36,046 nucleotides of DNA from Sphingobacteriaceae bacterium (GTDB lineage: Bacteria > Bacteroidota > Bacteroidia > Sphingobacteriales > Sphingobacteriaceae), in contig JAIEMU010000139.1 of the NCBI GenBank assembly GCA_019751895.1, positions 1-36,046 of the forward strand, written 5' to 3'. Position 1 is the first letter of the stretch; every line of letters begins with the position of its first letter. The notes under the pieces were generated by a model that saw only the letters and a program-made list of their open reading frames with translations, was not told where the DNA came from and did no database searches. Position numbers and translations under genes: made by a program. Below are positions 1 through 36,046 of this stretch, piece by piece.

Positions 1-15
1 TTAAAATTAAAAAAA

Positions 16-240
16 ATGAGCAACAACGATATATTTAAAAAACTTAGAGTAGCCCTATCTTTAAATAATGAGCAGATTATAGAAATTTGCGGCTTAGTAG
101 GCTTTAAAATTACAAAAAGTGAATTAGGCGACCTATTCAGAAGTGATGAGCATCCAAACTTTAAAAAATGTGGAGACCAAATACTACGAAATTTTTTGAA
201 TGGCTTGGTTATTTACAAGCGTGGGCCTAAGGAAAATTAA
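16..240 (+). CDS. DUF1456 (YehS-like) single-repeat protein
   Basis: A 74-residue protein resembling one unit of the DUF1456/YehS family, whose E. coli member carries two such units. The visible signature is an N-terminal N-N-D-I-x-K-K-L-R segment, then a central acidic/aromatic stretch and the motif CGDQ-x-LRNFLNGL near residues 52-64. The biochemical role of the family is not established. The ATG at 16 is plausible, but no in-frame stop lies between base 1 and the ATG, so this could be the C-terminal repeat of a longer protein cut by the window edge. Its stop is one base from the stop of the convergent response regulator. I lean to a stand-alone single-unit protein, without certainty. Confidence 0.7.
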   Translation: MSNNDIFKKLRVALSLNNEQIIEICGLVGFKITKSELGDLFRSDEHPNFKKCGDQILRNFLNGLVIYKRGPKEN

Positions 241-241
241 G

Positions 242-931
242 TTAGAGTATGGTGTTTAAACGGTAGCCCACTCCTCGTATATTCTCAAATAAGTTCTCTA
301 CGTTATTATTTTCTGTTTCAAGTTTTTTTCTTAGCCTAGCAATGTGCATATCCACACTGCGACTATTGGGTTGGCTGTGGTTTCCCCAAACCTCTATTGT
401 TAAAACATCTCTTTTAATTATTTTATTTTTGTTTCTTAAAAAACACAAAAGAAGCTTATTTTCAATATTGGTAAGCTCTAATCTAAAATTATCCTTATAA
501 ACGATCTGTTCCTCTCTTATATACTTGTAATCTGCAAAATCATAATTTTCTTTTTGCTTATTTTCTAGGAAATCAAGTTTATTTCGCAACAAAGCGACCA
601 TAACATCCATATTAAATGGTTTGGTTATGTAATCTGAAACGCCATAATTATACGCGTCAATTTTATCTACATCTTGAGACTTTGCAGTCATCATAATAAT
701 CAAATTATTAAAACCTTTAGCTCTTACACTTTTGCAAATATCAATGCCATGTTTTCCTGGTAACATCCAATCCAACAGCACCAAATCCGGTTCTAAATCT
801 AGAATCAAATCCTCTGCTACCAAGCCTTCATTTGATTCTAGTACCAAAAAACCCTCTTTTACTAATCTAGAAACCATTAAAAAACGAAGATTTTCATCAT
901 CTTCAACAATCAATATCTTTACTTTATTCAT
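242..931 (-). CDS. OmpR/PhoB-type DNA-binding response regulator
   Basis: A 229-residue response regulator. The receiver domain covers residues 1-120, with the acidic pair D11/D12, phospho-acceptor D54 in the LLDWMLPG context, T82 and K104 in TKPF. A winged-helix Trans_reg_C domain covers about 130-228, containing RSVDMHIARLRKKLE and the terminal GVGYRL typical of OmpR regulators. It starts four bases after the stop of the histidine kinase and is certainly co-transcribed with it. It should bind DNA as a dimer when phosphorylated by that kinase. The pair resembles RprXY-like systems of Bacteroidota, but the target genes cannot be read from this sequence. Confidence 0.95.
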   Translation of the reverse strand: MNKVKILIVEDDENLRFLMVSRLVKEGFLVLESNEGLVAEDLILDLEPDLVLLDWMLPGKHGIDICKSVRAKGFNNLIIMMTAKSQDVDKIDAYNYGVSDYITKPFNMDVMVALLRNKLDFLENKQKENYDFADYKYIREEQIVYKDNFRLELTNIENKLLLCFLRNKNKIIKRDVLTIEVWGNHSQPNSRSVDMHIARLRKKLETENNNVENLFENIRGVGYRLNTIL

Positions 932-935
932 TATT

Positions 936-2609
936 TTAAATATTATATGGTAATTTAATCGTAAACGTTGTGCCGATATTTTCCTTACTTTTTACCGTTA
1001 TTTCTCCTTTCATAAAGGTAATAAGTTCTTTACAAAAAGCCAAACCTAAACCTGCACTCCCTGTTTGATTATAATCGTTTTGGATTCGATAAAACTTTTT
1101 AAATACATTTTTAATTTGAGCGGCAGGTATTCCAATTCCTTTGTCTTCAAAATTAAATATAACTTTTGACTTGGTAACTTTAGCTGAAATATGTAGTTTT
1201 TTTAAATTTTTGGGCGAATATTTGTACGCATTATCAGACAAGTTATCAAACAAACTCCCCAATAAAATTGGGTCTGTAAAAAATGTTGGGAAGCCCGAAA
1301 AACTATAGGTGAAATCAAAATCAGAATATTTCAAACAATAGGAATCAATGGTACTTTCTATAAATTCTACTACGTTTACCTCACAACTATTTATATTAAT
1401 TCTTTTGTTTTCAATCTGCGTGAACGATAAAAGTTTGTTCATCAATCCATTAAGTTTATCGGCTTCTTCTTCTAAAATTTTACCATACATCATTTGCTCA
1501 GCATGCGTAATAGATTGAGAACTTTTAATATTGCTTCCTGCGATTTTAATGACACTCACTGGCGTTTTAAACTCGTGGGTTAAATTATTCACAAAGTCAT
1601 ATTGCAACTTATACATGTTTCGATTGATATTGATATTTTTAAAAATCAATACCGTGATGAGTACAAATACGCCATAAAGGAAAAATAATATCAATGCTAT
1701 TGGGTAAAAAAATGCGTAAATAGCTTTTTGAAGATGTTGTTGTGAGGAATAAAAAACCAGCTTATATCCTGAAAATGGACCCGATAGATCCGTTTCGGTT
1801 ATTAAATATATTTTCGATATTTTAGGCTTAAATTCATTTTTAGCCGCATGTACCTCAACATATTCATATAACTCGGGATTGATATTTATGATCTCAATGT
1901 TTTGTGCATTTAGCTGAAAACTAAATACATCTTGCTGATAGATTTCAGTAGCTTTAACACGCTCAATATCTCCCATCATTCGCTTGTAAGCAATCAAATC
2001 TTTGTTTTCAGGTACGTTAGAGCAAATTATCTTGTTTGCTTGAACGTGTAAAAAATCATCAAAAGTATATTTTACTTTTCCAAAATGCAATCTTGAAAAC
2101 TGCTCTACGCAAGTGTTAGTTTTAAGTGCAGAGGTTAAAAAATCGTCACTATATTTCAAAAATTGAAGAGAATTTCCTCTTGAAAATACTTTTTCACACC
2201 CTTTCTCTCTGCTGTAACGATAAATATTATTTGGACTAATTGACATTGCACCCAAATTAACACCTTCTTTAACTTGTGCGTTTTTCAACTCCACATCATA
2301 AAAATTAACAAAAGACACAAATGAGTATTTTTTTAAAATATCGGCACTAAATTTAGCCGCCTTTGCTGAGTCTAAAAGTCCTTTATGCTCTGAAATAGAT
2401 GGTAAATCCGTCTTCAAAAAATCAGAATAAGAGGCTAAACTTCTGTCTAAAACATTCACTCTTTCCGTAAAAAATATTTTTTCAATTCTTTTTCTGCTGA
2501 AATTATAAGAGAGAAATAACAACAAAAGAAAAATACCCGAAAACATCAAAATAAACACCGTAATTAATATCGAATTTTTACGATAATTATTTTTACTTCC
2601 TATTGGCAT
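936..2609 (-). CDS. Membrane sensor histidine kinase
   Basis: A 557-residue sensor kinase. A transmembrane helix at about residues 14-36 and a second at 297-323 enclose a large periplasmic region of roughly 260 residues with no recognisable domain. The cytoplasmic part has the HisKA motif HEFKTP with phospho-acceptor H345, the N-box around N460 (DNLSDNAYKYSP), G1 DKGIGIP (489-495) and G2 GSAGLGLA (517-524). No HAMP or PAS domain is evident between the second helix and HisKA, which is characteristic of RprX-like kinases. It is the first gene of the operon, with the response regulator four bases downstream. The ligand is unknown. Confidence 0.95.
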   Translation of the reverse strand: MPIGSKNNYRKNSILITVFILMFSGIFLLLLFLSYNFSRKRIEKIFFTERVNVLDRSLASYSDFLKTDLPSISEHKGLLDSAKAAKFSADILKKYSFVSFVNFYDVELKNAQVKEGVNLGAMSISPNNIYRYSREKGCEKVFSRGNSLQFLKYSDDFLTSALKTNTCVEQFSRLHFGKVKYTFDDFLHVQANKIICSNVPENKDLIAYKRMMGDIERVKATEIYQQDVFSFQLNAQNIEIININPELYEYVEVHAAKNEFKPKISKIYLITETDLSGPFSGYKLVFYSSQQHLQKAIYAFFYPIALILFFLYGVFVLITVLIFKNININRNMYKLQYDFVNNLTHEFKTPVSVIKIAGSNIKSSQSITHAEQMMYGKILEEEADKLNGLMNKLLSFTQIENKRININSCEVNVVEFIESTIDSYCLKYSDFDFTYSFSGFPTFFTDPILLGSLFDNLSDNAYKYSPKNLKKLHISAKVTKSKVIFNFEDKGIGIPAAQIKNVFKKFYRIQNDYNQTGSAGLGLAFCKELITFMKGEITVKSKENIGTTFTIKLPYNI

Positions 2610-2677
2610 AAATAAACTTGTTTTATTGATATAAATTGTAATTTTAACACGCTAAAATTAGTTTTTATTCCATCAAA

Positions 2678-4459
2678 ATGCGTTTATTTTTTTTATTTAT
2701 TTTACTTCTTAACACTTCGCTATTGTGGGCGCAAAGCAACGACGATAATACACTTATTTATACTGCCTATCAACAAGGAGATTATGAAAAGATATATGCT
2801 TTGACTGGAAAAAGAATGCTTGAAAACAATACCTATTTTAATTTTTACATAAATAGTGTTTTTAGATTGCGAAAATTTGCTGAGGCAGAAAAACTATTAA
2901 AAAAAACACTAAAAAACAATCCAATAAGTAACGCAATTGCTTTAGGAAGGGTTTACAAGGAATTAGGAGAACCTGATAAAGCAAAAAAAATATACGAACA
3001 GGTAATTGAAAAATTGAAAGCCGACGAAGAAAACATCCAATATGTTGCTCGTAGTTTTTTGGATTTTGAGATTCATGAATATGCAATCGAAACCTTGTTA
3101 AAAGGACGATTATTGCTTAATAATCCAACGCTTTTTAGCGAAAATTTAATTCAAATATACAGTCTGAAAAAAGACAAAAAAAAGCTAATTAGCGAATATC
3201 TAATTGCTTTAGGGGATGGGACTAAAACACTAGATCAAGCCCAAATTAGCTTTTTAAATGTATTCACAGAAACAGCCGACTATGATGAACTGCAATTTTT
3301 TTTATTGAAAGAAATTCAAAAACAACCTGATAAAGAGGTGTATTCTGACTTGTTGATATGGCAATATTTACAAAAAGATGCTTATGAAATGGCTTTTAGA
3401 CAATTGGTTGCACAAGACAAAAGAACCAACAGCAATGGAGAAAAAATGTTTGCCGTATCACATCTATTTAACAATCCAAAGGCTTATGCTAGTGCCGAAA
3501 AAACATACAAATATTTGTTAGCAAAAGGAAAAAACACCCCATTTTACCTAGCCGCTAAAATTTCTTTGGCTAATATTAACTATGAACAACATGTTAATCA
3601 AAACTATAAATTAAACGAATTAGATAGTTTGTCTAATCAGTATGCTGAAATTATAACCGACTACGGAATAAACTCAAAAACATTTATTGCGTTTAAAAAA
3701 TGGGTACAACTACAAGCCTATCATTTAAAAAAAACAAACAAAGTAATTGAGAAAATAGAACCTGTTTTGAAATCAAATTTACTTCGTAAAGATGAAATTG
3801 GCGAAATAAAACTTGCCTTGGGAGATATTTATATTCTAAATAATGAACCTTGGGAAGCTTTTTTGATTTACCAACAAATTGCAAAAGATTATTCAAACAA
3901 TGATATCGGTAATGAAGCGACTTTTCGCTCTTCGAAACTTTCTTATTTTCAAAATGATTTCACTTATGCAAAAGCACAAATAGATGTTTTGAAATCAGCA
4001 ACTAGTCAACTTATTTCAAATGATGCGCTTAACCTTAGTCTATTAATTAATGACAATTTAAAAACGGATTTAGATAGTTTATCGTTGATTATGTTTGCTC
4101 AAGCTGAACTTTTGGCTTTCAAAAACGAAGACAATCGTGTGTTTGAAAAATTAGATAGTTTAAACTTTATTTATCCTAAAAACAAATTAAAAGACGCTAG
4201 TTTAATGTTGAAGTCGAAAATTCATTTGAAGTCAAATGAGGTAGAAAAAGCAGTTGCAAATTTAACCGAAATAATAGTAAATCATACCGACAGTATTTGG
4301 ATGGACGACGCATTGTTTACATTGGCAGACATCTATGAAAAAAAAATAAGCAACTTCGAAGAGGCAAAAAAATACTACGAAAAGCTAATTATTGAACACA
4401 GTTCCAGTCTGCATACGCCCGAAGCGAGGAAACGGTTTAGAAATTTGAGAGGAACATAA
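2678..4459 (+). CDS. Exported tetratricopeptide-repeat protein
   Basis: A 593-residue protein with a typical signal peptide (residues 1-19, hydrophobic stretch ending near LLWAQS) followed by almost uninterrupted helical TPR-like repeats. Examples are ALGRVYKELGEPDKAKKIYEQ near 90-115 and the C-terminal unit ending in EEAKKYYEKLI. It should lie in the periplasm or at the outer membrane and act as a protein-protein scaffold; no catalytic motif is visible. It diverges from the histidine kinase across 68 bases and lies 35 bases upstream of the DUF4286 gene. That gap carries a -7 box, so the downstream gene may have its own promoter. Confidence 0.85.
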   Translation: MRLFFLFILLLNTSLLWAQSNDDNTLIYTAYQQGDYEKIYALTGKRMLENNTYFNFYINSVFRLRKFAEAEKLLKKTLKNNPISNAIALGRVYKELGEPDKAKKIYEQVIEKLKADEENIQYVARSFLDFEIHEYAIETLLKGRLLLNNPTLFSENLIQIYSLKKDKKKLISEYLIALGDGTKTLDQAQISFLNVFTETADYDELQFFLLKEIQKQPDKEVYSDLLIWQYLQKDAYEMAFRQLVAQDKRTNSNGEKMFAVSHLFNNPKAYASAEKTYKYLLAKGKNTPFYLAAKISLANINYEQHVNQNYKLNELDSLSNQYAEIITDYGINSKTFIAFKKWVQLQAYHLKKTNKVIEKIEPVLKSNLLRKDEIGEIKLALGDIYILNNEPWEAFLIYQQIAKDYSNNDIGNEATFRSSKLSYFQNDFTYAKAQIDVLKSATSQLISNDALNLSLLINDNLKTDLDSLSLIMFAQAELLAFKNEDNRVFEKLDSLNFIYPKNKLKDASLMLKSKIHLKSNEVEKAVANLTEIIVNHTDSIWMDDALFTLADIYEKKISNFEEAKKYYEKLIIEHSSSLHTPEARKRFRNLRGT

Positions 4460-4482
4460 ACGATAAAAATCATCTTTTAACG

Positions 4483-4490
4483 TATATTTG
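4483..4490 (+). promoter_or_regulatory. -7 box directly before DUF4286 start
   Basis: TATATTTG matches the Bacteroidota -7 consensus TAnnTTTG. Its last base is four bases before the ATG at 4495, so the expected transcription start falls at or next to the start codon. No TTG is found at the usual -33 distance. Confidence 0.5.
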
Positions 4491-4494
4491 CAAC

Positions 4495-4794
4495 ATGCTA
4501 GTATATAATGTAACTGTTATCATCGAAGAATCATCTGCTGAAGAATGGTTAAAATGGATGAATGAAACCCATATTCCTGCAGTAATGGCCACAGGAAAAT
4601 TTATAGATCACCGAGTTTTAAAGGTCTTGGATTCTCCAAATGAAGGAAAAACCTTCTGTATTCAATACAACCTTAAAAACATGGATGATTATTTAATCTA
4701 TCAAAAAGATTTTGCACCAACGCTACAAACGGAATCAATGAAATACTTCAAAGATAAATTTGTAGCTTATAGAACACTCATGCAAAAAATTTAA
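4495..4794 (+). CDS. DUF4286 family protein
   Basis: A 99-residue soluble protein matching DUF4286, a small ferredoxin-like-fold family found mainly in Bacteroidota. Typical features are the N-terminal beta strand YNVTVIIEESSAEEWLKWM, the HIPAVMATG segment, and the C-terminal FAPTLQ...YFKDKFVAYRT region. No catalytic residues are known and the function is undetermined. It is separated from rfbC by two bases, so the two are probably translated from one mRNA. As I recall, this gene often neighbours the rRNA dimethyltransferase rsmA in other flavobacteria; here an RmlC gene follows instead. Confidence 0.85.
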   Translation: MLVYNVTVIIEESSAEEWLKWMNETHIPAVMATGKFIDHRVLKVLDSPNEGKTFCIQYNLKNMDDYLIYQKDFAPTLQTESMKYFKDKFVAYRTLMQKI

Positions 4795-4796
4795 AT

Positions 4797-5339
4797 ATGA
4801 ACATAACTAAAACATCAATAGAGGGTCTATTAGTAATAGAACCTAAAATATGGAACGATAGTAGAGGCTATTTTTATGAAAGTTATAGCCAAAAAGTAAT
4901 GTCTGAAATGGGGGTAAACGCTCCGTTTGTACAAGACAACCAATCGCTATCTCAAAAAGGAACATTACGTGGTTTACATGCTCAAGCGGCGCCGTTTGAG
5001 CAGGGTAAATTGGTGCGTGTTTTACAAGGAAGTGTGTTGGATGTTGCGGTTGATATTAGAAAAAAATCTGACACCTATGGACAACATTTTGCTATTGAAC
5101 TAAGTGCTGAAAATCATAAACAACTATGGATTCCTCCAGGTTTTTTACATGGTTTTTTAACTTTAGAAAACAACACCATCTTCACTTATAAAGTGACCAA
5201 CTACTACGATAAAAACTCAGAAATAGGCGTAATCTATAACGATCCTAAGCTAAATATAAATTGGGACACGCAAGATGTTTTAATCTCCGACAAAGACTTA
5301 ATACTTCCTTCATTTGAAGAGTTTAAAAGTCCTTTCTAA
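4797..5339 (+). CDS. rfbC: dTDP-4-dehydrorhamnose 3,5-epimerase
   Basis: A 180-residue cupin of the RmlC family, matching the usual length of about 180. It epimerises C3 and C5 of dTDP-4-keto-6-deoxyglucose on the way to dTDP-L-rhamnose. Visible residues are the DSRGYFYESY strand (21-30), the LRGLH loop with catalytic-type H61, KLVRV (71-75), DVAVDIR (82-88), PPGFLHGF (113-120), tyrosines Y131/Y136/Y137, and the SDKD segment near 164-167. The residue after LRGLH is Ala-Gln rather than the usual Tyr-Gln or Phe-Gln. No rmlA, rmlB or rmlD lies nearby, so it is an orphan here. It could serve a different dTDP-ketosugar. Confidence 0.88.
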   Translation: MNITKTSIEGLLVIEPKIWNDSRGYFYESYSQKVMSEMGVNAPFVQDNQSLSQKGTLRGLHAQAAPFEQGKLVRVLQGSVLDVAVDIRKKSDTYGQHFAIELSAENHKQLWIPPGFLHGFLTLENNTIFTYKVTNYYDKNSEIGVIYNDPKLNINWDTQDVLISDKDLILPSFEEFKSPF

Positions 5340-5341
5340 AC

Positions 5342-5374
5342 AAAAAAAGCTCGATGAAAATCGAGCTTTTTTTT
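5342..5374. terminator. Bidirectional intrinsic terminator
   Basis: A perfect 9-bp stem (AAGCTCGAT at 5347-5355 with its complement at 5360-5368) closes a GAAA tetraloop. It is flanked by A7 on the left and T8 on the right, so it can terminate both rfbC (+) and the OmpA-lipoprotein run (-). Confidence 0.9.
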
Positions 5375-5392
5375 GTTTAATTTATTATCTAC

Positions 5393-6274
5393 TTACTTTA
5401 TAAGATTGTATAATTCATCTAATTTTGGAGACAATACAATTTCAATTCTTCTGTTGTGGCTACGTGCTTCTGACGTATTGGCTTTATCTAAAGGTTGATA
5501 TTCTCCTTTACCTGTAGCTGTTATTCTTTCGGTTTCAATTCCTTCTGTGTCAGTTAAGTGTCTCACTACAGACGTCGCTCTCAAAACGCTTAAATCCCAG
5601 TTGTCTTTTATTTGACCTAAATTATTTACTCGCTGATTATCTGTATGTCCTTCAACCGAAATATTGATGTCTTTTTGCGTTTTTAAAACTGTAGCCAATC
5701 CATTTAATGCCTTCAAACCATTTTCATCGATGATAATACTTCCTGATGAAAATAATAATTTATCAGTTAAAGAAACATATACTTTCCCATTTCTAATATC
5801 TACAGAAAGTCCGCTTTTTTGAAAGCCTAAAAGTGCTTTTTGTAGTTTTTCTTTTAAAGCTAAAGTTGCCTCATCACGTTTACGTAAAATTTCTTCAACT
5901 TCTCTCAATCGCTCTTCTCTCTTTTTTAAGTCTTCTGACATTTTGTTTAAATTGTCTGATAACTTTTTTAAATTATCTGATAATTTATTGATTTCTGAAG
6001 AACTATTGCTTCTCAAAGCTGCATAATTTGATTCTAAAGTAGCGTATTCTCGTTGTGCTTCTCTTAATTTATCGCCCAAGTTTGTGGTATCTTTTTTTAA
6101 TTTCTCTACTAAAAGTTCGCAATTTTCAAGATTAATCTGTTCTTTATTCCATCCCGTGTTTAACGAATCTTGCTTGGCAAGCAATGCCTTATATTTTTTT
6201 GGAGATAAAACCACACAAGAACTAAAAGCACCTACTAATAAAAATAATGCTAGTGCATAAATAATGTTTTTCAT
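5393..6274 (-). CDS. OmpA-family outer membrane lipoprotein with coiled coil
   Basis: A 293-residue protein. A signal peptide ends in the lipobox AFSSC, giving lipidated C20. Residues 30-150 form a long charged coiled coil, including near-exact heptads (KKLSDNL and relatives) at 97-124. The C-terminal OmpA_C domain (about 165-285) has SVEGHTDN with D212 and SHNRRIEI with R276, the residues that bind meso-diaminopimelate in OmpA-like domains. It should anchor the outer membrane to peptidoglycan, with the coiled coil as spacer. It lies last in the minus-strand run, 21 bases after the DUF2461 gene, and ends at a strong terminator. Confidence 0.92.
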   Translation of the reverse strand: MKNIIYALALFLLVGAFSSCVVLSPKKYKALLAKQDSLNTGWNKEQINLENCELLVEKLKKDTTNLGDKLREAQREYATLESNYAALRSNSSSEINKLSDNLKKLSDNLNKMSEDLKKREERLREVEEILRKRDEATLALKEKLQKALLGFQKSGLSVDIRNGKVYVSLTDKLLFSSGSIIIDENGLKALNGLATVLKTQKDINISVEGHTDNQRVNNLGQIKDNWDLSVLRATSVVRHLTDTEGIETERITATGKGEYQPLDKANTSEARSHNRRIEIVLSPKLDELYNLIK

Positions 6275-6295
6275 ATATTAAATTTTAAATAAATG

Positions 6296-6958
6296 CTATT
6301 GTATAGCGTTTCGCAAAAATACAACAAAAGGATAAACAATCGCAATAGATTTTCTAAGATGTTCAACGATACCCGAACTTAAAAAGCTTTCATCATCAAT
6401 CATTTCTACAGCTTCAAAACTTTTTAATTTCAGATATTCAATATTTGGATTATCAACTTCATAGCCTTTAGGTGCTTTTTTTAGCTTTTCTCCATGACCA
6501 AATCTAAATCTATTGGCAAAATCTTTTCCCAATACAATTTGAGAAAAATCTTCTCCATTGTAATCAATTTCTTGTCGAATAGATTTAAGATGTTGAGCAT
6601 CTGGCATCCAATAGCCACCTGCAAAAAAGCAATTTCCTGGCTCAATATGCAAATAATATCCAGGACTTATTACGCCTTTTACGGTAGATGTAGGAAACCA
6701 AATTCCAAAATTAAGTTTATACGGGTCTTTGTTTTTACTAAAACGAACATCTCGATAAATACGCATCAAGCATTTTTTGGGTTCAAGCTCTTTATCAATC
6801 GTGGTGTCTTGCTGAGACAACTCAGGTATAAAATCGGCTATAAATTGTAATACATCTAATTTAGCCAACTCATATTCTGATTTGTGCGCATTAAACCACT
6901 CACGGTTGTTGTTTTTCGATAAGTTTTTTAAAAATAGAAAGGTTTTGCTATTCAACAT
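6296..6958 (-). CDS. DUF2461 domain protein
   Basis: A 220-residue soluble protein matching DUF2461 (TIGR02453) along its whole length. Seen are the N-terminal FLKNLSKNNNREWFNAHKSEY, the central RIYRDVRFSKNKDPYKLNFGIW, and PGYYLHIEPGNCFFAGGYW. These blocks are strongly conserved in the family, but I know of no demonstrated activity. The gene lies nine bases downstream of the small CxxC membrane protein and 21 bases upstream of the OmpA lipoprotein, so it is probably part of the same mRNA. Confidence 0.9.
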   Translation of the reverse strand: MLNSKTFLFLKNLSKNNNREWFNAHKSEYELAKLDVLQFIADFIPELSQQDTTIDKELEPKKCLMRIYRDVRFSKNKDPYKLNFGIWFPTSTVKGVISPGYYLHIEPGNCFFAGGYWMPDAQHLKSIRQEIDYNGEDFSQIVLGKDFANRFRFGHGEKLKKAPKGYEVDNPNIEYLKLKSFEAVEMIDDESFLSSGIVEHLRKSIAIVYPFVVFLRNAIQ

Positions 6959-6967
6959 TTAGATTTA

Positions 6968-7219
6968 TTATAGAATTTGATTCTTAACCGTTGTTTTTTT
7001 TCTATAATTTTTATACCATATAAAACCCACACCTGTTATTAAAACATAAGGAATTGCCAACAGATATAAAACTCCATTATTTAAACCTTTACCTTGCGTG
7101 TTGCCATTTTTAACGCTGTTTTCTGCATTTATGGTACACATAGAACATTGAGCAGAAGCGGTATCTGTTTTTGATATCACTAGAATAAAAAAAGCTAAGC
7201 CTAATAAATATTTACCCAT
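6968..7219 (-). CDS. Small membrane protein with CxxC motif
   Basis: An 83-residue protein starting at the ATG at 7217-7219. A longer in-frame start would overlap the BI-1 gene upstream and adds no signal-like sequence. It has an N-terminal hydrophobic signal segment ending near TASA, a CSMC motif directly after it (an exported CxxC pair), an Asn/Gly-rich linker, a second transmembrane helix (about 50-70) and a basic tail. The CxxC could bind a metal or undergo thiol chemistry in the periplasm; neither can be shown here. Ten bases separate it from the BI-1 stop and nine from the next start. I do not recognise a named family. Confidence 0.75.
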   Translation of the reverse strand: MGKYLLGLAFFILVISKTDTASAQCSMCTINAENSVKNGNTQGKGLNNGVLYLLAIPYVLITGVGFIWYKNYRKKTTVKNQIL

Positions 7220-7229
7220 GTTCGTTATA

Positions 7230-7988
7230 TTATTTTCTATCTCCGAAAATACGTAACAGGTATAAAAAGATATTAACAAAGTCTAAATAAAGAGATAAGG
7301 CAGCCATAATTGCTAGTTTTTTACTATCCGTATCGCCCATTTGAGCTCCATTTTCTTCTAAACCTAAGCCAATACGTTTAATTTTTTGTACATCGTAAGC
7401 AGTCAGTGCTGTGAAAACCGCAATCCCAATAAATGCCATCATCAAGCTAAATTGTTCGCTTTGAATAAACATATTGATAATTCCTGCAATAAATAAACCA
7501 GCTACACCTACTAATAAAATAGGTCCAAATTTACTTAAATCAACTTCTGTGGTGTAGCCTAAGAATGCCATAATTCCAAATATACCTGCTGCCGCTGCAA
7601 AACAAGTAACCACAGAACTACTTGTATATGAAAGTAATATAAAGCTTAAGCTAATCCCTAAAAGCAATGAAAACAAAACAAACACGATTAATAAAGCGCT
7701 GTAAGATAATCGTTGAAAACCTGCACCCATAATTAATACCAAAGCTAATGGAGAAAACATAGCGATGTAACCAAAAATAGACATCCCCGCTTTGCCTGTT
7801 GATGGATTAATAGAAATTAAATAACCCATTAAACTTTCGTTAGCGCCAAAACTATAGGCCGCAAATGTGGAGATTGATAAAGCGATAAACATCCATAAAA
7901 AAACATTCGCAAAAAACTTTTTTGCGACCACTCCTTCTTCTTGGATAAATACATTATTGTCTTGATAATTAAAGTTTTGTTGTTCCAT
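7230..7988 (-). CDS. Bax inhibitor-1 / YccA family membrane protein
   Basis: A 252-residue protein with a short polar N terminus and about seven hydrophobic helices (roughly residues 28-48, 70-92, 96-118, 122-142, 150-172, 182-200 and 225-245). The match to the BI-1/YccA family (PF01027) includes the acid-containing segment TAYDVQKIK after the sixth helix and a C-terminal LYLDFVNIFLYLLRIFG. Bacterial relatives include the YetJ pH-dependent calcium leak channel and the FtsH-interacting YccA. It is in a tight run, with 38 bases to the upstream gene and 10 to the downstream one. I cannot tell which of those activities applies. Confidence 0.92.
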   Translation of the reverse strand: MEQQNFNYQDNNVFIQEEGVVAKKFFANVFLWMFIALSISTFAAYSFGANESLMGYLISINPSTGKAGMSIFGYIAMFSPLALVLIMGAGFQRLSYSALLIVFVLFSLLLGISLSFILLSYTSSSVVTCFAAAAGIFGIMAFLGYTTEVDLSKFGPILLVGVAGLFIAGIINMFIQSEQFSLMMAFIGIAVFTALTAYDVQKIKRIGLGLEENGAQMGDTDSKKLAIMAALSLYLDFVNIFLYLLRIFGDRK

Positions 7989-8026
7989 TTTATTTTTTTT
8001 TAATATGAATAGCTAAAGTTATTAAT

Positions 8027-8593
8027 TTAATTCAACCTTTTTGTCAAAATTTCTTCAACTTTTTTAAACAATTGCAATGGCTTCAAGGTTCTCCAAGGCA
8101 GTGCATCTAGCTCACCGCCAAAATTCAAATAATAATCAATATTGTTGATTTTAAATTCATCAATTACATGCTCATTAAAGTTTATTGCCGTTATCCATCC
8201 GTTTTCAACATCTTGAAACCATTCTTCATAATAACTATCATCAGAGGTATGGAAATTCAGAACATTTTCTCCTATTAGAATAAATTTATCAATACCCTCA
8301 TCCATCATCAATTCAATTATTTCTCTTTTAAAAAACATGATGTCGTTGTTTATCGCATCGTTCCATTCTCCTATCATCTCAATAATGGCGTATGAACGGT
8401 CATAATCAACAAATAAAACCTTAATATATAAAGTATTAGAGCCAAAAGCATCCCATTGAGGATGAATTAAATAGTTGTATAATTGTTTGTCAAAATAAAA
8501 CTCTGAATATTCGGTGTTGTAAAATGGAGAACGTTCGTCTTCTGCTGAAATGTAATCATCTCTCCAAAGGTAAAAAGGTTCTATTTGGTGCAT
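8027..8593 (-). CDS. Conserved-looking acidic protein, function unknown
   Basis: A 188-residue acidic soluble protein with no signal peptide or membrane helix. It is rich in aromatic and acidic residues (many Tyr, Trp, Asp and Glu) and reads as an alternating beta/alpha fold, for example YIKVLFVDYDRSYAIIEMIG then a helix, then KFILIGENVL. Its ATG lies inside the 3' end of murQ (13-base overlap), so translation is probably coupled to murQ. I do not recognise the family and assign no function. The overlap and the following run suggest it is a real gene. Confidence 0.8.
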   Translation of the reverse strand: MHQIEPFYLWRDDYISAEDERSPFYNTEYSEFYFDKQLYNYLIHPQWDAFGSNTLYIKVLFVDYDRSYAIIEMIGEWNDAINNDIMFFKREIIELMMDEGIDKFILIGENVLNFHTSDDSYYEEWFQDVENGWITAINFNEHVIDEFKINNIDYYLNFGGELDALPWRTLKPLQLFKKVEEILTKRLN

Positions 8594-9396
8594 TGCTGAT
8601 AAGCTTGAACGGCATTTCTGACGCTGCCATGTTTGGTTAACAATTCAGAGGCTATGGTGTAATCTACATTCAATTCTGTCATGACCATTTTCACGCCCCT
8701 ATCCACCAATTTTATATTTGACAATTGCATATCCACCATTCTGTTCCCTTTTACATGTCCCAATTTTATCATAATCGAGGTACTAATCATGTTTAGCGCT
8801 AATTTTTGTGCTGTTCCAGATTTCATTCGGGTAGAACCCGTTAAAAATTCCGGGCCTACAACCAATTCAACTGGAAAATCTGATGCCTCAACAATACTAC
8901 CGCCTCGATTGCACACAATACAAGCGGTTACAATACCCATTTTTTTAGCTTCCAACAAACCACCCAAAACATACGGAGTTGAACCTGAGGCAGCTAAACC
9001 TATAACCGAATCGTTAGTGTTGATTTGAAAACTTTTTAAATCTATCCAAGCTTGATTCTCGTCATCCTCAGCAAATTCTACGGCTTTTCGAATAGCCACA
9101 TCGCCACCTGCAATAATTCCTACCACTTTATCAAAAGCAACTCCAAAAGTTGGCGGACATTCAGAGGCATCAACCACACCTAATCTTCCGCTTGTGCCTG
9201 CGCCAATATAAAATAATCGACCGCCTGCCAACATTCGTGGGAAAATAGCATTTACAGCCTTTTCAATTTGAGGAATTGATTGCTGTACCGTCATCGCAAC
9301 GGTTTGATCTTCCTTGTTTATATTGTTCAAGATTTCTAAAACCGACATTTTATCGATGTCTTTATATTTTGAATCTTGCTCTGTAACACGCATCAT
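8581..9396 (-). CDS. murQ: N-acetylmuramic acid 6-phosphate etherase
   Basis: A 271-residue SIS-domain lyase that cleaves the D-lactyl ether of MurNAc-6-phosphate, giving GlcNAc-6-phosphate in cell-wall recycling. The signature GAGTSGRLGVVDASECPPTF is seen at about residues 63-82, together with IGLAASGSTPYV and EFLTGSTRMKSGTAQKLALN. It is slightly shorter than E. coli MurQ (about 298). Two adjacent ATGs (9394-9396 and 9391-9393) leave the start ambiguous by one residue. It is the first gene of the minus-strand run, and the unknown acidic gene overlaps its end. No MurNAc kinase or PTS transporter lies nearby. Confidence 0.96.
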   Translation of the reverse strand: MMRVTEQDSKYKDIDKMSVLEILNNINKEDQTVAMTVQQSIPQIEKAVNAIFPRMLAGGRLFYIGAGTSGRLGVVDASECPPTFGVAFDKVVGIIAGGDVAIRKAVEFAEDDENQAWIDLKSFQINTNDSVIGLAASGSTPYVLGGLLEAKKMGIVTACIVCNRGGSIVEASDFPVELVVGPEFLTGSTRMKSGTAQKLALNMISTSIMIKLGHVKGNRMVDMQLSNIKLVDRGVKMVMTELNVDYTIASELLTKHGSVRNAVQAYQQCTK

Positions 9397-9536
9397 AAAT
9401 GAAAAAATTATATTGATTTAGCTCATATTAAGACAATTTTAAAGAGAAGTTTAGCTAAAACCAAATATTTAACCCAAAAAAGAATTTTAAATGTAAAGTA
9501 AAAGGATTAATTAATTTATTTAAACCCTATTTTTAA

Positions 9537-9544
9537 TACATTTG
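9537..9544 (+). promoter_or_regulatory. -7 box upstream of S41 protease
   Basis: TACATTTG matches TAnnTTTG. It ends 14 bases before the ATG at 9559, giving a leader of roughly ten bases. The rest of the 159-base gap (9397-9555) is AT-rich, and I see nothing else in it; no clear -33 TTG is present. Confidence 0.5.
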
Positions 9545-9558
9545 CACAATATTTTTTG

Positions 9559-11121
9559 ATGAAAAAGAACGTTCGCATTAATTTATTTATAGGTCTATTA
9601 ATTTGCATAGTAAGCTTATTACTATCTCTATATTTTGCGCCTAAAAATAATGCTTATTTCAAGAAAATTGAATCTTCTAAAAATTCTTCCGAAATCATCG
9701 AATTAATTAAAAATAAATATGTTGACGAAGTAAATATAGATAGTTTATCGAACTTGCCAATTGACAGCCTTTTAAACCACCTCGACCCGCACAGCAATTA
9801 TTTAAGCACATCTAAAAACTTTCAATTTACCGAGAATTTAGACGGAGATTTTGAAGGTGTTGGCATTCAATATTACATTTTAAACGACACTTTAGTAGTT
9901 ACAAATGTAATGAATGAAAGTCCTGCAAGCAATGCAGGAATAAAAATTGGTGATAAAATTTTAAAAATTGACAGCCTTTTTGTAAGTGGAAAATCATTAA
10001 ACAAAGATCAAGTGGTAGGGAAAATGAAAGGGAAATCTGGAACGGAAATTGAAATTACTATTTTACAAAAAAATCAAGAAAAGTCAAAATCTATGACTTT
10101 AAAAAGAAGTCGAATCGAGATAAGTAGCATTGATGCGGCGTATATGATTGATGACAACACTGCCTACATTAGAATCAGTAAATTTGGTGCAAACACAGAA
10201 ATAGACTTTGTAAACGCATTTAAAACACTAAAAAAGAATGGGGCGAAAAAATTAATTTTGGATTTAAGAGATAATGCTGGTGGCTATCTCAATGCGGCAA
10301 TAGGTTTAGCAAATCAACTGTTTGAAGAGGGTAAATTAATTACTTATACCAAAGGAAAGCACGAGCCTAGAACCGATTACTATACAACTGGCGGTGGTGT
10401 GTTTGAGTATGGTGAGCTTACGGTTTTAACAAACGAATATACCGCTTCGGCGAGTGAAATTTTAGTCGGGGCTATTCAAGATTTGAACAGAGGAAAAATT
10501 ATTGGAAGAAGAACTTTTGGGAAAGGTTTGGTACAAGAGCAATTTCAATTTAATGATGGTTCTGCGCTAAATTTAACTGTAGCTAAATATTTCACTCCTT
10601 CTGGAAGAAGTATTCAAAAGCCGTATAAAATGAGTAAAAAAGCTTATCAAAACGACATAGCTGAACGCTTAGAAAGTGGCGAACTGACCGACGACAGTGT
10701 TTTTAGCGCCCTTAAAAATCAAAATACAAAAAAATCGTTATTGTCAAAAGGTGGTATAATTCCTGATATCTACATCAAATTGGATACAGCAGGAACAAAT
10801 ATTTTTTATGCTGAGTTATTAAGTAAAAAAATATTATTTAATTACGTTTTAGAAAATCTTTCAGAAAAATATACCGCAAATTATTTGGAGCAAAACTTAG
10901 CCACATTTGAAGTAAGCGAAGTAGATTATCAAAATTTTATAAATTACACGAAAAACAAAAAGTTAAATGTGAATCAAAATTTTCTTCTTTCAAATAAAAA
11001 ATTAATTCTAACTGACTTAAAACTTCTTTTATATAAGTATAATTTAGGAAACCAGGGGTATTACAAAGCTCAAAACCTAAATGATAGCATGATAAAAGAA
11101 GCTATTAATTCAATGCAATAG
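9559..11121 (+). CDS. S41 carboxyl-terminal processing protease with PDZ domain
   Basis: A 520-residue CtpA/Prc-type serine protease from the ATG at 9559; an in-frame TTG directly before it is less likely. There is an N-terminal membrane anchor (residues 7-26), a helical segment with LDPHSNYLS, a PDZ domain at about 95-180, and the S41 core with LDLRDNAGGYL (235-245). The catalytic Ser/Lys dyad is S297 in TASASE and K322 in FGKG, 25 residues apart as in plant CtpA. The protein should process or degrade periplasmic substrates. It converges on der, with two bases between the stop codons. Confidence 0.93.
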   Translation: MKKNVRINLFIGLLICIVSLLLSLYFAPKNNAYFKKIESSKNSSEIIELIKNKYVDEVNIDSLSNLPIDSLLNHLDPHSNYLSTSKNFQFTENLDGDFEGVGIQYYILNDTLVVTNVMNESPASNAGIKIGDKILKIDSLFVSGKSLNKDQVVGKMKGKSGTEIEITILQKNQEKSKSMTLKRSRIEISSIDAAYMIDDNTAYIRISKFGANTEIDFVNAFKTLKKNGAKKLILDLRDNAGGYLNAAIGLANQLFEEGKLITYTKGKHEPRTDYYTTGGGVFEYGELTVLTNEYTASASEILVGAIQDLNRGKIIGRRTFGKGLVQEQFQFNDGSALNLTVAKYFTPSGRSIQKPYKMSKKAYQNDIAERLESGELTDDSVFSALKNQNTKKSLLSKGGIIPDIYIKLDTAGTNIFYAELLSKKILFNYVLENLSEKYTANYLEQNLATFEVSEVDYQNFINYTKNKKLNVNQNFLLSNKKLILTDLKLLLYKYNLGNQGYYKAQNLNDSMIKEAINSMQ

Positions 11122-11144
11122 ATTTATTTTTGTCTGAAATAAAT
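11122..11144. terminator. Weak AT-only hairpin between convergent genes
   Basis: ATTTATTT at 11122-11129 pairs with AAATAAAT at 11137-11144 around a 7-base loop, between and partly inside the ends of the S41 protease and der. The stem has no G-C pair and no long T run, so a terminator role is only possible. Confidence 0.25.
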
Positions 11145-12425
11145 TTGAATTGGAACACCATTAAAATCAAAATGTTCTCTTAACTTGTTTTCTATAAATC
11201 GTTTATAAGGCTCTTTGATGTACTGAGGCAGATTACAAAAGAATGCAAACATTGGTGAAGTTGCATTAATTTGCGTAATGTATTTCACCTTTATGTATTT
11301 ACCTTTTAAAGCTGGAGGTGGATAATTTTCAATAATTGGCAACATCACATCATTAAGTTTAGAAGTAGGTATTTTTTTACTTCTATTTTTATGAACTTCT
11401 AAGGCAACTTCAATCGCTTTAAAAATACGTTGTTTATTTAATACGGATATAAAAAGAATCGGCACATCGGTAAAAGGTTGTAGTTTAGTGCGTATTTGAT
11501 CTTCAAATCCTTTCATGGTCTTGTTGTCTTTTTCAACTAAATCCCATTTATTCACCAAAATCACTACTCCTTTTTTATTTTTTTCAGCCAGATGGAATAT
11601 ATTCACATCTTGTGCTTCTAAACCCTCCATGGCATCAATCATCAAAATCACTACATCTGCTTCTTCTAAGGCCTTGATGGTTCGCATTACCGAGTAAAAC
11701 TCAATATTCTCCTTTACTTTTGTTTTTTTACGTAATCCTGCGGTATCGATAAACATAAATTCATGTCCAAATTGATTGTAATGAATATGAATACTATCTC
11801 TTGTGGTACCTGCAATTGGGGTTACTATGTTTCTTTCTTTGCCAATTAAGGCATTAATAAGACTACTTTTTCCTACGTTTGGTCTTCCTACAATGGTAAG
11901 CTTTGGTAGTAAATTTTCATCCTCATCCTCAATTTCAAAGTGTTTGATAACCTCATCTAACAAATCTCCTGTTCCTGAACCTGTCATCGATGAAATAGAA
12001 TAGATTTCACCTAAACCAAAACTATAAAAAACAGCGGCTTCATTTTCTAAAGCTGTATTGTCAACTTTATTTACGACAACAAAAACTGGTTTTTTGCTTC
12101 TTCTCAACAATTGTGCAATTTCATCATCCAAATCCGTAATTCCGGTAGTTACATCCACCATAAATAACAAAACGGATGCTTCTTCAATAGCAATAATTAC
12201 TTGCTCACGGATAGCTGTTTCAAAAACATCTTCGCTATTTGCTACATATCCTCCTGTATCAATAACCGTAAAATTTTTATCCGTCCATTCGGCCGAACCA
12301 TAATGACGATCTCTAGTTACGCCACTAAAATCATCCACAATAGCTTTTCTACTTTCAGTCAAACGATTAAATAGTGTGGATTTACCAACATTTGGTCTTC
12401 CTACGATTGCGATTATATTGCTCAT
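11124..12425 (-). CDS. der: Ribosome-biogenesis GTPase Der (EngA)
   Basis: A 433-residue GTPase with two tandem G domains, needed for 50S ribosomal subunit maturation. G domain 1 has the P-loop GRPNVGKST (9-17), DTGG (56-59) and NKVD (119-122). G domain 2 has GRPNVGKSS (180-188), DTAG (227-230) and NKWD (292-295). A KH-like C-terminal domain of about 85 residues follows and ends in [10 protein letters not shown]. Length matches the family. It shares the minus strand with the thioredoxin gene and era upstream but is separated from them by 136 bases. Confidence 0.98.
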
Positions 12426-12492
12426 ATGGGTTGTGATTATAGCGCTATGAATGAAAATTCAAAGATTGCGGTATTAAAAAAAATAATTTGCA

Positions 12493-12500
12493 CAAAAATA
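12493..12500 (-). promoter_or_regulatory. Candidate -7 box upstream of der
   Basis: Read on the minus strand, TATTTTTG matches TAnnTTTG and would start transcription about 60 bases upstream of der. It lies in the otherwise featureless AT-rich gap 12426-12561. No TTG at -33 spacing is seen, so this is tentative. Confidence 0.35.
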
Positions 12501-12561
12501 CGCTTTATTATTGTAAAAAAATAAAGCATTGTTCACCAATTTCAATTTCTATATAAAAATA

Positions 12562-13089
12562 TCAATTTTTATACTTCTCGAATAAGCCTAGCAAAACCGA
12601 TTCTGTAAACTCGTGATTCTGCAAACCTGGGAAACCCTCCCAGCGAATAATGCCTTTTGGATCTATCAAAATTAAATGAGGAATACCTTTAACACCTAAA
12701 AAAGATTTTAAAATTGCGCTCCTGTCTATGGCTTCATAATAATTGATTTTAGGATTTGAAAAACCTTTTACCTTCTCAATCGATTCATCGGATAAACCAA
12801 TTACCACCAATTTATCTTTATATTTTTCACTAAAATGGTTTAATGTTGGGATGTAAGCTCTACATGGGCCACACCAAGTAGCCCAAAAATCAATCAAAAC
12901 AAATTTATTTTTTGTATCCGGCGCTTCCGAAATCCATTGCTCAACCAATAAACTTGGTGCTTTTTGATTTAAAAACGAATTTGCCCAAAGTTGTTTTCCA
13001 TTATTTGATTCTTGCGCACTTGCGTGAGTAAACAAAATTGTGAATACACAGACAAATAAAAAATATTTTCTTTTTATGTTAATTATCAT
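12562..13089 (-). CDS. Exported TlpA-like thiol-disulfide oxidoreductase
   Basis: A 175-residue protein from the ATG at 13087-13089. A slightly longer reading would need a TTG start. A signal peptide ends near HASAQ, followed by a thioredoxin fold with the active site WCGPC (C73/C76) in the context LIDFWATWCGPC, and the cis-Pro region GIPHLILIDPKG near 135-146. It should act in the periplasm as a reductant or electron donor, like TlpA/ResA proteins. Its first 11 bases overlap the end of era, suggesting translational coupling. The partner substrate cannot be inferred from its neighbours. Confidence 0.9.
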   Translation of the reverse strand: MIINIKRKYFLFVCVFTILFTHASAQESNNGKQLWANSFLNQKAPSLLVEQWISEAPDTKNKFVLIDFWATWCGPCRAYIPTLNHFSEKYKDKLVVIGLSDESIEKVKGFSNPKINYYEAIDRSAILKSFLGVKGIPHLILIDPKGIIRWEGFPGLQNHEFTESVLLGLFEKYKN

Positions 13090-13957
13090 AGCCAAAACTT
13101 TTTAAGTAGTTTTTCTTTGTTCTCCAATCAGGGATTACTTTCACAAAAGTTTCTAGAAAAACTTTTGTGTCCAAAAATTTCTCAATATCTTTTCTTGCCT
13201 CTGTACCTACTTTTTTAAGCATTGCGCCTCCTGTACCTATCAAAATATTTTTCTGAGAATCTCTTTCAACGATAATTTCAACACTAATTCGAGTTATTTT
13301 TGCTTCTTCAATAAACGACTTCACAATAACTTCGGTGCTATAAGGAATTTCTTTTTGATAATTATTGAAAACTTTTTCTCTTACGATTTCCGAAACAAAA
13401 AAACGCTGACTACGATCTGTAAGATCTTCTTTGTCATAATATGGTGGATGAACCGGTAAAAAACCAAGAATAACATCCATTAGTCCGTCAATGTTGTACT
13501 TATGCAAAGCAGAAATTGCATAAATATTTTTTGGATTGAGTTTTTCTTGCCAATACGCCGATTTTTCTTCCACCTGCTCTTGTGTTGCATTGTCAATTTT
13601 ATTTAACAAAACAATGATAGGTATTTCTGTGTTTTCAATTTTCTCCAACACATCACTTTCATCATGTTTTTCGTTAATATCGGTCACAAACAAGATTAAA
13701 TCCGCGTCCGTTAAAGAACTATTTACAAAATTCATCATCGAATCTTGCAAACTATACTTAGGTTTTATGATTCCTGGGGTATCAGAAAATACAATCTGAT
13801 AGTTTTCTTCATTCACCATACCAAGAATACGATGACGAGTTGTTTGTGCCTTTGGCGTGATAATAGATAGTTTTTCGCCTATTAGAGCGTTCATTAGCGT
13901 AGATTTTCCTACGTTTGGTTTACCTATAATGCTTACAAAACCGGATTTATGCGACAT
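13079..13957 (-). CDS. era: GTPase Era
   Basis: A 292-residue Era protein that binds 16S rRNA and promotes 30S maturation. The start is the ATG at 13955-13957 (MSHKSGF); the longer open frame runs antisense through the initiator tRNA and is not credible. The P-loop is GKPNVGKST (12-20), with DTPG (59-62), NKID (119-122) and SAL (149-151). The C-terminal KH domain has GTGGAMLKKVG around 241-251, the GxxG RNA-binding loop. Length matches the family (about 290-300). It diverges from the tRNA unit and overlaps the thioredoxin gene downstream by 11 bases. Confidence 0.97.
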   Translation of the reverse strand: MSHKSGFVSIIGKPNVGKSTLMNALIGEKLSIITPKAQTTRHRILGMVNEENYQIVFSDTPGIIKPKYSLQDSMMNFVNSSLTDADLILFVTDINEKHDESDVLEKIENTEIPIIVLLNKIDNATQEQVEEKSAYWQEKLNPKNIYAISALHKYNIDGLMDVILGFLPVHPPYYDKEDLTDRSQRFFVSEIVREKVFNNYQKEIPYSTEVIVKSFIEEAKITRISVEIIVERDSQKNILIGTGGAMLKKVGTEARKDIEKFLDTKVFLETFVKVIPDWRTKKNYLKSFGYDN

Positions 13958-13980
13958 ATTGAAAAATATTTTAAAAAAAA

Positions 13981-14012
13981 TTTGCACAACAAAGAAACGA
14001 ATTATATCTTTG
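13981..14012 (+). promoter_or_regulatory. Canonical -33/-7 promoter of the tRNA unit
   Basis: TTTG (13981-13984) and TATCTTTG (14005-14012) are separated by 20 bases, matching the Bacteroidota sigma-ABfr consensus in sequence and spacing. Transcription would start near 14016, about 45 bases before the first tRNA. Confidence 0.85.
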
Positions 14013-14059
14013 CAGTCCAATACAAATGATAAATACTTGTTCATTTCTATTGTAAGTAG

Positions 14060-14135
<76 letters not shown>

Positions 14136-14166
14136 ATTAGAAGTTGAAAGACACTTCTGAATTTTT

Positions 14167-14238
14167 GGCCCGTTCGTCTAGGGGTGAGGACACCAGATTT
14201 TCATTCTGGTAACAGGGGTTCGATTCCCCTACGGGCTA
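14167..14238 (+). tRNA. tRNA-Glu (TTC)
   Basis: A 72-base cloverleaf. The acceptor stem GGCCCGT/ACGGGCT has a G-U closing pair, the anticodon stem is CCAGA/TCTGG with loop TTTTCAT (anticodon TTC), and the T-arm is GGGGTTCGATTCCCC. The CCA end is not encoded, unlike the tRNA 31 bases upstream. Confidence 0.96.
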
Positions 14239-14245
14239 CAAAACT

Positions 14246-14283
14246 AACCGCAACATTTATCATAAATGTTGCGGTTTTTTTTT
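14246..14283 (+). terminator. Intrinsic terminator of the tRNA unit
   Basis: A 12-bp perfect stem (CCGCAACATTTA at 14248-14259 with its complement at 14263-14274) closes a 3-base loop and is followed by nine T residues. It ends the tRNA-fMet/tRNA-Glu transcript 45 bases before ruvX. Confidence 0.93.
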
Positions 14284-14327
14284 GTTAAGTATTTTTTTAA
14301 AGAACTGAATATTAATTACTTATAGTT

Positions 14328-14741
14328 ATGTCTAGAATTGTAGCTTTCGATTATGGAACCAAACGCATAGGAATTGCTGTAACTGATCCGCTACAAATTA
14401 TAGCAACAGGGTTGACTACCATACATCCAAAAGACATCGTTGAATACCTTAAAAAATACGTGAATACTGAATCGGTAAGCACTTTCGTAATTGGCTATCC
14501 AACGCAAATGGATGGTACTCCATCGGATACCGCTCAGCATGTAAAGGGATTTGCAAAAACGCTAAAAAAGAATTTTCCAGATATTCCTCAATTTTGGGTT
14601 GATGAACGCTTCACCTCGAAAATTGCCTTACAAGCGGTTATGCAAAGTGGATTAAAGAAAACAGATAGACAAAACAAAGAAAGAGTAGATGCTATTGCTG
14701 CAACAATCATTCTACAGCACTACATGGAACAAAAAATATAA
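14328..14741 (+). CDS. ruvX: Holliday junction resolvase-like RuvX (YqgF)
   Basis: A 137-residue RNase H-fold protein of the YqgF/RuvX family, implicated in rRNA 5'-end processing and Holliday junction resolution. The N-terminal strand AFDYGTKRIGIA carries D8, followed by IGYPTQMDGT (55-64), WVDERFTS with E93 and RVDAIAA with D121, which together form the acidic active site. The length is typical. The O-methyltransferase gene follows after three bases, so the two form an operon. Confidence 0.94.
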   Translation: MSRIVAFDYGTKRIGIAVTDPLQIIATGLTTIHPKDIVEYLKKYVNTESVSTFVIGYPTQMDGTPSDTAQHVKGFAKTLKKNFPDIPQFWVDERFTSKIALQAVMQSGLKKTDRQNKERVDAIAATIILQHYMEQKI

Positions 14742-14744
14742 AGA

Positions 14745-15374
14745 ATGATTAATAAAGAATTACAAGAACTTTTGCTGCAATACTGCGAACCAGAAAGCGA
14801 ACTTCTTAAACACATCGATAGAGAAACGAATTTGAAAGTAATAATGCCAAGGATGATTTCTGGTCATTATCAAGGAAGATTTTTGAGTATGCTAAGTAAA
14901 ATGATTTCTCCAAGCAGAATACTTGAAATTGGAACTTTTACAGGCTACGCTACGCTTTGTTTAGCCGAAGGTTTGGTTTCAAATGGAATCATCTACACCC
15001 TTGATGTAAATAAGGAGCTAGAGCGCATGGTTAGAGTTAATTTTGAAAAGTCAGATTTAAATCAAAAAATAAAGTACATTTTAGGTGACGCAACAAAAAC
15101 ACTCAGTGAAATAGAAGAAACTTTTGATTTGGTATTCATTGATGCAGACAAAAAAAATAACGGCACTTATTACGATATGATATTTGACCGCGTAAGATCT
15201 GGAGGTGTAATCATTGTTGACAATGTATTATGGAGTGGGAAAATACTGCAAAATAGCCCCGATAAAAATACGCAAAGCATAATTTCGTTTAACGAAAAAA
15301 TTACCAACGACAAGCGTGTAGAAAAGATTATTCTTCCAATACGTGATGGAATGCTTGTGATTCGGAAAAAATAA
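14745..15374 (+). CDS. SAM-dependent O-methyltransferase
   Basis: A 209-residue class I methyltransferase of the Methyltransf_3 (caffeoyl-CoA/catechol O-methyltransferase-like) family. SAM motif I is EIGTFTGYAT (61-70), the acidic residue after the second strand is D88, metal-ligand type residues are D133 in FIDADKK and D159/N160 in VDNVLW. Bacterial members methylate catechols or modified tRNA wobble uridines (TrmR type); the sequence alone does not choose between them. It is the second gene of the ruvX operon and is followed by a hairpin terminator. Confidence 0.9.
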   Translation: MINKELQELLLQYCEPESELLKHIDRETNLKVIMPRMISGHYQGRFLSMLSKMISPSRILEIGTFTGYATLCLAEGLVSNGIIYTLDVNKELERMVRVNFEKSDLNQKIKYILGDATKTLSEIEETFDLVFIDADKKNNGTYYDMIFDRVRSGGVIIVDNVLWSGKILQNSPDKNTQSIISFNEKITNDKRVEKIILPIRDGMLVIRKK

Positions 15375-15377
15375 AAT

Positions 15378-15408
15378 AAAGAGACTGCCCTTTTTGGACA
15401 GTCTCTTT
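15378..15408. terminator. Hairpin after the O-methyltransferase
   Basis: AAAGAGACTG (15378-15387) pairs with CAGTCTCTTT (15399-15408), extended by CC/GG pairing with one bulged base. It can terminate the ruvX operon. Its AGACTG core also matches the far end of the IS relic, so it may have been recruited from a transposon end. Confidence 0.65.
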
Positions 15409-15766
15409 ATCTATTCAATAAAATATTTCTCAAAATAGACTGACTATCAATACTACTAATGACTCGATTGAAAGCCATTCTCTTTTGAAAGACAATGTTC
15501 TTCAATGTCATTCCGCGAATCTACCCCACAAATGATCGCAATAATTGACGTACCAAGGATGTCAATTAAATTATGAAACTTGATTAAAATGAGCCGATTG
15601 CATTCTAATTTTTAGATGTAAAACAAACGTGGAATCATTGTATAATTCAGCTAATTCTGTGGTTTTTTAAAAAAATACTACGTTTGCCTAGAACCTGATA
15701 CAATACCTAGCTCATTATTACTATCAAAATTAATTATAAATTTGTCCTAAATTTTTGGGACAGTCT
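15382..15766 (-). mobile_element. Decayed IS element, ISAs1-like
   Basis: This gene-free stretch holds transposase fragments bounded by short inverted ends. Read inward, the left end is AGACTGCCC (15382-15390) and the right end is AGACTGTCC (complement of 15758-15766), matching at 8 of 9 bases. Between them lie an AT-rich non-coding part and the transposase relic at 15407-15581. No target-site duplication is evident. The element is far too short to encode a whole transposase and must be immobile unless acted on in trans. Confidence 0.5.
15407..15581 (-). pseudogene. ISAs1-family transposase fragment, frameshifted
   Basis: Two reading frames give pieces of the N-terminal part of an ISAs1 (H-repeat) transposase. 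Frame one (15581 down to a stop at 15456-15458) reads KFHNLIDILG followed by AIICGVDSRNDIEE, matching the family's conserved LIDIL...A..CG.D.W.DIEEFG block. Frame two (15478-15407) reads FNRVISSIDSQSI, matching the FNRVFSxLDP block that follows in intact proteins. The linking IPSHDT segment is lost and the frame shifts near 15475. The remaining C-terminal two-thirds, including the later catalytic residues, is absent. The match is from memory of the family and needs a database check. Confidence 0.65.
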
Positions 15767-15790
15767 AAAATTCAATTGATCTTTTTTGTA

Positions 15791-16708
15791 TTATTTTAAG
15801 GTTATTTTACCTTTTCCTAAAGTTGTACCATCAGAGAATAAAACAACAGTGTAGGTTCCCTTCTCAAAGGGGAAGTTATTCCATTCAATTTTATAGCTTA
15901 CTACATCTCTATTATATTCAATTGATGAAACATACGTGGCTGTCATTTCCTCTCCATCGGCTTCAAATTTATTGTTTTCAGGTGCAATTAGTTTTCCTGA
16001 AGGGTCGAAAACCTGCATGTAAACTGTGTGTATGCCCTCTTCTGCTAATAAGTTAGGAGTAATGTTGTAATTGATGTCTAATTTATTTGCTTGTTTTGCT
16101 TTTTCAACAATAGTCGGCCTGCTGTTTGGTTTGCTTTTTTTTGCAATAATTTCAACATATTCGGCTTTTAATGCCGCAGTTGATTTTATCTTCTTTTCAA
16201 GAATAACGTTTTGCTCTGATAAGCTATTTAATTTTGAATTTAAACCGCCAATACTATTGTTGAAACTATCGGTTTTTTTCTTTAAATGATTATTTTGTAT
16301 TTTTAAATCTACATTTTCTAAGTTCAGTTCTTCTAATCTTGTTTTGTAGGCAACAATATATTTTTTTAATTCAGTAATTTCTTTCTTTGCTTTTTCTAAT
16401 TCTGATTTACTAAATCTCCCTGTTAAATAAGTTAATTTTAGCTCGTTTAATTTACGCTTAATAGATTCATTTTCGATTTGCAGGTTGGTGTTTAGAGTTG
16501 TGTTTTCTGCATTAATTTTGATTAATTCAGCTTCAAGAGTATCTATTTCACGTTTTAAAGTAACTTTATCGGCTTCAAGCACTGCTATTTGTTGATTCTG
16601 CTTTTGGGTTTTATATAATAAGAAGAAATTAATTCCTAAGAAACTAATAATAATAATGATTAGTAAATAAATTTTACTTCGAATACTTCTTTTTTGGGGT
16701 ATTTCCAT
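15791..16708 (-). CDS. Membrane-anchored coiled-coil protein, function unknown
   Basis: A 305-residue protein with a basic N terminus (residues 1-12), one transmembrane helix (about 13-32), and a continuous coiled coil from about 36 to 185 rich in Leu/Glu/Lys/Asn. A C-terminal beta-rich domain (about 205-305) looks immunoglobulin-like and contains GIHTVYMQVFDPSGKLI and PFEKGTYTVVLFSDG. It most likely points into the periplasm. Similar flavobacterial proteins are sometimes labelled as chromosome-partitioning proteins; nothing here supports that. It stands alone between the IS relic and a 244-base intergenic region, with a -7 box close to its start. Confidence 0.8.
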   Translation of the reverse strand: MEIPQKRSIRSKIYLLIIIIISFLGINFFLLYKTQKQNQQIAVLEADKVTLKREIDTLEAELIKINAENTTLNTNLQIENESIKRKLNELKLTYLTGRFSKSELEKAKKEITELKKYIVAYKTRLEELNLENVDLKIQNNHLKKKTDSFNNSIGGLNSKLNSLSEQNVILEKKIKSTAALKAEYVEIIAKKSKPNSRPTIVEKAKQANKLDINYNITPNLLAEEGIHTVYMQVFDPSGKLIAPENNKFEADGEEMTATYVSSIEYNRDVVSYKIEWNNFPFEKGTYTVVLFSDGTTLGKGKITLK

Positions 16709-16716
16709 TTTTATTT

Positions 16717-16724
16717 CAAATGTA
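16717..16724 (-). promoter_or_regulatory. -7 box directly before the coiled-coil gene
   Basis: Read on the minus strand, TACATTTG matches TAnnTTTG and ends eight bases before the ATG at 16708. The predicted leader is only a few bases. No TTG at -33 spacing is visible. Confidence 0.45.
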
Positions 16725-16893
16725 ATTTAAGAACGGTTTACTAATTTTTTTGTATGGGATAAAGTTGTAAAAATTATTTTCGTATTCTTACAAAAATCAA
16801 TAAAATATTTATTAAAAAAAATTTTATTACAAATTATTTGTTTTTAAGCATATTATATGATTGAAAAAACCTTATTTTGTATTTAAAAGTAAC

Positions 16894-16926
16894 GTGAAAA
16901 ACATTTCCGTGTTGAATGCTTTTCAC
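16894..16926. repeat. Imperfect palindrome upstream of the GHL10 gene
   Basis: GTGAAAAACATT (16894-16905) pairs with AATGCTTTTCAC (16915-16926) with one mismatch across a 9-base spacer. It ends 26 bases before the ATG at 16953. It could be an operator or an mRNA hairpin. The rest of the 244-base gap (16709-16952) is very AT-rich; apart from the -7 box at 16717-16724, I see nothing else in it. Confidence 0.4.
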
Positions 16927-16952
16927 ACTTCACTCATTGTAATTTATCAAAA

Positions 16953-18482
16953 ATGTTAAAAAGTATTATTTCTGCGGTTTTTTGTTTCAGTTTTATTTTT
17001 TGTTTGGCACAAAATGATCCTAAACGTGAGTTTAGAGGAGTGTGGGTGGCTACGGTGAGTAACATCGATTGGCCATCTAAACAGGGTTTGAGCACTGAAG
17101 AACAAAAAAAGGAGTTAATTGATATTTTAAACCTACACAAAAAGAATGGTTTTAATGCTATTTTTTTACAAATTAGACCTACGGCAGATGCTTTTTATAC
17201 GTCGTCTTCAGAGCCTTGGAGTAAATATTTGATGGGGCAACAAGGAGTTTCACCAATGCCATTGTATGATCCTTTGGCTTTTGCCATCGCCGAAGCGCAC
17301 AAAAGAGGGATGGAATTGCATGCTTGGTTTAATCCTTACCGAGCTACAATGAATGCTGAAAGTGGATCGAAAGTAGCTGAAAATCATATTACCAAAACCA
17401 ATCCTGAATTATTTTATGCTTATGGAGGGCAACTTTTGTTTAACCCTGGTTTGCCAGAGGTGCAAGACTACATCATTAAAATTGTATTAGACGTAGTAAA
17501 TAGATATGATATAGATGGCGTTCATTTTGACGATTATTTTTATCCGTATCCTATTAAAGGTCAGAATATAAATGATAAAGAAACGTTTGAAAAGTACAAC
17601 AATGGCTTTACTTCTATTGGCGATTGGCGAAGAGATAATGTAGATAGATTGATTAAATCGGTAAATGATAGTGTACATTTTCATAAGAAACATGTCAAAT
17701 TTGGGGTGAGTCCGTTTGGGATTTGGCGAAATAAAAAAGAAGACTTTTTGGGTTCCAAAACAGATGGATTGTCAAATTATGAAGCTTTGTTTGCCGACTC
17801 TCGTAAATGGATAAAAGAGGGATGGGTGGATTACATCAATCCACAAATTTATTTTACTTTTAGTAGAGTGGCTGCACCATTTGGGGTTTTGGTTGATTGG
17901 TGGGCTGAAAATAGTTTCGACAGGCATTTATACATTGGTCAAGCGGCTTATTTGGTCAATGAATCAAAAAGTGCGAATGCTAAAGCTTGGCAATTGCCGA
18001 ATCAAATTCCTGATCAAATTAAATACATTAGAAATAAACCACAAGCACAAGGAAGTGTGTTTTTTAGCTCTAAATCTTTTAGCACCGTAGCAAAAGGATT
18101 GGGTGATTCTTTGCGAAAAAATCACTATAAACATCCAGCTTTACCCCCTCAAATGCCTTGGCTGGATAGTGTTTATCCAAACAAAGTAAGAAATTTGATG
18201 GCGGAATCGTTGAAAGGGAATATCAAATTGACTTGGAAAGAGCCTTTTATTGCTGAAGACGGCGAAACGGCATCGGGTTATGTGATCTATCGTTTCAACT
18301 CGGGAGAGCCTGTGGATATTACAAGTTCTAAAAATATTTTAAGCGTGAAATACAATAACGAACCTGTTTTTATAGATGAAACTACTCAAAAAGGCCAGTT
18401 GTATGTTTACATGGTTACGGCTTTAGATAGGCTAAAAAATGAAAGCGAAGCTAGCGACGCTTTAAGTGCTATGGTAGATTAA
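16953..18482 (+). CDS. Exported GHL10-type glycoside hydrolase
   Basis: A 509-residue protein with a signal peptide (1-19) followed by a TIM-barrel domain of the glycosyl-hydrolase-like 10 family (PF02638, related to YngK). The diagnostic start FRGVWVATVSNIDWP is seen, then FNAIFLQIRPTADAFY, ELHAWFNPYR, YDIDGVHFDDYFYP and WVDYINPQIYF. The acidic pair in GVHFDDYF is the likely active-site region. A C-terminal fibronectin-III-like domain (about 415-505) begins near LTWKEPF. Relatives are proposed to cut peptidoglycan-derived or surface glycans; the actual substrate is unknown. It is monocistronic and ends at a bidirectional terminator shared with sodA. Confidence 0.92.
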   Translation: MLKSIISAVFCFSFIFCLAQNDPKREFRGVWVATVSNIDWPSKQGLSTEEQKKELIDILNLHKKNGFNAIFLQIRPTADAFYTSSSEPWSKYLMGQQGVSPMPLYDPLAFAIAEAHKRGMELHAWFNPYRATMNAESGSKVAENHITKTNPELFYAYGGQLLFNPGLPEVQDYIIKIVLDVVNRYDIDGVHFDDYFYPYPIKGQNINDKETFEKYNNGFTSIGDWRRDNVDRLIKSVNDSVHFHKKHVKFGVSPFGIWRNKKEDFLGSKTDGLSNYEALFADSRKWIKEGWVDYINPQIYFTFSRVAAPFGVLVDWWAENSFDRHLYIGQAAYLVNESKSANAKAWQLPNQIPDQIKYIRNKPQAQGSVFFSSKSFSTVAKGLGDSLRKNHYKHPALPPQMPWLDSVYPNKVRNLMAESLKGNIKLTWKEPFIAEDGETASGYVIYRFNSGEPVDITSSKNILSVKYNNEPVFIDETTQKGQLYVYMVTALDRLKNESEASDALSAMVD

Positions 18483-18488
18483 AACATA

Positions 18489-18523
18489 AAAATCCCCATT
18501 TTGACATTCAAAATGGGGATTTT
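18489..18523. terminator. Bidirectional terminator between GHL10 gene and sodA
   Basis: A perfect 14-bp stem (AAAATCCCCATTTT at 18489-18502 with its complement at 18510-18523) encloses a 7-base loop. A and T tracts on both sides let it serve both convergent genes. Confidence 0.92.
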
Positions 18524-18536
18524 ATTCTTATTGTGT

Positions 18537-19145
18537 TTACAAAGCTTTTTTGTACAATTCAGCTACTGCATCCCAATTAATTACATTCCAAATTGCAGCT
18601 AAATAATCAGGACGACGATTTTGGTAATTCAAATAATAAGCGTGTTCCCAAACATCAATTCCCAAAATAGGCGTACCTTTTACTTCTGCAACATCCATTA
18701 AAGGATTGTCTTGATTTGGCGTAGAAGAAACCACTAATTTTTTGTTTGCATCAACAGATAGCCAAGCCCATCCAGAACCAAATCTAGTAGCGCCTGCTTC
18801 TTGTAGTTTTGTTTTTAATTCAGCGAATGAACCAAAAGTAGCGTTAATAGCTGCCGCTAATTCGCCCGTTGGCTCACCTCCTTTGTTTGGAGCCAAGATA
18901 GACCAAAATAACGAGTGATTGTAGTGCCCACCTCCATTGTTGCGCACTGCAGCAGGGTATTTAGAGATGTTTTTGTTGATTTCAACAATGTTTAAATTAG
19001 CTTCCGCTTTACCTTCTAACGCTTTGTTTAAGTTGGTTACATAGGCTTGGTGGTGCTTTCCATGGTGTATTTCCATGGTTAATTTGTCAATATGCGGTAC
19101 TAACGCATCGGTTGCGTATGCTAACGCAGGAAGTTCGAATGCCAT
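18537..19145 (-). CDS. sodA: Superoxide dismutase, Mn-type
   Basis: A 202-residue Fe/Mn-family superoxide dismutase. The start MAFELPAL at 19145 fits the family; an upstream in-frame ATG would add an unrelated 11 residues and overlap the promoter. Metal ligands are H27 (EIHHGKHH), H77 ([11 protein letters not shown]), D164 and H168 (DVWEHAYY). Q145 in the STPNQD context is the MnSOD-specific outer-sphere glutamine; iron enzymes place theirs near residue 69. Bacteroidota enzymes can be cambialistic, so metal use is not fixed. It is probably cytoplasmic, as no signal peptide is present. Confidence 0.96.
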
Positions 19146-19177
19146 TTTATTTATTTTTTTTAATGAATTTAATGTCA

Positions 19178-19185
19178 CAAATATA
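19178..19185 (-). promoter_or_regulatory. -7 box of sodA
   Basis: Read on the minus strand, TATATTTG matches TAnnTTTG and ends 32 bases before the sodA ATG at 19145, giving a leader of about 28 bases. It lies in the 64-base gap after tadA, so sodA can be transcribed independently. Confidence 0.55.
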
Positions 19186-19209
19186 GTATTCAGAAATTAA
19201 ATTTTAATG

Positions 19210-19689
19210 TCAATTTTCAATTCTTTTCTTGGCGAAGAATGTCTTCATTAACGCAGCACATTGATTCTCCAAAACACCACTTTGTAGAATGGTTTTTGGA
19301 TGTAGTATATTTTTTTTAAACCTCGTAAATCCTCTTTTGGGCTCGTGTGCACCAAAAACAATGCGGTCTATTTGTGTCCAATAACTTGCGCCTGCACACA
19401 TTACACAGGGTTCGATGGTTACATATAAAGTGCATTCGCTCAGGTATTTGCCTCCAATAGTTTGCGCAGCGGCAGTAAAAGCTTGCATTTCGGCATGTGC
19501 GGTTACATCATTTAGTTGTTGGGTAAGATTATAACCTCGGCCAATTATTCTGCCTTTGCAAACAACAACAGCGCCAATTGGCACTTCATTCGCCTCAAAA
19601 GCTTTTTTTGCTTCGGCTAATGCCAAATTCATAAAGTATTCGTCGGCTTTGTTTGGGTCTTCGTTTTCGTCAAAATTGAAGTAGCTCAT
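19210..19689 (-). CDS. tadA: tRNA adenosine(34) deaminase-like protein
   Basis: A 159-residue zinc-dependent cytidine/deoxycytidylate-deaminase-fold protein. The zinc and catalytic residues are H65 and E67 (HAEMQA) and C95/C98 (EPCVMCAGA). The region VPIGAVVVCKGRIIGRGYN at 37-55 is typical of TadA, which makes inosine-34 in tRNA-Arg. Guanine or other nucleobase deaminases share this fold, so TadA is the best but not the only reading. It lies 12 bases downstream of the RlmI-like gene, suggesting a shared RNA-modification mRNA. Confidence 0.85.
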   Translation of the reverse strand: MSYFNFDENEDPNKADEYFMNLALAEAKKAFEANEVPIGAVVVCKGRIIGRGYNLTQQLNDVTAHAEMQAFTAAAQTIGGKYLSECTLYVTIEPCVMCAGASYWTQIDRIVFGAHEPKRGFTRFKKNILHPKTILQSGVLENQCAALMKTFFAKKRIEN

Positions 19690-19701
19690 TTTGATATTTT
19701 T

Positions 19702-20889
19702 TTAAACAATACGTAACAATAGACCTTTTAAATATTCTCCCTCTGGAAACGAAAGACGAATAGGATGGTCTTCGGGTTGTGAAAATTGGCGGATAATTTG
19801 TATTTCTTTCCCTGCGTCTAAAGCAGCCCAAGCCAATATTTGTTTAAAGGTGTCAATATCCACAGCGCCAGAACATGAAAAAGTAGCCAACAAACCGCCA
19901 CTTTCTAACAACAATATGGCCAGTCGATTGAGGTCTTTGTAGGCTCTAGCCGCTCTGTCAACCGATGAACGGGTTGGGGCATATTTTGGAGGGTCTAAAA
20001 CGATGAGGTCGAATTTTTTGTTTTCTTCTTTGAAAATTCTCAATTGTTTATTTACATCCGATTGAATAGCTGTGTTTTTAGTGTCTTCAAAATTATTTAG
20101 TGCTATATTTTTTTTCAGCGTTTCGATGGCTAAGGCTGAACTATCTACACTAGTGACGTGTTTTGCGCCTTTTTGCAAAGCATTGAGTGTAAAGCCACCA
20201 CTGTAACTAAAACAATCCAACATGGTTTTGTCTTTTACATAATTGGCTACAAAACTGCGGTTGTCTCTTTGGTCACAATAAAAACCTGATTTTTGACCTT
20301 CGGCGATGTTGATATTGTATTTAATTTCATTTTCTACAACGGTAATAAAGGCTTCAGGAGTTTCTCCCCAAAGCAAACCGTTTTCGGCGGTGATGCCTTC
20401 GTGGGTTCTTGCGGTTGCGTCGCTGCGGTCGAAAATCCCTTTTGGGTTTAAATTTTTACATAAAATAGCGATGATGATGTCTTTCGCTTTTTCGATGCCT
20501 GAGCTTAAAATTTGAACAGATAAAAAATCAGCATAGGCATCTACGATTAGTCCTGGCAAATAATCTGCTTCGCTAAAAATCAATCGATAGGCATTGGTTG
20601 AACTTTGGTTTAGTAAATGGGCACGGGTTTGGAGTGCGTTTTTTATTTTTTGTTCGTACCATTTTTCATCAATAATTTCCGATTCAATCCATTCAATTAA
20701 GCGAATAGCAACTCTAGATTGGTCGTTGTAAAAACCATAAGCTAAAAAATCTTTTTGAGCATTTAACACACGAACGGTATCTCCATTTTCGGGTTTGCCT
20801 ATTATTTTTTCAATCGCACCTGAAAACACCCAAGGATGTTTTTGTAGTACTGCTTTGTCTTTGCCTTTTTTTAGGATTATCTCTGTCAT
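19702..20889 (-). CDS. RlmI-like 23S rRNA cytosine methyltransferase
   Basis: A 395-residue class I methyltransferase of the RlmI/YccW type. An N-terminal PUA domain (about 1-70) carries KHPWVFSGAI, then come a linker domain and the Rossmann methyltransferase core with EGQKSGFYCDQRDNR (197-211), motif I DCFSYSGGFTL (225-235) and motif IV LDPPKYAP (298-305). E. coli RlmI forms m5C1962 in 23S rRNA, and the order and length fit. It is followed by tadA after 12 bases. A -7 box four bases before the ATG suggests a nearly leaderless transcript. Confidence 0.92.
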   Translation of the reverse strand: MTEIILKKGKDKAVLQKHPWVFSGAIEKIIGKPENGDTVRVLNAQKDFLAYGFYNDQSRVAIRLIEWIESEIIDEKWYEQKIKNALQTRAHLLNQSSTNAYRLIFSEADYLPGLIVDAYADFLSVQILSSGIEKAKDIIIAILCKNLNPKGIFDRSDATARTHEGITAENGLLWGETPEAFITVVENEIKYNINIAEGQKSGFYCDQRDNRSFVANYVKDKTMLDCFSYSGGFTLNALQKGAKHVTSVDSSALAIETLKKNIALNNFEDTKNTAIQSDVNKQLRIFKEENKKFDLIVLDPPKYAPTRSSVDRAARAYKDLNRLAILLLESGGLLATFSCSGAVDIDTFKQILAWAALDAGKEIQIIRQFSQPEDHPIRLSFPEGEYLKGLLLRIV

Positions 20890-20893
20890 TTCA

Positions 20894-20901
20894 CAAAGGT
20901 A
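20894..20901 (-). promoter_or_regulatory. -7 box abutting the RlmI-like gene start
   Basis: Read on the minus strand, TACCTTTG matches TAnnTTTG and its final base lies four bases before the ATG at 20889. Transcription would begin at or next to the start codon. No matching -33 element is clear. Confidence 0.5.
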
Positions 20902-20949
20902 ATAAAAACCAGAATAGGTTGCTTTATCTGAATAAAACGGAATTAGTTT

Positions 20950-21729
20950 TTAAAGTTCGGCTTTGAAAACCATTTGTGCTGGACCACATAAAAAGATGTC
21001 CGTAAATTTAGTACCATCATATTGAAAAGTCACTTTCAAATCGCCACCAAGTACTTTTATAGGTGTGTTTATTTTGCCTGTTTGTTGTCTGATTTTTGCC
21101 ATTGCTAAAGCGGCAGCAGTAGCCCCGGTGCCACAAGCAAAGGTTTCGTCTTCTACACCACGTTCATAGGTGCGAACGTTCAATATTTCGTTTTCAAGCG
21201 TTATAAAATTTACATTAATGCCCTCATTTTTATAAGTCGAATTGTAGCGAATGGATTTTCCTTCTGAAAAAACATCCATCGTATTTAGGTTATCAACTTG
21301 TAAAACATAATGTGGTGAACCGGTGTTTAAAACCAAGGCATCGCCATCTTCTTCGATGGTTTCTACGGCTATCATTTTCAATTCTACCCAATTGCCATCG
21401 GCAGATATTTTGGCATAATGCGACCCATCCACCGCCAAAAAGGTAGTTTCATTTTCAATAATCCCTAAATATTTAGCAAAGGAAACGATACACCGGCCGC
21501 CATTTCCACACATGCTTCCAATGTTTCCATCGGCATTGTAGTAGTGCATCTCAAAGTCAAAACCATTTTTATTTTGCAACAACATCAATCCATCGGCGCC
21601 GATGCCGAAGCGTCTATCGCATAGTTTTTTGATGTTTTCTACACTTGTATTGCTGAAATTGTTTTCTCGGTTGTCGATTAAAATAAAGTCGTTTCCGCAG
21701 CCTTGATATTTGTAAAAAATAGTATGCAT
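20950..21729 (-). CDS. dapF: Diaminopimelate epimerase
   Basis: A 259-residue enzyme converting LL- to meso-diaminopimelate for lysine and peptidoglycan synthesis. The two catalytic cysteines are C74 (MCGNGGRC) and C199 (FACGTGATA). The N-terminal KYQGCGNDFILID and the FGIGADGLM block are diagnostic. The length is slightly short but normal for Bacteroidota. It diverges from the HtrA-type protease across 140 bases, and 60 bases separate it from the RlmI-like gene downstream. Confidence 0.97.
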   Translation of the reverse strand: MHTIFYKYQGCGNDFILIDNRENNFSNTSVENIKKLCDRRFGIGADGLMLLQNKNGFDFEMHYYNADGNIGSMCGNGGRCIVSFAKYLGIIENETTFLAVDGSHYAKISADGNWVELKMIAVETIEEDGDALVLNTGSPHYVLQVDNLNTMDVFSEGKSIRYNSTYKNEGINVNFITLENEILNVRTYERGVEDETFACGTGATAAALAMAKIRQQTGKINTPIKVLGGDLKVTFQYDGTKFTDIFLCGPAQMVFKAEL

Positions 21730-21796
21730 ATTGAGATGTATTTAGGGGCTGAAATTAGTCTTTAACATTTTTTAACATGAAAAAATAAAATTCAAG

Positions 21797-21828
21797 TTGT
21801 AAAAAATGTTGATTTGGTATTAAATTTG
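21797..21828 (+). promoter_or_regulatory. -33/-7 promoter of the HtrA-type protease
   Basis: TTG (21797-21799) and TAAATTTG (21821-21828) are 21 bases apart, matching the Bacteroidota consensus. The start would lie near 21832, about 38 bases before the ATG. Confidence 0.7.
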
Positions 21829-21869
21829 AGCAAACAAAAATAACAAAATAAATATAAACATAGAATCGA

Positions 21870-23411
21870 ATGAAAAAAGTAGGATTTTTGGTGTTGGCTG
21901 CCTTTGTAGGTGGCGCATCGGCGATTGGCGCCTATCAATTATTAGAGACTAAAACGGATGGTTTTTCGTTGGCAGAGAAACAAAATATTTTTTTTGCAAA
22001 TCAGCCAAAGATTAGCTCGGCAGGTTCGGTTGATTTTGTTGAAGCTGCGGCACAAGTTTCCCCTGCGGTGGTGCATATCAAAACTACTTATGGCGGAAAA
22101 TCGAACGATAATTATAGCGATAGTGGCAGTATGCAAGATTTGATGGAAGAGTTTTTTGGTCGAGGCGGTTTTAGAGGTCGAGGCAGGCGAATGCCTTCTA
22201 TGGCATCTGGTTCGGGGGTTATTTTGACCGATGATGGTTACATTGTGACCAATAATCACGTGGTAGAAAACGCAGATAAAATTGAGGTGATTTTATCTAA
22301 TAAGCGCAAAGTAGAAGCTACGGTAGTGGGTACTGACCCTAATACCGATTTAGCTCTGATAAAAGTAGATGAAAAAGGCTTGCCATTTGTGAAAATGGGA
22401 AATTCTGACAATGTACAAGTAGGCGAATGGGTATTAGCGGTAGGTTTTCCTTTGGATTTGAATACCACCGTAACTGCGGGAATTGTAAGTGCAAAAGCTC
22501 GAAGCATTGGGATTATCAATAGAGAAAGAGGTGGAGTAGAGCTGTTTGGAAACCAAAACGAAGAGAAAAAAGTACAGGCAAATAGCAGTATTGAATCGTT
22601 TATACAAACCGATGCGGCCATAAATCCTGGAAATAGTGGAGGCGCTTTGGTAAATACAAATGGGGAATTAATTGGAATTAATTCGGCAATAGCTTCGCAA
22701 TCGGGAAGGAATGAGGGGTATGGATTTGCGATTCCGATTAATTTGGCTAAAAAAATATTAGAAGATTTTAAGGCTTTTGGTAAGGTAAAACGAGGATTTA
22801 TTGGCGTTACGTTTGTGGCTTTAAATTCGGATGCAGCTGAAAATTTAAAAATAAAAGATATCAATGGTTTGTACGTGAGTACTGTAGTAGCAGGTGGAGG
22901 TGCTGAAAGCGCAGGTGTGAAAGAAGGCGACATTATTAAAAAAGTAGATGGTAAAGAGGTATTTGATGGACCAGATTTGCAAGAAAAAATTGGTAGAATG
23001 AGTCCTGGTGATAAAGTAGTTTTAGAAGTTTTAAGAAACGGAGAGACTAAAAAGTTTACGGTAACTTTGAAAGGTGAATCGGAAAATGAAAACACGAACA
23101 TTGCTAGTGGACGTGCCAAAAGTGCAGGGGCAACTTTGAGTAAGTTGGGGGCTACTTTTGAACCAGCAACTTCCGCTCAAAAAGCAAAATATGGAGCCAA
23201 AAATGGTGTGATCGTAAAAGAAATAACACCTGGAAAATTGTTTGATAATTGGGATATCCCGAAAGGTTTATTGGTGACAACTGTAAACGGAAAACCTGTA
23301 AATAGCCAAAAAGATGTTGAAAATGCTTTGAAAACCTCAAAAAATGGACAGCTATCTATTGCTGCGGTTGGCGCAAATGGATATTATAATTATTCGTTTG
23401 GGGTAGATTAA
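21870..23411 (+). CDS. Periplasmic Do/DegQ-type serine protease
   Basis: A 513-residue HtrA-family protease/chaperone with an N-terminal membrane or signal segment (residues 4-22). The trypsin-like domain (about 55-290) carries the catalytic triad H130 (TNNHVVENA), D160 (NTDLALIKV) and S256 (NPGNSGGAL). A Gly/Arg-rich stretch at 97-107 lies in the loop before the protease core. Two PDZ domains follow at about 295-390 and 415-510. It should degrade or refold misfolded envelope proteins. It has its own promoter and a terminator directly downstream, so it is monocistronic. Confidence 0.96.
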   Translation: MKKVGFLVLAAFVGGASAIGAYQLLETKTDGFSLAEKQNIFFANQPKISSAGSVDFVEAAAQVSPAVVHIKTTYGGKSNDNYSDSGSMQDLMEEFFGRGGFRGRGRRMPSMASGSGVILTDDGYIVTNNHVVENADKIEVILSNKRKVEATVVGTDPNTDLALIKVDEKGLPFVKMGNSDNVQVGEWVLAVGFPLDLNTTVTAGIVSAKARSIGIINRERGGVELFGNQNEEKKVQANSSIESFIQTDAAINPGNSGGALVNTNGELIGINSAIASQSGRNEGYGFAIPINLAKKILEDFKAFGKVKRGFIGVTFVALNSDAAENLKIKDINGLYVSTVVAGGGAESAGVKEGDIIKKVDGKEVFDGPDLQEKIGRMSPGDKVVLEVLRNGETKKFTVTLKGESENENTNIASGRAKSAGATLSKLGATFEPATSAQKAKYGAKNGVIVKEITPGKLFDNWDIPKGLLVTTVNGKPVNSQKDVENALKTSKNGQLSIAAVGANGYYNYSFGVD

Positions 23412-23432
23412 TCAAAATTTTGATTTTGAAGG

Positions 23433-23469
23433 AAAAGGAAGTAGCTTGAAAAGGTTACTTCCTTTTTTT
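23433..23469 (+). terminator. Terminator after the HtrA-type protease
   Basis: AAAAGGAAGTA (23433-23443) pairs with TACTTCCTTTT (23456-23466) around a 12-base loop, followed by a T run to 23469. It separates the protease from the glycan locus. Confidence 0.85.
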
Positions 23470-23473
23470 GTTA

Positions 23474-23513
23474 TATATTTGTGCGCCTTGTGCATTTTAG
23501 TAATATAAATTTG
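23474..23513 (+). promoter_or_regulatory. Two candidate -7 boxes before the glycan locus
   Basis: TATATTTG (23474-23481) and TAAATTTG (23506-23513) both match TAnnTTTG upstream of the ATG at 23525. Neither has a TTG at the ideal -33 spacing. The second would give a leader of about eight bases. Confidence 0.4.
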
Positions 23514-23524
23514 GTAAATAATTA

Positions 23525-24175
23525 ATGGCTATTCCAAAAATAATACATCAGACATTTAAAACAGATAAACTTCCTTTAATCACTAGATGGTATATTTCTA
23601 ATTTTAGAAAAAGAAATCCTGATTATCAATATGAATTTTATGATGATGAAAGAATTGAATCTTTCTTGTTAAAAGAGTATGATACTGAAGTTTTGGATCT
23701 ATACAAAAGAATAAATATTGGTGCAGCAAAGGCTGATTTTTTTAGATACGCAGTATTGTATAAAAAAGGAGGCGTTTATTTAGATATTGATAGTGATATA
23801 AAAGGTTCTTTAGATGATTTTATTCAAGCAGATGATGTTGCAATTATTTCGAAAGAAAGAAATCCTGATTTTTTTGTTCAATGGGCATTAGTTTTTGAGG
23901 CTAATCATCCATTTTTAAAACAAACATTAACGTTGATGTTTGACAATATCCGTCAAAACAAATACCCGAATGATGTGCATCAAATGACAGGTCCTTCTGT
24001 TTACTCAAAGGCTATAAAACAATGTCTAGAGGATAAAGTGGATATAACTTATAGGATTCTTGGTGTGGATTATGATGGACATTTTAAGTTTAAATACCCA
24101 TTAAGTAAAATAAATTTATACAAAAAAGGTGAACATTGGAAAAAAGCTCAATTAACTAAAACAGTACTTAAATAA
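23525..24175 (+). CDS. DXD-containing glycosyltransferase (GT32-like)
   Basis: A 216-residue soluble glycosyltransferase of the PF04488 type (sugar-binding region with DXD motif, related to OCH1 and capsular transferases). It begins with IPKIIHQTFKT, followed by NPDYQYEFYDDE. The nucleotide-sugar/metal site is in GGVYLDIDSDI, with D87 and D89 as the DXD acids; MTGPSVYSKAI near 155-165 is also typical. It is the first gene of the 23.5-33.6 kb glycan locus, nine bases before the next gene. Donor and acceptor sugars are unknown. The gene is strikingly AT-rich. Confidence 0.88.
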   Translation: MAIPKIIHQTFKTDKLPLITRWYISNFRKRNPDYQYEFYDDERIESFLLKEYDTEVLDLYKRINIGAAKADFFRYAVLYKKGGVYLDIDSDIKGSLDDFIQADDVAIISKERNPDFFVQWALVFEANHPFLKQTLTLMFDNIRQNKYPNDVHQMTGPSVYSKAIKQCLEDKVDITYRILGVDYDGHFKFKYPLSKINLYKKGEHWKKAQLTKTVLK

Positions 24176-24184
24176 TTAATTTAT

Positions 24185-25369
24185 ATGGAGTTGATGAATT
24201 TTAAAAACATAAATAAGTTGTTTAATAATCGAATATTTATTTGTGCAGTTTGGGTAATTTTTGCGGTGTTTACTACCTTTAAACAATATCATTATGGGTC
24301 GGAACATAATAACTTCCGAATTTTTATTTATACATTTTTTCATGCACAGGATCACTTAAATTTATACCTCCGTTATCCTGCTGAGTATGGAGATATGAAT
24401 CACTATGGGCCATTTTTTTCATTAATTATAGCACCATTTGCTTTATTGCCTCAATATGTAGGTATGTTTTTTTGGCAATTGGCAAATACTTTGTTTTTGT
24501 ATTATGCGCTGTCAACTTTACCAATTAAAAATGTGAAAGTAAATGCAGTTTATTGGATTTCTGCTAACGAATTGATGAGTTCATTATTCTGTTTTCAAAT
24601 TAACCCTGCAATTGCAGCCATTATTATATTGAGTTATACAATGATTAATAAGGGTAATAATTTTGTAGCCACGTGTTTAATTTTGATTGGAACATTTATA
24701 AAACTGTATGGAATTGTGGGGTTGGCATTTTTTTTCTTTGCGAAAGAAAAACAAAAATTTGTATTGTATTTTTTCTTTTGGGCGGTACTATTCTTTCTTT
24801 TACCAATGTTGTTTTTTACTCCGGACTATATTTTGCAATGTTATGTGGATTGGTATTATTCTCTTTCAGCTAAACAAGTAGAAAATGCTACCTTAGTTTC
24901 TTGGCAAGATATTTCCATCATGGGGGTTTTTAGGAGGTTTTTTCAAAATTCAGCTATTCCAAATTGGCCATTTTTATTAATAGGCATTGTTTTGTTTTGC
25001 CTTCCTTATTTAAGATTAAAACAATACAAATCAGAATCGTTTAGATTGATGTATTTAGCATCAACATTAATTTTTACGGTAATTTTTAGTAATTCTTCAG
25101 AATCTCCCACTTATATTATCGCTTTTGTTGGCGTTGCTATTTGGTTTGTGATACAGCCGAGACCATTAAGTTTAACGGTGATAGGTTTGTTTATTTTTGC
25201 AATTTTATTAACAACTTTAGCTCCAACAGACATTTATCCTCAATATATTCGAACGAATTATATTTTAAAATATTCTTTAAAGGCGATTCCTTGTGTGATA
25301 CTTTGGTTTTATTTATGTTATCAAATGATTAGTCAAGATTTTACAAAGCAAGAATGGAAGACAGAATAA
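24185..25369 (+). CDS. Polytopic membrane protein, GT87/DUF2029-like
   Basis: A 394-residue integral membrane protein with about ten hydrophobic segments between residues 15 and 385. A loop containing HDHLNLYLRYPAEYGDMNHYGPFF-type sequence near residues 55-80 fits the periplasmic loop of GT-C polyprenyl-dependent mannosyltransferases (GT87, formerly DUF2029), where an acidic residue after the first helices is catalytic. It probably adds a sugar on the periplasmic face from a lipid-linked donor. An oligosaccharide polymerase role is an alternative. It follows the first glycosyltransferase by nine bases and precedes the Wzi-like gene by 98 bases that hold nothing recognisable. Confidence 0.75.
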   Translation: MELMNFKNINKLFNNRIFICAVWVIFAVFTTFKQYHYGSEHNNFRIFIYTFFHAQDHLNLYLRYPAEYGDMNHYGPFFSLIIAPFALLPQYVGMFFWQLANTLFLYYALSTLPIKNVKVNAVYWISANELMSSLFCFQINPAIAAIIILSYTMINKGNNFVATCLILIGTFIKLYGIVGLAFFFFAKEKQKFVLYFFFWAVLFFLLPMLFFTPDYILQCYVDWYYSLSAKQVENATLVSWQDISIMGVFRRFFQNSAIPNWPFLLIGIVLFCLPYLRLKQYKSESFRLMYLASTLIFTVIFSNSSESPTYIIAFVGVAIWFVIQPRPLSLTVIGLFIFAILLTTLAPTDIYPQYIRTNYILKYSLKAIPCVILWFYLCYQMISQDFTKQEWKTE

Positions 25370-25467
25370 CTTTTTAAAAAAGGGAATAGCCAATACATAA
25401 TAATGACTTATTGTAGAGGTGTTATTCCATTTAATTCGTTTTATTTTTAGAAATTTTTTTAGTATTT

Positions 25468-27072
25468 ATGAAAAAAAAATATGCAATACTTTTTATTCTG
25501 TTTTTAAGTGTTAAAACCTTTGCTCAAAACATTCAAGTAGGAGCAGCCAATTTTGAAGAAGAAAGATTGAGAAACGAGCAGTTGATGGGGCTTGTAAACC
25601 AAAAAACATCTTTTATGATTAGGCCATTGTCTAATTATTTGGTGGATAGTGTAGAAACAAAAATGGTATTTAAGATTCTTCCATTTTTATCTGTGCAACA
25701 ATTTAATTTGAAATCGCCTGTGGGCTGGAACGATGGCGCTATGATACCTGCCAAGGGTTATCAAACTTTGTTGAGTGGAGGCGTTTATTTTAAGTATGGA
25801 CCTTTGTCGGTGCAATTGAAACCTGAATACGTTTATGCCGCCAATCCTTATTTTGAAAGTGAAACAGAAAACACCACAGATGTAATAAAACTTCATCAAA
25901 TACAGATGCTAAATCATGCTCAAATTATTGAACGTTTTGGGGATAAAAGCTATTCGAAATTGGGTTGGGGACAAAGCAGTGTTCGTTTGAATTATCGCAA
26001 ATTATCTTTTGGTTTATCTACCGAAAATCTTTGGTGGGGGCCGGGGAAAAGAAATTCTTTGGTTATGAGTAATAATGCACCAGGATTTTTGCATTTTACT
26101 TTAAATACCATTAAGCCTATTGAGTCTTTTATAGGAAGTTTTGAAGCTCAAATTATTGCAGGAAAGTTGGAAAATTCAAACGTCGTTCCTCCAATGGAAA
26201 ATTTCACCATAGGCAGCACGAATTATTACATGAAAAAACAAAACGATTGGCGCTATGTTACAGGTTTTTCAGCCACCTATCAGCCTAAATGGGTACCAGG
26301 TTTGTTTTTTGGGGTGAATCGTATTTTTCAAATTTACAACAACGAATTAGGAAATGGTTTTTCAGATTATTTCCCATGGGTTACCTCGATTAAGAAAAAT
26401 AACCTGCCAAATGAAGATGAAATTCCTAGAGATCAATTGGCTTCATTTTCGGTCAGATATGTGTTGAAAGAAGCAAAGGCAGAAATTTATATGGAGCAGG
26501 GATGGAATGACGCAAAAGCAAATTTTCAAGATTTTTTTGAATCTCCCGAACATTCTAAAGCTTATACGATTGGATTTTCAAAATTATTTTCAATAACTGG
26601 GCGTAACGAAAATTATGTAAAATTTGCTTTTGAACACACCCAATTGCAACAAAGTCAAGATATGCGTGTGCGAAATGCAGGTTCTTGGTACGAACATGGA
26701 AAGGTATTTCATGGCTATACGCACAATGGGAAGGTGCTAGGTGCGGGCATAGGACCAGGAGGTAATTCTCAAACAATAGACATTAGTATTTGGAAGAATA
26801 AAGAATGTATTGGATTGCAAGTTGAAAGATATGCACATAATATGGATATGTTTTACAATTTTAACAGTCCGCCTAATAGTTTTCCATTTCATTATACCGG
26901 CAAATGGATAGATTTGAACAGTAACCTTTATGCATATAAAGCGTATGGAAATTTAGGTATTCAAGCTATGTTGAATACCGTTTGGTCTCATAATTATCAA
27001 TGGAAAAATGTTTTATATACATTTAATCCACAGTTTAAATTTAGTTTGACGTACCGATTTAAGAACAATTAA
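25468..27072 (+). CDS. Wzi-family capsule assembly outer membrane protein
   Basis: A 534-residue exported protein. A signal peptide (1-19, ending TFAQN) is followed by alternating amphipathic beta strands expected of an outer membrane barrel, ending in an aromatic-rich strand (FNPQFKFSLTYRFKNN). The match to Capsule_Assembly_Wzi (PF14052) includes STENLWWGPGKRNSLVMSNNAPGF around 185-208. In E. coli, Wzi is a surface lectin that ties K30 capsule to the cell. Here it suggests that the product of the locus is held on the cell surface. It is nine bases before the next glycosyltransferase. Confidence 0.88.
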   Translation: MKKKYAILFILFLSVKTFAQNIQVGAANFEEERLRNEQLMGLVNQKTSFMIRPLSNYLVDSVETKMVFKILPFLSVQQFNLKSPVGWNDGAMIPAKGYQTLLSGGVYFKYGPLSVQLKPEYVYAANPYFESETENTTDVIKLHQIQMLNHAQIIERFGDKSYSKLGWGQSSVRLNYRKLSFGLSTENLWWGPGKRNSLVMSNNAPGFLHFTLNTIKPIESFIGSFEAQIIAGKLENSNVVPPMENFTIGSTNYYMKKQNDWRYVTGFSATYQPKWVPGLFFGVNRIFQIYNNELGNGFSDYFPWVTSIKKNNLPNEDEIPRDQLASFSVRYVLKEAKAEIYMEQGWNDAKANFQDFFESPEHSKAYTIGFSKLFSITGRNENYVKFAFEHTQLQQSQDMRVRNAGSWYEHGKVFHGYTHNGKVLGAGIGPGGNSQTIDISIWKNKECIGLQVERYAHNMDMFYNFNSPPNSFPFHYTGKWIDLNSNLYAYKAYGNLGIQAMLNTVWSHNYQWKNVLYTFNPQFKFSLTYRFKNN

Positions 27073-27081
27073 TTATAAAAA

Positions 27082-27963
27082 ATGAAAGTAGCAGGATTTA
27101 CATTTATCCGAAACGCTGTAAAAAATGATTACACCATTTTAGAGGCAATTAATTCTATTTTGCCTATTTGCGATGAGTTTGTAGTTGCCGTTGGAAAATC
27201 GGAGGATGAAACTTTGGCGCTTATTCAAAGTATAAACTCACCTAAAATAAAAATCATAGAAACCGTTTGGGATGATAGCTTGAGAGAAGGCGGAGCAGTA
27301 TTTGCTGTAGAAACTGACAAAGCTTTTCAAGCCATTAGCGAAGATGTAGATTGGGCTTTTTACATTCAGGGCGATGAATGTGTGCATGAAAAATATTTAG
27401 ACACCATTAAGAAAGAAATGGAATTGTGTTTGAATGATCATAAAATAGAGGGATTGCTCTTTAATTACAAACATTTTTATGGTTCGTATGATTATTATGC
27501 AGAATCTCGAAGATGGTATCGTAGGGAAATAAGAATTATTCGTAATCTACCTCAAATGCATTCTTATAAAGATGCACAGGGTTTTAGATACGATAATCGA
27601 AAAATTAGAGTAAAGCATATTGATGCGTGTATTTACCATTATGGTTGGGTAAAACCGCCAAGTGGGTTGGTAAATAAAGTGAGGAATTTTAATGCTTTTT
27701 ACCAAACAGAAGAATGGATTAACGAAAATTGCCCAAAACAAGATGAATTTGATTTTGGAAATGCCGACCGCTTGTTGATATTTAAAGATACGCATGCCTC
27801 TGTAATGATACCAAGAGTTGAAAAAACAAATTGGAAACTAAATATTGATCCTGTAGGGAAAAACAAAAAATTAAGTTTTCGACGTAAAGCGTTACAATGG
27901 TTTGAAGATAAAACTGGAATTAGAGCGTTTGAATACAAAAACTACACAATCCTAAATAAATGA
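27082..27963 (+). CDS. Glycosyltransferase, GT2-like fold
   Basis: A 293-residue cytoplasmic protein resembling the GT-A glycosyltransferases that begin with a TFIRNA block. It has ILEAINSILPICDEFVVAVG at 19-38, then an acid-containing site in WAFYIQGDECVHEKYL near 91-106 and RRWYRREIRIIR. The acids in GDE replace a classical DXD. A hydrophilic C-terminal third follows. Its stop overlaps the next start as ATGA, so the two transferases are translationally coupled and probably act in sequence. Donor and acceptor are unknown. Confidence 0.8.
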   Translation: MKVAGFTFIRNAVKNDYTILEAINSILPICDEFVVAVGKSEDETLALIQSINSPKIKIIETVWDDSLREGGAVFAVETDKAFQAISEDVDWAFYIQGDECVHEKYLDTIKKEMELCLNDHKIEGLLFNYKHFYGSYDYYAESRRWYRREIRIIRNLPQMHSYKDAQGFRYDNRKIRVKHIDACIYHYGWVKPPSGLVNKVRNFNAFYQTEEWINENCPKQDEFDFGNADRLLIFKDTHASVMIPRVEKTNWKLNIDPVGKNKKLSFRRKALQWFEDKTGIRAFEYKNYTILNK

Positions 27964-28946
27964 AAAAAAGCCTCTCGATTATTATTCCCAATTATAATGG
28001 TAAGCACCTTTTAGAAAAATATTTACCATTTGTATTTGAAGCGGTTAAATTTTCAAATATTGATTTTGAATTAATTGTTATTGATGATGCATCAAAAGAT
28101 GAAAGCGTGTCTTTTTTACAAAATAAATATCCTGAAATTAAACTTATAGTTAATTCGATGAATCGAGGGTTTTCTTATACTTGTAATCGAGGTATTGAGG
28201 TTGCTAAAAATGATTTGATTTTCCTTTTAAATTCGGATGTAGAATTGACACCAAATTATTTTGAACACCAATGGCAATATTTTGATAAAGAAGATACTTT
28301 TGGCGTAATGGGCAGAATAATGAATGTAGATAGACTTAGGATTGAGGATGCTGCTCGTCTCCTTTTATATAAAGGCTTCAGGATAAAGGTTAATAAGTTT
28401 TATTATAATTTAGATTTGCAAGATACAACAACTTATACAGCGTATTTGTCGGGGGCAAACGCGTTGGTTTGTGCAAAAAAGGTAAAAGAATTAGGAGGTT
28501 TTGATGAAATTTACTCCCCATTTTCAGGAGAAGATGTTGATCTTAGTTTAAGAGCTTGGCAATTAGGTTGGAAGTGTTATTTTGATTACTCCTCGGTTTG
28601 CTATCATCAGGTAAGCGCAAGCACCAAAACGCAAATTAAAAATAACTTTATCAAAAGAATTTATTATCGAAATAGAATAGTATTGTTAAGTATTCATTTA
28701 AATGGATTGAGGTTGTTTTTTTATCCAGTTATTCAAATATTTTTTGAGTTATTTCCTAAGATTTTAGTAGGTAAATTTTGGTTTGTAAAAAGTTATACTA
28801 ATTATTTGGCTTTATCTCATGAAATCAAAAAGTCTAGGTCTTTATTAGCTAAATTAAAAAACAAGTATCACTCAACAATTTCTTTAGAAGATATAATGCA
28901 AATTATTAACGATTCTTTGAAAGGGAAAAATATTCGAAAATTATAA
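27960..28946 (+). CDS. GT2 family glycosyltransferase
   Basis: A 328-residue GT2 protein. Clear blocks are SIIIPNYNGKHLL (6-18), VIDDASKDES (40-49), LLNSDVELTP (metal/nucleotide site), YLSGANALVCAK (acceptor region) and GGFDEIYSPFSGEDVDLSLRAWQLGW with the catalytic ED pair. The layout resembles rhamnosyl- and galactosyltransferases of polysaccharide loci. A hydrophobic patch near 230-260 may bring it to the membrane. It overlaps the preceding transferase by four bases and lies one base upstream of the LtaS-like gene. Confidence 0.92.
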   Translation: MKKSLSIIIPNYNGKHLLEKYLPFVFEAVKFSNIDFELIVIDDASKDESVSFLQNKYPEIKLIVNSMNRGFSYTCNRGIEVAKNDLIFLLNSDVELTPNYFEHQWQYFDKEDTFGVMGRIMNVDRLRIEDAARLLLYKGFRIKVNKFYYNLDLQDTTTYTAYLSGANALVCAKKVKELGGFDEIYSPFSGEDVDLSLRAWQLGWKCYFDYSSVCYHQVSASTKTQIKNNFIKRIYYRNRIVLLSIHLNGLRLFFYPVIQIFFELFPKILVGKFWFVKSYTNYLALSHEIKKSRSLLAKLKNKYHSTISLEDIMQIINDSLKGKNIRKL

Positions 28947-28947
28947 T

Positions 28948-30876
28948 ATGACTTTATATCGTCTAACAGAGTACAAAACATTTCTATATCGCTTGCTTTT
29001 AGCTTATTTTTTTTATTTCATAGCGAGGATAATTTTTGTGGTTTTTAATCCCAATTTGTTTGCGATTAATGGTGTTGTTGATTTTTTAAGCTTGTCTTTT
29101 TACGGTTTGGCGTTTGACACCACGGCAATTATTTATGTCAATCTTTTATTTATCGTTTTAAGTGTTTTACCATTGTGGGTCAATACCCAAAAATGGTTTC
29201 AAAAATATTTAATGTTCATTTATTTTTTTACAAATTTTATAGCATACGCTTTCAACTTTGTAGATGTCATTTATTATCGATTTAGCAAAACTCGAACCAC
29301 CATTGGCACTTTTGATTTGCTAGAAAACGAGCAAAATAAAGTGAGTTTGTTTACACATTTTTTGCTCACCTATTGGTATGTTTTGTTCATTTTTATTGCG
29401 TTATGCCTGTTGTGGATTTGGCTGTATCAACAGGTAAAGACAAACACAGAAATCATAAAATCTAAGTTTGCGTATTTTGGTTTTTCTCTAGTGTTTTTTT
29501 TGTTGACAATTGCACTTTCAATTGGTGGCATTAGAGGAGGATTTGCACACAGTACACGCCCCATAAATTTGGTGGATGCCTACAAACATGTGCGCATTAC
29601 CAATCAAGGAGATGTCGTTTTGAATACGCCTTTTTCCATTATTAGAACGGTTGGAACCAGTAATTTTAAACTTCAAAATTGGGTAACAGAAGACTATATC
29701 AGACAACAAATTAAGCCCATAAAAGTTTATCAAAGCGCCCGTACCAATAAACCAAATGTGGTTTTGTTTATTTTAGAAAGTATGGCTAGCGAATATTGGG
29801 GGAGTATGAATCGACACAAAAATGTTCAAAATTTTAAATCTTACACGCCTTTTTTAGATTCGCTGTCCAATCACAGTTTGATTTTTAGCCATGCTTTTGC
29901 CAATGGCAGACAATCTATTCATGCCATGTCGTCGGTATTGGCAGGAATCCCTTCCTTTGAAAACGCTTTTACTTCTTCACCGTATGCGAAACAAGAAATC
30001 GAGTCTTTGGTGTCAATAACCAATAAAATGGGATATGAAACATCGTTTTTTCATGGTGCAGCGAACGGCTCGATGGGTTTTATGGGCTTTGCAAGTATTT
30101 TAGGTTTTAAAAATTATTTTGGTAGAACGGAGTACAACAACGATGCCGATTACGATGGAATTTGGGGGATTTGGGACGAGCCTTTTTTTAGGTTTATGGG
30201 CGAAAAAGTTGGGCAACAAAAGCAACCTTTTATGGCAACTTTGTTTTCGGTTTCTTCTCACGACCCATTTAATGTTCCTGAAAAATATAAATCGAAATTT
30301 AAAGGCGGTCCCTTGCAAATTCATCGCTGTGTGCAATATACCGACCATTCGCTACGTCAATTTTTTACCTATGCAAAAACTCAAAGTTGGTACAACAATA
30401 CGATTTTCATCCTCACTGCCGACCATACCAATCAATCGCTGTATCCTGAATACAACAACGCTACGAATGCTTTTTCGGTACCGATTTTGTTTTTTAGTCC
30501 GAATAAAAGCTATGCTTTGCAAGGTGAAAGAAGTGATTTGGCCGCTCAAATTGATATTTATCCAACGGTAGTTGACTTGTTGGGTTATCAAAATCCTTTT
30601 CGTTCTTGGGGCAGAAGTTTGACGGCAAATCTCCCATCCGAAACGCCAAGAGTCATCAACTCAACGGGTAGTATTTATCAATTATTGCAAAAAAAATATG
30701 TTTACCTTTTTGATGGAGAGAAGTTTACAGGTATTTATCAATTAGAAGATAAAGGATTTAAGCACAATTTAATTCATCGTTCAAATGAAAAAGAAGTGCA
30801 AAAGGGGATGAGTGATTGCAAAGCTTTTATACAAGATTATATGTATCGAATTGTAAATCGCAAGTTAAATAAATAG
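28948..30876 (+). CDS. LtaS-like membrane sulfatase / phosphoglycerol transferase
   Basis: A 642-residue protein with five N-terminal transmembrane helices (about 15-35, 45-75, 85-108, 140-160 and 175-195) and a large periplasmic sulfatase-fold domain (about 265-560). Metal and nucleophile candidates are E277 (LFILESMASE), S323 in NGRQSIHAMSSVLAGIP, and D492/H493 (LTADHTN). LtaS and OpgB-type enzymes use Thr or Ser as nucleophile and move phosphoglycerol or phosphoethanolamine; a Cys/Ser-formylglycine sulfatase motif is absent. It likely decorates the glycan made by this locus. It starts one base after the GT2 gene. Confidence 0.88.
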   Translation: MTLYRLTEYKTFLYRLLLAYFFYFIARIIFVVFNPNLFAINGVVDFLSLSFYGLAFDTTAIIYVNLLFIVLSVLPLWVNTQKWFQKYLMFIYFFTNFIAYAFNFVDVIYYRFSKTRTTIGTFDLLENEQNKVSLFTHFLLTYWYVLFIFIALCLLWIWLYQQVKTNTEIIKSKFAYFGFSLVFFLLTIALSIGGIRGGFAHSTRPINLVDAYKHVRITNQGDVVLNTPFSIIRTVGTSNFKLQNWVTEDYIRQQIKPIKVYQSARTNKPNVVLFILESMASEYWGSMNRHKNVQNFKSYTPFLDSLSNHSLIFSHAFANGRQSIHAMSSVLAGIPSFENAFTSSPYAKQEIESLVSITNKMGYETSFFHGAANGSMGFMGFASILGFKNYFGRTEYNNDADYDGIWGIWDEPFFRFMGEKVGQQKQPFMATLFSVSSHDPFNVPEKYKSKFKGGPLQIHRCVQYTDHSLRQFFTYAKTQSWYNNTIFILTADHTNQSLYPEYNNATNAFSVPILFFSPNKSYALQGERSDLAAQIDIYPTVVDLLGYQNPFRSWGRSLTANLPSETPRVINSTGSIYQLLQKKYVYLFDGEKFTGIYQLEDKGFKHNLIHRSNEKEVQKGMSDCKAFIQDYMYRIVNRKLNK

Positions 30877-30907
30877 TGCGTTTGTAATCCCTTTGTATAA
30901 AATAACG

Positions 30908-30915
30908 TAAATTTG
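30908..30915 (+). promoter_or_regulatory. -7 box upstream of the ABC exporter
   Basis: TAAATTTG matches TAnnTTTG, with a TTTG 23 bases upstream (30881-30884), slightly more than ideal spacing. It predicts a start near 30919, about 44 bases before the ATG, so the last genes of the locus may have their own promoter. Confidence 0.5.
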
Positions 30916-30962
30916 CGCTAATTTCTGTTAAAAAAAGGAAAATTAGCCTGTAAATAGACAAC

Positions 30963-32792
30963 ATGAAAACTTACTTTAGATTATTATCCTTTGCCAAGCC
31001 GATTGAAAAATTTGCTATACCATATATCATCGCCACGCTGTTGGCTATTTTTTTTAACACCTTTAATTTTGCATTACTTTCGCCATTGCTTACGAGTTTG
31101 TTTTCGACTATCGAAGTCGCACAAAGCACTACTTCAACAACGCCGATTGGCACCTTCGATTTAATGGCTAAATTTAGAGCTTATGTAAATGAATCGGTAA
31201 TTGCACATGGTAAAATGGCAACTTTACAAATCGTGTGTGGGGTGATTTTGGTCTCCGTTGTATTGTCTAATTTCTTTCGATATTTTTCGCAGCGTTATAT
31301 GGAAGATTTGAGGGTGCACACCTTGCTTAATCTTCGTAGAACGGTTTTTAATAATGTGATGAATTTGCACGTAGGCTATTTTAACAACGAACGAAAAGGA
31401 GATATTATTTCCAAAGTTTCGGCCGATGTGCAAATGGTGCAATTTACGGTAACCAATACCCTTCAAGTGGTTTTTAAAGAGCCTATTCAGCTTTTGTTTT
31501 ACATAGGTTTGTTGTTGTCTATTTCTGTTAAATTAACTTTATTTTCTTTGTTAATCATTCCCGTTTCGGGCTTTGTGATTAGTAAAATTGTAAAACGATT
31601 GAAACAGCAAGCCACTACTTCGCAAGAATCTTTTGCCAAAATGATAGGTTTTTTAGATGAATCGTTAGGCGCTATAAAAATCATTAAAGTGTTTAATGCG
31701 ACTGAAAGAATAAAACAAAAATTCAATTCAGAAAACGTGGATTATTCAAACCTTACTCGAAAAATGGTTCGACGACAACAAGCAGGTTCGCCTGTGTCGC
31801 AAGTTTTAGGTGTTTTTGTGGTGGTAGGCATTGTTTTGTATGGTGGAACTTTGATTTTGATGAAAGATAAAAATGCGCTTAATCCAACCGATTTTATCGC
31901 TTATATTGTAGCTTTTACGCAAGTAATGCAACCTATCAAAGCTTTTACAGATTCGTTTAGTGGCATACATACAGGTATTGCGGCAGGCGAAAGAGTCTTG
32001 GAATTGATAGATACCAAACCAGAAATTATCAATAAACCCAACGCAATCAATTTAGAAAATTTTTCATCTTCAATACGTTTTCATCAAGTTAAATTTAGCT
32101 ATGGCGAAAAAGAAATCTTGAAAAATATTGATTTAGAAATTCTGAAAGGTCAAACCGTTGCTTTGGTAGGGCCATCAGGAGGAGGGAAAACGACTTTGAT
32201 GGATTTGATACCAAGATTTTATGATCCTAAATCAGGATTTTTAGAAATTGATGGAAAACATTATGAAGATTTGACCGTAGAAAGCATTCGTAAACAGATA
32301 GGAATGGTCAATCAAGAGTCGATTTTATTTAACGATACTATTTTTAATAACATCGCTTTTGGCAATCCTAATGCTACCCAGCAAGAAGTAGAACAAGCCG
32401 CCAAAATAGCCAATGCACATGATTTTATTGTAAAAAGTGAACAAGGCTATCAAACCAATGTAGGCGATAGAGGAAACAAACTTTCGGGTGGACAACGCCA
32501 ACGGATTTGTATTGCAAGAGCCGTTTTGTCTAATCCTCCAATTATGTTATTGGATGAGGCTACTTCGGCATTAGATACCGAATCAGAAAAATTAGTGCAA
32601 GAAGCATTGAACAGTTTGATGAAAAATAGAACCTCCGTAGTCATTGCACACCGATTAAGTACCATACAAAATGCCGATGTAATTGTGGTGATAGAAGAAG
32701 GGGTAATTATCGAAAAAGGAACTCACGCTCAATTGATAGCTAACAATGGTTTGTACAAACGATTGATTGATATGCAAACTTTTAATGATTAG
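30963..32792 (+). CDS. MsbA-like ABC transporter (fused permease-ATPase)
   Basis: A 609-residue half-transporter. Six transmembrane helices lie within residues 18-325, followed by an ATPase domain (about 370-605) with Walker A GPSGGGKTT (403-411), Q-loop VNQES (449-453), signature LSGGQRQR (507-514), Walker B IMLLDEAT and the H-loop VIAHRLST. It should work as a homodimer. MsbA-type exporters flip lipid A or lipid-linked oligosaccharides; the position inside the glycan locus suggests the latter, although lipid A export is equally possible for this family. It is five bases upstream of the last glycosyltransferase. Confidence 0.93.
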   Translation: MKTYFRLLSFAKPIEKFAIPYIIATLLAIFFNTFNFALLSPLLTSLFSTIEVAQSTTSTTPIGTFDLMAKFRAYVNESVIAHGKMATLQIVCGVILVSVVLSNFFRYFSQRYMEDLRVHTLLNLRRTVFNNVMNLHVGYFNNERKGDIISKVSADVQMVQFTVTNTLQVVFKEPIQLLFYIGLLLSISVKLTLFSLLIIPVSGFVISKIVKRLKQQATTSQESFAKMIGFLDESLGAIKIIKVFNATERIKQKFNSENVDYSNLTRKMVRRQQAGSPVSQVLGVFVVVGIVLYGGTLILMKDKNALNPTDFIAYIVAFTQVMQPIKAFTDSFSGIHTGIAAGERVLELIDTKPEIINKPNAINLENFSSSIRFHQVKFSYGEKEILKNIDLEILKGQTVALVGPSGGGKTTLMDLIPRFYDPKSGFLEIDGKHYEDLTVESIRKQIGMVNQESILFNDTIFNNIAFGNPNATQQEVEQAAKIANAHDFIVKSEQGYQTNVGDRGNKLSGGQRQRICIARAVLSNPPIMLLDEATSALDTESEKLVQEALNSLMKNRTSVVIAHRLSTIQNADVIVVIEEGVIIEKGTHAQLIANNGLYKRLIDMQTFND

Positions 32793-32797
32793 AAAAA

Positions 32798-33631
32798 ATG
32801 AATGAAATTTTAAATGGTGTAAAAAATATAAAACAAGAAGAATACTTGTTTGAATTTTCGATTTGTACACTAGTTACACGTAAAGCGGAATATGAAGAGA
32901 TGTTAGCCTCTTTTTTTGCAAAAGGATTTACTAAAGATACTTGTGAATTTTTATATATTGATAATTCAGAATCTTGTACCTATGACGCTTATCAAGGTTT
33001 AAACATATTTTTGAAACAAGCAAAAGGAAAATATGTAATTCTTTGCCATCAAGATATCTTGATACATGATCACGATAAAAATCACCTATTAGCTCGAATC
33101 AATGAAATTGAAATTGCAGACCCTAAGTGGGGGATTTTAGCTAATGCTGGTGGGGTAAATATTAAATGGATTGGAACTCAAATTACAACAGGAGGTGGTG
33201 TAGTCATAAAAGAAAAAAGATTGCCACTACGTGTGAAAACTGTTGATGAAAATTTTATGTTGATTAAAAATGGTACTAATATAGCATTATCGAATAATTT
33301 ATCAGGATTTCATTTATATGGTACAGACATTTGTTTAATTGCAGAAATATTGGGATTTAATGCCTACATAATTGATTTTAATTTAATCCATAAAAGCGAT
33401 GGAAATATGGATGAGTCTTTCTTTAAATGCAGAAAAAAATTAATAGAAAAATACCGTTTTGCATTTAGAACAAGGTTTATGTCAACAACTTGTACTCGTT
33501 TTTGTATTTCTGGAAATAAATTAACTTCTTTTTTGTATAATTTCAATATAGTGAAGTTTTTTGTTCGGCAATATTATAAGTTTTTTTGGCCTAGGCATTT
33601 ATATGCGGTTAAAACAACTTATAAACGCTAA
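32798..33631 (+). CDS. GT2-like glycosyltransferase
   Basis: A 277-residue protein with a GT-A-type N-terminal half: FSICTLVTRKAEYEEML (20-36), FLYIDNSES (51-59), and the metal/nucleotide site in GKYVILCHQDILIHD (77-91), where HQD stands for the DXD. GTDICLIAE near 178 fits the later acceptor region. The C-terminal quarter is rich in basic and aromatic residues and may contact the membrane. It is the last gene of the plus-strand locus and ends before a hairpin terminator. The donor sugar is unknown. Confidence 0.82.
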   Translation: MNEILNGVKNIKQEEYLFEFSICTLVTRKAEYEEMLASFFAKGFTKDTCEFLYIDNSESCTYDAYQGLNIFLKQAKGKYVILCHQDILIHDHDKNHLLARINEIEIADPKWGILANAGGVNIKWIGTQITTGGGVVIKEKRLPLRVKTVDENFMLIKNGTNIALSNNLSGFHLYGTDICLIAEILGFNAYIIDFNLIHKSDGNMDESFFKCRKKLIEKYRFAFRTRFMSTTCTRFCISGNKLTSFLYNFNIVKFFVRQYYKFFWPRHLYAVKTTYKR

Positions 33632-33641
33632 AAATCTGATA

Positions 33642-33677
33642 AAAAAAGAGGAAACCGATATAGATTTCCTCTTTTTT
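33642..33677. terminator. Bidirectional terminator ending the glycan locus
   Basis: A 13-bp stem (AAAAAAGAGGAAA at 33642-33654 with its complement at 33665-33677) encloses a 10-base loop. It can stop both the glycan locus and the convergent methyltransferase. Confidence 0.85.
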
Positions 33678-33690
33678 GTTGGTCTTGTTT

Positions 33691-34467
33691 TTAGTCTTCA
33701 AAGTAAATTGAAGACTTGTATTTATATGAAATTTTATTCACTTTGCGTTTAAACCATCTTTCTAATTTTGCAAAAAATCCAGTTTTAATTGGACTTACAT
33801 AATCTTCATAACTCCTATTTCCTGTCATAGAAGTGATAGGTTTTTCAATAGGTGATTTTTCTAATACCACAATGCTATCATAATAATGAACAGATTTAAC
33901 ACTTCTGGTAAAATCGTTTACAGGAAGTTCTGGAGTTCGAGAGTGAAAAGCGTTAATTTGGTCTATCCATTGTTTTGAGTATTCTATAAATGAACCTTTC
34001 CTTTTATATCCTCCACCATACTCTGGCCAATAAGATGTGTGACAATCTTCACATAAATACACGCCATCAGGCTTTATATGTTTAAAAAGCTCTTCGTATG
34101 AAACAATTTGTTGCTTCATTGTATGTCCTCCGTCGTCAATTATAATATCAATTTGAGGAATTTTAGAAACTACATCTCTAAGGAATTTTCTATCTGACTG
34201 AGAGCCAATAAAAATTTCTATTTGTTCTTCTTCAAATTGTTTACTACGGGGCTCGATATCAATTCCGTAAATTTTACATTTGTCACCGAAGTAATTTTTC
34301 CACATCTGTAAACTACCGCCTTGGTAAACACCGATTTCTAAAATGACAATTTCTTTGCCAACAAACCGAGAAAAGTGCTTTTCATATACTTCAAAATAAT
34401 GGTGCCATTTGTGAATAAGCCTACCTGTATTTGATTGAAAATATTCAGATAATTGATTTTTTTGCAT
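33691..34467 (-). CDS. Class I SAM methyltransferase, MycE/CmcI-like
   Basis: A 258-residue protein. The SAM-binding motif LEIGVYQGGS (43-52) is followed by D70 at the end of the second strand (YGIDIEPR), and IDDGGHT (110-116) is typical of the metal-dependent sugar O-methyltransferases of the MycE/TylE group and of CmcI-like proteins. A basic C-terminal tail of about 35 residues (for example KLERWFKRKVNK) could bind membrane or a partner. It converges on the glycan locus and has its own promoter. O-methylation of a sugar is the most attractive reading but rests on context. Confidence 0.82.
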   Translation of the reverse strand: MQKNQLSEYFQSNTGRLIHKWHHYFEVYEKHFSRFVGKEIVILEIGVYQGGSLQMWKNYFGDKCKIYGIDIEPRSKQFEEEQIEIFIGSQSDRKFLRDVVSKIPQIDIIIDDGGHTMKQQIVSYEELFKHIKPDGVYLCEDCHTSYWPEYGGGYKRKGSFIEYSKQWIDQINAFHSRTPELPVNDFTRSVKSVHYYDSIVVLEKSPIEKPITSMTGNRSYEDYVSPIKTGFFAKLERWFKRKVNKISYKYKSSIYFED

Positions 34468-34493
34468 AATTAAAATTAAAATTTATTTTTTTG

Positions 34494-34523
34494 TAAAGGT
34501 ATAATTTAAGTTTGTAACTACAA
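34494..34523 (-). promoter_or_regulatory. Promoter of the methyltransferase gene
   Basis: On the minus strand, TTG (complement of 34521-34523) and TACCTTTA (complement of 34494-34501) are 19 bases apart. This fits the -33/-7 layout, with one mismatch in the last base of the -7 box. The start would be near 34490, about 23 bases before the ATG. Confidence 0.5.
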
Positions 34524-34536
34524 TTACCGAATATCC

Positions 34537-35922
34537 TTAACTCTCCAAAAATAGTTCAAATACTTCGTTTATTTTACTTACCGATACAATTTGTATTTTA
34601 AATTTGTCTTTGTTCAATCCTTTGAGGTTGTAAGTAGAAACCACAATTTTTTCAAACCCTAGTTTTTCGGCTTCGCTAATGCGTTGTTCAATTCGGTTCA
34701 CGGCTCTAATTTCGCCAGATAATCCTACCTCAGCAGCAAAGCAGATTTTAGAAGGGATAAAAATATCTTGTTGAGAGGACACAATGGCAACAATAATTGC
34801 CAAATCAATGGCGGGGTCATCTACTTTAATACCTCCCGCAATGTTTAAAAACACATCCTGCGTACTTAATCTAAAACCACATCTTTTTTCCAAAACAGCA
34901 AGCAGCATATTCATTCGTTTGGTATCAAAACCCGTAGCCGAACGTTGTGGCGTACCATACGCTGCGGTACTTACCAGGGCTTGCGTTTCGATGAGCATGG
35001 GTCTGCTTCCTTCCAAAGTTGCGGCTATGGCGATGCCACTTAGCTCTTCGTCACGTTGTGAAAGTAAAATTTCCGAAGGATTAGAAACCTCACGCAATCC
35101 GCTACCATGCATGGCATAGATGCCCATTTCGGCAGCTGCCCCAAAACGATTTTTGATGGAACGCAATATTCTGTAAATGTGATGCCGATCTCCTTCAAAC
35201 TGCAAAACAGTGTCCACCATGTGTTCCAATACTTTGGGACCAGCAATGGCACCATCTTTGGTGATATGCCCAATTAAAAAAACAGGCGTATTGGTTTCTT
35301 TCGCAAAGCGAATCAATTCGGCGGTACATTCTTTTATTTGAGAAATGCTGCCCGGTGTAGCATCGATGTGGGCAGAATGTAAGGTTTGTATCGAGTCGAT
35401 AATTAAAATTTGAGGCTCAAGAATTTCTATTTGCTTGAAAATATTTTGTGTTGAAGTTTCGGTAAGGATAAAACATTCCGATTTTTTGTTTTCGTTTTTC
35501 ACCAACCTATCGGCTCTCATTTTTATTTGTTGATCGCTTTCCTCTCCCGAAACGTAAAGCACCTTTTTGCGGTTCAAGTTGAGCGCCAATTGCAATAGTA
35601 AGGTCGATTTTCCGATACCTGGCTCTCCACCAATTAAAGTCACCGAGCCATCAATCAATCCGCCACCCAATACACGGTCAAGTTCATGGTCTCCAGTTTC
35701 AATTCTAGTTTCTGTGGATGATTTTATTTCCTCAACTAAAGTAGGTTTGTTTGCTTTTTGTGTAATTGTGCTGGGTTTCCAAGTAGGAATGTTGGCGCTT
35801 TGTTTTTCGATAATTTCTTCCACAAAGGTGTTCCATTGATTGCAAGAAGGGCATTTTCCCAACCACTTGGCAGACTCGTGTCCGCAACTTTGACAAAAAT
35901 ATGCCGATTTTGTTTTAGCCAA
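34537..35922 (-). CDS. radA: DNA repair protein RadA (Sms)
   Basis: A 461-residue RecA-related branch-migration ATPase. The N-terminal C4 zinc finger has C10, C13, C24 and C27. The ATPase core has Walker A GEPGIGKS (99-106) and the RadA-specific KNRFG motif (257-261). The C-terminal Lon-protease-like domain is seen in GLSGEIRAVNRIEQRI. The reading frame has no ATG between the upstream in-frame stop (35968-35970) and the zinc finger. The initiation codon must be the TTG at 35920-35922, which lines up with the conserved MAK start of relatives. It stands alone in the window. Confidence 0.96.
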   Translation of the reverse strand: MAKTKSAYFCQSCGHESAKWLGKCPSCNQWNTFVEEIIEKQSANIPTWKPSTITQKANKPTLVEEIKSSTETRIETGDHELDRVLGGGLIDGSVTLIGGEPGIGKSTLLLQLALNLNRKKVLYVSGEESDQQIKMRADRLVKNENKKSECFILTETSTQNIFKQIEILEPQILIIDSIQTLHSAHIDATPGSISQIKECTAELIRFAKETNTPVFLIGHITKDGAIAGPKVLEHMVDTVLQFEGDRHHIYRILRSIKNRFGAAAEMGIYAMHGSGLREVSNPSEILLSQRDEELSGIAIAATLEGSRPMLIETQALVSTAAYGTPQRSATGFDTKRMNMLLAVLEKRCGFRLSTQDVFLNIAGGIKVDDPAIDLAIIVAIVSSQQDIFIPSKICFAAEVGLSGEIRAVNRIEQRISEAEKLGFEKIVVSTYNLKGLNKDKFKIQIVSVSKINEVFELFLES

Positions 35923-36046
35923 TTTAATTGATTTTTTGAGGGTGAAATTTTTATACGAAATTAACTTTTATTCGCAGAAAGTGCAATAAAGATTTTTTTT
36001 CGGGATGAAATAAAATGAGAGGCATTTTCCACTCAGTTTCGTACTT
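35923..36046. other. Window end, no gene recognised
   Basis: This 124-base end stretch is AT-rich upstream of radA. I see no clear TAnnTTTG box and no tRNA. An ATG at 36015 opens a plus-strand frame that runs off the edge after ten codons and cannot be judged. Confidence 0.3.

Follow-up and report, generated by a model that had tools for sequence, protein, structure and literature searches.

What lies in the interval between the O-methyltransferase gene and the coiled-coil gene of this Sphingobacteriaceae contig? The window, by which we mean the whole stretch of 36,046 nucleotides that was analysed, is a single contig from an assembly of 2.32 Mb in 217 contigs, with an estimated completeness of 79.67%. 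An earlier note described positions 15382 to 15766 as a gene-free relic of a single ISAs1 element, bounded by short inverted ends and perhaps representing an internally deleted, MITE-like derivative. The stretch is indeed gene-free, as the list of open reading frames contains no ATG, GTG, or TTG frame of 40 or more amino acids from the stop of the O-methyltransferase gene at 15374 to that of the coiled-coil gene at 15791. However, the segment proves to be an ordinary composite relic, and the first observation was only partly right. The interval is better described as remnants of two IS families lying next to a terminator than as a deleted ISAs1 element or MITE. This correction in itself matters little, and a by-product of the analysis concerning an IS3 group is the more useful part. 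The features of the interval and its neighbouring genes are listed in Table 1.

Table 1. Features in and around the interval, with positions given in window coordinates.
Feature	Positions	Strand	Basis
O-methyltransferase gene, left neighbour	14745-15374	+	Open reading frame list; Pfam PF01596, E 1.7e-50
Terminator-like hairpin, holding the claimed left inverted end	15374-15412		Fold compared with shuffles
ISAs1 transposase scrap, approximately residues 28-96 of the 386-residue relative L118	15420-15596	-	Pfam, tblastn, frameshift-tolerant alignment
Relic sequence, 94 bp	15597-15690		Alignment to IS3 scores no higher than shuffles
Right (3') end of an IS3-family element, holding the claimed right inverted end	15691-15767	+	Alignment compared with shuffles
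Tentative surviving half-terminator (right arm and T run) at the IS3 insertion	15768-15787		Layout like the right flanks of other copies
Coiled-coil gene, right neighbour	15791-16708	-	Conserved in the genus

The transposase remains are real. In a frameshift-tolerant alignment with the ISAs1 protein of L118, both blocks are joined on the minus strand (15581-15420) with a score of 89, compared to a mean of 27.6 and a maximum of 47 for 40 shuffles. The scrap retains approximately 70 of 386 residues, is out of frame, and carries two frame shifts with 16 residues missing, much as the earlier note had it when describing two out-of-frame blocks, a deleted gap, and a truncated remainder. A piece of the ISAs1 protein from L119 aligns with block 1 only (15596-15498), scoring 79 against a shuffle maximum of 36 (n=40). 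The proteins of two ISAs1 copies that belong to other genera in the family also find the scrap by tblastn, with E values of 4.2e-6 (15596-15498) and 7.3e-5 (15581-15501) that refer to a database of one window. Taken alone, block 2 (FNRVISSID, out of frame) is weak, as 67 of 1000 dinucleotide shuffles equal its score and 15 of the 279 other stretches compared within the window reach it.

The N-terminal region of an ISAs1 transposase (PF13808) is thus recognisable at 15420-15596, and matches to curated models all fall short of their cut-offs because just a scrap survives. The minus-strand peptide beginning FHNLIDILG scores 26.4 bits against PF13808 (E 7.2e-6), where the curated cut-off is 32.3. 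A genome scan places the same domain at 15468-15578 with a sub-threshold E value of 6.4e-5, and the NCBIfam ISAs1 model gives an E value of 0.13, which is likewise below its cut-off. The scan revealed no intact ISAs1 element over the cut-off in the genome's own assembly, which proves little because that assembly is 79.67% complete. A second weak match is located on contig C53 (E 0.38).

Intact relatives establish what the ends of such an element look like. Three ISAs1 copies in the family carry terminal repeats of the CAGGG type (CAGGGYYRACRYAT), and in the three intact copies the repeat lies 186-192 bp ahead of a conserved HNL-type codon. Counting from the corresponding codon in the window, the repeat is expected at approximately 15761-15767. 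This position falls within IS3 sequence, and therefore the 5' end of the ISAs1 element is missing too. A candidate repeat at 15684-15697 has mismatches at four of 14 positions and was not counted, since the window contains 30 such matches; no other CAGGG-type repeat was found in the segment. Four of the five family copies that have both ends are flanked by an exact 10-bp target duplication. No direct duplication is evident in the sequence beside the two proposed ends at 15382 and 15766.

The proposed ends themselves have other origins. On the left, the 9-mer AGACTGCCC at 15382-15390 is the arm of a hairpin, where it pairs with GGACAGTCT at 15396-15404. This hairpin begins on the final base of the O-methyltransferase gene. 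When read on the minus strand, it has 17 pairs (counting G-T pairs), a 5-nucleotide loop, and a T-rich tail that faces transcripts of the coiled-coil gene. The plus strand forms 14 pairs with one mismatch, and its T-rich tail is short. None of 200 shuffles folds equally well on either strand (z -7.22 for plus and -7.73 for minus). A stable hairpin followed by a run of T nucleotides is thus present on the minus strand, and by its form this element is an intrinsic terminator. Two further genomes of the family (L016 and L022) have hairpins of this type, and a search for the identical arms separated by 2-10 nucleotides gave one occurrence in the genome that carries the window.

On the right, the inverted copy of the 9-mer at 15758-15766 is the terminus of an IS3-family element. 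The terminal 77 bp share 84% identity with L002 and 82% with L003, both from the same genome, and their alignment to the IS3 end scores 94 against a shuffle maximum of 33 (n=200). L002 is the one full-length IS3 copy found in this genome. It encodes orfA (HTH_Tnp_1) and orfB (rve), and its orfB matches the NCBIfam model NF033516 for IS3 transposases with an E value of 5.7e-96, so the window shares its terminus with an element encoding an IS3 transposase. Full-length copies of this group, which we take to be IS150-like, have an HTH orfA and an rve orfB and are approximately 1.4-1.45 kb long. The left end, the open reading frames, and the target duplication are all missing at the window site, where IS3 similarity is confined to 15691-15767, and therefore this sequence is a relic. 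The genome also carries a second relic of this IS3 right end behind decayed sequence (L003:1160-1575, G000:C10). Transposase scraps in L003 that resemble IS1182 by eye have no Pfam support. A hairpin within the IS3 end (approximately 15742-15764) was rejected as a terminator, since stretches containing it have no folding advantage over shuffles (z -0.11 and -0.47). Immediately beyond the IS3 terminus, positions 15768-15787 might tentatively be read as the remaining half of a terminator that was hit by IS3; a search for its left partner arm found none.

These results bear directly on the proposal of a single shrunken element. A genuine ISAs1 scrap does reside within the segment, and the two 9-mers AGACTGCCC / AGACTGTCC do exist as inverted copies. 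However, the left 9-mer forms one side of a hairpin stem and the right one is an IS3 terminus, ISAs1 ends in the family are different, and a flanking duplication is absent. Moreover, AGACTGTCC occurs three times in the window when one mismatch is allowed, compared to 2.23 expected occurrences. A MITE would be expected in multiple copies sharing both ends, and this segment occupies a single place in its own genome. A search of 399 family genomes (own genome included, not exhaustive, with few candidates scored per genome) returned no second copy with both ends. Matches to the segment were found in 19 of these genomes, of which 12 are to the IS3 end and seven are only to pieces of 22-41 bases. 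We therefore reject a MITE or a deleted ISAs1 element with ends of its own. The reading as a single ISAs1 derivative is largely refuted and is left with a very small probability. Of the earlier description, the transposase scrap stands, whereas the boundaries and the single-element status do not.

Because both boundaries are foreign to ISAs1, whose copies read in this family end in CAGGGYYRACRYAT, the segment is a composite of a host hairpin, an ISAs1 scrap, and an IS3 end. What these three parts are and how they are arranged is established: the hairpin is followed by a leftward N-terminal piece of ISAs1 and then by the rightward last 77 bp of IS3. As a whole, the segment is best explained as an accumulation of IS remnants at a junction in gene order rather than as one element, and we assign this reading a probability of roughly 0.85. 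Counted against it are the 94 bp assigned to none of the three parts, the sub-threshold PF13808 and NCBIfam scores, the weakness of block 2 when taken alone, and the missing left arm of the tentative split terminator.

The junction itself is visible in the arrangement of the neighbouring genes. The O-methyltransferase is most similar to Pedobacter proteins (approximately 75% identity), and no Pfam family matches the coiled-coil protein above its cut-off. Homologues of the coiled-coil gene are present in 76 of 79 genomes of the genus. In all 19 relatives inspected, this gene converges on a histidine kinase gene and has a GHL10 gene on its opposite side. In the window, the coiled-coil and GHL10 genes are divergent (15791-18482), and this pair is kept in all 19. 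Furthermore, the coiled-coil gene lies near none of 53 O-methyltransferase loci, for which flanks of up to 4 kb (several of them shorter) were searched. Given the histidine kinase arrangement and these 53 loci, the junction looks lineage-specific. The IS relics sit on this junction, which is not seen in the relatives examined, and IS-driven rearrangement is a plausible cause. No histidine kinase was found in the own genome at E 1e-20, in a search that had no positive control, and this proves little because the assembly is 79.67% complete. The gene that follows the O-methyltransferase gene in L036 has in this genome a homologue with only 35% identity, on another contig.

A sequence of events can be proposed for this presumably Pedobacter-like genome. 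An IS3 element would have inserted into a terminator loop next to the coiled-coil gene, in keeping with the sites of many related copies, and an ISAs1 element would have landed in or next to this copy. Deletions, perhaps the same ones that joined the two genes, would have removed most of both elements, such that no mobile element is left in the segment. The hairpin that survives has its T-rich tail on the minus strand and may today terminate transcripts of both genes. The IS scraps themselves are probably inert.

A variant of this history is nested insertion, wherein ISAs1 inserted into the IS3 copy and the pair decayed together, rather than the two being neighbours that were joined by deletions. 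In its favour, the IS3 end comes next after the ISAs1 scrap, similarity to IS3 begins sharply at 15691, and the poor terminal-repeat match noted above straddles this position. However, that match is one of 30 equally poor ones, the spacing from the HNL-type codon would put the repeat inside IS3 sequence, and no IS3 sequence to the left of the scrap beats shuffles. Nested insertion is somewhat unlikely. A different origin has also been considered for the left hairpin, which might be a remodelled IS3 end instead of a host terminator. By direct reading, the hairpin and the IS3 end both carry AGACTGCCC followed by TTTGGACA in the same order. Yet local alignments of 15374-15690 with the IS3 element score 25 and 29, below the shuffle maxima (38 and 34, respectively), and hairpins of this type exist in L016 and L022, which makes such an origin very unlikely. 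The composite of a host terminator and two decayed elements remains our preferred reading.

The flanks of several copies of the IS3 group contain hairpin arms with T runs, and the insertion sites of this group were therefore compared. The sites were hand-picked and not random, comprising the best earlier matches and 40 places chosen among the matches listed; loci L034-L086 (53 in total) were excluded from the scan. Of 47 copies with both ends, four had a flank of less than 40 nucleotides, which left 43 with full flanks, and 13 repeated a site already counted, which left 30 distinct sites. When the empty sites are rejoined in silico, they fold at a mean of -21.4 kcal/mol, compared to -11.9 kcal/mol for swapped flanks. 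Exact 3-bp duplications flank 19 of the 30 sites and 4-bp duplications flank three more, whereas a 3-bp match occurs in 3.2% of 870 swapped flank pairs. Eight sites lack any duplication of 2 to 5 bp.

A strict stem test, which demands at least seven pairs with at least three G-C pairs and a loop of no more than 12 nucleotides at the insertion point, is passed by 21 of the 30 true sites. Of the 870 swapped pairs, 269 pass as well, which probably reflects the A- and T-rich arms that terminators have in common. When the joint is shifted by 10 or 15 nucleotides, between one and four of the 30 sites pass, and none of 10000 flank permutations reaches the mean stem score of the true sites. The strongest nearby hairpin, in a scan reaching up to 300 nucleotides on each side (127-140 nucleotides on the left for seven sites), lies within 4 nucleotides of the insertion point at 19 sites. 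It lies elsewhere at the other 11, of which seven have imperfect A-rich and T-rich arms by eye, and L114, L123, L125, and L126 are sites that look unlike terminators. L114 and L126 come from one genome (G287) and have similar flanks (AAAGCCC..GAGGACTTG..AGGGCTG) that resemble a dispersed repeat. The clear cases are L002, with the duplication ATT, and L024, with the duplication GTA, where the duplicated triplet is in the loop of both hairpins. The L024 copy (131-2575, G187), from another genus, is full-length and adjoins a homologue of the window's coiled-coil gene with 31% identity.

In this hand-picked sample, the IS3 group prefers hairpin loops. Sites with strong hairpins carry the genus labels g1, g5, g16, and g23 (L002, L103, L006, and L113, respectively). 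We consider it fairly probable that an IS3 lineage spanning at least these four labels targets the loops of intrinsic terminators, where it keeps both arms and duplicates 3 bp. The choice would depend less on sequence than on hairpin shape, either as extruded DNA or during termination itself. Such loops would offer a low-cost intergenic niche, and relics would be left at split terminators. As a control, five ISAs1 copies were inspected by eye, and none is inserted in a hairpin loop (L118 and L119 lie at a hairpin edge), a comparison that lacks statistics because five copies are too few. The window holds further strong terminator-like hairpins at 14246-14276, 18489-18523, and 5342-5373, with 14-16 pairs and loops free of IS sequence, which could be empty IS3 targets.

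Compared with known systems, the window's ISAs1 scrap is set apart from intact family members by its broken frame, its small size, and the lack of a recognisable CAGGG-type repeat. The IS3 relic likewise retains its terminus and lacks all the rest, while its full-length relatives often reside in the loops of terminator-like hairpins. More generally, palindromes at the edges of IS scraps may be host terminators, and such repeats call for caution when the ends of an element are assigned. A search of the open-licence literature found no report of IS3 insertion in terminator loops. The IS3-family elements IS1397, ISKpn1, and ISPsy8 are described as targeting REP repeats (PMC1525189). These elements resemble the group described here in choosing palindromes, and differ in that their targets are REP repeats, whereas those of the present group appear to be unrelated intrinsic terminators. 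IS1272 and TnSha1, of the IS1182 family, target hairpins that include terminators, and IS1272 makes blunt cuts that delete part of the hairpin and create no duplication (PMC4923244). The IS3 group instead keeps both arms and duplicates 3 bp at 19 of the 30 sites. A terminator-loop-preferring IS3 group would thus be a natural comparison both with IS1272, which destroys its hairpin, and with IS1397 and its REP palindromes, and would make hairpin recognition by an IS3 transposase testable.
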